A DNA stretch of 64,000 bases from an uncultured Spirochaetales bacterium (GTDB taxonomy: Bacteria; Spirochaetota; Spirochaetia; Sphaerochaetales; Sphaerochaetaceae): assembly GCA_944388965.1 (NCBI GenBank), contig CALXKL010000008.1:1-64000 (forward strand). The letters run 5' to 3'. Positions 1 to 64,000 of this stretch are shown here, one piece after another. The notes beneath the pieces were generated by a model. It made no database searches. It was not told where the DNA came from and saw only the letters and a list, made by a program, of their open reading frames with translations. The position numbers and the translations under genes were made by a program. Position 1 is the first letter of the stretch. Each line of letters opens with the position of its first letter.

Positions 1-45
1 CTTCACTGAGTAGGAAACGTGTTACCTATTCAATCCCACAGGGAA

Positions 46-77
46 CAGAAAGTGTTACCTTTTATGGGTGCATATCA
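46..77 (-). repeat. IS3-family-like terminal end of an element lying mostly left of the window
   Basis: Read on the minus strand this stretch is TGATATGCACCCATAAAAGG followed by TAACAC. It resembles the outer end of the IS3-family element at 3957-3989 (TGATCTGCACCCC...AGGTAACAC). The sequence inward of it (positions 1-45) does not match the other copy, so this is probably a related but different element or a solo end. A second GTGTTACCT motif lies at 19-27. The rest of the element would be outside the window. Confidence 0.4.
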
Positions 78-132
78 CAGCGGCACTGATCTCCGTTTGA
101 CGGACGTTTCATAAAGGATTCTACGATTCCTG

Positions 133-205
133 CGGATAGGTTCTCCGAACTGGGGCGGACAACCTATCCGTTTTCAAGCGGACATGTTCTCCTTTTGGGG
201 CGGAA
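133..205. repeat. Composite short repeats, possibly an insertion-sequence end
   Basis: Two imperfect direct copies of a TTCTCC-N3/4-TGGGGCGGA motif lie at about 140-160 and 186-205. A perfect 8-bp inverted repeat (CGGATAGG / CCTATCCG) at 133-140 and 163-170 brackets the first copy. Repeated subterminal motifs of this kind are known from the ends of some insertion sequences such as the IS21 family, but no transposase is present here to confirm it. The block sits directly on the truncated recombinase reading frame, so it may mark the truncation point. Confidence 0.4.
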
Positions 206-346
206 GAAAACACCCTTGAGAATCACTCTGAACAGCTCGAATCCTTCTCGGAGGATTTGTGGATATCACTCGTTGACAGGATGGTCGTGTACAGCAAAGA
301 GGATATCAGGCTGATTCTGAAAGATGGCAGCGAGATAAAAATATGA
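206..346 (+). pseudogene. C-terminal tail of a large serine recombinase
   Basis: An open frame ends at the TGA at 344-346. Its last roughly 46 residues include DLWISLVDRMVVYSKEDI and the closing segment LKDGSEIKI. This is the characteristic end of large serine recombinases (a ..LVD.VTVY..DDV.F.FKDGTEI-type ending). The catalytic N-terminal resolvase domain is absent: an in-frame TAG lies at about 137 and the sequence between is unlike the family. I read it as a remnant of an integrated element, cut at its 5' side near the repeat block at 133-205. Confidence 0.6.
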
Positions 347-393
347 AGTAGAGACGCTTCCGTATTTAGATATGATCATATTTCGGAATAGTA

Positions 394-1650
394 TCACCGC
401 TTAACTTGGGTTAGTTTTATCTTCCTACTAAATTTGATTTTTTGATCAGCACAGAGAGTTTCAAAACAAAAGAACTTATTGTCTTTAAAAAGAAATTTAT
501 TCCAAAATGCATCATATTCAGATTGCGTATCAAACTTCTTTTGATCATTGCTTGCCAATGGAACAATATACACAAAATCTAACCCGCAACAATTCAAAAA
601 CGCCACAGTATAGGGTAGATCATAACTGTTTACCTTCCGAACAAACACGGTAATTGTAGGTTGCTGATTTACTTGAGGAGATATACACCTTGCAACAGGA
701 GGTACCTTAGTTAAAGATTTATCCGATCTAATCCATTTTATTGTTTCAGTAAAATTTGAAAGTAATGATGCTGGCAGAACACTTAGCGCATATTTGCAAA
801 GCGCCCTATAAACATTTTGCGGGTTAAACGATGTACTTGGAAGAGTAATCTCCCCAGGAAATTCGGAAATATTATCAAATGTAAATACATTCACCGAATT
901 AGGAGTATATGATAAAGAAGTTTCTTTTTTCTTCAAACTACCAATTTGAGGCACTCCATTTTTACCTTGAATACCTCTAATTGTCCTAAAAAGAGAAATG
1001 TATTCAATAAAGTCATTCTCAATAGTATCTCCGAAGGATTTATTACAATCATCACATTCATCTGGTGTGATAATTGTCTTATTTCCTAATGCCTCCGAAA
1101 TTGAATGTGCCTTTTTTGAAAAAGAAGCATTAGGCGATACACGTCCACAAAACCTGCATGTCCTGCCTTCTTTTGAGGTATCTCCTTCTACTTTATTGCA
1201 ATACTTAGTGCCAAAAAGATAAATATCATAATTTTCATTTATTGGCCCCATAAGATTATTGTATTGCTCTATAAAATCATTTAATGGAATATTCAATTCT
1301 TCCGATTGCAACTTAAATTTTAAATAATCCAAGTATTGTTTATCTAAACCTCCAAAAACTGGAAGAATCAAAAAATTTTCATTATCCTTTAGGTCTCGGA
1401 TGAAATCATAAATCTTAAAAGCAGAATTCTTAAGTTCTTTATCTTCGCAAGATTCTGCGAAGGAATTAAGCTTAACAAGTAGCTCTTTTGTCTTTTTTTG
1501 TTCGCACTCGATTTTAGGTTTGCCTGTTTGTCCGGTCCCAGTTACAAAACAATTCAATAAATCAAACATGAAATCGTTATGGCCTGAAAAACATAATTCA
1601 CACTGTGTAGAAGAAGTAATAATATTTATTTGGCATTCATTATTAATCAT
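394..1650 (-). CDS. HNH endonuclease domain protein (AT-rich, probably acquired)
   Basis: The protein of about 418 residues carries a zinc-supported HNH-like centre in its middle: CRFCG at about 165-169, a KKAHSISEALGN segment with the likely catalytic His at about 182, and CDDCN at about 199-203. This is the pattern of HNH_5-like nucleases. An extra Cys pair (CELC) lies near residue 17. The flanking N- and C-terminal regions are not recognised. I chose the ATG at 1650; a longer TTG start 18 nt upstream is possible and neither has a strong Shine-Dalgarno. The gene is far more AT-rich than its neighbours and sits where the 5' part of an AAA ATPase gene should be, so it probably arrived as a defence-type cassette. 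The target is unknown. Confidence 0.6.
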   Translation of the reverse strand: MINNECQINIITSSTQCELCFSGHNDFMFDLLNCFVTGTGQTGKPKIECEQKKTKELLVKLNSFAESCEDKELKNSAFKIYDFIRDLKDNENFLILPVFGGLDKQYLDYLKFKLQSEELNIPLNDFIEQYNNLMGPINENYDIYLFGTKYCNKVEGDTSKEGRTCRFCGRVSPNASFSKKAHSISEALGNKTIITPDECDDCNKSFGDTIENDFIEYISLFRTIRGIQGKNGVPQIGSLKKKETSLSYTPNSVNVFTFDNISEFPGEITLPSTSFNPQNVYRALCKYALSVLPASLLSNFTETIKWIRSDKSLTKVPPVARCISPQVNQQPTITVFVRKVNSYDLPYTVAFLNCCGLDFVYIVPLASNDQKKFDTQSEYDAFWNKFLFKDNKFFCFETLCADQKIKFSRKIKLTQVKR

Positions 1651-1790
1651 ATAACAATGATGGAGCAAGATTTATAACTTCACAAGATTGTTTACTTAAA
1701 AGCAAATACAAATTTAGCCAATTGCAAGGCATTTTAGCCACAGCAGTTTTATTTTCGTTTAATTGTATTTTCCGCAAAGAATGATTCATA

Positions 1791-2594
1791 TTCGAATATG
1801 AAAAGGACGGCGAGACGCATCTGTCAAGTGAACGCCTCTCGGTAAATTGAGAAGACATATACGATTACGACTACAGAGGAAAGAGATTCCGCTTTTCCAA
1901 TATCCAGCGACTTGTCGACGAAAACCTTACATTCAAGTATTTCGACTCGAACATATCCGTACTCAGGTACATCGCAAACAACAGTCTCCTACCTGAAGCG
2001 TCTACGATGAAGACGATAATGGATTTCGTCTCACGTATGCTCTGGTTCAGGTCTGTCGGGCAGAATGCGTCCATCGATCTCGAATCAGGAACCACATTCA
2101 TTGAAGACTGGATAATCGGCAATGGTCTGGTCGATGAATTCGCATCATTCCTGAAGGATACCTGTGACATAAATGTCCAGCTTGCGGTCTCGGTTGCGGC
2201 AGACAACAGGAAAATCCTCATAGAGAAGCACAGGAACGGAAACCTGATCTTTCAGCAGGCGTGTTCAAATGGCACTGCGGCGGCACAGCTGTTCTACTAT
2301 TGGATGAAACGTTTCGACAACGTCTCGCTGCTCTTCATGGACGAATTCGACGCGTATTATCATTTCGCCCTTTCCGCCAGAATCATCGAGCTGATCAAGA
2401 AGCACAGGAATCTGCAGGCCATATTCACGACTCACAACACCTTTCTCATGTCGAACAGGATCCTCCGACCCGACTGCTACTTCATGATGGAAGGTGGCAG
2501 ACTGAAGTCCTATATCGAAAAGGCGGATGGAAGGGAACTGCGCGAAGGACACAATCTGGAGAAGATATATCGCAATGGCGGTCTGAATGGCTGA
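1791..2594 (+). pseudogene. 5'-truncated AAA_15-type ATPase, C-terminal part
   Basis: From 1791 the frame reads like the middle and end of an ABC/SMC-like AAA_15 ATPase of the kind found in abortive-infection systems. It has an in-frame TGA at 1848-1850, then continues to the stop at 2592-2594. Recognisable parts are the Walker B LLFMDEFDAYYH and the TTHNTFLMSNRI segment that follows it in this family. The Walker A region is missing and is replaced by the AT-rich HNH cassette on its left. The next gene starts 8 bp before its end, as in intact two-gene operons of this type. A piece of the same kind of ATPase including Walker A lies on the other strand at 4426-4735, so the locus has been rearranged. 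Confidence 0.7.
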
Positions 2595-2871
2595 ACGCAG
2601 CATCCTCTACATATGTGAAGGGTCAAAAGATGAGCCGGGCTTTGTCCATGCCTTCATGAAGAAGGCTTTTGCGAACATCGAGTACAGAATCAAGGCCACC
2701 GCCTCTCCATGGGGATACAAGGAGCTTGTCCAGAAGACAGGATGCCATATCGACCTGAGGAGATGGGGATATGACATTTTCATCTCCGTAGCGGTCCAGA
2801 ACATCAGGAAGACGTGGTGGATGCTCCATTCAGACAACAGGCTACCTGATGTGGACGAATACGCTTCCATT
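2587..2871 (+). pseudogene. Truncated TOPRIM/RloB-like partner of the AAA ATPase
   Basis: ATG at 2587 overlaps the ATPase stop. The N-terminus reads MAERSILYICEGSKDEPGF, resembling the first strand and acidic loop of TOPRIM-like nucleases that accompany AAA_15 ATPases (AbiL, PARIS or RloAB style). About 95 residues remain before the frame runs into IS3-family sequence at about 2871. Residues after that point in the open frame are translated transposon. The identification is by pattern and gene order only. Confidence 0.5.
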
Positions 2872-3533
2872 GACCCCTTGCTTCCCATGCTGATCCTGAT
2901 GCCCAGCTCTTCAAGCCTCTCCCTGTATGCGTAAGACATGTATGTGGAGCCGCAGTCGCTGTGCAGGATGACATCCGAGATGGAGGGGCCAAGCTCAGAG
3001 GCCAGCATGTCCACAGTGTCCAGGCAGAGCCTCGTATCAGGATGGTCCGAGATCTTCCAGGCGACAATCTCCCCGTTGAACATGTCCTCTATCGTATTGA
3101 GGTACAGGTTCCCCTCAATGGCTGGCAGGTATGTGATGTCCTCGACAAACCTGGTACGCGGGTGGAAGGAGAAGAACCGCCTGCCGATAAGGTCAGGTAT
3201 CCTGAGGCTTCTCAGGTCCCTCCTGGCGGCGTAGACCTCCTCGCTGTACTTCTTCCTCCTGACATTCGAAAGGAGGCCATTGTCACGCATCATGCGCTCC
3301 ACCCGCTTCTCATTTACAGCGGTGCCAAGCTTTTTCGACAGCTCCATCGCCATCTTCCTGTAGCCAAGGCATTGTCCATGGTCCGCCTGCATCCCTGCAA
3401 TCTCCTCGAGCAGGACCGCATCCTCTACGTCTTTCCTCTTCGGCTTGAGGCTCTGGTAGTAGCACTTCGGTGACACGCCGGCGATCCCGCACAGCCTCCT
3501 GACGTTCTTTCTGCCCGACTCCAGGGCCTTCAC
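2872..3533 (-). pseudogene. IS3-family transposase OrfB, C-terminally truncated
   Basis: The frame starts with a helix-turn-helix-like stretch, VRRLCGIAGVSPKCYY, then an HTH_21-like region (GYRKMAMELSKKLG), then the rve/DDE core. The first Asp is in VEDITYLP and the second in HSDCGSTY. The similarity stops after RISMGSKGS, where normal OrfB continues into the CYDNALAESF block that carries the catalytic Glu. The open frame goes on to 2607, but those residues come from the antisense of the neighbouring gene. Without the third acidic residue the protein cannot be an active transposase. Confidence 0.8.
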
Positions 3534-3937
3534 GATTGCGGAAAACCTTTTTTTTTCACCACGCTGGCAGGATCCTGCTTGATGACCTCATAGAGGGCCT
3601 CAAGATAGGCGACCTTGTCTTTGAGGTACTCGTTCTCCTCCCTCAGCGCCTTGTTCTCCTTCTTGAGGTCCTCAGCGCTCACTTTCCTGGGCATCAGCTC
3701 CTCCGGGATGACCTCCACATCTGCTGTGACGTAGCAGCCATCCTGCCTCCTCTTGCCAGCATAATACCTTGCACGGATTTCGTCTCTGTTCTTGTAGAAT
3801 TCGCTGACTGTTGAATGCGAGATCCCGAATTCCTTTGCGACCTGCGAAATTGAATGACCTTGTTCCTTGAAGCGGATGATCTCAATCTTCTCTTCCAACG
3901 TACGATGTTTTCCCATCCTCATCTCTCCTTCTGTCAC
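3530..3937 (-). CDS. IS3-family transposase OrfA
   Basis: The 135-residue protein has an N-terminal helix-turn-helix (KIEIIRFKEQGHSISQVAKEFGISHS region, residues about 16-42) that binds the terminal repeats. It ends with a leucine-zipper-like coiled coil (ENKALREENEYLKDKVAYLE, residues about 95-114) used for OrfA/OrfAB oligomerisation. The true start may be the ATG at residue 8 (MGKHR). The gene ends in an A-rich stretch coding KKK, 4 bp into orfB, which is the usual frameshift arrangement. Confidence 0.8.
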   Translation of the reverse strand: MTEGEMRMGKHRTLEEKIEIIRFKEQGHSISQVAKEFGISHSTVSEFYKNRDEIRARYYAGKRRQDGCYVTADVEVIPEELMPRKVSAEDLKKENKALREENEYLKDKVAYLEALYEVIKQDPASVVKKKGFPQS

Positions 3938-3989
3938 CAGCTTCCGGAGCGGAGGATCATTTTGTGTTACCTAAATGGGGTGCAGATCA

Positions 3990-4201
3990 TCCGTGTCACG
4001 GAGTATCTCCTCCTCGACGGTGAGGAGCTTAATCATTGCCTCTTCCATAGGGGACTTGAGGTGTTTCGGACTCTTCGGCAGCTCCGATATCTCAATCCTC
4101 GCGCGCTCGGCGAGCTTCCTGAGAACCTCGGCTCTCTTCATCTTGATCTCGATTCTCCTCTTCAGGTTGAAAGCCTCTGAAAGATATTCCTTTGCCGTCA
4201 T
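3990..4201 (-). pseudogene. DUF1492-like phage protein, 3'-truncated by the IS3 element
   Basis: The frame begins MTAKEYLSEAFNLKRRIE and has the helical, Lys/Arg/Glu-rich pattern of DUF1492, a small phage protein found near late-gene activators. The last few residues and the stop (3971-3989) are supplied by the IS terminal repeat, so the original C-terminus is lost. Its ATG overlaps the stop of the upstream fragment (4198-4425), typical of packed phage operons. Confidence 0.55.
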
Positions 4202-4425
4202 ACAGCGAATCCCTCCTTCTTTGCAGTGTCTATCGCCTCATCTGCGTAGTCGGCGATGAAGCGGAACCAGTCGCTCCTGAAGAACCGCTCCGTATCATCC
4301 TTCATGTACAGGGCATACTTGTCCTCCGGGTTGTTCTGGAGCTTTCTTACCGCTCTCCTGTGATCCCTCGCCGCCATATGGACTATGGCGTCAAGGAGCT
4401 TTATGTATCCGTCAAACTGATCGAG
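4198..4425 (-). pseudogene. 5'-truncated phage-type small protein
   Basis: An open frame on the minus strand reads DQFDGYIKLLDAIVHMAARD and continues through DDTERFFRSDWFRFI to a TGA overlapping the next gene's ATG. An internal ATG near 4377 would give 59 residues, but the matching frame extends further upstream until it meets AAA-ATPase sequence at about 4425, so the original start seems lost. I do not recognise the family. The position directly before a DUF1492 gene suggests phage origin. Confidence 0.4.
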
Positions 4426-4735
4426 TTGCCGGATTCCCTGAATTCATATGAGAACAAGGCGCTTTCCGTTTTGATGTCACGATTCAGGAACAGGCCGGGA
4501 GCCTTGACGTTCTGGTCCACGAACCTGTCTGTCAGAAGTGGGACTATGTCGAACAGTGCAATGCCGAAATTGCTCTTTCCACTACCGTTCGGCCCCTATA
4601 TGCCCACCTTCATCAGGATGCCGTCGTCTACGCATTCCGTATTGAATGCGTAGTCGTGGACGTCGGTGAAATCGAGCGTGACGGACTCGGCGAAGTTCCT
4701 GAATCCCCTGACTGTGAATCGGGCGAGGCCTGTTT
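4426..4735 (-). pseudogene. AAA_15-type ATPase, N-terminal fragment with Walker A
   Basis: Read on the minus strand, the frame gives LARFTVRGFRNFAESVTLDF, then a stop codon (TAG), then GPNGSGKSNFGIALFDIV and later SALFSYEFRE. This is the start of an AAA_15 ATPase with an intact Walker A, but the stop directly precedes the P-loop. After about 100 codons the frame is replaced by the phage-type fragment. It matches the part missing from the ATPase remnant at 1791-2594 but lies on the opposite strand, so it is either a displaced half of that gene or the relic of a second copy. Confidence 0.6.
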
Positions 4736-4855
4736 TCTTCTGCGGCTTACCTTACCTATGAATCCAATGATGGACAGCTGTTTCCCGGAAGGTCAATGCT
4801 TCCGCAAGAAAATTGCGGCTGAGTTGCATTCCGGCCTTGCGTCTGATTATTGTCC

Positions 4856-6172
4856 TCATCTGTCGCGTTTCGTCAGATTCGCTATCTGGAAACCGGTCAT
4901 GAGCAGGAAATATGCGGCAAGCACCATCATCGCAAGTGAAAGGTAGAGCAGGTTTTCGTAGTTGCTGTCGAACGCGATCGTGACCAGCATCGCCGATGAG
5001 AATATGGAGATTGTCCTCAGAGCGCCGTCCCTGCTCGTGAATGCCGCCTTGAGAAGAAAGAGCAGGCTGGACAGGTACATGCCGACGAAGAGGATGAAGC
5101 CGATGATCCCCAGCGTCGCAAGAATCTGCAGGAACGAATTGTGGGAGCCGCTGTTGTCCGAGATGTCTGCCGGGAAGCCGACGATCGCAGCCTTCGTGGA
5201 CACGCCGAAGACGACATTGTCCTTCCAGTGTTCAATCGTGAGCCTTCGCAGTTCATCGCGGTTGGACGCATCGGCGAACGACGAGGAAAGCGAGGACAGG
5301 ATCTCCATGGTGGAGTGTGAATCCTCGTGTGGTATTCTCAACGTATCCAGCATGAAGTTCCTGAATGCATCGCTGACGGCGAAGACCAGGAAGCATGCCA
5401 CGACGGCGATCACGACCAGGATGATGAGGACCATGATGAAGCGTGAGGCCCATCGGGGAAGAGCCTTCCTCCAGTATGTGAAGTATCCTGCTGCAAGGAG
5501 GATGAATGTGAAGGCGAGAAACAGCATCGAGGCCCTGGACTGCGAATCGATGAGCACCTTCACCGTCAGCAGAGCATCGACGACTATCGCTGCAAGGAAC
5601 GCCCTGGATGAGGGAACGAGCAGGAACGCTCCGATTCCGAACACCAGGCCGTATGTCGCGCTGTGCCCCAGGGTGTTGGGGTGCGGCATTATACCCTGGA
5701 GCCTTCCCCCTTGTGTGGGCGCATCGGTGATCGGGAACACCAGGGAGATGTAGGACAGCAGGGATACGGCGACGGACAGCCAGAACATCGCGAGGCAGAA
5801 CACATGGAACCGCTTCGCAAGCTCTTCCTTTTTCAGGGCGGGCATGCAGAACAGACAGAAGGCGAGGGTGTAGAAGCCCGAGGCTCCATGGCTCATGATG
5901 TCGCCATTGAAACAGTGACGGGCTATCATGTAGACATGAAACGCCACAGGAATGAACACATATGGCGTCATGAACCTGATGTCCGTTCTTGCCAGGCAGT
6001 AGATGATCGCGACGACCTCCACCACGGGGAAGAGGAATATCCCGATTCCGTTCGCCAGTCCCGGCAGGTCGAGCTGCCAGCGCAGCACGCTCCATATGAG
6101 GTGCATGACCAGAATAAGGTCGAGAGCCTCGACTACTTTCGCTCTGTCCGTTCTCTGCTTTTCAAGCGGCAT
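4856..6172 (-). CDS. O-antigen ligase/polymerase-like membrane protein
   Basis: The protein of about 438 residues has some ten hydrophobic segments and the Wzy_C/WaaL-type periplasmic signature near the C-terminus (SGSHNSFLQILATLGIIGF). It also has a conserved PHPNTLGHSATYG segment in the middle and a DSQSRAS motif. Members of this family ligate or polymerise undecaprenyl-linked glycans on the periplasmic face. I place the start at 6172, after a good GGGAGG Shine-Dalgarno; this overlaps the end of the upstream paralogue by about 40 bp, so the two are co-transcribed and translationally coupled. Whether it acts as ligase or polymerase cannot be told from sequence. Confidence 0.75.
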   Translation of the reverse strand: MPLEKQRTDRAKVVEALDLILVMHLIWSVLRWQLDLPGLANGIGIFLFPVVEVVAIIYCLARTDIRFMTPYVFIPVAFHVYMIARHCFNGDIMSHGASGFYTLAFCLFCMPALKKEELAKRFHVFCLAMFWLSVAVSLLSYISLVFPITDAPTQGGRLQGIMPHPNTLGHSATYGLVFGIGAFLLVPSSRAFLAAIVVDALLTVKVLIDSQSRASMLFLAFTFILLAAGYFTYWRKALPRWASRFIMVLIILVVIAVVACFLVFAVSDAFRNFMLDTLRIPHEDSHSTMEILSSLSSSFADASNRDELRRLTIEHWKDNVVFGVSTKAAIVGFPADISDNSGSHNSFLQILATLGIIGFILFVGMYLSSLLFLLKAAFTSRDGALRTISIFSSAMLVTIAFDSNYENLLYLSLAMMVLAAYFLLMTGFQIANLTKRDR

Positions 6173-7521
6173 ATCGCCTCCCTGTCTTCTGCTGTCCCCA
6201 CCGACTTCAGCTGATAGGCGGTCGTGATTATGAAATACCACGCCATGACCATGGGCGCAAGTGACATGTACAGCAGATTCTCATAACATGAGTCCACCAT
6301 CATCGCGGCGACCATGACAGACATGAACGACGCGATCGTCCTCAACCTGCGGTCATCAGATCTGCAGACCGTCCATGCAAGACATATGAGCGAAACCGCC
6401 GTCATGAATGCGAACAGGACAAGTCCGACGATTCCGAGCGTGGCGAGAATCTGCAGGAACGAGTTGTGCGAGCCCGTGTTCTCGTCGATCCTCTCCGGGA
6501 AGTCCTCCACTATGGATGAAGCCTTCGTCCCGAAAAGCGGGCTGTCCTGCCAATGCATGTATGTGATTTCCCTCAGCACGTCCCTCCTCGAGGCGCCTTC
6601 AAATGATTCCACAATCGATTCGAAGACTCTGGAAAGGGAGTCGCCCTGATTGTAAGGAACCCGTATGACATCGAGAACCGCATTGCGGAAATTGGAGGAT
6701 GCTATGAAAAGGATGCAGAGCACAAGCATGACGAGCACGGCGGCCATGATAAGCAGCAGTACAGCCCTGGACTGTCTTCGTGGAAGGATCCTCCTCCATG
6801 AGATGAGGAACGCAATCCCGATTCCCGCGCATGCAAGTGCCGTGAACAGCATGGATGCCCTCGACTGCGAATCCAGCAGCACCTTGACCAGCACGACGAG
6901 GTCGCAGCAGAGCAGAACCCATATGGACCTGTTTCCTGGACGCAGGAGGAACGAGCCGACTCCGAAGGCGAAGCCGTATGCCACGACATGGGCGAATGTG
7001 TTCGGATTCTGGAAGATCCCCGCATACCGGATGCCTTGCGCGATGATTATGGTATGCTCTGTCGCCAGCAGCTTTACATACGAGGCAAGTCCGCTGAATA
7101 GGGAGATGCACAGCATGGTGGTGCAGAAGACGTATATACGGTCGATCAGCTCGTCCTTCGAGAGCGGTAGCAGGCAGACAAGGCAGAACATGAGAGTGTA
7201 TATGTCTGATGCGCCGTGGTTCATGATGTCTCTGCTGAAGCAGTGCCTGACGATCATGTATGCGTGGAATGCCGTCGGAAGGAGGACGTATGGCATGATG
7301 AGCCTCCTGTCCGTTCTCATGTAGCAGTATGCAATCGCTAGGAGCTCGAGGACGGGAAAGAGGAAAATGGTCAGTCCGTTGAGGAGAATGTCGTCGACTG
7401 CGATCTGCCATCTGACCACGCTCCAGACGAGACGCGCAGAAAGAAGGCCGTCCAGTATCCTGATGACGTCATTCCCATTTCCGCCCGTCGTGGGCATGCG
7501 CATGGCGGCATTTCCCTTCAC
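6133..7521 (-). CDS. O-antigen ligase/polymerase-like membrane protein (tandem paralogue)
   Basis: The 462-residue polytopic membrane protein is clearly paralogous to its downstream neighbour. It shares the GSHNSFLQILATLGIVGLVLF signature, the FQNPNTFAHVVAYGFAFGVG segment in place of the neighbour's HPNTLGH segment, the DSQSRAS motif and the same segment spacing. The start at 7521 (MKGNAAMRM...) lies 122 bp from the divergent neuB-like gene, so the intergenic stretch probably holds promoters for both directions. A tandem pair could divide polymerase and ligase duties or act on different glycans. Confidence 0.75.
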   Translation of the reverse strand: MKGNAAMRMPTTGGNGNDVIRILDGLLSARLVWSVVRWQIAVDDILLNGLTIFLFPVLELLAIAYCYMRTDRRLIMPYVLLPTAFHAYMIVRHCFSRDIMNHGASDIYTLMFCLVCLLPLSKDELIDRIYVFCTTMLCISLFSGLASYVKLLATEHTIIIAQGIRYAGIFQNPNTFAHVVAYGFAFGVGSFLLRPGNRSIWVLLCCDLVVLVKVLLDSQSRASMLFTALACAGIGIAFLISWRRILPRRQSRAVLLLIMAAVLVMLVLCILFIASSNFRNAVLDVIRVPYNQGDSLSRVFESIVESFEGASRRDVLREITYMHWQDSPLFGTKASSIVEDFPERIDENTGSHNSFLQILATLGIVGLVLFAFMTAVSLICLAWTVCRSDDRRLRTIASFMSVMVAAMMVDSCYENLLYMSLAPMVMAWYFIITTAYQLKSVGTAEDREAICRLKSRERTERK

Positions 7522-7643
7522 ATGTGCGAGTGTACACCGTTTGGGATGCCGGATGAAAGTCCGACATGCGGCGCAGGTGGTGGTCTACCATACACCTTTG
7601 ATGATATACTGACTGCGCAACAACGACATGCAAGGGAAATGAA

Positions 7644-8516
7644 ATGGTATACGAGAAGCCTTTCGTCATAGCTGAAGCCGGGTGCAATCACAAGGGCGAC
7701 ATGGAGATTGCACATGAACTGATAAACACCGCAGCCATCTACTGCAAGGCGGATGCGATCAAGTTCCAGAAGAGATGTCCGAAGGAGCTGCTCACCCCCG
7801 AGCAGTACAACGCCCCACATCCACATCCCGAGAACTCCTATGGAAAGACATATGGGGAGCACCGTGAGGCTCTGGAGTTCACTGTGGACCAGCATGCCCA
7901 GCTGAAGGAGTGGTGCGAGCAGGTCGGCATAATCTACGCGACCTCCGTGTGGGACATGACGAGCGCCAAGGAGATCGCCGGCCTCAATCCCAGGTTCATC
8001 AAGATCCCCTCCGCCTGCAATACCCACTACGAGATGCTCCAGTGGCTGTGCGACAACTACAAGGGCGAGATCCAGCTCTCGTTCGGAATGACCACGCACG
8101 AAGAGGAGGAGAGGATCGTCTCGCTCTTCGAAGCCAACGGCAGGGCGAAGGACCTTGTCATCTTCGACTGCACATCAGGTTATCCTGTGCCATATCAGGA
8201 CATCTGCCTGCTGGAGATATGCCGGCTGCGCGAGAAGTTCGCCTCCAGGGTGAAGGCGATCGGCTTCTCCGGCCATCATCTCGGAATCGCGGTCGATGTG
8301 GCCGCCTATACTCTAGGTGCACACATCATCGAACGGCACTATACGCTGGACAGGACCTGGAAGGGCACGGACCATGCCGCCTCTCTCGAGCCATATGGCA
8401 TCAAGAGCCTTGTAAGGGAGCTGAACGACGTCCACGAGGCGCTTGCCTACAAGAAGGAGGAGATCCTCCCCATCGAGCAGGTCCAGCGCGACAAGCTGAA
8501 ATACAGAAAGCACTGA
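7644..8516 (+). CDS. neuB: NeuB-type nonulosonic acid synthase (NeuB domain only)
   Basis: NeuB-family enzymes condense phosphoenolpyruvate with an N-acetylmannosamine-type (or phosphorylated) sugar to form sialic or related nine-carbon acids. The TIM-barrel landmarks are present: FVIAEAGCNHKGD at the N-terminus, ADAIKFQKR, TSVWDM, FIKIPSACNTHYEML, IGFSGHHLGI and GAHIIERHYTLDR. At 290 residues it is shorter than usual NeuB (about 340-350) because the C-terminal SAF/antifreeze-like domain is missing. The next gene follows after 5 bp, starting a four-gene plus-strand operon. The exact substrate is not predictable. Confidence 0.85.
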   Translation: MVYEKPFVIAEAGCNHKGDMEIAHELINTAAIYCKADAIKFQKRCPKELLTPEQYNAPHPHPENSYGKTYGEHREALEFTVDQHAQLKEWCEQVGIIYATSVWDMTSAKEIAGLNPRFIKIPSACNTHYEMLQWLCDNYKGEIQLSFGMTTHEEEERIVSLFEANGRAKDLVIFDCTSGYPVPYQDICLLEICRLREKFASRVKAIGFSGHHLGIAVDVAAYTLGAHIIERHYTLDRTWKGTDHAASLEPYGIKSLVRELNDVHEALAYKKEEILPIEQVQRDKLKYRKH

Positions 8517-8521
8517 TCGAG

Positions 8522-9280
8522 ATGGAAGACAGATTCGGATCCTTCACAGTCCTTGAAGACGCCGTCCTGACGGATGCGCTCGAGAAGATAGATGCGAACC
8601 GGCATGGCTTCGTGGTCGTCGTCGACCGCCATGACCATGTGCTTGGAGTCCTCACCGACGGCGATGTCCGCAGGGGCATCCTGAAGGGGGCTGGGATATC
8701 ATGTCCTGTCCGGGAGATATACACGAGGAATGCGAAGGTCGTCGGCGTGGACGAGGGGTTCAACGCCGTGATAGGACTGTTCCGCAACCAGTCGATCAAG
8801 TTCCTCCCGATAGTGGATGACGATGGACGTCTGGTGAACATCATCACGAAGAGCCAGCTACATGCGCTGATGCTCCAGGACATCCATGCAGACCTGACAT
8901 ACGACTTCTTCTCGATTGACACGTCGATTCTGGACACACAGATCTTCCAGCGTCCATGGGGTTTCTACAAGACCACGGTGCTGAACGACTACTACCAGTC
9001 GAAGGTGCTTTCGGTGCGCCCCGGAGGACAGCTGAGCCTGCAGTCGCATTCCAGACGGGAGGAGCACTGGGTCGTCGTGCACGGAACCGGACTGGTGCAG
9101 CTGGACGAGTCGCTGGTCAATGTGACATGCGGCAGCTCGGTGTTCATCCCCAAGGGCGCAAGACACAGGCTCATCAACACCGATGATTCCGAGACGCTCA
9201 TCATCAACGAGGTCCAGATAGGCGACTACCTCGGAGAGGATGACATAATACGCTATGAAGACGAGTATGGGAGGGCCTGA
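8522..9280 (+). CDS. CBS-domain pair fused to a cupin (sugar-pathway protein)
   Basis: The 252-residue protein has two CBS motifs in the first half (HVLGVLTDGDVRRGILKG at about 40-57; FLPIVDDDGRLVNIITKSQL at about 97-116). It then has a cupin like the C-terminal domain of type II mannose-6-phosphate isomerases (IFQRPWGFYKT, SLQSHSRREEHW, FIPKGARHRL). It sits between neuB and neuA-HAD with 5-bp and 3-bp gaps. CBS domains also occur in nucleotidyltransferases of legionaminic-acid clusters, but here no transferase domain is attached. The cupin may isomerise or epimerise a sugar precursor, with the CBS pair sensing an adenosyl ligand; that is inference. Start ATG at 8522. Confidence 0.75.
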   Translation: MEDRFGSFTVLEDAVLTDALEKIDANRHGFVVVVDRHDHVLGVLTDGDVRRGILKGAGISCPVREIYTRNAKVVGVDEGFNAVIGLFRNQSIKFLPIVDDDGRLVNIITKSQLHALMLQDIHADLTYDFFSIDTSILDTQIFQRPWGFYKTTVLNDYYQSKVLSVRPGGQLSLQSHSRREEHWVVVHGTGLVQLDESLVNVTCGSSVFIPKGARHRLINTDDSETLIINEVQIGDYLGEDDIIRYEDEYGRA

Positions 9281-9283
9281 GCA

Positions 9284-10450
9284 GTGAACGTCGCATTCAT
9301 TCCCGTGCGTGGAGGAAGCAAGTCCATTCCGCTGAAGAACATCAGGTCGATCTGCGGCAGGCCGCTGGTCTACTGGACCGTGAAGGCCGCCTGTTCCTGC
9401 AGCCGTATCGACAGAGTCTATGTTGCGACGGACAGCGAAGTGATCCGCGAGACTGTCGAATCGTTCCATGACGACCCGCTCTTCTCCAAGCTCGAGGTCA
9501 TCGGACGCTCTGCCGAATCGGCGTCCGATACCGCCTCGACGGAGTCGGCGATGCTGGAGTTCGCACAGGGATATGAATTCGACAACATCGTTCTAGTACA
9601 GGCCACATCCCCTCTGCTTTGTGGAGACGATCTCGACAGAGGCTTCGAGACGTTCGACCGTCCTGATACGGACAGCGTGCTGTCCGTGGTGAAGCAGGAG
9701 CGCTTCCATTGGGACGAGGACGAGAGCGGTCTGGCATTCCCGACGAACTACGACGTCTTCCATCGTCCCCGGCGCCAGGAGTTCAAGGGCTACTTCGTCG
9801 AGAACGGCGCATTCTACATCACGTCGAAGCGGCTTCTGCTCGAATCGGGCAACAGGGTGAGCGGCAGGATCAGGCTGGTCGAGATGGACGAGGACTCGTT
9901 CTTCGAGATCGACGAGCCGAGCGACTGGCTCATCATCGAGGCCCTGATGAAGAGGAAGGGCATGGATGCCCGTCCAGATCTTGGCAGGATAAGACTCTTC
10001 CTCACCGACTGCGACGGGTGCCTGACGGATGGTGGGATGTACTATTGCGAGAGCGGCGACGAGATGAAGAAGTTCAACACGAAGGACGGCATGGCCTTCT
10101 CGCTTCTGAAGAGGAACGGCTATCTTGTCGGAGTCGTGACAGGGGAGTCCGTCGACCTCAACCGCAGACGCTTCGAGAAGCTGAAGGTCGACTTCTACGA
10201 GCCGGGCTGCAAGGACAAGCTGGAATACGTGAAGAGACTGTGTGAGGACAATGGACTTTCTCTGGAGAACGTCCTCTACATCGGAGACGATGTCAACGAT
10301 CTGCCGCTGCTGAAGGCCGTCGGATTCTCCTGCTGTCCTGCAGACGCCAATTCCGAAGTGAGAGGCCAGGTGGACCACGTGTCTTCCTTGAAGGGCGGTG
10401 AAGGTGTTATAAGGGAGGTTGTAGACATGCTTCTGGGGGCAGGTAATTGA
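9284..10450 (+). CDS. neuA: CMP-nonulosonate cytidylyltransferase fused to a KdsC-like HAD phosphatase
   Basis: Residues 1 to about 225 form a NeuA cytidylyltransferase, which activates sialic-type acids with CTP: FIPVRGGSKSIPLKNI at 5-20, QATSPLL at 106-112, FEIDEPSDW at 207-215. Residues about 235-388 form a HAD phosphatase of the KdsC type: FLTDCDGCLTDGG at 239-251 with the nucleophile Asp, KDGMAF, VTGE, and YIGDDVNDLPLL. The same domain order occurs in vertebrate CMP-sialate synthase and in some bacterial NeuA proteins. The pairing suggests the pathway goes through a 9-phosphate intermediate. It starts with GTG, 3 bp after the previous gene. Confidence 0.85.
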   Translation: MNVAFIPVRGGSKSIPLKNIRSICGRPLVYWTVKAACSCSRIDRVYVATDSEVIRETVESFHDDPLFSKLEVIGRSAESASDTASTESAMLEFAQGYEFDNIVLVQATSPLLCGDDLDRGFETFDRPDTDSVLSVVKQERFHWDEDESGLAFPTNYDVFHRPRRQEFKGYFVENGAFYITSKRLLLESGNRVSGRIRLVEMDEDSFFEIDEPSDWLIIEALMKRKGMDARPDLGRIRLFLTDCDGCLTDGGMYYCESGDEMKKFNTKDGMAFSLLKRNGYLVGVVTGESVDLNRRRFEKLKVDFYEPGCKDKLEYVKRLCEDNGLSLENVLYIGDDVNDLPLLKAVGFSCCPADANSEVRGQVDHVSSLKGGEGVIREVVDMLLGAGN

Positions 10451-11271
10451 AAAAGACTTTCCGTGAACGGATCACTCCGGTTCTGAACCACATCCTCAAC
10501 CGCCATACTCTGCTGTGCCTGATCTACATGAAGGTCACGTTCAGACTTCTCCGGCCTGATGAAAGGCTGAAGGCTCTCAAGGACACGCACAAGGGGGAGA
10601 AGTGCTTCATCGTGGGTCTTGGTCCCAGCCTGACGGTGGAGGACCTGGACATGCTATACCGGAACAAGGTCTATTCGTTCTCCATGAATCGCTGCTATCA
10701 GCTGTTTGACAAGACGAAGTGGAGACCGAACTGCTATCTGGTATCCGATGCCAAGGCCTGCACTTCCGAGGCCCGCAGCGCCATGCAGGAGATGATCGAC
10801 GGGGAGACGACCGTCGTCTACAGCAGGCTCGAGATCAACGGAATGCCTGGCAAGGCCGTATATTTCAAGGCCGACTTCATCGACTTCGTGCTTCGCAACT
10901 CCAAGAAGCAGAAGTATCTGGCCAAGGCACATTACTGCAGGATGAGCACCGATGCCTACAGGTACATCTATTCGGGAAGCACATCCGTCCATTCGATCAT
11001 CCAGCTGGCCTACTACATGGGCTTCAGGGACGTGTATCTCATAGGTACGGACTGCGGGGTGAGCGCCGGACGCAGCTATTCCGATGCGATCTCCTCAAGT
11101 GGGAACAAGGCCTATGACGTGGGAGAGGGGGACCTCATGATCCGGGACTACGAGTCGATGCGCAACGACATCGAGGCCAAGGGCCTGGACTTCCATGTCT
11201 ACAATGCGACACGTGGCGGCTACCTGGAGGTCTTCCCCCGTGTGGCGCTCGAGGATGTGCTGACGAAGTAG
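10447..11271 (+). CDS. DUF115/MptE-like protein of the glycan cluster
   Basis: The 274-residue protein has the Rossmann-like opening of DUF115 (6-hydroxymethylpterin diphosphokinase MptE-like) proteins: HKGEKCFIVGLGPSLTVEDL, then YSFSMNRCY, PNCYLVSD and later GFRDVYLIGTDCG. In other bacteria such proteins sit in flagellin or surface glycosylation loci with nonulosonate genes and are suspected of glycan transfer. The TTG start overlaps the TGA of neuA, so the gene belongs to the same operon. Its last 52 bp overlap the convergent gene on the minus strand. Confidence 0.7.
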   Translation: MKKTFRERITPVLNHILNRHTLLCLIYMKVTFRLLRPDERLKALKDTHKGEKCFIVGLGPSLTVEDLDMLYRNKVYSFSMNRCYQLFDKTKWRPNCYLVSDAKACTSEARSAMQEMIDGETTVVYSRLEINGMPGKAVYFKADFIDFVLRNSKKQKYLAKAHYCRMSTDAYRYIYSGSTSVHSIIQLAYYMGFRDVYLIGTDCGVSAGRSYSDAISSSGNKAYDVGEGDLMIRDYESMRNDIEAKGLDFHVYNATRGGYLEVFPRVALEDVLTK

Positions 11272-12218
11272 TCCCCGGTCTCAAGGAAGTGGTCGAGATA
11301 GGTCTGTCTGCGCCTTGTCCTGTCTGGAGGGCTCTTCCTCCAGTTCAGCTTCTGGAATTCGTTCTCCTGGATGACCGTGTCCCATCGGCTCTGGTCAAAA
11401 GGCTTCATAAGGTGTTGCCCCAGCCAGTATGAACACGATACGCTGGGCTCTATCGAGTCTATCATCTCATGGGCCCATGGAAAGTTCTCGTAGGCGTACA
11501 GCCAGATGTATGCAAGGTGGAAATAGTCGAAGACCTCGTTGTACCTTGAAAAGTATTCCAGATAGAGGTCGTAGATGAAGGAGAACAGTGGTGAGCCCTT
11601 CCCGGCTCCAAGTCCATACATCGTCCACAGTCCTCTGGTGAAGTATTCGTTCCATTTCCTCTTCAGCAGCAGATCGTTGCTGGAATGTCTGAAGGAGAAA
11701 TAGGGCATGTCGCAGTGTCGGGTTATGAAGTCCTTCCTGGTGATGTAGAGCGTGGAATCCAGCCAGAACCCGCCATGCCGAGCCATGAGCTGACAGCGGA
11801 GTATGTCGGAGAACGCCTGTATGGATATCCGCCCGGAGTCGAACAGCCGTCTGATGTCTCCTTCGAACGTGAAGTGCTCCTCCAGATTGGTCCTGTCGAT
11901 GACGACGAGATCGACATCGTCGAGATCCTGCATGATCTCGACGCATTTTCGGACCACGGGCGGAGCCGTCTCGAGGCCGGTATTCCAGAAGACCCATACG
12001 CGGTTGCCTATCGGATTCAGGTCTGACTGATCGATGTCATGATACCTGTCGAACAGGCCGCTGCCCCTGGCGATCGAGTCGACCAGTGCGTCGACGAGGT
12101 GCTGCTTCCTCTCGTCGGTCCTGTCCCTCAAGGTGCGGCAGAAAGGCAGGTCCTGGAGACTGTTGAGCACCAGTCTCCTCCGCTGCAGCGATCGGATCTC
12201 GTCTATGACGTCTTTCAT
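11220..12218 (-). CDS. Capsular polysaccharide synthesis-type glycosyltransferase
   Basis: The 332-residue protein resembles the Caps_synth/GT32-like family. It has RVWVFWNTGLETAPPVV near residue 73, a DIDQSD/DLDDVDLVVID stretch, and SDILRCQLMARHGGFWLDSTLYIT, in which the DxT replaces the usual DxD of the nucleotide-sugar site. There are no signal or membrane segments, so it is cytosolic. It overlaps the DUF115 gene tail-to-tail by 52 bp and is divergent from the GT92-like gene across an 85-bp gap that must contain both promoters. Confidence 0.75.
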   Translation of the reverse strand: MKDVIDEIRSLQRRRLVLNSLQDLPFCRTLRDRTDERKQHLVDALVDSIARGSGLFDRYHDIDQSDLNPIGNRVWVFWNTGLETAPPVVRKCVEIMQDLDDVDLVVIDRTNLEEHFTFEGDIRRLFDSGRISIQAFSDILRCQLMARHGGFWLDSTLYITRKDFITRHCDMPYFSFRHSSNDLLLKRKWNEYFTRGLWTMYGLGAGKGSPLFSFIYDLYLEYFSRYNEVFDYFHLAYIWLYAYENFPWAHEMIDSIEPSVSCSYWLGQHLMKPFDQSRWDTVIQENEFQKLNWRKSPPDRTRRRQTYLDHFLETGDYFVSTSSSATRGKTSR

Positions 12219-12303
12219 CGCAGGTCATTATATCAGCGGATGGGCTCCTGTACCATCTTGCATCATGTGGGTGAATGCGGAGAGAATGGAAAGGGCAGGT
12301 GAA

Positions 12304-13293
12304 ATGATGCGGATAGTACGATTCATGCCTATGAAGGAGGACCGGGACCGGAATCCATTGTGGAAGAGGGTTGGCAGGCTTGTCGCCCTGTTCCCTGTCC
12401 AGGTCCTGTATTCGCTGTTCGGCTATGTCTTCATGTTTCTCCGAAGCCTGTTTACAAGAAGTCGGAGCTACAGATACGAAGTCTCCATATGCGCGATATT
12501 CCAGAACGAGGGAAGATTTCTCAGGGAGTGGGTGGAGTACCATCGCATAATAGGAGTGGACCATCTCTATCTCTACAACAACAACTCGAGCGACGACTAC
12601 AAGGCCGTGCTTGCTCCTTATGTGGAATCCGGTTTCGTGACCCTGACCGACTGGCCGGAACGTTTCGCCCAGCTCAAGATGTACGAGGACTGCTGGAGGC
12701 GCCACAGGGACGAGTCCCACTGGATCGGATTCATAGATCTGGACGAATTCGTCAACCTGCAGAAGGATGATGATATCAAGGACTTCCTGGGAAGATTTCG
12801 GCGCTATCCCGGCGTCTATCTCAGCTGGCGGGAATTCGGCACATCCGGTCGCATGGAGGAGGGTGACGGTCTTGTGACGGAGAAGTACACCTCCTGCTGG
12901 CCCTGTCTCCAGTTCGCCGGCAAGACCTTCATAAACAACGACTACAGACGCTTTTTCATCACGGTCCACTGCTTCCATGCCTATTGTGGCAGGATTCCGA
13001 TGTTTCCTGTCACGGATTCGAAGACATTCGCCTATCGTACAGAGATATTCTTTCCATATGTCCCCCGACATCCGAAGGCATGGATCAACCACTACTGGTC
13101 GAAGTCGTATGAATGGTTCAAATACAAGACCTTCGGCAGGGATGACGTCGCCAGTGCCGCACTGCTGGAGGGAAGGAAGAAGTCCGGAATATTCGAAAGC
13201 CATGAAGTACGCAATACGACGAAGGACCATTCCATTCAGCGCTTTCTCATCCAGCTGAAGCGTGGCATGGAGGAATCTAACTCGACTTCCTGA
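12304..13293 (+). CDS. Glycosyltransferase family 92-like (Glyco_tranf_2_4)
   Basis: After an N-terminal hydrophobic stretch (ALFPVQVLYSLFGYVFMFL) the protein has ICAIFQNEGRFLREWVEYHR and HLYLYNNNSSDDY, then HWIGFIDLDEFVNL with a DxDE metal site, and a C-terminal region rich in Trp/Tyr. These are the marks of GT92/Glyco_tranf_2_4 transferases. I chose the double ATG at 12304/12307, preceded by AGGTGA; upstream in-frame codons lack family similarity. The membrane-proximal segment suggests inner-membrane association. It ends 17 bp inside the convergent GT2 gene. Confidence 0.8.
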   Translation: MMRIVRFMPMKEDRDRNPLWKRVGRLVALFPVQVLYSLFGYVFMFLRSLFTRSRSYRYEVSICAIFQNEGRFLREWVEYHRIIGVDHLYLYNNNSSDDYKAVLAPYVESGFVTLTDWPERFAQLKMYEDCWRRHRDESHWIGFIDLDEFVNLQKDDDIKDFLGRFRRYPGVYLSWREFGTSGRMEEGDGLVTEKYTSCWPCLQFAGKTFINNDYRRFFITVHCFHAYCGRIPMFPVTDSKTFAYRTEIFFPYVPRHPKAWINHYWSKSYEWFKYKTFGRDDVASAALLEGRKKSGIFESHEVRNTTKDHSIQRFLIQLKRGMEESNSTS

Positions 13294-14368
13294 ATCTTCC
13301 GCTGATGAAGCGTACCGTCTTGAGATAGGCGAACAGGAAGAACTGTCCGATGCTCCACATCTGGATGGATTTCAGCGCCTTGTCATACTCGCCTTCTGCC
13401 ATCAGAGAAAGACTGCGATGCCTTTTCTGCCTACACAGAATGTATTCTCTACATGAGTCGTCTGCTGCAGTCGACTTGAGCAGTGCGATCTTCTCCTTTC
13501 CCGCAAGACGTGTCGATACCATGGGGCCGCTTATCATGGACAGCAGCTTGTCCGCTGCATCTTCGTAAAAGGGCTGCATCTCGGCATCGGTCAGTTCCGA
13601 CTCGAGCAGATGCCCGATATATGCATTGCCTCTTATCGTGTCGGCGATGCCTTTCCTGAAATCCAGGGTGTGGGTGACCGACTTGTGGTTCACGGTGTAT
13701 TCGTACAATGCCTTGTCCAGGAAGACCGCGCTGTCGCTTCTGCAGAAGAGTTCGAAGCTCTGTATCGCATCCTCGCCCCATCTCATGTCCAGAAGCTCCT
13801 CGTCGTAGCCGTCGCTGTCGAACAGCCCGATTCTCGTGGCCTTGCTCCATAGGCTGCAGTAGTTAGGCTTGACGGGGGCGATCACGGTCTTGAGGATGTC
13901 CTTTCTGTCCGTCAACGTCCCATGGAAGTATTTTGAACCGTCGTATCTTTCCAGCAGGATTCCGGCTTCAGATACCTTGTCGGAGCCGTATACGACCATG
14001 TCGGGATACCCGTTCTCCTCGATCGCCTTGAAGAGGGTGTCTAGTGCACCTTCCTTCAGACGGTCGTCCGAATCGACGAACAGGACATACGCGTTGTCCG
14101 CCTTGTCATTGGCGGACATCTGCCTGGCCGTTCTGACGGCATTGTTCCTGGCCCTTATCTGGCCCTGATTGTCCTGATGGATGACTCTTATCCTGCCATC
14201 GCTGTCTGCATACCTGTCACAGATGTCTCCGCTCGAGTCCACAGACCCGTCATCGACAAGGACGAGATGCCAGGCCATATGGTTCTGGCCAAGGATGCTC
14301 GATATGCACCTGTCGAGGAACTTTTCGGAATTGTAGACGGGGATGCAGATGTAGAACTCCACTGCCAT
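13277..14368 (-). CDS. Family 2 glycosyltransferase
   Basis: A GT-A fold transferase of about 363 residues. Key parts are YICIPVYNSEKFLDRCISSI, WHLVLVDDGSVDSSGDICDRY, GQIRARNNAVRTAR and the metal-binding FVDSDDRLKEGAL. The C-terminal 150 residues are not recognised. Start chosen at MAVEFYICIPVYN (14368), although 11 in-frame codons lie upstream to an ATG at 14401. The intergenic gap to the kinase gene is only about 45 bp, so the two minus-strand genes may be read together. Confidence 0.85.
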   Translation of the reverse strand: MAVEFYICIPVYNSEKFLDRCISSILGQNHMAWHLVLVDDGSVDSSGDICDRYADSDGRIRVIHQDNQGQIRARNNAVRTARQMSANDKADNAYVLFVDSDDRLKEGALDTLFKAIEENGYPDMVVYGSDKVSEAGILLERYDGSKYFHGTLTDRKDILKTVIAPVKPNYCSLWSKATRIGLFDSDGYDEELLDMRWGEDAIQSFELFCRSDSAVFLDKALYEYTVNHKSVTHTLDFRKGIADTIRGNAYIGHLLESELTDAEMQPFYEDAADKLLSMISGPMVSTRLAGKEKIALLKSTAADDSCREYILCRQKRHRSLSLMAEGEYDKALKSIQMWSIGQFFLFAYLKTVRFISGRFRKSS

Positions 14369-14413
14369 GTGTCGGATTATATCCCCACCGTCCATGTTCA
14401 TCCAAGAGCCCCG

Positions 14414-16078
14414 TTAGATCGCCCCGAACACCGAACCTCCGATGAACTCCCTCGTGATGGAATCCGCAGGTATGCTGCTGGATGGTATCGTGTAGAAGAA
14501 GTCCAGGAACTTCAGAAGCCTTCTTGCCGTCGCGAATGCCAGTCCCATCTCGGGCTTGACCGACCTGAGCAGGTTCGACGCCTGCGGCGTCAATGCCGAC
14601 ATCTCGTAGGGCAAGGCGCTGTTTATCATGGCGTCCGCATTGTTCTGGAACGGGAAGATGTGGTTCTTCTCTCCGCGCTCTATCGACGGCCACATGTTGA
14701 ACGTCTCTTCCGGCACGACGCCGCGGGTGCGGTAGTCGCGCACCGCACGGCGGATCATCCTGTAGTCCGTCGTGCTTATCCTGTTGTGGTCGTCGATGAT
14801 CATGCTGGTGAGAGCCGAGATGTAGATCCTGTACGTGATGGCCTGATCGATGTCCGGAGCAAGCGCGGGGTTGAGTCCATGGATCCCTTCGACGATGAAC
14901 ACCGTGTCGTCGCCCATGACCGTCTCCTCGTCGTCCATGTGTCTTCTGTTCTCGCGGAAGGAGAAATGGGGAAGGGTCGTCCTCCCTTTTCTTAGCAGGT
15001 CGTCCAGGTTCTGTCTGAAGAACTCCAGGTCCAGCGCCTCCAGCGTCTCGTAGTCCTTGTTGCCATCGCTGTCCACGGGCACGAGCTCTCTTGTGAAATA
15101 GTAGTTGTCCAGCGAGATCTTCACCGGGCGGTAGCCGAAGCACTTCAGCTGCAATGCGAGCTTAAGAGAGAAGGTCGTCTTGCCTGAAGACGATGGTCCT
15201 GAGATGAATATGAACTTCACCCTGCCGCGTGAGCGGATGTCGTTGGCGACCTCGAAGATTCGGTCGTTGAACATGTTTTCTGACATCTGTATCAGCTCGT
15301 TGGCCTTGCCTGCGAGTATCAGGCCGTTCAGCTGTCCGAGGGCCTCGCATCCAAGCACCTCGCCCTCCCTGCGGCTGCGCTTGAAGACCGAGTAGAGGAG
15401 CGGGTTGTCTACGAAGGTCTTGATGTTCATCACGTCCCTCGACTGCGGATAGCGAAGAAGCATCCCGTCCTCGTATTTCATCAGATGCCACTTCGAGAGC
15501 ACTCCGGTCCTCGGCACGATCGGTTCGTAGGCACTGTCCATATAGCCGTCCAGCGTGTATATGGTGATGTCTCCGTCGTTGCGCGAGCCGAGCAGCTCCG
15601 CTGTATGGCTGAACTGGTTGCCGGAGAATATCCTCAGGGCCTCGGTGTAGGGTATCTTCTCCTTGAGAATCGGAAGATTGTCCTCGACCGTCCTCTTCAT
15701 GATGTCGGCAAGCGCCTGGATGTCATCTTCGCTGACATCCATGTCGGTGAAATGGAAGTAGAATCCGTCGCCAAGGCTATGGCCGATCTCGAGATGATGG
15801 TCGGGAAAGAGCCTTGATGCCGCATATGACAGGAGGAAGCATATCGAATGGCGGTATATCCTCTTGCCCAGGCCGGAGAACAGCCTTATCGGCTCGATCG
15901 TCGTATATGAGTAGTTGAAGCTGTAGTGGAGACTCTTGTACTCCCCGTTGATCAGGGCGCCGACGAACGGGTCATCGTCATAGGACAGCTTCTCTTTCAT
16001 GGAGAGGAAGTCCATAAGCGATGTCCCCTTCGTCACTTCATATGCCTTTCCGTCGTAATGTACCGTCACCTTGTCCAT
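14414..16078 (-). CDS. Uridine-kinase-like nucleoside kinase with N-terminal TGS/SAD-type region
   Basis: The 554-residue protein begins with a TGS-like ubiquitin fold (MDKVTVHYDGKAYEV, residues 1-60). It continues with a threonyl-tRNA-synthetase-like second domain (about 60-230) and ends with a PRK/uridine kinase domain with P-loop FISGPSSSGKTTFS and the VFIVEGIHGLNP segment. Proteins with this order are known in spirochaetes and Thermotogae as nucleoside kinases. The start at 16078 is where family similarity begins; upstream in-frame codons run through a terminator. A housekeeping gene at the edge of the glycan island. Confidence 0.85.
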   Translation of the reverse strand: MDKVTVHYDGKAYEVTKGTSLMDFLSMKEKLSYDDDPFVGALINGEYKSLHYSFNYSYTTIEPIRLFSGLGKRIYRHSICFLLSYAASRLFPDHHLEIGHSLGDGFYFHFTDMDVSEDDIQALADIMKRTVEDNLPILKEKIPYTEALRIFSGNQFSHTAELLGSRNDGDITIYTLDGYMDSAYEPIVPRTGVLSKWHLMKYEDGMLLRYPQSRDVMNIKTFVDNPLLYSVFKRSRREGEVLGCEALGQLNGLILAGKANELIQMSENMFNDRIFEVANDIRSRGRVKFIFISGPSSSGKTTFSLKLALQLKCFGYRPVKISLDNYYFTRELVPVDSDGNKDYETLEALDLEFFRQNLDDLLRKGRTTLPHFSFRENRRHMDDEETVMGDDTVFIVEGIHGLNPALAPDIDQAITYRIYISALTSMIIDDHNRISTTDYRMIRRAVRDYRTRGVVPEETFNMWPSIERGEKNHIFPFQNNADAMINSALPYEMSALTPQASNLLRSVKPEMGLAFATARRLLKFLDFFYTIPSSSIPADSITREFIGGSVFGAI

Positions 16079-16124
16079 TGAAGACAAGTATAACAATGGA
16101 ATTGCATAGGTGTGAAACGAAAAA

Positions 16125-16161
16125 GAAGACATGCCCGGGATTGTCACCAAGGCATGTCTTC
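16125..16161 (-). terminator. Rho-independent terminator of the outer-membrane protein gene
   Basis: Perfect 11-bp arms GAAGACATGCC / GGCATGTCTTC (16125-16135 and 16151-16161), followed on the minus strand by a short T run. It lies just below the stop of the gene at 16191 and separates it from the kinase gene. Confidence 0.85.
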
Positions 16162-16190
16162 GATTGGTCTTATTCTGAGCGCTCTTGTCC

Positions 16191-16961
16191 TTAGAAAGCG
16201 TAGGAGACGCCGACGCGCGGGGTGATGGACATCTGGAAGCCGTCCGTGAGGAACTCTCCATGCTTCACACCGTTCGCTTCTGTCGTCTGGTAGCACATGA
16301 CTGTGACGCCCAGATCGATGCCGCCGAAGACCTGGAAGCTTCCGAAGGAGTAGGAGACATCGGCGTTGGCGATGACCTCGAGGTTGTCCATCGAGATCTT
16401 TGCAAGCTCGAACTCCTTGGTTCCCATGCCGGGGATTTCAACAGTCGCCTTCATTCCGTTGCCGAATGTGTGGATGTACTGGAGACCAGCACCAAGTCTG
16501 AGGTCGAGGTTGTCTGCCAGTGCAAGCCTGTACTGGAAGGTGATTGCAGGAGCGATCTTCGTTCCGCCTGTGATGCTCTTGTAGGAAGCGGAATCGACGA
16601 TCTTATTCAGCAGTGCCATCTGCTCCGCTGGAGTGCCTCCCGGTATCATGCCAGCTCCAAGTTTAGCGGCAAGACCCATGAGAGTTTCATTCTTGAACTC
16701 GAATGTGGATCCGTAGTAGATGCCGACACCAAGCCTGGCTCCGATACCGATTGTCTCGGCCTCATCGAAATAGTATGCGCCCTCGAGGTTGATGTCCCAG
16801 TTGAAGTCTGTGACAGTTGTGGATGTAGCCATTTCCTTGATCTCATCGGTGACCTGGATCTCGAAAGCAGGTCCTGTCGTGACACCGATCCAGCTCTCGC
16901 CTGCGGCAAGGGGGCTGAGGGCGACGAGAAGGGCTACAAGTGCGAATGCAATCTTCTTCAT
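16191..16961 (-). CDS. Outer-membrane beta-barrel protein
   Basis: The 256-residue precursor has a signal peptide (MKKIAFALVALLVALSPLAAG) and then alternating amphipathic strands: GIGARLGVGIYYGS, PAITFQYRLALADNLDLRLGAGLQYI, and an ending GVSYAF with the C-terminal Phe typical of barrels assembled by BamA. It is unrelated in detail to the three large paralogues further right. No substrate can be inferred. It has its own promoter region and terminator, so it is monocistronic. Confidence 0.75.
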   Translation of the reverse strand: MKKIAFALVALLVALSPLAAGESWIGVTTGPAFEIQVTDEIKEMATSTTVTDFNWDINLEGAYYFDEAETIGIGARLGVGIYYGSTFEFKNETLMGLAAKLGAGMIPGGTPAEQMALLNKIVDSASYKSITGGTKIAPAITFQYRLALADNLDLRLGAGLQYIHTFGNGMKATVEIPGMGTKEFELAKISMDNLEVIANADVSYSFGSFQVFGGIDLGVTVMCYQTTEANGVKHGEFLTDGFQMSITPRVGVSYAF

Positions 16962-16986
16962 TTCAAAACTCCTAAATGTAATCGAA

Positions 16987-17056
16987 TTATTAATGACAGA
17001 ATTACATTTTCTGTCAAACTGTAAAGATAGTTACAAATAACTATGCCTTTTGTCAA
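16987..17056 (-). promoter_or_regulatory. Tandem sigma-70-type promoters for the outer-membrane protein gene
   Basis: On the minus strand one TTGACA (17051-17056) is followed after 17 nt by TAACTA (17028-17033). A second TTGACA (17012-17017) is followed by TTAATA/TAATAA near 16987-16994. Both face the gene starting at 16961. Confidence 0.6.
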
Positions 17057-17207
17057 GCGGACCTATGTAAAATCCTCTTCATGTTCTCCATATGGCGACT
17101 GTATGGATAGATGGAAAGGAACAGGTTGGGCATTCATCAATAAGATGCTGGACGATATTTCCAGATACCCATTTCTGCCATGGAAGCGTGTATCGGAAAG
17201 GCTTTCC

Positions 17208-18570
<1,363 letters not shown>

Positions 18571-18967
18571 GCGCAATGCAATCATCTGGAAATGGACACG
18601 AAGAGGGCAGGCCGAGGGCCTGTCCTCCGTGTTTTCTGCACTTTTGTCTGCACTTTGCCCTGATGAGGACATCATCTATAGAGTATTTGCTTTGAACAAT
18701 TCCGGCTACAGAACCGTATCAATATGCAGAAATGTCTGTGCGTTTTTGACAAACCCCTCTGGATGGGGACAATTTTACATTACTTTCGCAAAAGATCTTG
18801 CGAACAATATTCTCCTAATCTGTCTGTTAATTAGTGAAAAACCTGCAACAAAATTGACTAAAAGTAAAGAAAACATGCCTGAAAGAAGGTGTTAAGCAGC
18901 CGTGCTCAAAACTCCTACAATATTTGTATGAAATATGTGTAACCTTTGTAGCGTTTATGAATTTATC
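18571..18967. other. Intergenic region after enolase
   Basis: Apart from the enolase terminator, this stretch becomes progressively AT-rich toward the promoter of the first large outer-membrane protein gene. I see no convincing coding sequence; a short open frame over 18482-18895 overlaps enolase out of frame and has no family features. Confidence 0.5.
18605..18637 (+). terminator. Enolase terminator
   Basis: Arms AGGGCAGGCC and GGCCTGTCCT (one G-T pair) around a GAG loop, then CCGTGTTTT, 35 bp after the enolase stop. Confidence 0.75.
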
Positions 18968-18996
18968 TTGACAGTTACACAAGCTGAATCTAGAAT
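18968..18996 (+). promoter_or_regulatory. Strong sigma-70 promoter of the first large outer-membrane protein gene
   Basis: TTGACA (18968-18973), exactly 17 nt, TAGAAT (18991-18996), in AT-rich surroundings 74 bp before the ATG. It is the best consensus promoter upstream of any of the three paralogues. Confidence 0.75.
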
Positions 18997-19029
18997 TGTG
19001 TACAAATTACGAATAAAAAAGGGGAAATC

Positions 19030-19047
19030 GTGATTCCTGTGAATCAC
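19030..19047 (+). promoter_or_regulatory. 5' UTR hairpin before the outer-membrane protein gene
   Basis: Perfect 7-bp arms GTGATTC / GAATCAC with a CTGT loop, 13 nt before the GGAGG ribosome site. It could stabilise the message or modulate initiation; the two other paralogues lack it. Confidence 0.5.
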
Positions 19048-19069
19048 ACCCGAATTTTATGGAGGAATT

Positions 19070-20665
19070 ATGAAAAAGACTATTGCAATTCTTCTGGTTG
19101 CAATCCTGGCTGTAAGCTCGGTCTTTGCTGCATTCAGCGGTGAGGCCAAGATCGGCTTCGGAGCAGACCTGGACAATGGCAAGTTCGGATTCATGGACAA
19201 GGGTGCGAATGTCAAGTTCGACATCGACCTTGCAACCGCAAATGCGGAGAGCGTCGGTGATGGAGACGTCTACGCATCCATCAAGGCGACCTTCGGTCTG
19301 AAGCTCACCACCGGTGAGAAGAAGTACGGCGAAGGTGATCCGTTTGGAGGTATTGTTTTCAATGACCAGCCCACTGAAGGAACAATGGGTTCTGGAAAGT
19401 ATGGCCTGGCAATCATCGCCGACATCACCGAGGCAAAGATCGGTGGCGAGAACTGGTATGTCAGCATTCTCGGTGTTCCCGATGCTCCCAACTTCGCCGA
19501 GTCCGCAATCGACACCTACACGGTCGAGGGTGCATATGACAAGTATGGTCTTGCAAGGGACGACTATGACAAGGCATACAACTACGGCGTTGCATTCGAG
19601 AAGGCTGATGGCGTAGAGGTCGGTGTCTACGACTACGTCTTCGGTGTCGGCTTCGTGAACGACTACGACGATGACGACAACTGGAAGTTCGAGGATAAGA
19701 TGGGTCTCTCCCTCTATGCAAAGACTCCCGAGTACGACTTCAGCGGCCTTACACTCCAGGCTGGTGCCGTCTACAGCTACAAGGGCAAGACTCTTGCCGA
19801 GGCTGTCGAGCCGAAGAACGCAATCGGTGTCTCTGCAAAGGTCGGCTTCGCCAACGACACTCTCAGTGCAAGCATCGCAACCGATATGGGATTCAACCTC
19901 GAGGAGAAGAAGGCAAAGGACGTCTTCGACATGGACCTTGCCGCCAACTTCGGATGGAGCTTCCTGACATTGGATGCATACTATGCAACAGAGGCCAAGA
20001 CCGCAGAGAAGTGGATTGGAACTGCTGCTGACTGGGACAAGACCGAATCGACAGTCTCTCCTGACATCCTGTCCTTCCAGGCGAAGTTCGATCTCAACAC
20101 CTTCGACGTTCCTGTTGCCATCACGGCTTCCGTCAAGGACGTCCTGAAGACCGTCGAGCTCGGAGTCAAGGCCGAGGTCACCGCTGTCGAGAACCTGAAG
20201 ATCACCGCAAACGCAGGTTATGTTGTCAACACGGTTGATGCATACGACAAGGACTTCAACAAGGAAAATAAGGATGTCTTCCTTGGCCAGTGGAAGTTCG
20301 GTGCTGATGTCGAGTATGACTTCGGCTTCGCAAAGCTTGCTGCCGGTGTCGATATGAAGAACGTTGGTTACAGCAAGGTAGATTCTGCTACACCGACGAC
20401 ATTCGACAAGCATGTCATGGACGATTACGCGAAGAAGGCAGCCGCTGGTGATTTCAAGACTTCTGCCGATGGAATAAATTACTTCGTCAACCAGGTCATC
20501 CTTGGGGCTTCTGCATCCATCACGACCTCTTCCATCATCCCTGGTGCAGAGCTCAAGCTCGCATGGGAGAACGGAGACGACCTGCTCAACATCTTCCAGT
20601 ACAATGCTGCTGATGATGTCTACAACTTCGGCAAGATCACAGCATCCTGCAAGATCGCTTTCTAA
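19070..20665 (+). CDS. Large outer-membrane protein, copy 1 of a three-gene family
   Basis: The 531-residue precursor has the signal peptide MKKTIAILLVAILAVSSVFA, an acidic mature part with many alternating strands, and a C-terminal Phe (SCKIAF), as expected for an outer-membrane barrel. It has the strong promoter at 18968, a leader hairpin and its own terminator. Copy 2 (22300) and copy 3 (26078) share a near-identical signal-peptide DNA sequence and several blocks such as GFANDTLSASIATDMGFNL and KFDLNTFDVPVAITASVKDV. Copy 1 lacks the ATDKxLNDSFKEQY insertion shared by the other two. Function is unknown; a porin or host-interaction role is inference. Confidence 0.75.
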   Translation: MKKTIAILLVAILAVSSVFAAFSGEAKIGFGADLDNGKFGFMDKGANVKFDIDLATANAESVGDGDVYASIKATFGLKLTTGEKKYGEGDPFGGIVFNDQPTEGTMGSGKYGLAIIADITEAKIGGENWYVSILGVPDAPNFAESAIDTYTVEGAYDKYGLARDDYDKAYNYGVAFEKADGVEVGVYDYVFGVGFVNDYDDDDNWKFEDKMGLSLYAKTPEYDFSGLTLQAGAVYSYKGKTLAEAVEPKNAIGVSAKVGFANDTLSASIATDMGFNLEEKKAKDVFDMDLAANFGWSFLTLDAYYATEAKTAEKWIGTAADWDKTESTVSPDILSFQAKFDLNTFDVPVAITASVKDVLKTVELGVKAEVTAVENLKITANAGYVVNTVDAYDKDFNKENKDVFLGQWKFGADVEYDFGFAKLAAGVDMKNVGYSKVDSATPTTFDKHVMDDYAKKAAAGDFKTSADGINYFVNQVILGASASITTSSIIPGAELKLAWENGDDLLNIFQYNAADDVYNFGKITASCKIAF

Positions 20666-20725
20666 GACTGAGTACATCTTGGAAAACACGGACAGCCTCT
20701 CGGGAAACCGGGAGGTTGTTTCATG
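20645..20725 (+). repeat. Inverted-repeat arm: 3' end and downstream flank of copy 1
   Basis: From the last codons of the outer-membrane gene through its terminator to TTTCATG, this 81-bp stretch matches the reverse complement of 26018-26098 with only a few mismatches. Together with the homologous coding sequences it makes copies 1 and 3 a long inverted repeat about 5.3 kb apart. Confidence 0.85.
20696..20721 (+). terminator. Terminator of outer-membrane copy 1
   Basis: CCTCTCGG - GAAA - CCGGGAGG followed by TTGTTT. The same hairpin is present in inverted orientation after copy 3. Confidence 0.75.
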
Positions 20726-20798
20726 TATAGGGAATTCGATGATTTCCTTTTTAGGAGATTGGCTCCTGTCAAGCAACCAGCCTTATACAGAATACCAT

Positions 20799-22145
20799 TC
20801 ACATCACAGAGGCCATATAGAGCGGAAGATACAGTATCCCGTCCTTTTCCTCGACATCCCGCCTGCAGAGGATGACTGGCATTCCGATATGCTTTCCATA
20901 TCTGGCTATGAACTTCGAAAGCGATGCGAAATGGACGGCTTGAGAGGATTTGGCCTCGATTGGAACGATCTTGCGCTTTTCCACGATGAGAAAGTCGATC
21001 TCCATTTCATTTGCACGGCTATGGTCCTCTCTTGCCGATGTGAAGAAGAAAAGCCTGTGTCCGTTTGTCCTCAGGGCCTGGGCGACATAGTTCTCCGTTA
21101 TCATGCCTTCGTTTATGCCAAGCCTGTCCATGAGAATCGCCTTGTAGATGTCTTCCGTCACGTCTCTTGATGCATCCAATGCATGTGTGACAAGAAGCCC
21201 CGTATCCATCATGTAGCATTTGACACGGGTATCATCAAGATTCATGTCCAGCCCGACCGTCGGTTCGGTGGCATTGAAGCACATGTTCGTGATCATGGCA
21301 TCATCAAGCCAGAAGAAAGCCTCCTCATAACCTCTGCTACGGGCGTTCTTGCCAAGGGAAGCAAGATTGAACCTCTTCTCCTTCTTGGCCAGTTCGCCAG
21401 GCAACCTGTCGAATATTGCCCGTACACGAGGAGCATTGCTCCCAGCATGCCTCGATACGTCTTCCCTGTAGAGATCCAGGATATCCCTCTTCTCGGCATC
21501 TGCCGCCTGGAAGCTGTTCCTCTCGACGTAGGCGACCACCGCCTGGGGCATTCCCCCGACAAGAAGGTACTGTCTGAACTCCTTCATGGCGGCCTGATGT
21601 ACTGCATGTCCAAGTGGAATCCTGTCTTCAAAGGCCTTGCGTATCATTGGGAAAAGCGTCCTGTTTCCTTTTGCCCAGAGGAACTCCTCGAAATCCAACG
21701 GATACATCTGAAGCTTCTTCTCCTCCGATGGCAGGACGATGTCTTCCGTATTCTTCCTTATGGACAGGAGACTTCCAGTACATATGACATCATAACGGCC
21801 GTCTTCAACCATCTGCTTCGTCAGCTGCCTTGCCTTCGGACATAGCTGGACCTCATCGAAGACGATTAGACTATCCCTCTCATATAGCTGAACGGAGTAG
21901 ATCACGGACAATGCCGAATAGAGATAGTCAAGGTCGTACGCATTCTCCTCGAACAGCTTGAAGACCTCTCCACTTGCCTGGGCGAAGTTGACGAGAAGAC
22001 ATGTCCTGTATTCCCGATTCCCGAACTCTCTGACAAGCCAGGTCTTGCCTACACGTCTGGCGCCTTCGATTAGAAGGCTCCTCGTACCATGGTACGTCTC
22101 CTTCCATTTCAAAAGTGACTGATATGCCTTTCTCTCCAGTTCCAT
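20799..22145 (-). CDS. DUF4143-type AAA ATPase, copy A
   Basis: The 448-residue protein has an AAA_14 ATPase domain with P-loop IEGARRVGKTWLVREFG near residue 30, Walker B SLIVFDEVQLCP and sensor VICTGSLLSI. It also has a C-terminal DUF4143 nuclease-like region with a DFLIV....PIEAKSS motif (EMEIDFLIVEKRKIVPIEAKSS), which resembles a PD-(D/E)xK core. Such proteins are abundant, poorly understood, and multiply in spirochaete and archaeal genomes. It is convergent with outer-membrane copy 1, whose terminator lies 78 bp away, and divergent from copy 2. A paralogue is at 24600. Confidence 0.8.
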   Translation of the reverse strand: MELERKAYQSLLKWKETYHGTRSLLIEGARRVGKTWLVREFGNREYRTCLLVNFAQASGEVFKLFEENAYDLDYLYSALSVIYSVQLYERDSLIVFDEVQLCPKARQLTKQMVEDGRYDVICTGSLLSIRKNTEDIVLPSEEKKLQMYPLDFEEFLWAKGNRTLFPMIRKAFEDRIPLGHAVHQAAMKEFRQYLLVGGMPQAVVAYVERNSFQAADAEKRDILDLYREDVSRHAGSNAPRVRAIFDRLPGELAKKEKRFNLASLGKNARSRGYEEAFFWLDDAMITNMCFNATEPTVGLDMNLDDTRVKCYMMDTGLLVTHALDASRDVTEDIYKAILMDRLGINEGMITENYVAQALRTNGHRLFFFTSAREDHSRANEMEIDFLIVEKRKIVPIEAKSSQAVHFASLSKFIARYGKHIGMPVILCRRDVEEKDGILYLPLYMASVM

Positions 22146-22299
22146 ACCATTAATTCTAAATGGTCAATGGTCTCATGCCAAGTTTTAATCAGGTTGTTTT
22201 GCACGAAAAACCAAGTTATATGTCATGTCGCTAGCACGATATGCCATATTTCGCTATGTTTCCCAACCGAACTGTCAATGGATTTCACCTAGAGGAATT

Positions 22300-24048
22300 A
22301 TGAAAAAGACTATTGCAATTCTTCTGGTTGCAATCCTGGCTGTAAGCTCGGTCTTCGCTGCATTCAGCGGAAAGGCCAGCGTCGGCTTCGGTGGTAATCT
22401 GGACAATGGCAACTTCGGTTTCATCGACCAGAGCACCAATGCGAAGATCGACCTCGAGCTCGCGACGGCCAATGCAGAGAACGTTGGGGAGGGCGACATC
22501 TACGCATCCATCAAGGCTTCTCTCGTCGTCAGACTTTACAATGGTGAGAAGGGCGCTACTCCCGACAAGCCCAATAGCCAGGATGGAAAATGGCTTCCTA
22601 TCGATGTTGCAATCGACGAGGCGAAGGTCGGTGGTGAGAACTGGTATGTGAGCATCCTCGGCATGCCCGACGGTCCCGACTATGCGAAGTCTGCAATCGA
22701 CACCTACGATGTCAAGGAGAAGAAGGACGACTATGGTTTCACGAAGGCCGACTATACTGGCAACTACAGCTTCTCCGTTCCCTATGCTGACACCAATGGA
22801 ATCGAGGTTGGACTGTTCGGATACAAGTTCGGATTCGGTCTGCTCGGCGACTACAACGAAGACAACAGCTGGAAGCTTGAAGACAATCTCAAGTTCTCTG
22901 TCTTTGCAGAGACTCCCGAGTACGACTTCGGTGGTTTGACGGTCCAAGCGGCTGCAACATACAGCTACAGCGGTTACGACAGACTTGAGAGTGGTGTTGC
23001 GCTTAAACCCGGTGCGGCAGCATCAACTATCATTGATCCTGACACAGGAAAGCCTGAGTGGTCCTATGCTGGATTCTCCAGAACGAACGCCATCGGACTT
23101 GCAGCTAAGGTCGGTTTCGCTAACGACACTCTCAGCGCAAGCATTGCAACCGATATGGGCTTCAACCTCGAAGGCGACAAGTTCGAGGATGTCTTCGACA
23201 TGGACCTCGCGGCCAACTTCGGCTGGAGCTTCTTGACATTGGATGCATACTATGCGACCACTGCAAAGTCAGGTGAAGGCGTTGTTGGAGCATACGAGTG
23301 GGATGCTACGCTTAACGATAATAAAGGTGGCTATAAGTGGAATGCCGACAAGTGGGGTAGCAAGTACACCGACGATATCCTCTCCTTCCAGGCCAAGTTC
23401 GATCTCAACACCTTCGATGTTCCCGTTGCCATCACGGCTTCCGTCAAGGACGTTCTGAAGACCGTCGAACTCGGAGTCAAGGCAGAGGTCACCGCTGTCG
23501 AGAACCTGAAGATCACTGCAAGTGCTGGCTATGTCATCGATACCATCAATGCTTACAGTAAGGCTGACTGGGCCAGAAGCAATGCAGCCAAGTATGGCCC
23601 TGAAGCAAGCGCTTATGTTGCAGCTGCTACCGACAAGCAACTTAACGATTCGTTCAAGGAGCAGTATAAGGACGTCTTCCTTGGCCAGTGGAAGGTCGGT
23701 CTCGATGCAGAGTATGACTTCGGATTTGCGAAGGTCGCTGCTGGTATCAGCGCAAAGAACGCTGGTTTCAAGGCATTCATTGCTCCTGACAAGGCTTTCG
23801 ACAAGCATGTCAACGATGATGCTGCAAAGAAGAATTTCAAGACAGACGCTGATGAGGCTAGCTTCTATGCCAACCAGGTTGTTCTTGGAGCTTCCGCATC
23901 CATCTCGACAGAGTCCATCATCCCCGGTGCAGAGCTCAAGCTCGCTTGGGAGAATGGAGACGACCTGCTCAAGGTCTTCGCCTACAACGCAGATGCTGAT
24001 GTCTACAACTACGGTAAGATCACAGCATCCTGCACAATCGAGTTCTAA
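22300..24048 (+). CDS. Large outer-membrane protein, copy 2
   Basis: The ATG at 22300 opens the signal peptide MKKTIAILLVAILAVSSVFA; a longer in-frame start at 22225 would bury it and is rejected. The 582-residue precursor ends SCTIEF. The 5' identity with the other copies begins at GAGGAATTATG, only about 10 nt before the ATG, and the upstream 150 bp have only weak promoter-like hexamers (TTGTTT..TATATG). The C-terminal half carries ATDKQLNDSFKEQYKDVFLG, nearly identical to copy 3. Its own, different terminator follows. Confidence 0.75.
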   Translation: MKKTIAILLVAILAVSSVFAAFSGKASVGFGGNLDNGNFGFIDQSTNAKIDLELATANAENVGEGDIYASIKASLVVRLYNGEKGATPDKPNSQDGKWLPIDVAIDEAKVGGENWYVSILGMPDGPDYAKSAIDTYDVKEKKDDYGFTKADYTGNYSFSVPYADTNGIEVGLFGYKFGFGLLGDYNEDNSWKLEDNLKFSVFAETPEYDFGGLTVQAAATYSYSGYDRLESGVALKPGAAASTIIDPDTGKPEWSYAGFSRTNAIGLAAKVGFANDTLSASIATDMGFNLEGDKFEDVFDMDLAANFGWSFLTLDAYYATTAKSGEGVVGAYEWDATLNDNKGGYKWNADKWGSKYTDDILSFQAKFDLNTFDVPVAITASVKDVLKTVELGVKAEVTAVENLKITASAGYVIDTINAYSKADWARSNAAKYGPEASAYVAAATDKQLNDSFKEQYKDVFLGQWKVGLDAEYDFGFAKVAAGISAKNAGFKAFIAPDKAFDKHVNDDAAKKNFKTDADEASFYANQVVLGASASISTESIIPGAELKLAWENGDDLLKVFAYNADADVYNYGKITASCTIEF

Positions 24049-24075
24049 TCTGAATCATTCAGAAATGATACTCAT

Positions 24076-24109
24076 GAGCCCTCAGAGAAATCTGGGGGTT
24101 CATTTTTTA
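24076..24109 (+). terminator. Terminator of outer-membrane copy 2
   Basis: GAGCCCTCAGA - GAAA - TCTGGGGGTTC followed by A and TTTTTT; unlike the terminator shared by copies 1 and 3. Confidence 0.85.
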
Positions 24110-24599
24110 TATTGAGCCTCTCTCGTTTTCCAGCATCTGTATTCTCCCAAAGCAGTCGAAGGCGATACTTCCAAAGTCGTAGTCTTTTATAGCTTACAGC
24201 CTTTCCGTCTGAGCTAGGGTAGCTTATTGCGTATAGACTACTTCTGACTGTCAAAACCATGTCGATGAAATGTCCGTTAACAAGGCCTCGATATGAATTG
24301 CATTGGACTTGCCGAAAAGGATGTCGAAGAAGTGTCAAGGATTGCATATCGAGGATTATCAGCTTTGTAAATTCATGTGTACGGACAAATGCAGATACCA
24401 TATCCCCTATTGGAAATGGAAGCTTTATTCTACAACTACATGTCAGGATGATTCACTTGGCTTATTTCATGTTTGAAAATAGAAAATTATACTTTACATA
24501 TTGCTGTAAAAATCTAGGATTATGCTGATTTCATTATAAAATAATTCTAGGAATAAGTTTTATTCTGATATTATTGTATTTGTGCAAAGGAGAGTGACG
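24110..24599. other. AT-rich intergenic region
   Basis: About 490 bp without a gene I can support. A 109-codon minus-strand frame (24072-24401) has no signal, motif or ribosome site and runs into the terminator. The right end is strongly AT-rich and presumably holds the promoter of the ATPase gene at 24600. Confidence 0.5.
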
Positions 24600-25949
24600 T
24601 TGAAAAGAAAGATATATGACAGACTCCTTGAGTGGAAGACATCATCCAATGGTAGAACAGCTTTGATGGTAAAAGGTGCCAGACGTGTCGGCAAGAGCTA
24701 TATCGTCAATGAGTTTGGAAGAAATGAATACACTTCATACATTCTGATAGACTTCAACAAGGAGAATGATGACTTCAGGAAAAGATTCCAGGCCCTGCGT
24801 TCCGACCTCGACTCGCTTTTCCTGTTTCTTCAGGAATACTTCAATACGCCGCTTCATGTAAGGGAATCGCTCATCATCTTCGATGAAGTCCAGAAATTCA
24901 CGATGGCGCGGGAGCTGATCAAGTACCTTGTCCAGGATGGCAGGTATGACTACATCGAGGCCGGCTCGCTCATCACGATAACCAGCAAGGCGAAGAAGAT
25001 CACGATCCCATCTGAGGAGGAATCGATCCAGCTTGATCCCATGGACTTCGAGGAATTCCTCTGGGCTCTTGGTGAGGATATGCTTTTCGAAGCAGCAAGG
25101 AGGGCGTATGAGCATTCCGTTCCAGTGGGTGAGCCGATTCATCGACGATTGATAGAAAGGTTCCGACAGTATATGGTCGTCGGAGGAATGCCTCAGGCTG
25201 TCTCGAGTTTTGCACAGGACAAGGACTTCTTTGCGGTGGAGAAGATCAAGAAGAGCATCATCAGTCTATATCGTGAAGACATTTCGAAGGCACGCAGAGG
25301 ACTCGTCGAAAAGACCAGGGCGATATACGATCTTGTTCCATCCCAGCTGAGCAGACATGAAAAGAAGTTCTCCCTTTCTGAACTGGAAAAAGGTGCAAGG
25401 AAGGACAGTTATCATGAAGCATTCCAATGGCTTGATGATGCACGGCTTGTGAACATGGCCTATAACTCCATGGATCCGAACATCGGCCTCAAGCTGACAA
25501 AGGACGAGTCCTCATTCAAATGCTATATGGCAGACACGGGTCTGCTTCTGTCGATGGTATTTGATGACAACCCGGAAATTGTTCCAGACGTGATGCGGAA
25601 GATTGCACTTGGCAAGCTTGAATTCAACAAGGGGATGCTGATCGAAAACATCGTAGCACAGATGTTGGTCGCATCGGGGAGGAAGCTTTACTTCTACTCG
25701 AGCTACAGCAGACTTGCAGAAGACCGGATGGAAGTCGATTTCCTTCTATCAAAGCCGAACCTGACCAGCAAGCACAACATCATCCCTATTGAAGTGAAAT
25801 CCTCCAACAACTATTCGCTTACATCGCTTAGGAAATACATGACCAAGTTCGAAAAATATGTCACAAATCCTCTCGTGCTGCATTTCAAGGATCTTGAGGT
25901 GAAGGAAGGTATAACTTATCTTCCAATCTACATGACATCGTTGCTGTGA
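24600..25949 (+). CDS. DUF4143-type AAA ATPase, copy B
   Basis: Paralogue of the protein at 20799-22145, same length and layout: P-loop VKGARRVGKSYIVNEFG, Walker B LIIFDEVQKF, sensor EAGSLITI, the DFEEFLWALGED segment and a C-terminal MEVDFLLS...IIPIEVKSS nuclease-like motif. A TTG at 24600 lies 8 nt after AAAGGAG and is preferred over the GTG 18 nt upstream. It converges on outer-membrane copy 3. The pair of ATPases alternates with the outer-membrane genes. Confidence 0.8.
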   Translation: MKRKIYDRLLEWKTSSNGRTALMVKGARRVGKSYIVNEFGRNEYTSYILIDFNKENDDFRKRFQALRSDLDSLFLFLQEYFNTPLHVRESLIIFDEVQKFTMARELIKYLVQDGRYDYIEAGSLITITSKAKKITIPSEEESIQLDPMDFEEFLWALGEDMLFEAARRAYEHSVPVGEPIHRRLIERFRQYMVVGGMPQAVSSFAQDKDFFAVEKIKKSIISLYREDISKARRGLVEKTRAIYDLVPSQLSRHEKKFSLSELEKGARKDSYHEAFQWLDDARLVNMAYNSMDPNIGLKLTKDESSFKCYMADTGLLLSMVFDDNPEIVPDVMRKIALGKLEFNKGMLIENIVAQMLVASGRKLYFYSSYSRLAEDRMEVDFLLSKPNLTSKHNIIPIEVKSSNNYSLTSLRKYMTKFEKYVTNPLVLHFKDLEVKEGITYLPIYMTSLL

Positions 25950-26017
25950 TAGTCTTCCTATAGGTGCCATAGAATCACATCCAGCCAGGAAGCACGACAA
26001 CCTTGATGACGCCATAT

Positions 26018-26098
26018 CATGAGACAACCTCCCGGTTTCCCGAGAGGTTGTCCGTGTTTTCCAAGATGTAGTCAGTCTTAGAAAGCGATCTTGCAGGA
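26018..26098 (-). repeat. Inverted-repeat arm: 3' end and downstream flank of copy 3
   Basis: Reverse complement of 20645-20725 with a few mismatches, extending about 60 bp beyond the stop codon through the terminator to CATG at 26018-26021. Non-coding identity past the stop argues for duplication or inversion rather than protein-level constraint. Confidence 0.85.
26021..26052 (-). terminator. Terminator of outer-membrane copy 3
   Basis: Same hairpin as after copy 1 in inverted orientation (CCTCTCGG-GAAA-CCGGGAGG on the minus strand). Confidence 0.75.
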
Positions 26099-27763
26099 TG
26101 CGGTGATCTTGCCGAAGTTGTACTTCTCTGCAGCAGAATTGTACTGGTAGACGTTGAGGACATCATCTGCATTCTCCCAAGCAAGCTTGAGCTCTGCACC
26201 GGGGATGATGGACTCTGTGGAAATCGAAGCGGAGAGACCAAGAAGAACCTGGTTGACAAAGTGGTTGATTGCATCAGCACCAGTCTTGCCCTCGCCATCC
26301 TTTTCAACACGAGGATCAAGCTTTTCAGCATCAGCAAATGTTGCCTTGAAGCCAAGGTTCTTTGCGCTGATACCGGCAGCGACCTTCGCGAATCCGAAGT
26401 CGTACTCTGCATCGAGACCGACCTTCCACTGGCCAAGGAAGACGTCCTTATACTGCTCCTTGAACGAATCGTTAAGTTCCTTGTCGGTAGCAGTCTCGGA
26501 AATCACATCAGAGTTTGCTCTCATCCAGTCAGCCTTGCTGTATGCGTCAACCGTATCAACAACATAGCCTGCGCTTGCAGTGATCTTCAGGTTCTCGACA
26601 GCTGTGACCTCTGCCTTGACTCCAAGCTCGACGGTGTGCATGACGTCCTTGACGGAAGCCGTGATGGCGACGGGAACATCGAAGGTGTTGAGATCGAACT
26701 TCGCCTGGAAGGACAGGACGTTCTCCTTGTAGCTGGAGGAAGTCTTGTCGAAATCACCGTCAACAGGAGTCGGAGTCTCGCCGCTCTTCACATATGTGCC
26801 ATAGTATCCATCAACAGTCAGGAAGCTCCATCCGAAGTTGGCAGCGATATCCATGTCGAAGACGTCCTTGGCCTTCTTCTCTGCAAGATTGAAGCCCATA
26901 TCGGTTGCGACACTTGCGCTGAGAGTGTCGTTTGCAAAACCGACCTTGGCGGAAACACCGATTGCATTCCTTGCCTTGTCCGGATCGGTAGCGTACGGTT
27001 TGGCAACTCCCTTGTCGAGCTTATCGAATGCACTGTAGCTGTAGACAGCACCAACCTGGAAAGTCAGGCCGTTGAAGTCATACTCAGGAGTCTCTGCGAA
27101 TACAGAGAGCTTGAGGTTATCCTCGAGCTTCCAGTTGTCGTCATCGTTGTAGTCGCCAAGAAGACCGAAACCGACCTTGTAGTCATAGACGCTGACCTCG
27201 ACACCAGGAGCCTTTTCGAAGCCGACACCATAGTTGTACGCCTTGTCGAAGTCATCTCTGGCCATGCCGTACTTGTCATAGCCGTCCTCGACCGTGTAGG
27301 TGTCGATCGCAGACTCTGCATAGTTGGGAGCATCGGCGATGCCGAGGAGGCTCACATACCAGTTCTCGCCACCGACCTTGGCCTCTGTGATGTCCGCGAT
27401 GATGTAGTTCGCGAATGTTCCATACATGACACCTGTAACAGGATTAGCAACAGTTCCAATGTTTGCGCCGCCATTGTAGATGCCACCGTACGGGTCTCCT
27501 TCGCCGTACTTCTTCTCTCCAGTGGAGAGCTTCAGGGCGAAAGTCGCCTTGATGGACGCATAGACATCTCCTTCTCCAACGCTCTCTGCATCTGCTGTAG
27601 CAAGCTCGAGATCGAACTTCACATCAGCAGACTTGTCGATGAAGCCGAAATTGCCATTGTCCAGGTTTCCACCAAAGCCGAGCTTTGCCTCACCGCTGAA
27701 CGCAGCAAAGACCGAGCTTACAGCCAGGATTGCAACCAGAAGAATTGCAATAGTCTTTTTCAT
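26078..27763 (-). CDS. Large outer-membrane protein, copy 3 (mosaic)
   Basis: The 561-residue precursor has the same signal peptide and ends SCKIAF. Its N-terminal half follows copy 1 (KKYGEGDP, YTVEDGYDKYGMARDDFDKAYNYG) while residues from about 400 follow copy 2 (AYSKADW, ATDKELNDSFKEQY, KVGLDAEYDFGFAKVAAGISAKN). It then returns to copy 1 at the 3' end and flank. That pattern is a recombination mosaic. The region upstream of 27763 has no good promoter hexamers. Confidence 0.75.
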   Translation of the reverse strand: MKKTIAILLVAILAVSSVFAAFSGEAKLGFGGNLDNGNFGFIDKSADVKFDLELATADAESVGEGDVYASIKATFALKLSTGEKKYGEGDPYGGIYNGGANIGTVANPVTGVMYGTFANYIIADITEAKVGGENWYVSLLGIADAPNYAESAIDTYTVEDGYDKYGMARDDFDKAYNYGVGFEKAPGVEVSVYDYKVGFGLLGDYNDDDNWKLEDNLKLSVFAETPEYDFNGLTFQVGAVYSYSAFDKLDKGVAKPYATDPDKARNAIGVSAKVGFANDTLSASVATDMGFNLAEKKAKDVFDMDIAANFGWSFLTVDGYYGTYVKSGETPTPVDGDFDKTSSSYKENVLSFQAKFDLNTFDVPVAITASVKDVMHTVELGVKAEVTAVENLKITASAGYVVDTVDAYSKADWMRANSDVISETATDKELNDSFKEQYKDVFLGQWKVGLDAEYDFGFAKVAAGISAKNLGFKATFADAEKLDPRVEKDGEGKTGADAINHFVNQVLLGLSASISTESIIPGAELKLAWENADDVLNVYQYNSAAEKYNFGKITASCKIAF

Positions 27764-28253
27764 AATTCCTCTGTGCAGAGTCAGTAGCGACTATGAAGCA
27801 GAAGAGCCCGTAAGGCATGAAGAGGGGTAGTCATATTCCAGGCTGGAAAATGACAAGGTGATAAAAGTTCTGGAATGGATACCATGAAAATATTGGAATA
27901 GGCTGTGCTGGGAGGGCGGTAAAGGAAAAAGTACGCATATCGAAGAAAAGATGGAGTCTTCGAGGTGCCTATCACCATGCTTGCACTATGGCGTTCCTGT
28001 GTAGCGCATCCTTGCTCATGGATGCATCCTGGCCACTGGCCCTGTGAGCCTTGGCTTCCTGGGCCTCGACATCATTCAAGCCGCTCCTGCCTGATTGCCC
28101 AATATCTTCTGATGCTTCAACGGCATCCTGATCCTTTTTTGCCGTGTGAGAGAATATCCGGTACGCAAAGGCTCACAGGCAGGGCTTTGTGTGTATCATC
28201 GTCTGTCCTTGCTTCTGTCCTGTCGCCTTCCTGCGTGGAAAGAGGAGAGAAAC
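27764..28253. other. Intergenic region between outer-membrane copy 3 and the integrase
   Basis: About 490 bp. GAGGAATT directly before the copy 3 ATG is shared with the other paralogues; further out the similarity is lost. I see no gene, no clear promoter for copy 3 and no recognisable attachment site. Confidence 0.5.
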
Positions 28254-29558
28254 ATGGCCAAGAGAAAGGCGTTCTATCTGTACAAGAGGAAGAAGAAGCA
28301 TGGAGCCTACTGGTATGTGTGCTACATCAATCCCGACACGGGAGCCCAGGAGACGGCCAAGAGCATAGACGTGCTCAAGGAGCGGCTGGACATGGGCTGC
28401 GGCTTCAGTGTGAAGGACCGCGACAGCGCAGCGATCATCGCAGGCAAGGCATTGGAGGCGGGGCTTGTCTTCTCGAGCGCCTCCTCGATGTCGTTCAACT
28501 CCTACTGCAAGGCTTTCTGGGAGTACGAGACCAGCGAGTACGTCGCGCTCCGCAACAGGCTCAAGCCCGATTCCATCGGGCGCGAATACTGCATGAACAT
28601 GCTGGGCAACTACCGCAATCATGTGGAACCGGTCATCCCGGCCCACACCCGTCTTGGATCCGTCACCGTCGACATGCTGGACCGCGTGGTGAGCCATGCG
28701 CTCTCATGCGGCATGGCCTCGGGCTCCGTGCAGATGATAGTCCTCTCGTTCTCGATACCGCTCAAGGAGGCCGTGCGAAAGCGCATGATAAAGTCCAATC
28801 CCGCGTCCTGCCTGATGAGGATCCCCCGTAGCGAGAGGGAACGTGGAATAATGCGCCATGACGAGGTCGTCCGCCTGATGGAGCGTGTCGATGCCCGACC
28901 CGGCGACAGGATAGCCATGGCCGTGAAGCTTTCGCTCACGACCGGTATGAGGAGCGGGGAGGTGAGGGCGCTGTCCGTACGCGAGATCTTCCTGTGCGAC
29001 GCGGTCCGAGACGACGGGGTCGCCATGGCCCGTATCGTCATAGAGCATTCCCTTGCCCCGTACAGCGGCATCAAGTGCCCGAAGAACCACAGGAGCCGCG
29101 AGCTGTACATCGACGACGAGTTCGCACGCACCCTGGTCTCGTCGGCATCATGTGACGGTGTGGTGTTCCCGGGTACCCGGAGCACCTACATGAGCTCTGT
29201 CGAGCTCCGGCTGGGATTCTATGCCCTGCTTGCAGACATCGGTATAGACGAGAAGGAGAGGGCGGAGCGCAATCTGACGTTCCATAGTCTGAGGCACATG
29301 TTCAACACGATGCTGCATGACGCCGAGCTTGGAGCAGGGGAGAGGATGCTGGCCCTTGGCCATTCGTCAAGGAAGGTCAACGAGCGCTATGTCCATGACA
29401 GCGAGAGACGTCTGATGAAGGTGTCTCTCGTGAGCAGCCGTATTCTGCACCTCGCAAGGCCGGGTGCAGAGAAGAGTGCAGAGGAATTTCAGTACTTCCT
29501 GCCGTCCGAGAAGACCAGTGCGGATGACAGCCTATCCAGGTACAGGGAGCAGTCGTAG
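28254..29558 (+). CDS. Tyrosine recombinase/integrase
   Basis: The 434-residue protein has a basic N-terminus (MAKRKAFYLYKRKKKHGAYW), a SAM-like core-binding region at about 80-190 and a catalytic domain with the first Arg in TTGMRSGEVRALS, the HxLR box in FHSLRHMFNTML and the final His and Tyr in ALGHSSRKVNERYVH. So the R-H-R-H-Y set appears complete. ATG at 28254 follows GAGGAG. Its last 70 bp overlap the 3' end of nagB on the other strand. No tRNA target lies next to it, so it may act on a local site or be a domesticated relic. Confidence 0.85.
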   Translation: MAKRKAFYLYKRKKKHGAYWYVCYINPDTGAQETAKSIDVLKERLDMGCGFSVKDRDSAAIIAGKALEAGLVFSSASSMSFNSYCKAFWEYETSEYVALRNRLKPDSIGREYCMNMLGNYRNHVEPVIPAHTRLGSVTVDMLDRVVSHALSCGMASGSVQMIVLSFSIPLKEAVRKRMIKSNPASCLMRIPRSERERGIMRHDEVVRLMERVDARPGDRIAMAVKLSLTTGMRSGEVRALSVREIFLCDAVRDDGVAMARIVIEHSLAPYSGIKCPKNHRSRELYIDDEFARTLVSSASCDGVVFPGTRSTYMSSVELRLGFYALLADIGIDEKERAERNLTFHSLRHMFNTMLHDAELGAGERMLALGHSSRKVNERYVHDSERRLMKVSLVSSRILHLARPGAEKSAEEFQYFLPSEKTSADDSLSRYREQS

Positions 29559-30241
29559 GCCATTCTCAGCGCAGAGGAGGGCGAGAGCACGCTCACGTCG
29601 TCGAAGAGGCATCCGGCGACCGCCTTGGCCTTTCTCTGGTCGGGACAGGAGACGATGATGTGGCGTGCGCTCATGATCTCGCTGACGGACATCGTTATGG
29701 CCTTGGTCGGCACGTCGTCGAGGTTGCCGAACCAGCCCTCGCTGACCTGCTGGCGCCGGGAGCGCTTCTCCAGGTCGACGACGATGTACGGATCCCTGGT
29801 GTCGAAGTCGGCAGGAGGATCGTTGAATGCCAGATGCCCGTTCTCGCCGATGCAGATGAAGGCGACGTCGAGGCGGTGGTTCTTCATGAGTGCGTTCAGG
29901 TCCTTCACCGTCTTTTCGAGCTTCGCCTTGCTCGTGTCTATCGGGGTGTAGCTCTTCACCTTGCCGATATGGCCAAGGAGGAATTCGCCCAGGAAGTAGC
30001 GGGATGTGGAGAGGGAGTCCGCGGGAAGGCCCACGAACTCGTCCAGGTGGAACACGTTCACGCATTCCCACTTCACGTTCTGCCTTGCCAGCTGCAGAAG
30101 CGTCTCCACCTGGCTCTTTCCGGTGACGAAGACGACGTTGGCCTCTCCGCGCTCCTCGATGGCCTGGGCTATGTACGAGGCCCCCTCCTGTGCCGCGAGA
30201 CGGCCGAGCTCCTTTCTGGTGTCGCAGATCGTGACTCTCAT
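29489..30241 (-). CDS. nagB: Glucosamine-6-phosphate deaminase-like protein
   Basis: Deaminates and isomerises glucosamine-6-phosphate to fructose-6-phosphate plus ammonia. The 250-residue protein shows VFVTGKSQVETL, VFHLDEFVGL, FICIGENGHLAFNDPP (catalytic region), TKAITMSVSEIM and a terminal HIIVSCPDQRKAKAV. The C-terminal 23 residues are coded antisense to the integrase end and differ from typical NagB endings. It lies downstream of hpf but after a terminator, so it is probably a separate unit. Confidence 0.85.
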   Translation of the reverse strand: MRVTICDTRKELGRLAAQEGASYIAQAIEERGEANVVFVTGKSQVETLLQLARQNVKWECVNVFHLDEFVGLPADSLSTSRYFLGEFLLGHIGKVKSYTPIDTSKAKLEKTVKDLNALMKNHRLDVAFICIGENGHLAFNDPPADFDTRDPYIVVDLEKRSRRQQVSEGWFGNLDDVPTKAITMSVSEIMSARHIIVSCPDQRKAKAVAGCLFDDVSVLSPSSALRMAYDCSLYLDRLSSALVFSDGRKY

Positions 30242-30310
30242 GACGGTTCTCCTATGGCCTCCAAAATAGCCAATCGTCGGGATTATAGCAAGAAGAGGCG
30301 GATAAACGAC

Positions 30311-30333
30311 GACGGCCCGGAACCCGGGCCGTC
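30311..30333 (-). terminator. Terminator below the lpt-rpoN-hpf operon
   Basis: Perfect 10-bp arms GACGGCCCGG / CCGGGCCGTC with a 3-nt loop between hpf and nagB; the T-tract is weak. Confidence 0.6.
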
Positions 30334-30373
30334 ATCCAGACATGTCTCATGATGAACCGACGTCCTTCGACCG

Positions 30374-30670
30374 TCAGATGTTCATAACCTTCTCCTTCTC
30401 CTTCTTCGCGACGCTCTGGATCTTGTCGGCGATCAGCTCTATGCCTTCGTACAGCTCGTAGCAGTCCTGGGAGACGATCTTCTCGCTCTTCCACTTGAAG
30501 TGCAGAGAAGCGTCTATGTGGTATCCTATCCCCTTGGTTTCCCTCCTTATCGCGATGTCAAGGTCGTGAAGATAGTCCTCGGCGAAGCCGATCTTCTTGA
30601 GCTTCTTGTCGATGAAGTCCCTGGTCTCCTGACTCGGGACGTAGTTGATGCCTCTGACTGTAAGATTCAT
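30374..30670 (-). CDS. hpf: Ribosome hibernation promoting factor (short HPF/RaiA)
   Basis: A 98-residue member of the HPF/YfiA family, which blocks the ribosomal decoding site in stationary phase. It starts MNLTVRGINYVPSQETRDFI and has the family's helix-strand pattern with a basic, Lys/Glu-rich end. The start at 30670 lies after AAAGGAGG; the upstream in-frame ATG at 30724 is rejected. It is the short form without the dimerising tail. Position directly after rpoN matches the conserved rpoN-hpf order of Proteobacteria. Confidence 0.9.
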   Translation of the reverse strand: MNLTVRGINYVPSQETRDFIDKKLKKIGFAEDYLHDLDIAIRRETKGIGYHIDASLHFKWKSEKIVSQDCYELYEGIELIADKIQSVAKKEKEKVMNI

Positions 30671-30766
30671 CCATTGACCTCCTTTTGAAGCATTCATCGC
30701 CATCGGGATTTCACCTATGGTCAACTCAATTCTACCATGACAAATGTGTGAAAGAAAGGAGAAATC

Positions 30767-32158
30767 TCACCTGGCGCGCTCGAGGGAGGAGTCGATGTCC
30801 AGCTCCTTGCGGTACTTGTTCACCGTGCGTCTTGCACACGAGACGCCCCTGGCCTTGAGGATGTCGCTGATCTTCTGGTCGGAAAGAGGCCGCCCTGTGT
30901 CGTTGTCCTGGATGATCCTCCTGACCATCTCCTTGACCGCCTCCTTCGACATGTCCTCCTGTCCTCCCGTGGTCCTGACCGCGGAAGAGAACAGGCTCTT
31001 GAGGGGGATGATGCCCCAGTCCGTGTCCGCATATTTTCCGGAGGTCACCCTGCTGACCGTCGCCTCGTGGACTCCTATCTCCACTGCTACGTCCTTGAGC
31101 GTGAGCGGCTTGAGCGAACCGGGACCGAAGAGGAAGAACGCCTTCTGCTTCAGTGCAAGCACCTGGGCCACCTTCTCCAGCGTGCTGTTGCGCATGTCTA
31201 TCTGGCGGATGAGCTCCTGCGCGCTCTGCAGCTCCTTCTTCAGGTACCTGGCCGCCTCCTTGTCCTGCTTCGTTCCTCCTGCCGACAGGTCCTTCTCCAT
31301 CTGCTGATAGCCCGTATCAAGGGAGAGCAGCGGTATTGCCTCGTCGTTCAGCCTCGTCACGAGCCGGCCGTCCTCCACCTTTATCGATACGTCCGGCACG
31401 ATATACCGCTCCTGGCTTGAGCCGAAGGCCGATGCGGGGTAGGGCGTCAGCGTCTTCAGAAAGGCGTACAGGTCGTCAAGGTCGTCCCTCGTGATGGACA
31501 GCCGCTTCGCGACCTCATCGTACCGTCCCGCCTTGAGGCGCTCGAGTTCGTCGTAGACCAGGTCGTGGAAGATTTTCAGCTCATCATCGTCCAGACCATA
31601 GGCCCTGGCCTGTATCATCAGCGAGTCGCGGAAGTCTGTGGCGGCGATGCCCACGGGGTCGAACGTGTGCACAAGAGCAAGGGCCTCGTCCACGTACTTG
31701 CGGTGCGCCTCGTCGACAATCTCGTCGACGGGTCGTGACAGGAAGCCGCTTTCGTCCAGGGCGCTTATGATGAGCGCCGCCGTCTGCCTGGTCCCTTCGC
31801 TGCATTCGCTGCAGCCCAGTTGCCACATCAGATGGTCCTCCAGCGTCTCCTTCTCGCTAAGCGTACCCTCCAGCCAGGCGTTGTGGCTGTCTGACAGGTC
31901 GCTGCCGTATGCGGAGGAATCGGAGTAGTCCTCCTTCCTGTTCTCCCTCTGCAGCTGGCCTCTTGAGTACTCCTCGTAGCTCACGGAGGCTGGGTCCCTG
32001 TCCTGGGCGACCAGGGTGGGGTTTTCAAGAAGCTCGTTCTCGATCCTCTGCCTGAGCTCCGCCACAGGCAGCATCATGAGCTCCAGCGACTGGAGCATGC
32101 GCGTGCTCAGACGCAGCGTCTGCTTCTGCGACAGCTCGAGGCCCTGGCTCAGCATCAC
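30767..32158 (-). CDS. rpoN: RNA polymerase sigma-54 factor
   Basis: A 463-residue sigma-54. Region I is LELSQKQTLRLSTRMLQSLELMMLP with the usual Q-rich helix, then an acidic linker, a core-binding domain, the HTH (KDVAVEIGVHEATVSRVTSGKY) and the RpoN box as ARRTVNKYR near the C-terminus. It overlaps lptB by 4 bp. It directs transcription from -24/-12 promoters together with enhancer-binding proteins; none of those is in this window. Confidence 0.95.
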   Translation of the reverse strand: MMLSQGLELSQKQTLRLSTRMLQSLELMMLPVAELRQRIENELLENPTLVAQDRDPASVSYEEYSRGQLQRENRKEDYSDSSAYGSDLSDSHNAWLEGTLSEKETLEDHLMWQLGCSECSEGTRQTAALIISALDESGFLSRPVDEIVDEAHRKYVDEALALVHTFDPVGIAATDFRDSLMIQARAYGLDDDELKIFHDLVYDELERLKAGRYDEVAKRLSITRDDLDDLYAFLKTLTPYPASAFGSSQERYIVPDVSIKVEDGRLVTRLNDEAIPLLSLDTGYQQMEKDLSAGGTKQDKEAARYLKKELQSAQELIRQIDMRNSTLEKVAQVLALKQKAFFLFGPGSLKPLTLKDVAVEIGVHEATVSRVTSGKYADTDWGIIPLKSLFSSAVRTTGGQEDMSKEAVKEMVRRIIQDNDTGRPLSDQKISDILKARGVSCARRTVNKYRKELDIDSSLERAR

Positions 32159-32892
32159 AGACCATCCCTGGTGAACTCGTGCCCGAAGTATATCTCTTGG
32201 GCGACGGGGTCGTCGATCAGCTCCCGGCTGGTGCCGGATACTATTATCCTGCCTTCGCTTATTATGTGGGCGCAGGTCGTTATCGACAGCGCATCGCGGA
32301 CATTGTGGTCGGTCAGCAGTATGCCGATCCCCCTCCGGCTGAGTCTGCCTATTATCTGCTTGATCTCCCAGACCGCCTTCGGGTCGATGCCGGCGAAGGG
32401 TTCGTCCAGCAGCAGGAAGCTGGGACTGGTGGCGAGGGACCTGGCGATTTCGGTACGTCTGCGTTCCCCTCCGGAGAGCGTGTAGCCCGGCTGACGGCGC
32501 ACCCGGTCGATGCCGAAGTCCGCGATCAGGGATTCCAGCAGCTCCTCCTTCTGCAGCTTCGACAGGTCCCTGCGTGTCTGGATGACGAGCCTTATGTTGT
32601 CCTCTACGGTAAGCTTCCTGAAGATCGAGCTCTCCTGGGGCAGGTAGCTCAGCCCCATGCGGCTGCGCCTGTACATCGGCATGTGGGTGATGTCCTCGTC
32701 ATCGAGGAAGATGGAGCCGCCGTTCGACTTTATGAAGCCGACTATCATGTAGAACGTGGTGGTCTTGCCTGCACCGTTGGGGCCAAGAAGGCCTGTTATC
32801 TGGCCACCCTCCATGCTGAAGGACAGGCCGTTGACGACGCACTTGCGCCCATACCTCTTGACGAGGTTCTCCACCTTGAGCACCTCAGCCAT
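32155..32892 (-). CDS. lptB: LPS export ABC transporter ATPase
   Basis: The 245-residue ABC protein has Walker A LLGPNGAGKTTTFY, signature LSGGERRRTEIARSLA and Walker B FLLLDEPFAGIDP, plus the LptB-typical LTDHNVRDAL. It powers extraction of lipopolysaccharide-like glycolipid from the inner membrane through LptFG. It overlaps lptA by 8 bp and rpoN by 4 bp, forming one operon with them. Confidence 0.93.
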   Translation of the reverse strand: MAEVLKVENLVKRYGRKCVVNGLSFSMEGGQITGLLGPNGAGKTTTFYMIVGFIKSNGGSIFLDDEDITHMPMYRRSRMGLSYLPQESSIFRKLTVEDNIRLVIQTRRDLSKLQKEELLESLIADFGIDRVRRQPGYTLSGGERRRTEIARSLATSPSFLLLDEPFAGIDPKAVWEIKQIIGRLSRRGIGILLTDHNVRDALSITTCAHIISEGRIIVSGTSRELIDDPVAQEIYFGHEFTRDGL

Positions 32893-33514
32893 GTACGGTC
32901 CCTCCTATCTGTCCTGAAAGCGAGATGCGCTCGCCTTCCAGGTCGACCGTCACGATGAGGGCGCTGTAGCGGTCCCCGTTCCAGTCGACCTCGGCCCCTC
33001 CGGAGAGGACGAGAGTCGATGCATTGCGGTCGAAGGTGATCTTCTCGGCCTTTGCGTTCATGATGCCGTCGGATGTGCTCTTGGCAAGGGACACCCTCAT
33101 CTGCAGCTCCAGCACCTCTTCGTTCATGTCGTAGTACAGCGCGGCGCAGGTGGCCACCAGCTCGTTGCTCCTGTCGCTTATCTCGCACCAGGTGGGTATG
33201 AGAAGCCTCTCGGACGTCCTGTCGTAGATCAGCCGGGTGGTGCGGATCGTGAGCCCGCGCTCCTCGTCGGATATGACCACCGCACCCTGGCAGGTCACCT
33301 CTTCGTAGTCGTCGCCTTCAAGCACTATGGAATCTGCACTGATGACCAGCGTGTCGACGCTGACACGCGCCCCGTCGGACAGCCTGACGGAACGCGAACC
33401 CTCCTGCAGACTGACGAACGACGAGCCTCCCGAGAACGATATCCCGTCACCCGCCCAGACGGATGCCAGGCAGATGGACACGAGTGCAAACATGGCGATG
33501 GATGTCCTCTTCAA
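32885..33514 (-). CDS. lptA: LptA-type periplasmic OstA-domain protein
   Basis: About 209 residues. A signal peptide (TSIAMFALVSICLASVWAG) is followed by beta-jellyroll repeats typical of OstA/LptA (VSVDTLVISADSIVLEGDDYEEVTCQGAVVISDEE, KAEKITFDRNASTLVLSGGAEV). The TTG at 33514 overlaps the lptC stop codon and follows AGGGGGT; a longer in-frame start at 33634 would lie inside lptC. LptA would bridge the periplasm between LptC and LptD. Confidence 0.8.
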   Translation of the reverse strand: MKRTSIAMFALVSICLASVWAGDGISFSGGSSFVSLQEGSRSVRLSDGARVSVDTLVISADSIVLEGDDYEEVTCQGAVVISDEERGLTIRTTRLIYDRTSERLLIPTWCEISDRSNELVATCAALYYDMNEEVLELQMRVSLAKSTSDGIMNAKAEKITFDRNASTLVLSGGAEVDWNGDRYSALIVTVDLEGERISLSGQIGGTVHG

Positions 33515-34044
33515 ATGCCTACGACCCCCTGTACAGATCTGCCGATTTCGATTCTCATGCTCCTCAGGTCTCCGCTCAGGTTCTCTCCTGTCATGGTCCC
33601 GTCGTCGAACGAAAGGTCCACCGCGCTGTCGCATTCGACCGTCATGGCCTTCGTGTCAAAGATAAGATGGTGGCAGGAAATCGACAAATCCCTGTCCACG
33701 TATCTCATCTCGACGTTCCCCGTGAGGTCCATGACCTCGCCGGATGTGTCGATGAGCGCCCTGTCGGCTCTACCCTCGACGACGAGTCCACCGTCTTCGT
33801 CCATCTGGCTGAATGACAGCCCCTCGGCCTCCATCCGGCCCTCGTCCATCCAGTACGACAGGCTTCTGCTGTGTACCGTCAGCGGATCGCGGCCCTGCTG
33901 GGCGAAGGTGTGCACGGCATCCGTGAACGTCACGTCCGGCCGCTCTATGACGGCGACCCGGGACTGGGTGTACGCCTCGTCCTCCACGCTGCAGGATGTC
34001 ATGACGACGAGAACGAGGAACATGGCCGCGGCCGCCTTCATCAC
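33511..34044 (-). CDS. lptC: LptC-type lipoprotein
   Basis: The 177-residue precursor has a lipobox (VVMTSC, Cys 18) and an LptC/YrbK-like body with repeated strands (LSYWMDEGRMEAEGLSFSQM, LTGNVEMRYVDRDLSISCHHLIFD). Enterobacterial LptC is membrane-anchored by a helix rather than lipid, so a lipoprotein form is a variation. It overlaps rseC-like and lptA by 4 bp each. Confidence 0.75.
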   Translation of the reverse strand: MMKAAAAMFLVLVVMTSCSVEDEAYTQSRVAVIERPDVTFTDAVHTFAQQGRDPLTVHSRSLSYWMDEGRMEAEGLSFSQMDEDGGLVVEGRADRALIDTSGEVMDLTGNVEMRYVDRDLSISCHHLIFDTKAMTVECDSAVDLSFDDGTMTGENLSGDLRSMRIEIGRSVQGVVGI

Positions 34045-34445
34045 TCCTCCAGCTTCCTGTCAATCGTCGGCGTGTACTTCCTCTTCGTGAAATGGAAGTA
34101 CAGCGACGAGAGTGCGAATCCGGCCGCAAGACCGGCGACGCCGCAGGCGAGCTGCACGAGCTCCCTGTCCGGATCGTATGCGAATGCGGCCAGCATGCCG
34201 GCAAGGAAGCATGCCAGGGGGAAGACCAGACTCATGGCCGATGCCAGGATCGTGCGTCCTGCAGGCATATCGATGACCACCCTGTCCCCCTTGTCGACGC
34301 TGATCGCCTTGGGGTTTGCGACTTCGAACTCGCTGTTCTGTCCGCGGCAGAAGAGACTGCCCTTGCAGCCTTCGCATGCGCTCCTGTCGCATCCTGCCCT
34401 GATCGAGCCTTCGTCCACTTCGAGAATAGTGACCTGTCTAGTCAT
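34041..34445 (-). CDS. RseC/MucC-type membrane protein
   Basis: The 134-residue protein has a Cys cluster near the N-terminus (CDRSACEGCKGSLFC, a CX4CX2CX5C-like set that can hold an iron-sulfur centre), a VEVANPK-type strand and two transmembrane helices (SAMSLVFPLACFLAGMLAAFAY and LACGVAGLAAGFALSSLYFHF). This matches RseC/MucC, linked to SoxR reduction, Rnf and sigma-E control elsewhere. Its role in a spirochaete is open. Embedded in the overlapping operon between the YmdB homologue and lptC. Confidence 0.7.
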   Translation of the reverse strand: MTRQVTILEVDEGSIRAGCDRSACEGCKGSLFCRGQNSEFEVANPKAISVDKGDRVVIDMPAGRTILASAMSLVFPLACFLAGMLAAFAYDPDRELVQLACGVAGLAAGFALSSLYFHFTKRKYTPTIDRKLEE

Positions 34446-35262
34446 CGTTCTTCTTCACCTCCGGCCTCTCCACTTCGACCCGCCTTCTGACAGGCGTGAT
34501 CTCCAGGGCCTTGCCGCTCTCCTCGTCCACCTTCACCAGCACTCCCTGTATCTGGCAGTCGCTCCACGACTCCCAGCTCCGTGTCGGGAGGGCGGTGGTG
34601 AACTTGTATATCTCCTTGTCCGGATCTAGACCGCCGACCGACATATCGGCTCCGCAGCGGCCGTCATCCGAGATGAATGCGGTGCCGCCCTCAAGGATCG
34701 TCGCATCGGCGCTCATGACCTTGTTGTGGGTGCCGACCACACATGCGACCCTGCCGTCCAGATAGTGGGCGAAGGTCGCGCACTCCGCCGTCGTGGCGGA
34801 ATGGAACTGCACCAGCACGATTCCGGCATCCTCCTGCAGCTTCTTCACCAGATGGTCGGCCTGGACGAAGGGGTTGGAGGCTCCGATCCTGGAGAAGCCG
34901 GATGACGAGATGAAATTGACGACCGCGATCCTGTGTCCCTTCCTCTCGAGTATCCTGAAAGGTCTTCCCGGGCTGAGGGGAGGGTAGTTGGCGGGGCGGA
35001 TGGCGAACGGGCACTTGGGAAGGAACTCGACGAAATCCACCTTGTAGTAGAACTTCTCCCCGCCCGTGATCACGTCCACGCCGAGCTTGGTCAGCTGCAC
35101 CGAATGTGCCGCCCCTATGCCGAAGCCGTTGGTGGTGCCCTCGCCGTTGGCGATGCACAGGTCGACATCCAGCTCGTGACGCAGGCTCCTCAGCTCCTTC
35201 TTGAGGACGGCGATGCCGGCTCTGCCGACGATTTCTCCCAGGAAAAGCACATTCAGACTCAT
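34438..35262 (-). CDS. YmdB-family metallophosphoesterase homologue with altered metal site
   Basis: The 274-residue protein aligns over its full length with YmdB (TIGR00282), a 2',3'-cyclic-nucleotide phosphodiesterase. However, the metal ligands differ: FLGEIVGRAG where YmdB has the GDVVG Asp, NGEG for NGEN, TGGEKF for MGNHTW, and GTHNK for GTHTH. The VQFHSATTAE block keeps its His. So up to five ligand positions are changed and activity is doubtful. ATG at 35262 is the first codon with family similarity. It heads the operon leading to lptCAB-rpoN. Confidence 0.75.
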   Translation of the reverse strand: MSLNVLFLGEIVGRAGIAVLKKELRSLRHELDVDLCIANGEGTTNGFGIGAAHSVQLTKLGVDVITGGEKFYYKVDFVEFLPKCPFAIRPANYPPLSPGRPFRILERKGHRIAVVNFISSSGFSRIGASNPFVQADHLVKKLQEDAGIVLVQFHSATTAECATFAHYLDGRVACVVGTHNKVMSADATILEGGTAFISDDGRCGADMSVGGLDPDKEIYKFTTALPTRSWESWSDCQIQGVLVKVDEESGKALEITPVRRRVEVERPEVKKNDD

Positions 35263-35322
35263 ACATGGTGAGGATAATGCAGAACGGCGAAAAAGGAAAC
35301 ACGCACGCCTGGGCGCATCCAC

Positions 35323-35351
35323 TTGACAACAGTCGGCGAAATCCCTAATCT
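35323..35351 (+). promoter_or_regulatory. tRNA-Leu promoter
   Basis: TTGACA (35323-35328), 17 nt, TAATCT (35346-35351), ending 20 bp before the tRNA. Confidence 0.75.
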
Positions 35352-35371
35352 TGCTCATGTTTTCACTGAAT

Positions 35372-35453
35372 GCCCAGATGGCGGAATTGGTAGACGCGCT
35401 AGCTTCAGGTGCTAGTACCGCGAGGTGTGCAAGTTCGAGTCTTGTTCTGGGCA
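35372..35453 (+). tRNA. tRNA-Leu (anticodon CAG)
   Basis: Acceptor arms GCCCAGA and TCTGGGC with discriminator A, D-arm GGCGGAATTGGTAGACGC, anticodon stem-loop CTAGC-TTCAGGT-GCTAG and T-arm AGTTCGAGTCTTG. The short variable arm region (TACCGCGAGGTGTGC) fits a class II tRNA. CCA is not encoded. Confidence 0.93.
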
Positions 35454-35509
35454 TTTTCCATAAGTACCGCTTTTCGCGTTTTTTTTCTTGAGAAGAGAGG
35501 TGGTTTTCC

Positions 35510-36358
35510 ATGAACAGGATCATTTCGAAGAGACAGCTTTCCGCAGAGGTCTTCGAGCTCGAGGTGGAGGCTCCCCTCATCGCGCGTGAGCGCAGAGCGG
35601 GCCAGTTCGTCGTCCTCCAGCTCGGCGACGACTTCGACGAGCGCATCCCGCTCACCATCGCGGATGCCGATCCCGACAAGGGCACGATAACCATGATCGT
35701 CCAGGCCGTGGGCGAGTCCACGCATCGTCTGGTGCGTCTGGAGGAGGGCGACTCGATCGCCAATCTTCTGGGGCCTCTGGGCAGTCCGACCGATGTCCAT
35801 CGCTATGGAAAGGTCGTGGTCGTCGGAGGCGGCATCGGTGTCGCTCCCGCCTTCCCGATCGCCCAGGCGATGAAGAAGGCCGGCAACCAGGTGAGGGTCA
35901 TCATGGGTGCTCGTACCAGGGACCTGCTGATCTTCGAGGAGCGCATGAGAGGCGTAGATGCGGATGCAATCGTCGTCACAGACGACGGCTCCTATGGCCG
36001 CAAGGGCCTCGTGACGGAGCCGCTGGACGAGCTGTGCCGTGACTGGAAGCCCGACTGTGTCGTCGCCATCGGACCTGCCGTCATGATGAAGTTCTGCGCA
36101 CTGACGACGAAGAAGTACGGCATACATACGCTCGTGTCTCTCAACACGATCATGATCGACGGCACCGGAATGTGCGGCGGCTGCCGTGTAGTCGTCGACG
36201 GAAGGATGCGTTTCGTATGCGTCGAGGGACCCGAGTTCGACGGCCATCTGGTCGACTGGGACAATCTGCTTGCACGCCAGTCGACGTTCCGCGAATACGA
36301 GAAGGCGCACCATCACAAGTGCCATATCGACATGATGATAGAGGAGGGCAGGGCATGA
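35510..36358 (+). CDS. nfnA: Ferredoxin-NADP reductase small subunit (NfnA/SudB-like)
   Basis: The 282-residue flavoprotein is of the dihydroorotate dehydrogenase electron-transfer type. The FAD-binding barrel is at about 1-95 (IPLTIADADPDKGTITMIVQAVG), the NAD(P)-binding fold begins VVVVGGGIGVAPAFPIAQA, and a C-terminal 2Fe-2S cluster segment has GTGMCGGCRVVV...FVCVEGPEFDGH. With NfnB it forms the bifurcating NADH-dependent ferredoxin:NADP oxidoreductase of anaerobes. Its TGA overlaps the ATG of nfnB. Confidence 0.88.
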   Translation: MNRIISKRQLSAEVFELEVEAPLIARERRAGQFVVLQLGDDFDERIPLTIADADPDKGTITMIVQAVGESTHRLVRLEEGDSIANLLGPLGSPTDVHRYGKVVVVGGGIGVAPAFPIAQAMKKAGNQVRVIMGARTRDLLIFEERMRGVDADAIVVTDDGSYGRKGLVTEPLDELCRDWKPDCVVAIGPAVMMKFCALTTKKYGIHTLVSLNTIMIDGTGMCGGCRVVVDGRMRFVCVEGPEFDGHLVDWDNLLARQSTFREYEKAHHHKCHIDMMIEEGRA

Positions 36359-37833
36359 ATGCACAGGCCATGAACGAAGATGCCCGCAGGGTTCTGGAGT
36401 CGCTTCCGGCGGACCTCGGTGCAAAGGACCGCATGGCGATCCCCGTGACGCCCATGCCCAGCCAGGAGCCCGGCGTCCGCTGCCACAACATGCATGAGGT
36501 CGCGCTCGGCTACGGCGAGGACCAGGCGGTGCTCGAGGCGACCAGATGTCTGCAGTGCCGCAACCATCCATGCGTCGCGATGTGCCCCGTGTCCATCGAC
36601 ATCCCCCGCTTCGTGGGCTTCGTCGCCCAGAGGAGGTTCCGCGAGGCGCTTGACGTGATACAGGAGAGCAGTCTGCTGCCCGCCATCTGCGGCCGTGTCT
36701 GTCCGCAGGAGAACCAGTGCCAGAGGAACTGCACCGTCGGCAAGGCCCGTGGAAGCGTCGACGAGGCCGTGGCCATCGGCCGCATCGAGCGCTTCGTCGC
36801 CGACTGGGCCCGGAAGAATGGCATCGTGCCGCTTCCGCCAATCGCCCCCGACAGCGGGAAGAAGGTCGCCGTCGTCGGTTCCGGTCCTGCGTCGATCGCC
36901 GCGGCGGCGGACCTCAGGAGGGAAGGTCATGACGTGTACATGTTCGAGGCCCTGCACAGGACGGGTGGCGTCCTGGTGTACGGGATTCCCGAATTCCGTC
37001 TGCCCAAGGCCCTCGTGGAGAGCGAGATCGAGAAGCTCAGGAGCATGGGCGTCCATATCGAGACGAACTATCTGGTAGGACGCACACGCACCATACGTGA
37101 ACTGATGGAGGAGGACGGCTTCGACGCCATCTTCATCGGCACAGGTGCCGGCCTTCCCAGGTTCATGGGCATCCCGGGCGAGAATCTCGTGGGTGTCTTC
37201 TCCGCCAACGAGTACCTGACCAGGTCCAATCTGATGAAGGCCTACGATGAGGAAGGAAGCCGCACCCCGATCTACCGGGCCAGGAGGGTCGCGGTGTTCG
37301 GCGGCGGCAACGTCGCGATGGACGCCAGCCGCACCGCGCTGCGCCTGGGAGCCGAGAACGTCACGATAATCTATCGGCGCACCCGCGAGGAGATGCCTGC
37401 CCGCCGCGAGGAGGTGGAGCATGCCCATGAGGAGGGCGTGGAGTTCATGATGCTCAGCCAGCCCGTAGAGATCGTGGGCGACGAGAATGGCCGCGTCAGC
37501 GGAGTGGTCGTGCGCAGCTGCGAGCTGGGCGAACCCGACCAGTCCGGAAGGCGGAGGCCGGTGGAGATCGAAGGCAGCGACCATCTCGTTCCCTTCGACT
37601 GCGTCATAGTCGCGATTGGCAACTCATCCAATCCGCTGATCAAGATGACCACGCCAGGAATCGAGGTCAACGGCAAGGGCAACTTCATCGTCGACGAGGA
37701 GACCGGAGAGACCTCCATCAAGGGGGTGTACGCCGGTGGCGACATCGTGCTTGGCGCCGCGACCGTCATCCTTGCCATGGGGCAGGGACGCAAGGCCGCA
37801 GCGGCCATGAACCGCTATCTGGCGGCCAGGTGA
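36355..37833 (+). CDS. nfnB: NfnB / GltD-like flavoprotein subunit
   Basis: The 492-residue protein has an N-terminal Cys-rich domain for two 4Fe-4S clusters (CLQCRNHPCVAMCPVSIDIP; ICGRVCPQENQCQRNCTVG). It then has FAD and NADPH Rossmann folds (KKVAVVGSGPASIAAAADLR; RRVAVFGGGNVAMDASRTALR) and the closing GVYAGGDIVLGAATVILAMGQGRKAA. It is homologous to the small subunit of glutamate synthase, but the coupling to nfnA identifies it as the large Nfn subunit, active in the cytosol. Confidence 0.9.
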   Translation: MNAQAMNEDARRVLESLPADLGAKDRMAIPVTPMPSQEPGVRCHNMHEVALGYGEDQAVLEATRCLQCRNHPCVAMCPVSIDIPRFVGFVAQRRFREALDVIQESSLLPAICGRVCPQENQCQRNCTVGKARGSVDEAVAIGRIERFVADWARKNGIVPLPPIAPDSGKKVAVVGSGPASIAAAADLRREGHDVYMFEALHRTGGVLVYGIPEFRLPKALVESEIEKLRSMGVHIETNYLVGRTRTIRELMEEDGFDAIFIGTGAGLPRFMGIPGENLVGVFSANEYLTRSNLMKAYDEEGSRTPIYRARRVAVFGGGNVAMDASRTALRLGAENVTIIYRRTREEMPARREEVEHAHEEGVEFMMLSQPVEIVGDENGRVSGVVVRSCELGEPDQSGRRRPVEIEGSDHLVPFDCVIVAIGNSSNPLIKMTTPGIEVNGKGNFIVDEETGETSIKGVYAGGDIVLGAATVILAMGQGRKAAAAMNRYLAAR

Positions 37834-38309
37834 GCATGGACAGGTCCTCCTTCCTCACACTGCTTCCCGAGGCGATAGACAAGTTCGCCGCATTCGGAGA
37901 GATGGTACGCAACTGCAGCGTGTTCGACGCCGTGTCGGACAAGCATGCCTTCCTGGAGTCCGTGATCAAGCGCGAGAAGCTCCAGTCGACCGGGATAGGA
38001 CACGCCATCGCGATCGCCCATGGCAAGGTCACGCATCTGGACAGGACGCACATCGCGCTCGGCATAAGCTCCGACGGGATCGTCTTCGACGACATCTTCC
38101 CGGACCGTGTGAGGCTCGTCTTCCTCATCGCAAGCTGCCCGTCGAAGCAGACGCAGTACGTCAAGGCGCTGGGCTCGATTCTCAGCTGGGTGCATGACGA
38201 CGAGCTGAGGGGGCAGCTCATGAGATGCGACTTCTCCTCCCCGAAGGCCGTCTCGTTCCTGGATATGATGGCCTGTCAGGACTTCCATCCTGTGGAGCAG
38301 GACGCCTAG
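37830..38309 (+). CDS. PTS EIIA (PtsN-like) domain protein
   Basis: The 159-residue protein resembles PTS EIIA type 2 domains: ESVIKREKLQSTGIGHAIAIAHGK carries the phospho-His position of the family's AIPHG motif (here AIAHG), then FDRVRLVFLIASC-like strands. PtsN homologues regulate potassium and nitrogen physiology rather than sugar uptake. GTG at 37830 overlaps the nfnB stop; ATG at 37836 is an alternative. In Proteobacteria ptsN sits by rpoN-hpf; here it is 7 kb away. Confidence 0.7.
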   Translation: MSMDRSSFLTLLPEAIDKFAAFGEMVRNCSVFDAVSDKHAFLESVIKREKLQSTGIGHAIAIAHGKVTHLDRTHIALGISSDGIVFDDIFPDRVRLVFLIASCPSKQTQYVKALGSILSWVHDDELRGQLMRCDFSSPKAVSFLDMMACQDFHPVEQDA

Positions 38310-38836
38310 CGCCCTGCGGCCTCGATGCAGTCTTCGCATGCCAGCATATTCACTCTGACATCATGATCGTCATGTGGAAGCACGGCAAGCAGGCGTGAGG
38401 ACGGCACCACGCCGATCGTGAACAGCTTTCTGTGTGCAAGATAGCGGTCATAGCAGCCCATGCCACGCCCGAGGCGATAGCCTTCGCGGTCATATGCAAG
38501 GGCCGGGATGAGCATGATGCTGTCGTCAGCCGGCTCGAGTGGCCTTCTTTCCGCCGGCTCCATCAGGCCGTGCCTCCCCTGTGACAGTCTGCCGTCGTAC
38601 AGCGCGAACTCCATGTTCCGGTCGTCCACCATATATGGCAGGGCCGTCGGGATGCCGCACCCGAAAAGGGGGCGTATGTCGATTTCGTCGCTCATCGGCC
38701 AGTAGAGGAGCAGGAGGCCGGCTTTCCTGATGAGTTCTTCCTCCATCAGATTGTCCACCGTCGCCCGGCTGATGTCCTCGGCCACTGCAACTCCCCTGTA
38801 CAGTCTTCTCAGCTCCTTCTTGTCCATGTGCGCCAT
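38306..38836 (-). CDS. 5-formyltetrahydrofolate cyclo-ligase
   Basis: The 176-residue enzyme makes 5,10-methenyl-THF from 5-formyl-THF with ATP. Family marks are MDKKELRRLYR at the start, a GIPTALPYM strand, IPALAYDREGYRLGRGMGCYDRYL (the folate/ATP loop) and IGVVPSSRL. MDKKELRR at 38827 may be the true start. It converges on the EIIA gene with a 4-bp overlap. Confidence 0.85.
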   Translation of the reverse strand: MAHMDKKELRRLYRGVAVAEDISRATVDNLMEEELIRKAGLLLLYWPMSDEIDIRPLFGCGIPTALPYMVDDRNMEFALYDGRLSQGRHGLMEPAERRPLEPADDSIMLIPALAYDREGYRLGRGMGCYDRYLAHRKLFTIGVVPSSRLLAVLPHDDHDVRVNMLACEDCIEAAGR

Positions 38837-38875
38837 GATACCCCTTCATGAGGCTTTCTGCTAGAATCGTATGAC

Positions 38876-39796
38876 ATGGCCCGACGAGTCATGGCAAAGC
38901 TTGCATCCATGCTCCTGACGCTTATCGGCGTCTCCTTCGTCGTATACGCCGCCATCACGTATCTTCCCGGAAGCCGGGCCCAGATGCTGATGGGCGAAGC
39001 CGTCGGCGAGAGCGCCTATCAGCGCATGGCGATCCCGCATGTCGGATACCTGGAATGGCTGTGGCGCGCCGTCCATCTGGACTTCGGGGTCAGCTCGTTC
39101 GGCTCCCAGGACGTCTCCAGCCTGATCGCGGGACGAATCGGGGCGAGCCTGCTGCTGTCACTGCTTTCGCTTGCATTGGCGCTTGTGATCTCCTATGCCG
39201 TGGTCCGTCTGGCGCTCCAGTACAGGAATCCGTTCACATCGGCGCTGTACGAGACGCTTTCGCTGACTAGCCTGTCGCTTCCATCCTTCATCCTCTCATT
39301 GGCTCTGGTGCTCGTCTTCTCTGTGGCGCTGGGGCTTCTGCCTTCGGGCGGCTACGTACGCTTTTGTGACAATCCTGTCGGATGCCTGGCATCTCTTGCC
39401 ATGCCCGCAATATCGCTTGGCTTCGCCCATTCGGGTCTGTTCATGAGGATGATGCACTCATCGTTCGAGCGCGAGCTGTCCCGTCCTTATGTCATGCTGG
39501 CAAGGGCGAAGGGGCTTGCCGAAGGCAGGGTGTTCGCCCTTCATGCCGGGGTCAACATACTGGACGAGATGACGACGCTCTGTGCACAGAGCCTCGTGAC
39601 GATCTTCTCATCGTCCGCCGCCGTGGAGTACATCTACTCGATACCGGGTCTGGGGGCTCTGACCGTCACGGCCATCGCACGGCGCGACATGCCGACGCTG
39701 GCGGCTCTGGTCATGCTGGCCTCGTTCTCGTCAATCGTACTGTCCACGGCCTGTGACATCACCATGGACGCCAGGCACAGGAGGGTGGGAACATGA
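38876..39796 (+). CDS. Dipeptide/oligopeptide ABC transporter permease (DppB type)
   Basis: The 306-residue membrane protein has six hydrophobic segments, an N-terminal VSFVVYAAITYLPGSRA segment typical of DppB, and the cytoplasmic coupling loop YVMLARAKGLAEGRVFALHAG. It overlaps the next permease by 4 bp. No binding protein or ATPase lies alongside, so the partners must be elsewhere. Confidence 0.8.
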   Translation: MARRVMAKLASMLLTLIGVSFVVYAAITYLPGSRAQMLMGEAVGESAYQRMAIPHVGYLEWLWRAVHLDFGVSSFGSQDVSSLIAGRIGASLLLSLLSLALALVISYAVVRLALQYRNPFTSALYETLSLTSLSLPSFILSLALVLVFSVALGLLPSGGYVRFCDNPVGCLASLAMPAISLGFAHSGLFMRMMHSSFERELSRPYVMLARAKGLAEGRVFALHAGVNILDEMTTLCAQSLVTIFSSSAAVEYIYSIPGLGALTVTAIARRDMPTLAALVMLASFSSIVLSTACDITMDARHRRVGT

Positions 39797-40566
39797 GAAA
39801 GACCGCGGTGGGGATGGTCATCCTGGTCATCCTCTCTCTGGCATTCGTCATTCTTCCACCGTTTCTGGAGGACGCATACGAGGTGGACATGTCGCGGCGC
39901 CTGTCATGTCCGTCGTCTGGGCATCCATTCGGCACCGACACCCTGGGACGCGATGTGCTGGCAAGAGTCGTCACCGGAGGACGTATCTCTCTTTCCGTCG
40001 GCTTCCTGGTCACGCTCATGACGCTTGTGACGGCGCTTCCCTCAGCCCTGGCTTGCCTGCATGACGGCATAGTGGATTCCGTCCTGATGCGCATATGCGA
40101 CATCCTCAAGGCCCTTCCCTCGACACTGCTTGCGATACTCCTGTCCGTCGCCATGGGCACAGGGGTTGTCGGAATCGTCATCGCGCTGACCGCCGTCAAC
40201 ATACCACAGACGGCACGTCTCATAAGGGCCCGTGCCAGGGCGGTGGATTCATCCCTCTTCGTCATGGCCAAGAGGGCGATGGGCGTGGAGAATTGGAGGA
40301 TCCTGACCGGCACCATACTGCCGCATGTTCTTCCGAGTCTGCTTGTGCAGTGCGCATTCGTCTTCTCATCGTCGATCCTGGCCGAGGCCGCCCTCAGCTT
40401 CATCGGAGCAGGACTGCCCGCCGCGGTGCCCAGCTGGGGAGGGATCCTGGCCGAGGGCCGCAGCGTGATATTCGAAGGCTGGTGGCTCGTCGTGTTCCCC
40501 TCGCTTTTCATACTTCTGACCGTGATCGCGCTCAATCTTGTTGCGGACGGCATCGAGGAGCGCTAG
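39793..40566 (+). CDS. Dipeptide/oligopeptide ABC transporter permease (DppC type)
   Basis: The 257-residue permease has the DppC marks HPFGTDTLGRDVLARVVTGGRISLSVG in its periplasmic/first-membrane region and the coupling loop FVMAKRAMGVENWRILTGTILPHVLPS. It is translationally coupled to the DppB-type gene and followed at once by an M20 peptidase, suggesting uptake and hydrolysis of peptides. Confidence 0.82.
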   Translation: MRKTAVGMVILVILSLAFVILPPFLEDAYEVDMSRRLSCPSSGHPFGTDTLGRDVLARVVTGGRISLSVGFLVTLMTLVTALPSALACLHDGIVDSVLMRICDILKALPSTLLAILLSVAMGTGVVGIVIALTAVNIPQTARLIRARARAVDSSLFVMAKRAMGVENWRILTGTILPHVLPSLLVQCAFVFSSSILAEAALSFIGAGLPAAVPSWGGILAEGRSVIFEGWWLVVFPSLFILLTVIALNLVADGIEER

Positions 40567-40576
40567 ACTTCCTTCC

Positions 40577-41695
40577 ATGATGAAAAAGGGTTCCTTCTCC
40601 GCCGCATACCATGAAGAGGCGGTATCTCTGCTCGAGAGAGTGTGCACCATCCCGGCCCCGTCGCATGACGAGGGCAGGAGGGCCGATTTCATAATGTCCT
40701 GGCTTGAAGAGAAGGGCGTCGAGGGCGCCTATGTGGACGAGGCGAAGAACGTCGTCATCCCGTACTGCGACGACGGGGTATGTGGACTTGACGTGTTCGC
40801 AGCCCACACGGACGTCGTGTTCCCCGACACGGATCCTCTTCCCATGAGAATCGAAGGCGACACTCTGCACTGTCCCGGAAGCGGGGACGACACGGCCAAC
40901 TTCGTCGCCCTGCTGCTGTATGCGGCGTACATCATCACAAACAGGGTGCCGGTGAAGAGGGGAATCCTCTTCGTATGCAACTCCTGCGAGGAGGGGCTCG
41001 GCAACCTGTATGGGACACGCACGCTGTTCGAACGCTACGGGGGCAGGATAGCGACGTTCACATCCTTCGATTCCGTCCTTGGCAGGGGCATCGTGAACAC
41101 CGCCGTGGGAAGCGAGCGCTATGTGATAAGGGTCGCCACGGAGGGTGGCCACTCCTTCGCCGACTTCGGGGCCAGGAACGCCATCGCGGTCCTCTCGTCC
41201 GTGATCGTGAAGCTGTACGGCCAGAGCACGGATTCGAAGATGACGACGTACAACGTCGGCACGATCAGCGGCGGAACCAGCGTCAACAGCATCGCCCAGA
41301 GCGCCGAATGCCTTTACGAGTTCCGCGCCGTCGACGAGCGGAGCCTGGGGCGCATGAGAAGCGGCTTCGAGGGCATCATCAGTTCGTTCAGGGCTAAGAA
41401 CATCGACATCACGTACGAGTGCATCGGCCAGAGGCCGTGCGGAGCAGATGTCGACACCTCCGGCCTCGAGGCCGTCGCCCAGAAGATCATATCGTCATAC
41501 GGCTACCCTGTGATGCGGGGCGTGTCGTCCACGGACTGCAACATACCGCTGTCGATGGGAATCCCCGCGATCTGCTTCGGACTCATCAAGGCGACCGGCA
41601 CGCATACCAGGCAGGAGAAAGTGGACCTGGCAAGCTACCGCGACGGTCTGGACATCGGCTACGACTACATCTGTTCGCTGTGTCTGGAAGCGTGA
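40577..41695 (+). CDS. M20-family metallopeptidase
   Basis: A peptidase T/DapE-like enzyme of about 372 residues. It shows DVFAAHTDVVFPD (first His and catalytic Asp), CPGSGDDTANFVALL (bridging Asp), FVCNSCEEGLGNL (catalytic Glu pair), a dimerisation domain with GGTSVNSIAQSAEC and a terminal GTHTRQEKVD His. Start at one of two adjacent ATGs (40577 or 40580). The 10-bp gap to the permease gene suggests one transcript. Confidence 0.85.
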   Translation: MMKKGSFSAAYHEEAVSLLERVCTIPAPSHDEGRRADFIMSWLEEKGVEGAYVDEAKNVVIPYCDDGVCGLDVFAAHTDVVFPDTDPLPMRIEGDTLHCPGSGDDTANFVALLLYAAYIITNRVPVKRGILFVCNSCEEGLGNLYGTRTLFERYGGRIATFTSFDSVLGRGIVNTAVGSERYVIRVATEGGHSFADFGARNAIAVLSSVIVKLYGQSTDSKMTTYNVGTISGGTSVNSIAQSAECLYEFRAVDERSLGRMRSGFEGIISSFRAKNIDITYECIGQRPCGADVDTSGLEAVAQKIISSYGYPVMRGVSSTDCNIPLSMGIPAICFGLIKATGTHTRQEKVDLASYRDGLDIGYDYICSLCLEA

Positions 41696-42055
41696 GCTAC
41701 GCTACGGGTCTGGAGTCTTTCCACATGGTCTTGTTGTAGGCTTCATGTCTTTTCGACGGAGTTGCATGCAACATTGCAGTTCATTGAAGCAGTTTTGCAT
41801 CAGGGAAGGCGATCTCAGAAGAGATGTCATCATCCTGATCATGGGAAACCATGGCAAGGGCAACATTCAGGATTCTGCCTGTTGGCAAGATTCAGGTTGC
41901 CGCTTTCATCGATATGGATGTACAGTGCAGGCAAACCGAGAAGCCCCTTTAACAAGAAGTATAGTTGATGTCATTTCCCTTTTCCGGAAGGATTGCTCAT
42001 GAGCCGGATTTGAACGCAAGATCAGCCATGGCTGATGAATCCATCATAGACGAAG
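41696..42055. other. Intergenic region before tRNA-Phe
   Basis: About 360 bp without a supportable gene. It contains a perfect 16-bp palindrome ATCAGCCATGGCTGAT at about 42021-42036 just beyond the tRNA terminator. Short open frames here have no ribosome sites or family features and may be decayed coding sequence. Confidence 0.4.
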
Positions 42056-42079
42056 AAAGCTCCCTTTTCGGGAGCCTTC
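42056..42079 (-). terminator. tRNA-Phe terminator
   Basis: On the minus strand AAGGCTCCC - GAAAA - GGGAGCTTT followed by CTTCG, 5 bp after the tRNA. Confidence 0.75.
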
Positions 42080-42083
42080 TGAA

Positions 42084-42156
42084 TGCCGCCTCCAGGAATC
42101 GAACCAGGGACACAAGGATTTTCAGTCCTTTGCTCTACCAACTGAGCTAAAGCGGC
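42084..42156 (-). tRNA. tRNA-Phe (anticodon GAA)
   Basis: Minus-strand sequence with acceptor GCCGCTT / AGGCGGC, D-arm AGCTCAGTTGGTAGAGC, anticodon stem-loop AAGGA-CTGAAAA-TCCTT, T-arm CCTGGTTCGATTCCTGG and discriminator A. CCA is not encoded. Confidence 0.95.
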
Positions 42157-42168
42157 GTAACGAATGCC

Positions 42169-42198
42169 TTTGTACCAGATTCCGATTGGAAGTGTCAA
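42169..42198 (-). promoter_or_regulatory. tRNA-Phe promoter
   Basis: Minus strand TTGACA (42193-42198), 18 nt, TACAAA (42169-42174), just upstream of the tRNA. Confidence 0.6.
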
Positions 42199-42307
42199 TA
42201 TGTATGGCTGAAAAACTGTCGAGAATGGATTGCCGGGCCCGATTCTGGACAACGCGGTGCGAGGAGGGTAATGTTCATCTGGGAACAATCCCGAGGAGGT
42301 GGATGAC

Positions 42308-42937
42308 ATGAAGGTATTGCTTCTCAACGGCAGCAGCCACAGTCAGGGGACCACTATGGCCGCCCTTCAGGAGATGGTCGAGGTCTTCAGTTGCGAGGGC
42401 GTGGAATGCGAGATCTTCCAGTGCGGTGCCAAGGCCGTCGCCGACTGCCTGCAGTGCGGAGCATGCGCCCGTCTTGGCAGATGCGTCATCGAGGACGATG
42501 GCGTCAACATGTTCGTCGAGAAGGCCAGAAGCGCGGATGCCTTCGTGTTCGCAAGCCCTGTCTACTACGCACATCCCAGCGGAAGGATCCTGTCCTTCCT
42601 GGACCGCGCATTCTTCAGCGACAAGGGCTATGAGGCGTTCCGCTTCAAGCCGGCGGCATCGGTCGTGGTCGCACGACGTGGCGGCTGCAGCGCCACCTTC
42701 GACGCCCTGAACAAGTACTTCGGCATCGCGCAGATGCCTGTGGTGTCGGCAACCTACTGGAACAGCGTCCATGGCAGTGTCGCATCCGATGCCCCGAAGG
42801 ACGAGGAGGGAATGCAGACCGTCCGCAACCTCGCCCGCAACATGGTCTGGATGATGCGCTGTCTGGAAGCAGGGCGCAAGGCCGGCATAGCCCTTCCCGA
42901 GACCGAGAGGGGAGTCGTGACGAACTTCGTGCGCTGA
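42308..42937 (+). CDS. NADPH-dependent FMN reductase-like flavoprotein
   Basis: A flavodoxin-fold protein of about 209 residues. It has an FMN phosphate loop VLLLNGSSHSQGTTM at the N-terminus, a CLQCGACARLGRC Cys cluster near residue 50 as in iron-sulfur flavoproteins, and the FASPVYYAHPSG segment. ATG at 42308 follows GAGGAGG; an in-frame ATG at 42299 is possible. Likely a cytosolic two-electron reductase in the redox locus with the next gene. Confidence 0.82.
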   Translation: MKVLLLNGSSHSQGTTMAALQEMVEVFSCEGVECEIFQCGAKAVADCLQCGACARLGRCVIEDDGVNMFVEKARSADAFVFASPVYYAHPSGRILSFLDRAFFSDKGYEAFRFKPAASVVVARRGGCSATFDALNKYFGIAQMPVVSATYWNSVHGSVASDAPKDEEGMQTVRNLARNMVWMMRCLEAGRKAGIALPETERGVVTNFVR

Positions 42938-42942
42938 ATCCC

Positions 42943-43365
42943 ATGGCCGAGCTGGAATACATAAGGACCACGGTCCATGATCTTTACTGGTCCATCGACG
43001 AGAACTGCGCCCGTACCACACTGCGCATTCTGTCTCACCTGTTCTTCTTCCCTCTGGAGGAGCAGACCCTGGATGCCGCCATCGGCATGCACGGCGCCGG
43101 CGGACTAGGAGCCCAGTGCGGCCTCGTGGAGGGCTCGCTCATGTTCATCGGCGCCTATCTTGCCGCCAGGGGAATGGACAGGCAGGCGATTGTCGCCTGC
43201 TGTCGCGAGTACGCAGAGCTCTTCAGCGGACGTTTCGGCTCCCTTTCCTGCCATGACCTCCGCCCCGGCGGCTTCAGGGAGGACGACCCGCCGCACAGAT
43301 GCGAAGGACTCACCGTCGAGGCGATCGGCTTCACGTTCCGCTCTCTGAAGGAGAGAGCAGGGTGA
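42943..43365 (+). CDS. C_GCAxxG_C_C-type redox protein
   Basis: A 140-residue helical protein resembling the C-GCAxxG-C-C family. It has GAGGLGAQCGLVEGSLMFIG, a CCREYAELF segment, a SCHDLRP Cys and a PHRCEGLTV Cys, giving the series of spaced cysteines. Here the first motif reads ...MHGAGGLGAQCG, a little off the family name. The gene follows the flavoprotein after 5 bp; its last 35 bp overlap the Crp/Fnr gene on the other strand. Confidence 0.65.
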   Translation: MAELEYIRTTVHDLYWSIDENCARTTLRILSHLFFFPLEEQTLDAAIGMHGAGGLGAQCGLVEGSLMFIGAYLAARGMDRQAIVACCREYAELFSGRFGSLSCHDLRPGGFREDDPPHRCEGLTVEAIGFTFRSLKERAG

Positions 43366-44014
43366 ACGAGCTTGTGTGGAAGTCGACCAGAGCGTCCTTG
43401 CGCATCCTCGACAGTTCGCTCGACATCGCACTGCGGTCCACCGCCAGGTAGTCGGCAAGTGCCTGTCTGTCCAGCGGTATGGTGAAGGATGACGAACCCT
43501 GGCGTGCCGCCTCCTGGGACAGGTATGACAGGATCTTCTCTCGCGTGGTGCGTCTGGAGAGCGTCGACAGTCTCCTCACCAGGGCGCGGTTGCGCCCTGC
43601 AAGCGATGAAAGCAGGTTCACAAGCACCCTGGTGTGCATCGCACAGGCCGAGGAGCAGGTCGTCATGACCTTCGCCGCATCCAGCAGCACGACGACGCCA
43701 TCCTCCAGGGCGACCACGTCGTTCATCAGGCCCGGCGAACCAGGCAGGGCGTAGGATTCGAGGAAGACTCCGCCGGGAGCTATCACATCCACGATTGTGC
43801 GCCGTCCCCACCAGTCGTCGTCCTGTATTGCGACACGTCCTGCCGTCAGCACGGCCACGGCGCCCATCCGTTCTCCTCTTGCAAATACGACCTGTCCTTT
43901 TTCGAATGTCCGGCCGACGGCCCCGAGGCAGTCCAGCATGGCCCCGATGTCTTTTCTGTCCACTCCTTCGAAAAGCCTCGATGAGGCAAGTACGTCAACA
44001 ATTTCGTCGTTCAT
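43331..44014 (-). CDS. Crp/Fnr-family transcription regulator
   Basis: The 227-residue protein has a cyclic-nucleotide-like sensor barrel (RTFEKGQVVFARGERMGAVAVLTAGRVAIQD, PGGVFLESYALPG) and a C-terminal winged helix with LDRQALADYLAVDRSAMSSELSRMRKD. The N-terminus lacks the Fnr 4Fe-4S cysteines, so it may sense haem, NO or a small ligand as HcpR/NnrR-type proteins do. A palindrome overlaps its start codon (44014-44029), suggesting autoregulation. It is divergent from a ferredoxin gene. Confidence 0.85.
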   Translation of the reverse strand: MNDEIVDVLASSRLFEGVDRKDIGAMLDCLGAVGRTFEKGQVVFARGERMGAVAVLTAGRVAIQDDDWWGRRTIVDVIAPGGVFLESYALPGSPGLMNDVVALEDGVVVLLDAAKVMTTCSSACAMHTRVLVNLLSSLAGRNRALVRRLSTLSRRTTREKILSYLSQEAARQGSSSFTIPLDRQALADYLAVDRSAMSSELSRMRKDALVDFHTSSFTLLSPSESGT

Positions 44015-44029
44015 GTTGCAAATACAACA
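44014..44029. promoter_or_regulatory. Candidate Crp/Fnr operator
   Basis: TGTTG-CAAATA-CAACA, a perfect dyad with TTG..CAA halves as used by Crp/Fnr regulators. It covers the regulator's own start codon and the space to the divergent ferredoxin gene. A partial repeat (TTTGCAAGTAACATG) follows at 44043-44057. Confidence 0.55.
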
Positions 44030-44063
44030 TACATTCCCAATGATTTGCAAGTAACATGTGGGC

Positions 44064-44744
44064 ATGAAGAGAAGAATCATCAGGATCGACGAAGAGAAGT
44101 GCAACGGTTGCGGCGCCTGCGCCGCAGCATGTCATGAAGGCGCGATAGCCATGGTGGACGGCAAGGCCCGTCTGACGAGGGAGGACTACTGCGACGGTCT
44201 GGGCGACTGCCTTCCCTCCTGTCCTGTCGGGGCCATCTCCTTCGAGGAGCGCGAGGCACCGGCCTATGACGAGGCCGCCGTGGAGGCGTCCAGAATGGAG
44301 AAGAGCATGCCGTGCGGCTGCCCGGGGACCCAGGCAAGGAAGCTTGAGAGGGATGTGCAGTGCAGCTGCAGCACACATGCCGTGAGCAGACTGTCCCAAT
44401 GGCCTGTGCAGATCAAGCTTGCTCCTGTGACGGCCCCCTGGTTCAAGGATGCCGATTTACTTGTGGCGGCGACCTGCACGGCGTATGCATACGGTGCCTT
44501 CCACGAGGACTTCATCCGTGGCCGCGTCACGCTCGTCGGCTGCCCCAAGCTGGATGGCGTCGACTACAGCGACAAGCTTGCCATAATCTTCAAGGCGAAC
44601 GATGTCGCATCCCTCACTCTTGTCCGCATGGAGGTGCCCTGCTGCGGTGGGCTGGAGATTGCGGTCAGGAAGGCGATAGAGGCCAGTGGAAAGGACATTC
44701 CGCTTCGTGTCGTGACCATCTCCACCGACGGGATGATCCTATGA
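44064..44744 (+). CDS. 4Fe-4S ferredoxin-domain protein
   Basis: A protein of about 226 residues. The N-terminal ferredoxin domain has CNGCGACAAACHEGAI and CDGLGDCLPSCPVGAI, giving two cluster-binding sets. A further Cys-rich stretch (PCGCPGTQ, VQCSCSTH) and a C-terminal domain with CTAYAYGAF and VPCCGGLEIAV follow. This layout occurs in iron-sulfur proteins found near hybrid-cluster protein genes and nitrosative-stress regulators. ATG at 44064; a GTG lies 6 nt upstream. It overlaps the next gene by 4 bp. Confidence 0.8.
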   Translation: MKRRIIRIDEEKCNGCGACAAACHEGAIAMVDGKARLTREDYCDGLGDCLPSCPVGAISFEEREAPAYDEAAVEASRMEKSMPCGCPGTQARKLERDVQCSCSTHAVSRLSQWPVQIKLAPVTAPWFKDADLLVAATCTAYAYGAFHEDFIRGRVTLVGCPKLDGVDYSDKLAIIFKANDVASLTLVRMEVPCCGGLEIAVRKAIEASGKDIPLRVVTISTDGMIL

Positions 44745-45136
44745 TTCCCATGAGTCTCGTCGGGCGGCTCGTGGGCCTGGTGCGCGCGGCGGAGGGGAAC
44801 GAGGACCTGGTTGATGCCGGGACGATGGATCTCATCCGCGAAGCGCTTGCAGGTGATGATTCGCGGATTGCGGATCTCGAGGCGCGCATAGCCGCCGAGA
44901 AGCGTCGTCTTGCCCCGGACTGCATCACCTGTGCAGTGAAATGCGGCCGCACAGACGACTGGGACCCATCGTCGCTCGATGAGGATGGCGATGAGGTGCG
45001 GGCCTTGAAGCTCTCGCTCATCGAGTATCTGGGCGGAAATGCGAAGGGGATGACTGATGACGATATCCTCCGCGCTCTGTACCACATAGGGCTTGCGGGG
45101 CTGGAACCTCAGGACCTCGAGCCGTTTTTCGGATGA
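44741..45136 (+). CDS. Small Cys-containing protein of the redox locus
   Basis: A 131-residue acidic protein not assigned to a family. It is helical, with RIADLEARIAAEKRRLAPDC followed by CITCAVKCGRTDDWD, a CX2CX3C cluster that could bind metal or a cofactor. The start ATG overlaps the ferredoxin stop. It may be an electron-transfer or maturation partner of the ferredoxin; that is inference. Confidence 0.6.
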   Translation: MIPMSLVGRLVGLVRAAEGNEDLVDAGTMDLIREALAGDDSRIADLEARIAAEKRRLAPDCITCAVKCGRTDDWDPSSLDEDGDEVRALKLSLIEYLGGNAKGMTDDDILRALYHIGLAGLEPQDLEPFFG

Positions 45137-45308
45137 CCGTCCATGCTTGAATGTGTGGCCTGCCTGGATATGAAGAGGCAGGTCTCCGTCTGTCGTTTCA
45201 GCATCTCCTTTTACTACTAAAGGCTATATATATATCTATATGCTCTGATTAATAAAGGCATTTATGTATATACTGGGAGATAACTCTTTGCAATACAAGG
45301 AGTTATGC
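45137..45308. other. AT-rich spacer before the RNA ligase gene
   Basis: Contains an alternating CTATATATATATCTATATG tract near 45221-45242 and no open frame of note. It ends at the RNA ligase promoter. Confidence 0.4.
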
Positions 45309-45338
45309 TTTACATGAATGCCGTGTTCGTGCTATCAT
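45309..45338 (+). promoter_or_regulatory. Likely RNA ligase promoter
   Basis: TTTACA (45309-45314), 18 nt, TATCAT (45333-45338). A transcript from here would carry a roughly 110-nt leader including the palindrome at 45385-45425. Confidence 0.5.
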
Positions 45339-45384
45339 CGGCTTCAGGATCCTTGGACATATCAGAGAGCACTGCGGCCATGGC

Positions 45385-45425
45385 AGGTCACCCGGAACCC
45401 CTCCTGGAGGGGATTCCCCGGACCT
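45385..45425 (+). promoter_or_regulatory. Long palindrome in the RNA ligase leader
   Basis: Nearly symmetric 41-nt sequence centred on CCCCTCCTGGAGGGG, with outer arms AGGTC..CCGGAA and TTCC..CGGACCT. As RNA it would fold into a long GC-rich hairpin ending about 16 nt before the AGGAGG ribosome site. It lacks a following T run, so it is not a normal terminator. Confidence 0.65.
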
Positions 45426-45453
45426 CTGTGCTCCAATCAGGAGGATATTTGAA

Positions 45454-46530
45454 ATGCACGAACTTGCGACGGTGTCCGTCATACAGGACATCAGACCGAT
45501 CGGGGGCAAGGACAGGATAGTCCTTGCAAGAGTGGAGAACTACGACAGCATCGTCCAGAAGGACGGCTTCAAGGTAGGCGACAAGGTGATCTACGTCTAT
45601 TACGATGCTGTGCTTCCTGTACGCCCCGAGTTCGAGTTCCTGAGAAAGCGCTGCTGGAGCGAACGGCTGCAGGGTTTCAGGATCAGGACCATGAAGATGG
45701 GTGGCCATGTGTCGGAGGGGCTTGTCCTTCCGATCACGCTCATCGAAGGGGGAGGCGACCTGCCTGTGGGCACTGTCGTCACACAGCAACTGGGGATCAG
45801 GCGCTATGAAGGCGGGCAGTCGCAGAAGGAGCCGTCCCGTCCTCTCCGGTGGATGCGCCACCCGATGCTCAGAGCGTTGATGAAGTTGTTCGGACATGAC
45901 GGCTCACGGCCTTCGCGCGGCTATCCGGAGCATGTGCCGAAGTCCGACGAGGAGAACATCGAGAAGTGCTGGGATTCCGTGAGGATGCTCGATGACGAGT
46001 TCATCGTCACTGAGAAGATGGAGGGCTGTGCGGCCATGTATGTGCTGGACAGATGGGGAAGGCTTCATAGCTATTCCCACAACCGGGAGGTGGGCGCCTC
46101 GGGCTGCTGGGGCGGCATCGCCACGGGCTGCAGCATGCGTGATGCTCTCAGGAAGGCAGGACGCAGCCTTGGCATCCGAATAGCGGTCGAAGGCGAGATC
46201 TGCGGCCCGTCGATACAGAAGAACATCTACGGTTTTCCTTCGCATCGCTTCTTCCTTTACGGAGCCTACGATGCGGACAGCGGAAGGAGACTTGGCTGGT
46301 GCGAGCTTGAGCGTGTCGCCTCGCTTACGGGGCTCGATCTCGTCCCCCTGATCGGCAGGACGAAGGTGCTCGGGACCATAGACGACATGCTTGCCATGTG
46401 CGAAGGGGAAAGCGTGTTCTCCACCAGGGAGCGGACAGTGCCGAGGGAGGGGCTGGTATGGCGGACTGAGGATGGTGGTGTCCACTTCAAGTGCAAATCC
46501 AGGCCATACAAGGTCTGGTTCGAGAAGTGA
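45454..46530 (+). CDS. RNA ligase, Rnl5/DraRnl-like
   Basis: The 358-residue protein has an N-terminal OB-like domain (residues about 1-110; MHELATVSVIQDIRPIGGKD, KVGDKVIYVYYDAVLP). A covalent nucleotidyltransferase domain follows with motif I FIVTEKMEGCAAMYV (nucleophile Lys), motif IV region REGLVWR and motif V HFKCKS. N-terminal OB plus C-terminal catalytic domain is the order of the Deinococcus Rnl5 type, which seals nicks with a 3'-OH RNA strand. ATG follows AGGAGG. Probably an RNA repair enzyme; no partner kinase is adjacent. Confidence 0.8.
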   Translation: MHELATVSVIQDIRPIGGKDRIVLARVENYDSIVQKDGFKVGDKVIYVYYDAVLPVRPEFEFLRKRCWSERLQGFRIRTMKMGGHVSEGLVLPITLIEGGGDLPVGTVVTQQLGIRRYEGGQSQKEPSRPLRWMRHPMLRALMKLFGHDGSRPSRGYPEHVPKSDEENIEKCWDSVRMLDDEFIVTEKMEGCAAMYVLDRWGRLHSYSHNREVGASGCWGGIATGCSMRDALRKAGRSLGIRIAVEGEICGPSIQKNIYGFPSHRFFLYGAYDADSGRRLGWCELERVASLTGLDLVPLIGRTKVLGTIDDMLAMCEGESVFSTRERTVPREGLVWRTEDGGVHFKCKSRPYKVWFEK

Positions 46531-46533
46531 TGG

Positions 46534-47991
46534 TCAGCGCTTCCAGAAGTCGCGTGTGAACAGGGCGTAGACCGTGAACAGCTCCAGACGCCCTGCAAGC
46601 ATCAGGAAGGACAGGAACCAGAGCGCCCAGTCTGGAAAGACCGAGAACGGCACGCTGGTTCCCAGTCCTCCGAAGCCCATCCCGATGTTGCCAAGTGCCA
46701 TCAGGGATGCGGAGTGCACGATGACGAAGTCCAGGTCCGTGAGCGAGAGCACCAGCGTCCCTAGAAGCACATTGGCGAAGTAGAAGGCGACGAAGCCCGC
46801 TATGGCCTGGATGGTCGTGCTGTCGAACCTGATGAGGCCTACATGCACCCTGACCATCGCCGTAGGATGGATGCGTCTGGTGATGGCCGCTCTGAAGGCC
46901 TGGACCATTGCGCCGATCCTGACGACCTTCATGCCTCCACCCGTGGAGCCGGCACAGCCCCCGATGTAGCACAGGACATAGAGCACGCACTGGGAGAACA
47001 GGGGCCAGCTGCCGTAGTCCGTGCTGACGAAGCCCGTGGTGCTCATGAAGCTGACCACCTGGAAGGCGGCGTGGTGGAGCGCCTCTCCGGCGCCCATCAG
47101 GCCGTTCGAGAAGAGGTTCATGGCGACAAGGACAGTGCTTGCCAGCACGATGATGCAGTACAGCCTGAACTCCCCGTCACGGAACATCCTCTTCGGCTCG
47201 CCTTCCAGAACTCTGAAGAAGAGCGAGAAGTTGACCCCTGCCAGGAACATGAAGACTATGCACACGATGTCGACATACATCGAGCCGTAGTAGGCGATCG
47301 ATGCATCATGAGGTGCGAATCCCGCCGAGCCCATCGTCGCGAACATTATGGTCATCGCCTCGAACCAGTCCAGGCCTCCCAGCATGAGGAAGAGTATCTG
47401 GAGAACCGACAGGCCGATGTAGATGCCCCACAGGACGATTGCAGTGTCCCTCATGCGCGGCATCAGCTTCTCCTTCACCGGACCGACGATTTCGGCTTCA
47501 TACAGCGTGGAGCCGCGCACCCCGAGCGCCGGCAGGACCGCGATGAACAGAAGGACGACGCCCATGCCGCCGATCCAGTTGGTCATGCTGCGCCAGAAGA
47601 GCAGTCCCTTCATCCTGCCGTCGATGTCCGTCATGATCGAGGCCCCTGCCGCACTGAAGCCCGACATGCTCTCGAAGAAGCATTTGCAGAAGGAGTCCAG
47701 GGCCCCTGTGAGATGGTAGGGAAGGGCGCCGAATAGGGAGAGCACCACCCAGGCGAGCGTCACGGCGAGGAAGCTGTCGCGTCTCGAGATCCTCAGCTCC
47801 TTCGACCTTGCAGCGTAGAGTATCGAGCAGACGGAGAAGACCACCATGGCCAGGATCGTAAGGGCGAAGGCCTCGACCCCGTCCCTTTCGCCGTAGTATG
47901 CACACACGATGGCCGGCAGAAGCATTATCGCGGCCATGAACAGACATATGAATCCTAGAAGTCTCAGCACGGATTCCGGGTGCAAGCTCAT
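46534..47991 (-). CDS. trkH: Trk/Ktr-type potassium channel subunit
   Basis: The 485-residue polytopic protein has four pore motifs of the SKT superfamily. Filter segments include SGFSAAGASIM, MGSAGFAPHDAS, MSTTGFVSTDYGSW and LGNIGMGFGGLG, plus YIGGCAGSTGGGMKVVR characteristic of TrkH. ATG at 47991 follows GGGGAGG. It needs a TrkA/KtrA RCK subunit, not present here. It is divergent from the Memo-like gene. Confidence 0.9.
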   Translation of the reverse strand: MSLHPESVLRLLGFICLFMAAIMLLPAIVCAYYGERDGVEAFALTILAMVVFSVCSILYAARSKELRISRRDSFLAVTLAWVVLSLFGALPYHLTGALDSFCKCFFESMSGFSAAGASIMTDIDGRMKGLLFWRSMTNWIGGMGVVLLFIAVLPALGVRGSTLYEAEIVGPVKEKLMPRMRDTAIVLWGIYIGLSVLQILFLMLGGLDWFEAMTIMFATMGSAGFAPHDASIAYYGSMYVDIVCIVFMFLAGVNFSLFFRVLEGEPKRMFRDGEFRLYCIIVLASTVLVAMNLFSNGLMGAGEALHHAAFQVVSFMSTTGFVSTDYGSWPLFSQCVLYVLCYIGGCAGSTGGGMKVVRIGAMVQAFRAAITRRIHPTAMVRVHVGLIRFDSTTIQAIAGFVAFYFANVLLGTLVLSLTDLDFVIVHSASLMALGNIGMGFGGLGTSVPFSVFPDWALWFLSFLMLAGRLELFTVYALFTRDFWKR

Positions 47992-48083
47992 CCTCCCCTG
48001 GTGGACAGGTCTGAATACCCCGTGGAAAGTGGATTTGTCAAGTGCGTCTTCATGTATGCCTCGGGTGGTGCTAGAATCTTTGT

Positions 48084-48899
48084 ATGGAAAGACGTGCACT
48101 TTTCGCGGGTTCATGGTACCCGGCCGACAGGCACGGCCTCGAGGCCATAGTCTCAGCGGGACGCGACCTGGGAGGTGGAGCGCTGATGGGCGTCCTGCCC
48201 CATGCGGGACTGATGTTCAGCGGGCGCTTCATACGCGACTTCTTCTCGAACCTCGACAGCCGTGTCGACAGGGTGCTTGTAATATCTCCTTCGCATTACC
48301 ATGTGCTGCCCGAGGACACCTTCGTGATATCCTCCTTCGACAGCGCCGCAAGTCCGCTTTCAAGCGTTCCCGTCTTCCGGCCCGACCTGCCCGGCGCAAT
48401 GGTCTGTGACGAGGCGATCCAGAGCGAGCACGCACTCGAGATGTTCATCCCGTTCTGTGCGGCCCGTTCGCTTGCAGTCGGCTTCGCCGTGGTCGGCGAC
48501 GTCTCCGGCCGGGATGCGCTGGATGCACTCTCCCGGGATGTCCGCGCTCTGCTTGACGGGCGCACCGCGCTCATCGCCTCGAGCGACTTCACCCATTACG
48601 GCCGGCGCTTCGGCTACATGCCTTACGGAGCGGATGGCGAAAAGAAGGCCGTCGCCGAGGATCTGAGGATCGCATCGCTTCTCTGTCGGGCGGACGTGGA
48701 TGGAATTCTTCCGATACGCCACAGAAGGACGATCTGCGGCATCGTCCCTGCCATGATCGTCTCTCTTGCAGCCTCGTCGCCGGGCCTTGTCGGACAGGTC
48801 GTGGACAGCGGCACGTCATGCGGCATCCTGGGCACGTCCGGCGACGACTTCGTCTCTTACGTGAGCATCTTCTGGAGGTGTGGTGATGAGCGGTTATGA
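48084..48899 (+). CDS. AmmeMemoRadiSam system protein B (Memo-like)
   Basis: The 271-residue protein resembles Memo, a fold related to extradiol dioxygenases. It starts RRALFAGSWYPAD and has MGVLPHAGLMFSG, RVLVISPSHYHV, LIASSDFTHYGRRFGY with the expected histidines, and RRTICGIVPAMI. It overlaps the AMMECR1 gene by about 14 bp. The biochemical role of this trio is still unsettled. Confidence 0.88.
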   Translation: MERRALFAGSWYPADRHGLEAIVSAGRDLGGGALMGVLPHAGLMFSGRFIRDFFSNLDSRVDRVLVISPSHYHVLPEDTFVISSFDSAASPLSSVPVFRPDLPGAMVCDEAIQSEHALEMFIPFCAARSLAVGFAVVGDVSGRDALDALSRDVRALLDGRTALIASSDFTHYGRRFGYMPYGADGEKKAVAEDLRIASLLCRADVDGILPIRHRRTICGIVPAMIVSLAASSPGLVGQVVDSGTSCGILGTSGDDFVSYVSIFWRCGDERL

Positions 48900-49410
48900 A
48901 GGTGACAGACTCCCTTGTATCGCCAGGACAAGTCTCGAGGACTTCTTCTCCGGCCAAGCCAGGGACATGGGTGATGGAGGAGGACGCCACGGATCCTTCG
49001 TGACACTGCGCAAGGGCGGGGATCTGAGAGGGTGCATCGGTTATATGGCTCCTCTGGACACGTTGTACAGACAGGTGTACGCACTTGCCCGGCAGGCGGC
49101 CTTCCATGACTGGCGCTTTCCTCCCCTGGGAGAGGATGAGCTTGCAAAGGTGAGGATAGAGGTCTCCGTGCTCTCCCCGATGAAGGACATAGCGTGCCTG
49201 GATGAGTTCGTCCCCTCCCGTGACGGCATTCTCATGACATGCCGCGGCCACAGGGCCGTCTTCCTTGCCGAGGTGGCGGACGAGACCGGCTGGACGAAGG
49301 ACGAGATGCTGGCTGCGCTTTCCAGGAAGGCGGGGCTTCCTCCGGATGCCTACCTTGATGCGGATGCATCGTTCATGACGTTCACAAGCGAGGTCTTCCA
49401 TGAGGTGTGA
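48886..49410 (+). CDS. AmmeMemoRadiSam system protein A (AMMECR1 domain)
   Basis: A 174-residue AMMECR1-domain protein with GSFVTLRKGGDLRGCIGYM (the invariant LRGCIG box), AFHDWRFPPL and VEVSVLSP-like strands. ATG at 48886 follows GGAGGTGTGGTG. It overlaps the radical SAM gene by 11 bp; such tight coupling suggests the three products work together. Confidence 0.9.
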   Translation: MSGYEGDRLPCIARTSLEDFFSGQARDMGDGGGRHGSFVTLRKGGDLRGCIGYMAPLDTLYRQVYALARQAAFHDWRFPPLGEDELAKVRIEVSVLSPMKDIACLDEFVPSRDGILMTCRGHRAVFLAEVADETGWTKDEMLAALSRKAGLPPDAYLDADASFMTFTSEVFHEV

Positions 49411-50317
49411 CTTCTGCTTCCGTTGCTGCGACATCAGGGAAGGGGGAAGGGGCTGGTGCGGCGTCAGGGAGAACACGGGAGGCGTCATCCACAGCCGATA
49501 CGACCATGATCTGGTGGCGATCGCGCTGGATCCCGTCGAGAAGAAGCCCCTGTACCACTTCCTTCCCGGCACGAAGACGCTTTCCATCGCCAAGGCCGGC
49601 TGCAGCTATGACTGCGACTTCTGCCAGAACGCCATGATCGCGAGGGAATACGAAGGAGTCGGGATGGAGAGATGGCTTCCTGAAGAGGTCGTCGACATGG
49701 CGTGCCGTCATCGCATCCCGTCTGTCAGCTTCACATACTCCGAGCCATTGGTCTGGCAGGACTACATGTCATCCGTCGCCACGGGAGCGAAGGAGAAGGG
49801 TCTGAAGACGGTCATGGTGTCAAACGGAGGCTTCGGCAAGGCCTCCCTGGACAGACTGCTGCCGCTCATCGACGCCTTCAACATCGACCTCAAGGGGGAT
49901 TCGTCGTTCTACAGGAAGGTCTGCCATGCCGACCTCGTCCCGGTCGAGGAGGGGATATCCGCGATAGCATCTTCAGGCCGTCATCTCGAGGTCACCACCA
50001 TGGTCATAGAAGGAATCCACGACGAGGCCATGATAGCCTCGCTGGGGAGGCTTCTCCATGAGGCGGGGGTCCATGTCTGGCATCTGACGCGCTTCTTCCC
50101 GCATCGCAGGATGAGAGACCGTGCCGCTACGGGTGAAGCCTGCCTGGCCAGACTGTACAAGGTCGCATTGGAAAGCGGCGTGGAGCATGTGTACCGCGGC
50201 AACAGCGCATTCGCGGATCCACTTGTCTGCCACACATGCGGTGGGAGCATCGACAGGCTGTCATGTACGGGGCATTGCCCTGCCTGCGGCTCTCCGGTCT
50301 ACGGGGTGTGGGCCTAG
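49400..50317 (+). CDS. AmmeMemoRadiSam system radical SAM enzyme
   Basis: The 305-residue radical SAM protein resembles pyruvate formate-lyase-activating enzyme. It has an N-terminal Cys motif CDFCFRCCDI, the cluster motif CSYDCDFCQN at about residue 73, SFTYSEPLVWQDY, the VSNGGF strand and a rubredoxin-like C-terminal zinc knuckle (CHTCGG...CPACGSP). The substrate is not known. Confidence 0.9.
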   Translation: MRCDFCFRCCDIREGGRGWCGVRENTGGVIHSRYDHDLVAIALDPVEKKPLYHFLPGTKTLSIAKAGCSYDCDFCQNAMIAREYEGVGMERWLPEEVVDMACRHRIPSVSFTYSEPLVWQDYMSSVATGAKEKGLKTVMVSNGGFGKASLDRLLPLIDAFNIDLKGDSSFYRKVCHADLVPVEEGISAIASSGRHLEVTTMVIEGIHDEAMIASLGRLLHEAGVHVWHLTRFFPHRRMRDRAATGEACLARLYKVALESGVEHVYRGNSAFADPLVCHTCGGSIDRLSCTGHCPACGSPVYGVWA

Positions 50318-51240
50318 GCCAGCACCCTCAGCGCGTTGCCGGTCCAGAAGCGGTCGATCACGGAAGAGGAGAGTCCTGCATCCGACAGCGCATCCAGCAG
50401 GCGCGGCAGCTCCTCCACCTTCGCTATCTCGAGTGCACCTGATATCCCGTCGAAGTCGGTGCCGAGCGCGATCACTTCGTCACCGCCGACTGCGCGCATG
50501 TGCATGACATGGCGCACCATGTCCTCGATCCGGCTTTCGCATGCCTCCGGGCTCCTTGCATCGGAATAGTCGTGGAGGAATGCCGGGCAGAGGTTCAGTC
50601 CCACGATTCCACCCCTGTCGGCGATGGCCCTGATCATGTCGTCCGTCAGGTTCCTGGGGTGGTCCACCAGCGCCCTTGCATCGGAGTGGGTGGCGACAAT
50701 GGGCACACCCATGTCGACGAGATCCCAGAAGCCTCCGTCGCTCATGTGCGACACGTCTATGATGATGCCGTGTGACGAGAGCAGCTCGACCAGCTGGCGG
50801 CCCTGGGCCGTCAGGCCGAGCGCCATCTTCGCCTTGTCCCCGCTGTTCGGGTTGGCGTAGGCGTTCGCGACGTTCCACACGGGACCGACGATCCTGGGCT
50901 TCCAGGAGATGACCTCCTCCACCTTGGCCCAGTCGCCTGCCGTGGGTTTCATGTCCTCCACCGTCAGGATGGCGGAAAGGGCGTTGGAGCGGATCTCGTC
51001 AGTGCATGTGGCCTGTGCGATGTGTCCTTTGCATGCCTCCATCTCCTTCACGAAGCGCTTGTGGATCGCCTTCATGTCGCTCCAGGTGCACTGAGGAGGA
51101 GTGTAGATGGCTAGGCACTGGGCCATGGCGCCTATCTTCTCGAGTCCTTGGACCGAGACCGAAAGGGAGTTCTCCTGAAGGTTCTGGTCCGTGGCTTCAT
51201 GCCACAGCCTGTATATCGTGTCTGCATGGAAGTCTATCAT
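50314..51240 (-). CDS. Membrane dipeptidase (renal dipeptidase family, M19)
   Basis: A 308-residue zinc dipeptidase with FHADTIYRL at the N-terminus (HxD metal ligands), LTVEDM (bridging Glu), IIDVSHMSDGGFWDL and VATHSDARAL (His ligands), and LGTDFDGI (Asp). No signal peptide is visible, so it is cytosolic like most bacterial members. Convergent with the radical SAM gene with a 4-bp overlap. Confidence 0.9.
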   Translation of the reverse strand: MIDFHADTIYRLWHEATDQNLQENSLSVSVQGLEKIGAMAQCLAIYTPPQCTWSDMKAIHKRFVKEMEACKGHIAQATCTDEIRSNALSAILTVEDMKPTAGDWAKVEEVISWKPRIVGPVWNVANAYANPNSGDKAKMALGLTAQGRQLVELLSSHGIIIDVSHMSDGGFWDLVDMGVPIVATHSDARALVDHPRNLTDDMIRAIADRGGIVGLNLCPAFLHDYSDARSPEACESRIEDMVRHVMHMRAVGGDEVIALGTDFDGISGALEIAKVEELPRLLDALSDAGLSSSVIDRFWTGNALRVLA

Positions 51241-51303
51241 ATGGCCATTGTCGCACCTGACGGGTGTTTCTCAAAGGGGGTGGGAGGATTATAATCACAT
51301 ATC

Positions 51304-53778
51304 ATGGCAGACAGGATAATAGTGTGTGGTGCGAAGGTCCACAATCTGAAGGACATAGATGTGGAGATCCCCTTGGGAAAGATCGTCGGAATCGCCGGCG
51401 TGTCGGGAAGCGGCAAGTCGTCTCTTGCCCTGGGCGTGCTGTATGCGGAGGGTTCCAGGCGCTATCTGGAGAGCCTGTCGACGTACACCAGACGACGCAT
51501 GACGCAGGCCGAGAGGGCCTATGTGGACGATGTGCTCTACATCCCGGCCGCCCTGGCGCTCAGGCAGAGGCCCGGCATACCCGGCATACGCAGCACCTTT
51601 GGAACCGGTAGCGAGCTACTAAATTCGCTTCGCCTGATGTTCTCCCGCCTTGCAAGCCATCGCTGTCCCAACGGCCATTACCACGAGCCCTCGATGGCCG
51701 TGGCCCTGGAGCAGGAGATGGTGTGCCCCGTGTGCGGGGTGCACTTCTTCGGGCCGGGGGCCGAGAATCTGGCGTTCAACAGCAGCGGTGCCTGCAGGAC
51801 CTGCGGCGGCACCGGCATCGTCAGGACCGTCGACAGGTCCACACTGGTACCCGATGACTCGCTCACGATAGAACAGGGGGCGGTGGCCCCCTGGAAGAGC
51901 CTGATGTGGTCTCTTATGGTGGACGTGTGCCGAGAGATGGGCGTGAGGACGGATGTGCCGTTTCGCGACCTGACGGACAGGGAGAAGGAGATCGTCTACG
52001 ACGGACCTGCCGAGAAGCGCCACATCCTTTACAAGGCCAAGAGCTCCGACCAGTTCGCGGAGCTGGACTTCACCTACTACAGTGCGGTCAACACCGTGCT
52101 CAACGCCCTTTCGAAGGTCAAGGACGAGAGCGGCATGAAGCGTGTCGAGCGCTTCCTGAAGGAGGAGCCCTGTCCCGAGTGCCATGGAAGCAGGCTGAGC
52201 GATGAGGCCAGGGCACCCCGGATCATGGACATCGCGCTCGACGATGCCTGCCGGATGACGCTGGACGAGCTTGTCGACTGGGTCCGCCGGGTGCCGTCCT
52301 GTCTACCGGATGAGATGAGGGCGATGGCGGAGAGCATCTGCGAGTCCTTTCTGGACACGGCACGCCGTCTGGTCGACCTCGGCCTGGGATACCTGACGCT
52401 TGACAGGGCGGCATCGACCCTCTCCACCGGGGAGAGGCAGCGCATGCAGCTTGCACGTGCCGTGCGCAACCGCACCACAGGTGTCCTCTACGTCCTGGAC
52501 GAGCCGTCCATCGGGCTCCACCCTGCAAACATCGAGGGGCTGGAGGCCGTCATGGACGACCTGGTCGCGGACGGCAACTCCGTGGTCCTCGTGGACCATG
52601 ACACGCAGGTCCTCTCGCATTCCGACTGGATAGTAGAGATGGGGCCCGGCTCCGGATCGGGAGGCGGACGCGTCATATGCCAGGGGCCTGTGGAGAAGCT
52701 GGCTTCGGATGGCTCCTCGATAATCGGGCCGTTCCTTTCGGGACGCTGTGAGCGTATCAGGACGTTTCTTGATGACGCAGAGGTCTTCTCACAGGGGGAG
52801 GTCAGACTGGTCACCGGCCGGATACACACCGTGAAGCCTCTCGAGGTGCGCATCCCGAAGGGACGCATGAGCGTGGTCACGGGGGTGTCCGGAAGCGGCA
52901 AGACGACCATGGTTCTGGAGAGCCTCGTACCTGCACTGCAGGCCGTGTGCGAGCACAGGGTGCTGCCGGAACATGTGAAGTCCATCGAAACCGGCGGCAT
53001 ACGCACAGTGAAGCTCATCGACGCGACCCCGATCGGCGTGAACGTCAGAAGCACGGTCGCCACCTACAGCGACATCCATGACGAGCTGAGGAAGCTGTTC
53101 GCCAGACAGGATGAGGCCCGGCGCCTTGGCTACAGGGCCGGCGACTTCTCCTACAACACCGGCTCTCTGCGCTGTCCCCAGTGCGACGGCACGGGATCGA
53201 TCAGCCTGGACGTCCAGTTCCTGCCGGATGTGGAGATCCCCTGTCCCGGTTGCCGCGGCTCGAGGTACTCCGACATGGCGCGCGCCGTCAAGTACACAGG
53301 CGCAGACGGTGCCGGATATTCCCTCGTCGACCTCATGGCGATGGATGTGGACAGCGCCCTGGAGGTTCTCCGGGACAGGCCTGTGATAGCACAGAGGCTG
53401 CAGACGCTGCATGACCTGGGGCTCGGCTATCTGACGCTGGGCGAGGCCACGCCCGGACTTTCCGGAGGCGAGGCGCAGCGCCTGAAGCTGGCAAGCGAGC
53501 TGGGACGCAGGCAGAACGATTCGCTTTTCGTCTTCGACGAGCCGACGATAGGACTGCACCCGCTGGATGTACAGAGCCTGCTTGGAGTCTTCCAGACCCT
53601 GATCGACAACGGGGCCACGATAGTCGTCATAGAGCATGACCTGGATGTGATACGCAACGCCGACTGGGTGGTCGACATGGGGCCTGGTGGCGGAAAGGCC
53701 GGCGGGTGCATCGTCGTCTCTGGTACGCTTGACGACCTGCGACGCAACAGGGAGAGCATCACGGCCAGGTATGTGTAG
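51304..53778 (+). CDS. UvrA paralogue lacking the UvrB-binding domain
   Basis: The 824-residue tandem ABC protein has Walker A GVSGSGKSS (about 34) and GVSGSGKTT, signatures LSTGERQRMQLARAV and LSGGEAQRLKLASEL, and Walker B LYVLDEPSIGLHP and LFVFDEPTIGLHP. Zinc-type knuckles include CRTCGGTG, CPECHGSR and CPQCDGTG/CPGCRGSR. Between HRCPNGH and VCPVCG only some 25 residues remain where normal UvrA has its UvrB-binding domain of about 110, explaining the short length. Such UvrA2-like proteins act in drug tolerance or unknown DNA transactions rather than standard excision repair. Confidence 0.85.
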   Translation: MADRIIVCGAKVHNLKDIDVEIPLGKIVGIAGVSGSGKSSLALGVLYAEGSRRYLESLSTYTRRRMTQAERAYVDDVLYIPAALALRQRPGIPGIRSTFGTGSELLNSLRLMFSRLASHRCPNGHYHEPSMAVALEQEMVCPVCGVHFFGPGAENLAFNSSGACRTCGGTGIVRTVDRSTLVPDDSLTIEQGAVAPWKSLMWSLMVDVCREMGVRTDVPFRDLTDREKEIVYDGPAEKRHILYKAKSSDQFAELDFTYYSAVNTVLNALSKVKDESGMKRVERFLKEEPCPECHGSRLSDEARAPRIMDIALDDACRMTLDELVDWVRRVPSCLPDEMRAMAESICESFLDTARRLVDLGLGYLTLDRAASTLSTGERQRMQLARAVRNRTTGVLYVLDEPSIGLHPANIEGLEAVMDDLVADGNSVVLVDHDTQVLSHSDWIVEMGPGSGSGGGRVICQGPVEKLASDGSSIIGPFLSGRCERIRTFLDDAEVFSQGEVRLVTGRIHTVKPLEVRIPKGRMSVVTGVSGSGKTTMVLESLVPALQAVCEHRVLPEHVKSIETGGIRTVKLIDATPIGVNVRSTVATYSDIHDELRKLFARQDEARRLGYRAGDFSYNTGSLRCPQCDGTGSISLDVQFLPDVEIPCPGCRGSRYSDMARAVKYTGADGAGYSLVDLMAMDVDSALEVLRDRPVIAQRLQTLHDLGLGYLTLGEATPGLSGGEAQRLKLASELGRRQNDSLFVFDEPTIGLHPLDVQSLLGVFQTLIDNGATIVVIEHDLDVIRNADWVVDMGPGGGKAGGCIVVSGTLDDLRRNRESITARYV

Positions 53779-53990
53779 TCCGTCCATCATGATTGTGTCG
53801 TCCTGATGAGGAGTGTGGCGGCTCTCTACATGTCAGGCACCGTTCGATGGATGCTGAGAGAAGAAATGTGTGTTTTGCCCAGAGGGTGATTGAACTCCCC
53901 CATCCGGCGTAGGTATTTCATAGACATGTATACGGTGCTTATCATATGGTTGCGAGAAGACTCCCGCCTTCAGATGGGGGATGAGAGCAA

Positions 53991-54404
53991 TCACTTGCCT
54001 TTCTGGCTTTCGATGTACTTCTGGATCGATGATGCAGAGACACTGCCAGCCGATCCTATATAGTAGCTTCTGGTCCACAGTGTCGGCAGACGGCTGCGCA
54101 GCCACTGGTGTCTGCCTCTCAGAATCCTCGATGTGTAGCCTTTCAGCTGGTTGACTATGAACTGTGGTTCATATGAAGGCTTTCCTTCAATGAAGATGTG
54201 CACATGGTCAGGCATCACCTCCATTGCAAGAATCCCAAGGCCCAGTTCTGCCGCCTTTTGTGTAAACAGCTGTTTCAATTCCTCTTCCAGAGGACCGAGG
54301 ACCTTCCTTCTGTACTTGGGACAGAAGACTATGTGGTATTTCAGCGCATAGACTGCATGGGCCGAGCTGTAGCGCCTTTTTCCCCGAGTGTTTCCGTCAT
54401 CCAT
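53991..54404 (-). CDS. tnpA: IS200/IS605 transposase TnpA (Y1 HUH)
   Basis: A single-strand transposase of 137 residues. YALKYHIVFCPKYRRKVL, the HUH motif in MPDHVHIFIEG, and the catalytic Tyr in SIQKYIESQ are all present, so it appears intact. ATG at 54404 is chosen because upstream in-frame codons overlap the tnpB start and lack similarity. It excises and inserts the element as single-stranded circles. Confidence 0.9.
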   Translation of the reverse strand: MDDGNTRGKRRYSSAHAVYALKYHIVFCPKYRRKVLGPLEEELKQLFTQKAAELGLGILAMEVMPDHVHIFIEGKPSYEPQFIVNQLKGYTSRILRGRHQWLRSRLPTLWTRSYYIGSAGSVSASSIQKYIESQKGK

Positions 54405-54441
54405 GTTTGTATTATATATCCGAATCTGATATAATTGAAAC

Positions 54442-55689
54442 ATGTTGAAGGCTTTCAAGTACAGACTATATCCTGACGACAGCCAGGCAAGGCTTCTGAG
54501 ACAACACGCAGGCTGTTGCCGCTACGTCTTCAACATGGGACTTGAATACAGGAGGAAGGCCTATAGGAGACGCGGTGAGTCCAGAGGCTATGGCGATACG
54601 GTCAGACTGTTGAACATCATGAAGAAGGAGAAGCCCTGGCTGCGTGAGGCCTACAGCCAGTCGTTGCAGTCGGCGTTGAGGAATCTGGATACCGCATATG
54701 TCAATTTCTTCCGCGACCCCGGACACTTCGGCTACCCGAATTTCAAGAGGAAGACATCGGTTCAATCGATCCAGTATCCTCAGAACTGCAAGGTGGACTT
54801 CCAGGAGCAGAAGCTCCATGTGCCCAAGATAGGCTGGGTACCATGCATCTTCCACAGGAGATTCGAAGGAAGGATGAAGACCGTCACGATCTCCATTGAG
54901 CCGTCCGGTGAATTCCATGTCAGCATCCTTGTAGAAAATGAGGATGAAACTCCCGTAGTGATTCAGCAGAGTGTAAAAGATGAATCCGATGTCCTCGGCA
55001 TCGATATGGGAGTCAAGGCTCTTTGCACCTGTTCTGACGGAACGGTGTTTGAGAACAACAGGTATCTGGCAAAATCGGAAAAGCGACTAAGGAGAGAGCA
55101 GAGGAGACTTTCAAGGAAGAAGAAAGGCTCCGCCAACAGGAACAGACAGAGGATCAAAGTAGCCAAAATCAATAAGAAGATAGCAAACCAGAGGAAGGAT
55201 GCAGTAGAGAAAGCAACAGCAGAGATTGCAGGCAAGAGCCACGCCGCAGTCGCCGTCGAGAATCTCAATGTCAAAGGCATGGTGAAAAACCATCATCTGG
55301 CAAAATCCGTGTCTGATGCCTCCATGTCCGCCTTCCTTACAAGGCTTGAGACAAAGTGCAGGAACAAGGGGAAGACATTTGTGAAAGTGGACAGGTGGTT
55401 TCCCTCAAGCCAGACCTGCTCGGTCTGTGGCCATGTGAACAAAGGGATAAGGGATTTGAAAATCCGGGAATGGGTTTGTCCCCGATGCCACACGCGCCAT
55501 GAGCGAGACAACAATGCCTCAATCAATATTGCGCGTGAGGGATATCGCCTGATAGCCCGGCTACCCATGGACGGTGGGGAAGTAACGCCTGTGGAGAAGA
55601 CAGCTCTGCAGCAGGACAATCAAGGGCCTGCTGTAACTGACTTCGCAGAAGCAGGAAGAGTTCTCGAAAGAGAAGCTACTTGTCTTTAG
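54442..55689 (+). CDS. tnpB: TnpB RNA-guided nuclease of IS605
   Basis: The 415-residue TnpB has an N-terminal helix-turn-helix (AFKYRLYPDDSQARLLRQHAG) and a wedge region. Its RuvC-like catalytic residues are complete: D188 in VLGIDMGVK, E273 in AVENLNVKGM and D356 in RDNNASINIA. A zinc finger has C326/C329 and C346/C349. TnpB cuts DNA matching a guide transcribed from beyond the element's right end. It starts 37 bp from tnpA in the opposite direction. Confidence 0.92.
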   Translation: MLKAFKYRLYPDDSQARLLRQHAGCCRYVFNMGLEYRRKAYRRRGESRGYGDTVRLLNIMKKEKPWLREAYSQSLQSALRNLDTAYVNFFRDPGHFGYPNFKRKTSVQSIQYPQNCKVDFQEQKLHVPKIGWVPCIFHRRFEGRMKTVTISIEPSGEFHVSILVENEDETPVVIQQSVKDESDVLGIDMGVKALCTCSDGTVFENNRYLAKSEKRLRREQRRLSRKKKGSANRNRQRIKVAKINKKIANQRKDAVEKATAEIAGKSHAAVAVENLNVKGMVKNHHLAKSVSDASMSAFLTRLETKCRNKGKTFVKVDRWFPSSQTCSVCGHVNKGIRDLKIREWVCPRCHTRHERDNNASINIAREGYRLIARLPMDGGEVTPVEKTALQQDNQGPAVTDFAEAGRVLEREATCL

Positions 55690-55706
55690 ACAGGAGAGTT
55701 GTCACC
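55560..55706 (+). ncRNA. Candidate TnpB guide (omega) RNA scaffold
   Basis: In the IS605 family the guide RNA covers the 3' end of tnpB and the right end of the element. Here that segment ends with a small hairpin (TGTC-TT-AGACA context at 55680-55692) and GTCAC, so the guide would begin at about 55706 and read into the response-regulator gene. The 5' limit is a guess. Confidence 0.4.
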
Positions 55707-56321
55707 ATATGCGACGACGCATCGGACGCTGATGTATCGTCGCTTCGTGCATATCTGGAGCTGTCCGACCTCAGGACGGTCGTCTGTGACGATTCCCGCC
55801 AGTCGCTTTCAGCCATTTCACGGAATATGGTCGACATCGCCGTACTGGTCTCCAGAGGGGGAGCCGTCGACGGCTTCATGACCATCAGGAGGCTTCGCGA
55901 GAAGTCGGACATGCCGGTCGTGGTCCTCGCGGAGCATAGTGACGAGAGCGACAGGATCATGGCCTTCGAGCTGGGTTGCGACGACATCATCTCCTCGCCG
56001 TTCAGCTACAAGGAGATCGTGCTTCGGCTGAAGGCGAGACTGAAGAGGCGGGATAAAGGACTCCATGAAGCCCGTCATGTATTCAGGAACGGGGACAGGG
56101 AGCTGGTCGTCGACACATCGTCGCACAAGGTCATCGTCGACGGCGGCGAGGTGGACCTCACTGCAAGCGAGTGGAGGATATTTTCCATGCTCGTGGCCAA
56201 CTGCAACTGCGTGGTATCCCGCTCCCTGATGGATGTCCACTTCTACGGCGAGCTCGGAGTCGAGGACTTCGGAGACGGCGACACCGGCTATGTGACGATC
56301 GGCACGTACATGTACTTCTAG
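55680..56321 (+). pseudogene. Response regulator with non-phosphorylatable receiver, disrupted by IS605
   Basis: Residues 10 onward form an OmpR-type receiver (ICDD acidic pair, DGFMTIRRLREKSDMPVVVL) and a winged helix (EVDLTASEWRIFSMLVANCNCVVSR). The receiver lacks the phosphoacceptor: VLVSRGGAVDG replaces the VLDxMLPGxDG pattern, and SSPF replaces the usual KPF. IS605 sits after codon 4, whose original ATG TGT GTT TTG lies at 53866-53877. A TTG inside the element's right end (55680) gives an in-frame start by chance or selection. The frame ends at a TAG where the second half of the recognition wing would follow, so about 25 residues seem missing. Confidence 0.65.
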
Positions 56322-56358
56322 GACGACGGCCTCCGCCAGAGGGTGGCAGGCATTGTTT

Positions 56359-56414
56359 CAGGACCGGCTGCGGCAGGACGTTACCTCCTGTGCGCCCAGC
56401 CGGTCCTGGTTTGT
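56359..56414 (+). terminator. Terminator after the response-regulator gene
   Basis: Perfect 12-bp arms CAGGACCGGCTG / CAGCCGGTCCTG (56359-56370, 56397-56408) enclosing a smaller CAGGA..TCCTG hairpin, then GTTTGTTC. Confidence 0.75.
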
Positions 56415-56546
56415 TCAAGACCTGATCCAGGTGAATTTCCTTGACCTCAGGTCACATCGTTTTCCCCTTGTCCGTGGCAAAAGGCTTTTCTCGATTGCGA
56501 TAGTCCTGTAGAATCCAGGTGAAGAACATGTAAAAAGAGGAATCAG

Positions 56547-57599
56547 GTGGACGTATCCTTTTCATATTTCATCTCCGAGGTCATGAGCTCGCCGATGCTC
56601 TTCATTTCGGCCCTGCTCACGCTCTCGGTGATCTTCGTGAACGGATGGACCGATGCGCCCAATGCGATCGCCACATGCATCACGACACGCTGCCTTTCGA
56701 CCAGAAAGGCGATCATCATGAGCGCCGTGTTCAACTTCCTGGGCGTTCTGATAATGACGCACATAAACGCAAGCGTCGCCTCGACTATATCGAACATGGT
56801 CGACTTCGGCTCCGACACCCATACCGCGCTCGTCGCGCTCTCGGCATCGCTGTTCTCAATAGTCGTGTACTCCACCGGAGCCTCCTGGCTGGGTATTCCG
56901 ACCAGCGAGAGCCATAGCCTGATCGCAGGGCTCACAGGAGCCGCCATCGCCACGCAGAACGGTCTGCACGGCGTGAATTTCGACGAGTGGGTCAAGGTCA
57001 TCTACGGACTGTTCGCCTCGCTGATCCTGGGCTTCGTCATGGGCTACGTGATCTGCCGTCTGGTCGCCTTCCTTTTCCACCGCATGGAACGGCGGAAGGC
57101 CAACACGGTGTTCACGTACTCCCAGATCGGAGGGGCTGCGGCCATGAGCTTCATGCATGGTGCGCAGGACGGCCAGAAGTTCATAGGCGTCCTCTTTCTG
57201 GCAATCGCGTTCTCCAACGGACAGACAAGCGTGCATGGTATGATCATCCCCGTGTGGCTCATGCTCCTGTGCTCGACCGTGATGGGCGTGGGAACAAGCG
57301 TCGGAGGAGAGAAGATCATCAAGAGCGTGGGCATGGACATGGTGAAGCTGGAGAAGTACCAGGGCACCAGCGCCGACATCGCCGCATCGCTGTGCCTGCT
57401 CATGTCATCCGTGTTCGGCATACCGGTGTCGACCACGCACACCAAGACCAGTGCGATCATGGGAGTAGGAGCCTCCAGGAGGCTTTCCGCGATAAACTTC
57501 TCCGTAGTCAAGGACATGGTCCTCACATGGATCTTCACGTTCCCCGGCTGCGGACTCATAAGCTTCCTGATGGCGAAGCTGTTCATGTTCCTCTTCTAA
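56547..57599 (+). CDS. pit: Pit-family inorganic phosphate transporter
   Basis: The 350-residue polytopic protein has the two inverted PiT signatures: NGWTDAPNAIATCITTRCLS near the N-terminus and MSFMHGAQDGQKFIGVLF in the middle, plus GIPVSTTHTKTSAIMGVG. It moves phosphate with a cation across the inner membrane. GTG start at 56547 after AGAGGA. The DUF47 partner follows after 11 bp. Confidence 0.93.
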   Translation: MDVSFSYFISEVMSSPMLFISALLTLSVIFVNGWTDAPNAIATCITTRCLSTRKAIIMSAVFNFLGVLIMTHINASVASTISNMVDFGSDTHTALVALSASLFSIVVYSTGASWLGIPTSESHSLIAGLTGAAIATQNGLHGVNFDEWVKVIYGLFASLILGFVMGYVICRLVAFLFHRMERRKANTVFTYSQIGGAAAMSFMHGAQDGQKFIGVLFLAIAFSNGQTSVHGMIIPVWLMLLCSTVMGVGTSVGGEKIIKSVGMDMVKLEKYQGTSADIAASLCLLMSSVFGIPVSTTHTKTSAIMGVGASRRLSAINFSVVKDMVLTWIFTFPGCGLISFLMAKLFMFLF

Positions 57600-57610
57600 A
57601 GGAGTAAAAG

Positions 57611-58231
57611 GTGAAAAGGCAGGATTCATTCTATTTCGACAACTTCATCGAATGCACCCATTATTCTCTGCGTGCCGCACAGCTGCTGATGGCCGTCATG
57701 AACGACTACGACAGCTCCCTGATCGAGGCGCGTCTGGACGAGATGCACCAGATCGAGCACGGTGCGGACACGAAGAAGCACGAGATGCTTGCAGTGCTGA
57801 TGAAGGCTTTCATGACGCCGATCGAGCGCGAGGACATCATGCTGCTGTCGACGTGTCTGGACGAAGTGACCGACAAGATCGAGGATGTCCTGATCCGGCT
57901 GTACTGCAACGACATCCATACCATGAGGCCTGTGGCCATCGAACTGGCATCCGTCGTCGTCGAGTGCTGCAAGGAGATGGAGACGCTGCTGGAGGAGTTC
58001 AGGAACTTCAAGAAGAACAGGTCCATCCATGAGCACATCGTCAGGATCAACACGCTGGAGGAGGATGCGGACAAGCTGTTCATCAAGGCGATGAGGGAGC
58101 TGCATTCCCAGTCCTCCGACCCCGTCGAGATCGTCAAGTGGCGCGAGATCTTCATCTATCTTGAGAAGTGCACCGACGCCACGGAGCACGTCGCCGACGC
58201 CGTCGAGCGCGTGATCATGACCAACACCTGA
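57611..58231 (+). CDS. DUF47/PhoU-like Pit accessory protein
   Basis: A 206-residue all-helical protein of the DUF47 family (KRQDSFYFDNFIECTHYSLRAAQLL, MLSTCLDEVTDKIEDVLIRL, YLEKCTDATEHVADAVERV with the acidic metal-binding repeats). DUF47 proteins are encoded with pit and control its activity. GTG start in the context AAAGGAGTAAAAGGTG. Confidence 0.92.
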   Translation: MKRQDSFYFDNFIECTHYSLRAAQLLMAVMNDYDSSLIEARLDEMHQIEHGADTKKHEMLAVLMKAFMTPIEREDIMLLSTCLDEVTDKIEDVLIRLYCNDIHTMRPVAIELASVVVECCKEMETLLEEFRNFKKNRSIHEHIVRINTLEEDADKLFIKAMRELHSQSSDPVEIVKWREIFIYLEKCTDATEHVADAVERVIMTNT

Positions 58232-59161
58232 TCAGATCGTGACTGTCTGTGTGGACAGGAGGCCTCCATCCCGAGCCAGATGGCTGTCGATGGTCAAGGC
58301 CCCGCTCTCCACGTCCAGAGTGTATACGTAGTAGACGCCGCGGCTTTCGAACATGCCGTCTCCTCTGGTGTGCAGCGCATCGTGGTTGAACTCCCAGAAG
58401 GAGCGGCCTACATGGATCAGGCCTCCGCCTGAATGGCGGTGACCGTCCAGCATGATGCCGACTCCGTACTGGTCCATCAGCCGATACAGGCGGTGCTGCT
58501 CGGCCACGTCACCCGTCCCGAGAAGGAAGATGAGGCTCTGGTTGAGAGCTTCGCCGCTGGTGATGTCGGTATGTGTTATGAACACCTTGTATGGATTGTC
58601 GTCCAGGGCCAGTGCCTGTTCGAGCGCTTCCAGCTGTGCCAGGGTGAATATCCTCAGCGAAGAGTCCAGGGCGTAGATCGACAGTGGTCCATAGATGAAT
58701 CGCCCCACGGTTCCGAAGATCCCTTCGGCATGGTACAGCGCCTCCCATTCGTCCCGCATCCGGTCGCTCTGCAGTTCATGGTTGCCAAGGATGCCGAGGG
58801 CCGGCACGTTCAGGTCGCCAAGCCGGGACAGGAAATCCACAAGAGGTCCGTATTCGATGTTCCCGTCGTCGCTGAGGTCCCCCAGGCTGATCACGAAGTC
58901 GTAGTCCTCGGCTATCTCGAGGATCCTTGCGCTGTTGTCGGTCACCTTGCTGTCGTGTCGTCCGATGTGGGCGTCAGTGAACACGAGGAAGGTGATCTCA
59001 TCCTCTTCGCCGCTCCATGCTCTCCCATCATCTGACAGTTCGACCGCTTTGATGAACGGGTTGACGTCATATGGAAACACGTCGTCCAGGAAGTGTATCT
59101 CGCAGCCGGTGAAGACGGCGAGGATGATGGACAGTGTGGCAAGCAGACATGCTCTTCTCAT
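58232..59161 (-). CDS. Calcineurin-like phosphoesterase lipoprotein
   Basis: The 309-residue precursor has a lipobox (AVFTGC, Cys 20). The metallophosphoesterase motifs follow in order: FTDAHIGRHD, SLGDLSDDG, LGNHELQSD, FITHTDIT and MLDGHRHSGG. It is therefore an envelope-anchored, probably active phosphoesterase; the substrate is unknown. Its start overlaps the end of the next minus-strand gene by 4 bp. It is convergent with the phosphate transport genes. Confidence 0.82.
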   Translation of the reverse strand: MRRACLLATLSIILAVFTGCEIHFLDDVFPYDVNPFIKAVELSDDGRAWSGEEDEITFLVFTDAHIGRHDSKVTDNSARILEIAEDYDFVISLGDLSDDGNIEYGPLVDFLSRLGDLNVPALGILGNHELQSDRMRDEWEALYHAEGIFGTVGRFIYGPLSIYALDSSLRIFTLAQLEALEQALALDDNPYKVFITHTDITSGEALNQSLIFLLGTGDVAEQHRLYRLMDQYGVGIMLDGHRHSGGGLIHVGRSFWEFNHDALHTRGDGMFESRGVYYVYTLDVESGALTIDSHLARDGGLLSTQTVTI

Positions 59162-59823
59162 TCAAGCCCCCTGAGCACGACACCCGCGCCTATGCCGTAG
59201 CCGGCGATGGTGATGTATGGGTTCATGAGGACTTCGGCAAGCTCCGCATAGCCTCTGACATAGAATGCCAGCTGCCTGTCGACCTCTATTCCCGTCTCGA
59301 ATCCCACGCACAGCGTCGACTTCCAGCTCCGCTCCTCGGCCAGGAAGCTCGTCGCGAACACGTCCGCGTGGAATCCGGATGCCCTTATTCCCGTCCTCAG
59401 TTCCAGGAGAGGGGAGATCGACCACTGGAGGATGAGCGAGTATGGCGACCAGGACATGCCTGTCTGCAGTCCTGCGGCGTACTTCACGTGGAACCAGTCG
59501 AACACGAGGTCCTGGCTGAAGATGTATGACAGGGTGTTGAACCCTCCTTCCCATGGTACCGTCTGCATCGTTGTGCTGAAGGTGTGGGTCAGCGTGCTGC
59601 CCTGGTCGATGTCGTATGACAGGGCCAGGTCGAAGATGTCGCCCATGTCGGTCTGGAAACGGAATGCGGCTCCTGCGTACGAGACCGTCAGGGCGAAGAA
59701 CATCGGCTCGTCCTCTATCGACGACCTCCTTGTGCCGAGCGACCAGTCGAACGAGACGGGCTCTGCCGCCAGGCCACAGGCCAGGACGACGAGCATCATG
59801 ACGCTTGCAAGACTCCTCTTCAC
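59158..59823 (-). CDS. Envelope protein, probably a small outer-membrane barrel
   Basis: A precursor of about 221 residues if it starts at a GTG (59823; 59826 also possible) before a signal peptide KRSLASVMMLVVLACGLAA. The mature part is rich in aromatic residues and alternating strands (MFFALTVSYAGAAFRFQTDMG, YSLILQWSISPLLELRTGIRA). I do not recognise a family. It lacks a terminal Phe, unlike classic barrels, so the localisation is inference. Coupled to the lipoprotein phosphoesterase. Confidence 0.6.
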   Translation of the reverse strand: MKRSLASVMMLVVLACGLAAEPVSFDWSLGTRRSSIEDEPMFFALTVSYAGAAFRFQTDMGDIFDLALSYDIDQGSTLTHTFSTTMQTVPWEGGFNTLSYIFSQDLVFDWFHVKYAAGLQTGMSWSPYSLILQWSISPLLELRTGIRASGFHADVFATSFLAEERSWKSTLCVGFETGIEVDRQLAFYVRGYAELAEVLMNPYITIAGYGIGAGVVLRGLE

Positions 59824-59941
59824 CACACCTGGAAGTCTAGAGCAGGCGAGTGCCCTTCTCAAGGTGGACATGATGGAAAAGTGGAGGAAATGTGGAAAAT
59901 GTCCTATCGACCATATCCATTCATCTGGTTACTCTTGTGGC

Positions 59942-61537
59942 ATGGACCTGAACATAGCACTCGTATTCGTAGCGCTCGTCATGGTGAGCGCGATCTTCGG
60001 TTCCCGGATCTCCTCGAAGTCGGGCATGCCTGTGCTGCTCGTGTTCATGGTCCTGGGCATGATAGCAGGAGTCGACGGAATCGTCGGCATAGACTTCGAG
60101 GACTATGATGCGGCCAACACCATCTGCTCTGCGGCGCTGATCTTCATCATGTTCTACGGCGGTTTCGGAACGAGCTGGAAGGCCGCTCGTCCTGTGGCCG
60201 TCCCCTCTATACTGCTTGCAAGCGCAGGTGTCGTGATGACCGCCATGCTCACAGGGCTGTTCTGCCGTTTCGTTCTCGGGATGCAGTGGCTCGACGCACT
60301 GTTGTTGGGAAGCGTGCTGTCATCGACCGACGCGGCCAGCGTCTTCTCCATACTGCGAAGCCGTCGTCTGTCTCTGAAATACGGCACGTCATCATTGCTG
60401 GAGATGGAGAGCGGAAGCAACGATCCTGCCGCCTACATGCTCGTGATGATCTTCCTCGAGATGCGCTCGGCCGGCAGTGTCGGCTTTTTTGCAATCGCAT
60501 ACGACGTCTTCAGCCAGGTCGTCTACGCGATCGTCATCGGTCTCGCCCTGGCGCTGGTCACGAGGCGCATACTCTCCAGGTTCAGCTTCCCCGAGGGCTT
60601 CACGCCGATTCTTATCCTTGCCGTCGCTCTTCTCTCCTACGCTCTGCCATCCCTCGTGGGCGGCAACGGGTATCTGGGGGCCTATCTGGTCGGCATACTG
60701 CTGGGCAACATGAAGATCGAGGGCAAGAGGGACCTGGTGTCGTTCTTCAACGTGTTCAACGGGATGATGCAGATACTGATCTTCTTCCTGCTGGGCCTCC
60801 TGGCAACGCCAAGGAGCCTGCTTGCAGAGATCCATGTAGGACTGCTGATCTCCGCATGCATGATCATTGTCGCGCGCCCACTGGCTGTGGCCCTGCTGAC
60901 GCTTCCATTCCACTTCCCGTTCAGACAGCAGGTTGTCATCTGCATGGCGGGACTCCGTGGTGCATCCTCGATCGTGTTCTCGATAGTCGTCACCGTCGCC
61001 GGTGCATACGCATACGGCTCGATCTTCAACACCGTCTTCGTCGTCGTCCTCGTCTCGATACTCCTTCAGGGCTCGCTTCTGCCCTATGTCTCCAGAAAGG
61101 TAGGCATGATAGACGAGGAGGAGGACGTCCTCAAGACGTTCAACGACTACGAGGAGAACAGCATCGAATTCATCCCGGTCCAGCTTGGTGCGGACTCGGC
61201 CTGGACGGGACGCAGGATCATGGACCTGGACACGCCTCCGGACTCCATCGTCGCCGCGATCGAGCGGCGCGGGGTGCCGCTGGTCCCGAAGGGCGACACC
61301 GTTCTGGAAGTGGGGGACCGCATCATCCTCGGCCTGTCGAGGGAGCAGATAGACACTTCGGTCGGTCTTTCGGAGGAGACGGTCTCGGCCCGTCACCCGT
61401 GGGTCGGCAGGACTCTCAAGGACATAAGACCAGACGAACTGGTGCTGATGATTCTACGCGACGGAAAGTGTATCATACCAACCGGCGACACGACGATTCG
61501 CAAGGGCGACGTGCTGGTCAAGAACGAACAGAGGTGA
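59942..61537 (+). CDS. K+(Na+)/H+ antiporter, CPA1 type with RCK_C domain
   Basis: The 531-residue protein has about 12 transmembrane segments of the NhaP2/CvrA kind, with the ion-binding SSTDAASVFSILR and SGSNDPAAYML segments. The C-terminal cytosolic part (from about 410) is an RCK_C/TrkA_C domain (PDSIVAAIERRGVPLVPKGDTVLEVGDRIILG). RCK_C domains in such antiporters can bind cyclic di-AMP. The ATG at 59942 replaces a much longer open frame. Confidence 0.88.
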   Translation: MDLNIALVFVALVMVSAIFGSRISSKSGMPVLLVFMVLGMIAGVDGIVGIDFEDYDAANTICSAALIFIMFYGGFGTSWKAARPVAVPSILLASAGVVMTAMLTGLFCRFVLGMQWLDALLLGSVLSSTDAASVFSILRSRRLSLKYGTSSLLEMESGSNDPAAYMLVMIFLEMRSAGSVGFFAIAYDVFSQVVYAIVIGLALALVTRRILSRFSFPEGFTPILILAVALLSYALPSLVGGNGYLGAYLVGILLGNMKIEGKRDLVSFFNVFNGMMQILIFFLLGLLATPRSLLAEIHVGLLISACMIIVARPLAVALLTLPFHFPFRQQVVICMAGLRGASSIVFSIVVTVAGAYAYGSIFNTVFVVVLVSILLQGSLLPYVSRKVGMIDEEEDVLKTFNDYEENSIEFIPVQLGADSAWTGRRIMDLDTPPDSIVAAIERRGVPLVPKGDTVLEVGDRIILGLSREQIDTSVGLSEETVSARHPWVGRTLKDIRPDELVLMILRDGKCIIPTGDTTIRKGDVLVKNEQR

Positions 61538-61544
61538 TGCAATC

Positions 61545-62405
61545 ATGAACATATATGACGTGGGGCTTGTCCTTGAAGGCGGCGCGATGCGCGGCATGTT
61601 CACGGCAGGCGTGCTGGATGTCCTCATGGAGAAGGACGTCTATATTATGAACTGCGTGGGCGTGTCCGCAGGTGCGGTGTTCGGCTGCAACTACAAGTCC
61701 CGGCAGATCGGCAGGACGATCCGCTACAACAAGCGCTTCTGCCGCAATCCACATTACGTGTCGTTCCGCTCCTGGCTTTTCACGGGCGACCTGTATGGTG
61801 CCGATTTCGGCTACAGGAGGATACCCTACGAACTCGATGTATTCGATACGGACACGTTTTGTGCCAACGACATGAAGTTCCATGTCGGGGCGACGAACCT
61901 GCTTACCGGGGAATGCGACTTCCACACCCTGACCGACGGCGGGGACCGTGACCTGCTGTGGCTACGCGCCTCGGCATCCATGCCTCTTGTCTCACGGGTC
62001 GTGACGATCGACGGAATCCCATACATGGACGGGGGGTCGGCCGACTCGATTCCATTGGACTACATGGAGGGCCTCGGCTTCAGACGCAATGTCCTGCTGC
62101 TCACACAGCCGGATGGATTCGTCAAGCAGAGAAACGGCATGCTCCCGCTGATCAGGATGAAGTACGGCAGGCGCTATCCTGCGCTTGTGGACGTCCTGAA
62201 GCATCGCCACGAAGTGTACAACAGGACTCTTGAGACGATACGGGAGCGAAGAAGGGACGGACTTGTCTACGTGATCCAGCCGCCCGAAGCGCTGGGCATC
62301 AAGGCCGTGGAGCATGACAGCGGCAATCTTGAACGCGTCTACCGTATCGGACGGGATACCGCCGAGCGTATCCTTCCTTCTCTGATGGACTTTTTGCACT
62401 CGTGA
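61545..62405 (+). CDS. Patatin-like phospholipase
   Basis: A 286-residue serine hydrolase of the RssA/YjjU patatin type. It has the oxyanion loop VLEGGAMRGMFTAGVLDVL, nucleophile elbow GVSAGAV and catalytic Asp in YMDGGSADSIPL. No signal peptide, so cytosolic. It lies 7 bp after the antiporter gene and likely shares its transcript. Confidence 0.9.
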   Translation: MNIYDVGLVLEGGAMRGMFTAGVLDVLMEKDVYIMNCVGVSAGAVFGCNYKSRQIGRTIRYNKRFCRNPHYVSFRSWLFTGDLYGADFGYRRIPYELDVFDTDTFCANDMKFHVGATNLLTGECDFHTLTDGGDRDLLWLRASASMPLVSRVVTIDGIPYMDGGSADSIPLDYMEGLGFRRNVLLLTQPDGFVKQRNGMLPLIRMKYGRRYPALVDVLKHRHEVYNRTLETIRERRRDGLVYVIQPPEALGIKAVEHDSGNLERVYRIGRDTAERILPSLMDFLHS

Positions 62406-62442
62406 GCGCGATGGTGTAGAATGACGGTCAGGAGGTGTCGAT

Positions 62443-62781
62443 ATGAAGATGGTTTTCGCGATCATAAGCAAGTCGGATGAGGACATCACGGTCACGGCCT
62501 TGAACGAGGCCGGGTTCTTCGCGACCAAGCTCAGCTCGACCGGGGGGTTCCTGAAGAAGACCAACACGTCCATCATCGTCGGAACCGATGATGACAAGGT
62601 GCCGCAGGTCCTCGACATACTCAGACGCTATGCGGGAAAGAGGATAGACGAGATGCCTTACGTCGCTCCTTCGATGTCGCGCCCGTCGGCCGGCGTCGGA
62701 GCGCCTTACGTGACGGTGCCGACCAGTGCCGGCGGAGCCACCGTGTTCGTGCTGGACGTCTCGGCGTTCGAGAAGTTCTGA
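62443..62781 (+). CDS. Cyclic di-AMP receptor, DarA/PstA-like (PII-like)
   Basis: The 112-residue protein belongs to the DarA/PstA family (DUF970). MKMVFAIISKSDEDITVTALNEAGFFATKLSSTGGFL has the PII-like strand-helix pattern with the ligand loop TGGFLKKTNTSIIVG, and a VPTSAGGATVFVLDV close. PstA trimers bind cyclic di-AMP between subunits. Located after an antiporter with an RCK_C domain, it hints at K+ homeostasis under this nucleotide. Confidence 0.88.
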   Translation: MKMVFAIISKSDEDITVTALNEAGFFATKLSSTGGFLKKTNTSIIVGTDDDKVPQVLDILRRYAGKRIDEMPYVAPSMSRPSAGVGAPYVTVPTSAGGATVFVLDVSAFEKF

Positions 62782-62799
62782 TTCAGACCGTCTGTATGC

Positions 62800-62840
62800 A
62801 CAAATCCCCCGAGGATCGCTCCCTGGGGGATTTGTGTCTT
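62800..62840. terminator. Bidirectional terminator between converging genes
   Basis: ACAAATCCCCC / GGGGGATTTGT arms (62800-62810 and 62825-62835) between the c-di-AMP receptor and the convergent dehydrogenase gene. Confidence 0.75.
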
Positions 62841-62862
62841 CATCGGTATATCGGTATAGGAG

Positions 62863-64000
62863 CTAGGCGTTCACTACGTCATGTATCGTGGCGCGTACGC
62901 ATCCCTTTCCAGCAACCATCCTGGTGAAATCCTCGACCACGGTGCCGAACAGCGGCGTCGCCGTCACGTCGAGACCGAAGATCTTCTCGTTCGACAGCAG
63001 CGGTCTGAGGCGCTGTGTGAAGTCGCCCTTCGAGCCCAGCGTGATTCCAGAGAGCATCGGTTGCAGGGTATCGGTCATCGGGTCCGGACTGAGCGTGAAG
63101 GCCTCTCCTTCGTCGTCCACGGCCAGCAGATAGCGCAGATACATCGCGTACACGAGTGGTACGACCCTGAGGCTTGTGACGTCCAGCTTGTCGGATGCAA
63201 GATAGCTCTTGATCGTCTCGCCGAAGCGGATGGACAGTTTCTGGCTGGTGTCTGTCGCAATGCGCTGCGGGGTATCGGGCATGAACGGGTTGGGGATCCT
63301 CTTGTGGATGACCTCGTCGATGAAGGCCCTGGGATCGATGATGCCCGGGTCCGTGACCACCGGCAGGCCCTCCCTGTAGCCGAGTATGTCGACCATCTTC
63401 CTGAGGTCCTCGTCCTGCATCTCCCTGCTGATCAGCGTGTATCCCAGCAGACAGCCGGAGAGCGCCAGTGCAGTGTGGAGGGGATTGAGACAGGTCGTGA
63501 CCTTCATCCTCTCGACCTTGTCGACGGTCTGTCTGTCGCAGAAGTACACGCCAGCCTCCTCGAGGGCCGGACGTCCGGCGGGGAACCTGTCCTCTATGAC
63601 GAGGTATTCCGCCTCCTCCGCATTGACGAAGGGTGCGATGTATGTGTGCTTCGCCGTGACGATGGGCTCGCTGTCCTCGAAGCCGTCCTTCTCGAGCATC
63701 TGCCTGACGCTCTCGTCAGGGCGCGGTGTGATCTTGTCGATCATGGATATCGGGAAGCTGACACGCTTCTCGTCGCCGATGTACTCGAGGAAGGCCTTGT
63801 CTGCAGATCCGTTGTCGACATACGCCTTGGCGATGGTCTCGATGGCCGCCTTGAGCTTGTCTCCGTTGTGCGAGCAGTTGTCCATGGAGACCAGGGCGAT
63901 CGGGTATGCTCCCTTCTGCCACCTGAGATACATCAGGTATGTGAGGTTGCACAGGAAGACGGATGCCTGGTCGATGGGCCTGGCGAAGTCCGCGACGTAG
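62863..64000 (-). CDS. Mannitol dehydrogenase family protein / fructuronate reductase (partial)
   Basis: The 3' part of a polyol/hexuronate dehydrogenase gene; the frame stays open to the right edge, so the N-terminal NAD-binding domain is outside the window. Visible marks are ALVSMDNCSHNGDKLKAA and VERMKVTTCLNPLHTALA with the catalytic Lys and Asn-His region, followed by the helical C-terminal domain. UxuB, MtlD-type and arabinitol enzymes share these; the substrate cannot be fixed from this part. Confidence 0.82.
   Translation of the reverse strand, partial: YVADFARPIDQASVFLCNLTYLMYLRWQKGAYPIALVSMDNCSHNGDKLKAAIETIAKAYVDNGSADKAFLEYIGDEKRVSFPISMIDKITPRPDESVRQMLEKDGFEDSEPIVTAKHTYIAPFVNAEEAEYLVIEDRFPAGRPALEEAGVYFCDRQTVDKVERMKVTTCLNPLHTALALSGCLLGYTLISREMQDEDLRKMVDILGYREGLPVVTDPGIIDPRAFIDEVIHKRIPNPFMPDTPQRIATDTSQKLSIRFGETIKSYLASDKLDVTSLRVVPLVYAMYLRYLLAVDDEGEAFTLSPDPMTDTLQPMLSGITLGSKGDFTQRLRPLLSNEKIFGLDVTATPLFGTVVEDFTRMVAGKGCVRATIHDVVNA

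Follow-up and report, generated by a model that had tools for sequence, protein, structure and literature searches.

Three neighbouring genes for outer-membrane proteins have almost the same DNA at their start and differ along most of the remaining length, which raises the question of how such an arrangement arose and what it serves. The first-pass annotation of the window, i.e., the whole stretch of 64,000 nucleotides analysed here, had taken the three genes for a mosaic made by repeated gene conversion and had compared them to antigenic-variation loci. The latter resemblance is well supported. The locus is very probably a surface-porin switching system, in which one promoter serves interchangeable porin genes through inversion of DNA at a short block. 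The sole promoter with its leader, the identity of the block, the anatomy of the silent slots, the maintenance of a tyrosine recombinase in the locus and, from one species to another, both inversion and exchange at the block, all read from the sequence, point to this reading.

Organization of the porin locus

The locus lies between enolase and a gene which we take to be nagB-like (Table 1). The three outer-membrane paralogues proposed earlier were confirmed as full-length ORFs with 57-67% amino-acid identity (tblastn), and no further porin copies were found elsewhere in the genome searched. A signal peptide is present in all three related porin-like proteins. For copy 2, a longer ORF is listed that begins at an upstream ATG (22225). 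Structure prediction folded copy 1 into a beta-barrel (mean pLDDT 67.5, moderate confidence only), and the top fold matches of this predicted structure were porins of the maltoporin, MOMP and OprD types and other outer-membrane barrels. The Pfam search of the porin copies and the PDB sequence search with the porins gave no match, and the one match in NCBIfam, of copy 3 to the TDE1717-family outer-membrane beta-barrels, was weak and partial and lay far under the cut-off. The genomes of the same genus include Bullifex porci and Candidatus Aphodenecus pullistercoris, and Bullifex is placed in Spirochaetia.

Table 1. Features of the porin locus and their positions in the window.
Feature	Position	Strand	Remark
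Enolase	17242..18570	+	Conserved left border of the locus
Promoter TTGACA-N17-TAGAAT of the predicted expression slot	18968..18996	+	11/12 positions match, more than at any other site of the region
Conserved 5' leader with hairpin	19017..19069	+	Expression slot only
Identical 5' block, copy 1 (-8 to +56)	19062..19125	+	Putative recombination region; homology between copies begins here
Porin-like beta-barrel gene, copy 1	19070..20665	+	Predicted expression slot; full ORF; modelled as a beta-barrel, with porins among its fold matches
Candidate core site ATTGCAA-N9-TTGCAAT, copy 1	19082..19104	+	
3' flank, copy 1, containing the hairpin CCTCTCGGGAAACCGGGAGG	20666..20725	+	Common to copy 3
AAA_14/DUF4143 ATPase	20799..22145	-	Between copies 1 and 2
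Identical 5' block, copy 2	22292..22355	+	
Porin-like gene, copy 2	22300..24048	+	Promoterless slot; full ORF; no promoter-like site upstream in copy 2 direction
Candidate core site ATTGCAA-N9-TTGCAAT, copy 2	22312..22334	+	
Putative conversion tract, copy 2	23624..23784	+	Common to copy 3; 93% identity over 161 nt
Terminator-like hairpin after copy 2	24074..24103	+	
AAA_14/DUF4143 ATPase	24582..25949	+	Between copies 2 and 3
3' flank of copy 3	26018..26077	-	Common to copy 1
Porin-like gene, copy 3	26078..27763	-	Inverted promoterless slot; full ORF; no promoter-like site upstream in copy 3 direction
Putative conversion tract, copy 3	26333..26493	-	Common to copy 2; 93% identity over 161 nt
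Identical 5' block, copy 3	27708..27771	-	Opposite orientation
Candidate core site ATTGCAA-N9-TTGCAAT, copy 3	27729..27751	-	
Tyrosine recombinase (Phage_integrase, Pfam)	28254..29558	+	Between copy 3 and nagB; likely catalyst
nagB-like gene (presumed)	29489..30241	-	Conserved right border of the locus

In several species and genera, AAA_14/DUF4143 ATPase genes like the two in the window occur again inside the porin cluster or next to it. On the other side of the locus, next to enolase (16191-16961, minus strand), lies a separate gene for a protein of 256 aa that is secreted or outer-membrane-like, and the genome G002 has a counterpart of it.

A single promoter and leader

The promoter, an upstream TGTAAC element and the leader were conserved at the enolase-proximal copy in 13 genomes of the genus, in each of which the leader preceded exactly one porin copy and was absent at the other copies examined. 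No promoter-like site was found just upstream of copy 2 or copy 3 in its own direction. The leader hairpin is closed by GGG/CCC, its pairing is kept through two-sided changes across genera, and it may stabilise or regulate the porin mRNA. A similar leader stands ahead of the porin in other genera of the family. Several of those genera have a single porin near enolase and no recombinase homologue was found beside it, which suggests that the locus derived from a single-copy ancestor.

The promoterless copies are intact ORFs, each with a 3' hairpin of its own, and have dN/dS of 0.23-0.27, and these silent genes are therefore probably in use.

The identical 5' block and its candidate core site

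The near identity of the signal-peptide DNA beside diverged parts, as noted in the first-pass annotation, proved to be sharper than described: the three copies are identical from -8 to +56, a block which contains the ribosome site and the first signal-peptide codons, and their upstream flanks are unrelated. Among the codons for the same amino acid, 20/21 were identical in the signal peptide between copy 1 and copies 2 and 3, as compared to 216/312 and 247/355 outside it (p about 0.01). Eight further genomes of the genus each have their own version of the block, which is common to all copies of that genome. Paralogues of one genome had an identity of 0.93-0.98 in the first 40 nt of the gene; it was 0.24-0.35 in the DNA immediately before the block and had dropped to 0.5-0.6 at +70. 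The block identity between genomes was lower (about 0.75-0.94), which indicates that the block evolves in concert within each genome and that protein constraint alone does not hold it constant. The exact block was also searched for in viral contigs and none was found.

The block of most genomes of the genus contains a 7-bp inverted repeat with a 9-bp spacer at +13 to +35 of the gene. Only four perfect matches to ATTGCAA-N9-TTGCAAT occur in the genome, three of them at this locus. In Bullifex porci and two relatives the two arms have changed as a pair, and the repeat is broken in G014. This repeat is a candidate only for the recombination core site, because its chance probability given the encoded peptide is about 0.03.

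In G014, a second porin copy (L040:2632-3966) has neither the ribosome-site block nor a start codon, and no recombinase homologue was found in that genome; perhaps the locus was frozen after loss of the system.

Rearrangements between species

Every rearrangement that we saw came from a comparison between species, none from within a strain, which counts against the switching reading. The clearest was found in two species of a sister genus (G104 and G108), whose flanks are colinear and in which the 3.9 kb between both porin starts are inverted. The alignment ends no more than 14 bp from the start codons, and an internal EamA gene is flipped as well. G001 and G012 share a flank that is 94.7% identical and have the same porin gene (97.7%) in different slots. 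In G001 this gene follows the leader, and in G012 it follows a promoterless flank which in G001 lies ahead of another gene. The switch from agreement of the flanks to agreement of the genes maps inside the identical block. Part of the interior is also inverted. The difference between the two genomes needs several steps, and copying could be among them. On the tree of the gene bodies we counted 9 changes of occupant in the expression slot, as compared to 9.1 for shuffled labels, so that the slot is uncoupled from the gene lineage.

In G002 and G008, contigs stop within or just after the block (end of L048, starts of L049 and L050), and two different flanks in G002 both lead into the same gene start. 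Both are expected for repeated copies or for arrangements mixed in the population.

Proposed mechanism and the role of the tyrosine recombinase

In the mechanism that we propose, the single promoter and leader beside enolase would transcribe whichever porin gene sits behind them, which is copy 1 in this assembly. Recombination between oppositely oriented blocks (copy 1 and copy 3, or copy 2 and copy 3) would invert the DNA between them and could place another porin gene behind the promoter. Because the ribosome site and the first part of the signal peptide lie in the block, the gene brought in would be in frame, with its ribosome site intact, and could be translated. The likely catalyst would be the neighbouring tyrosine recombinase, perhaps acting on the candidate core, and ordinary homologous recombination would contribute occasional conversion tracts inside the genes, such as that of copies 2 and 3. 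We infer that the switching takes place within a population, and its benefit may be that cells escape antibodies or phages or alter their permeability.

The recombinase keeps the R..HxxR..H..Y catalytic residues and has a dN/dS of 0.14 between the window and G002, which indicates that it is maintained by selection, and the exchange at the block is probably its work. A homologue is found beside nagB in seven genomes of the genus (the window and six others), and in the same position in several genomes of a sister genus. Against recombinase-driven switching we counted G003 and G009, where the gene is disrupted, G001 and G012, where it was not found and the loci run off contig ends, and G104, itself half of the inverted pair, where no homologue was found. 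The placement of a recombinase beside nagB in G001 and G012 was considered and rejected, as nagB lies elsewhere in these two genomes and no homologue was found beside it. We also counted against it G022, from another genus, which has four identical blocks and in which no recombinase homologue was found.

The cluster of G022 (L054 and L055) has four porin copies, one of them with the leader, and its identical block differs from that of the window. An IS110-type transposase nearby was considered as an alternative invertase; Piv of Moraxella is related to IS110-type transposases.

General homologous recombination (RecA) across the identical blocks of 43-64 bp, the mechanism proposed for relapsing-fever Borrelia, could also give the same expression-site switching, and the tyrosine recombinase would then be a bystander. 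The arms of the block fit this as well, since within a genome the blocks are homogenised from end to end, as expected of gene conversion. This explanation is further favoured by the tract of copies 2 and 3, where homologous exchange did happen, and by G022, which has identical blocks and in which no recombinase homologue was found. But purifying selection has kept the recombinase next to the locus in two genera, and where it was not found and the locus is resolved (G014 and G104), the blocks are lost or differ, so that we regard RecA-driven switching as possible and rather unlikely. We lean towards a dedicated tyrosine recombinase acting on a site within the signal-peptide codons, in which case the porin shuffle, with its shared promoter, would have grown out of a lone porin gene flanked by enolase and nagB and would now be present in at least two or three genera of the family.

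It is improbable that the locus is an old tandem family which does not switch at present, its block being held by selection on the signal peptide and on translation and its order changed by occasional rearrangement over evolutionary time. Signal peptides are constrained, and the rearrangements were seen only between species. Nevertheless, the block identity covers synonymous sites and is specific to each genome, the slot occupancy is random on the tree, and promoterless copies that were never expressed would decay, yet they are intact at the dN/dS given above.

Gene conversion within the genes

Conversion inside the genes was found once. Copy 3 does follow copy 2 around ATDKxLNDSFKEQY, as had been noticed (Table 1), and 42/47 of the codons for the same amino acid are identical in this segment, as compared to 186/293 elsewhere (p=3e-4, the segment being picked after the fact). 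With G005_b as an outgroup, 14/18 informative sites joined the two copies (permutation p=0.004), and a scan of synonymous codons gave p=0.005; the segment is best read as a conversion tract. The likeness of copies 1 and 3 at the 3' flank, also pointed out before, holds over about 60 nt and may be ancestral. The proposal that copy 3 follows copy 1 in the N-terminal half did not hold: three-sequence tests gave clustered site patterns, with an N-terminal signal between copies 1 and 3 that was significant over all sites, but the switch of the tree was lost with the outgroup, copy 2 being merely more diverged there. A conversion between copies 1 and 3 in this half was rejected, with p=0.70 at third codon positions and overall site patterns of 44/45/42 with the outgroup. 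Of the repeated gene conversion claimed at first, the one tract of copies 2 and 3 remains, and the main signal, which is the 5' block, is best read as the exchange point of inversions. Gene conversion thus appears to be a smaller part of the history of this locus than rearrangement at the block.

Repeated intragenic conversion among three independently expressed paralogues, as the first reading had it, can point to that tract and is the least probable of the explanations, since copies 2 and 3 have no promoter-like site upstream in their direction, the identity ends at the ribosome site, whole genes swap slots and whole segments invert between species, and the N-terminal switch fails with the outgroup.

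Significance and comparison with known systems

If switching by inversion at the block is real, gut spirochaetes have a programmed change of their surface, with a bearing on phage resistance, immune recognition and nutrient uptake. We know of no DNA-inversion porin switch in spirochaetes. A limited search of the open-access literature found none, which is not proof of absence, and found nothing relevant on surface variation in Sphaerochaeta or Bullifex. The cultured relative Bullifex porci carries the locus, which makes the proposal directly testable. The block is also a place where assemblies made from short reads of these genomes can be broken or wrongly joined.

The closest likeness in organisation is to vpma/Xer1 of Mycoplasma agalactiae, which has one promoter, genes in both orientations, a conserved 5' sequence that takes in the signal-peptide region, intact silent genes which inversion activates and a tyrosine recombinase in the locus (PMC2268961). 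Features of this kind, which liken the locus also to vsp of M. bovis, were found here in the sequence: a single expression site, intact promoterless paralogues, a shared 5' sequence as the putative site of recombination, a tyrosine recombinase in the locus and, between species, an inversion that ends at the block (G104 and G108, with G001 and G012 as supporting cases). The vpma genes encode lipoproteins of a wall-less bacterium, whereas the genes here encode predicted outer-membrane beta-barrels, and recombination in vpma takes place in the untranslated region (-1 to -72), whereas the shared block here extends from the ribosome site into coding DNA. This likeness is one of organisation and says nothing on common descent. 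In vsa/HvsR of Mycoplasma pulmonis, a single expression site and promoterless silent genes are likewise joined by site-specific inversion; the moving part there consists of the promoter plus 714 nucleotides at the start of the coding sequence, whereas only about 50 nt of coding sequence are shared here.

Among spirochaetes, vmp of Borrelia hermsii has one promoter, a silent promoterless archive and a short 5' homology element (UHS/DHS system) overlapping the gene start (PMC6011951). Our locus resembles it in these respects, but vmp works by non-reciprocal copying on plasmids, in contrast to the reciprocal chromosomal inversion seen between G104 and G108 and the recombinase in the locus; copying may nevertheless have had a part in the difference between G001 and G012. 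In tprK of Treponema pallidum, an outer-membrane protein is varied at a single expression site (PMC4534519), as proposed here, by segmental conversion from small partial donors; no partial donor cassettes were found in the window, where all copies are full-length ORFs. The invertible outer-membrane SusC/SusD loci of Bacteroides fragilis, with their site-specific invertase (cited in PMC11868660), offer a likeness at the level of that citing description: a gut bacterium whose outer-membrane proteins are switched by a site-specific invertase, in another protein family and another phylum.
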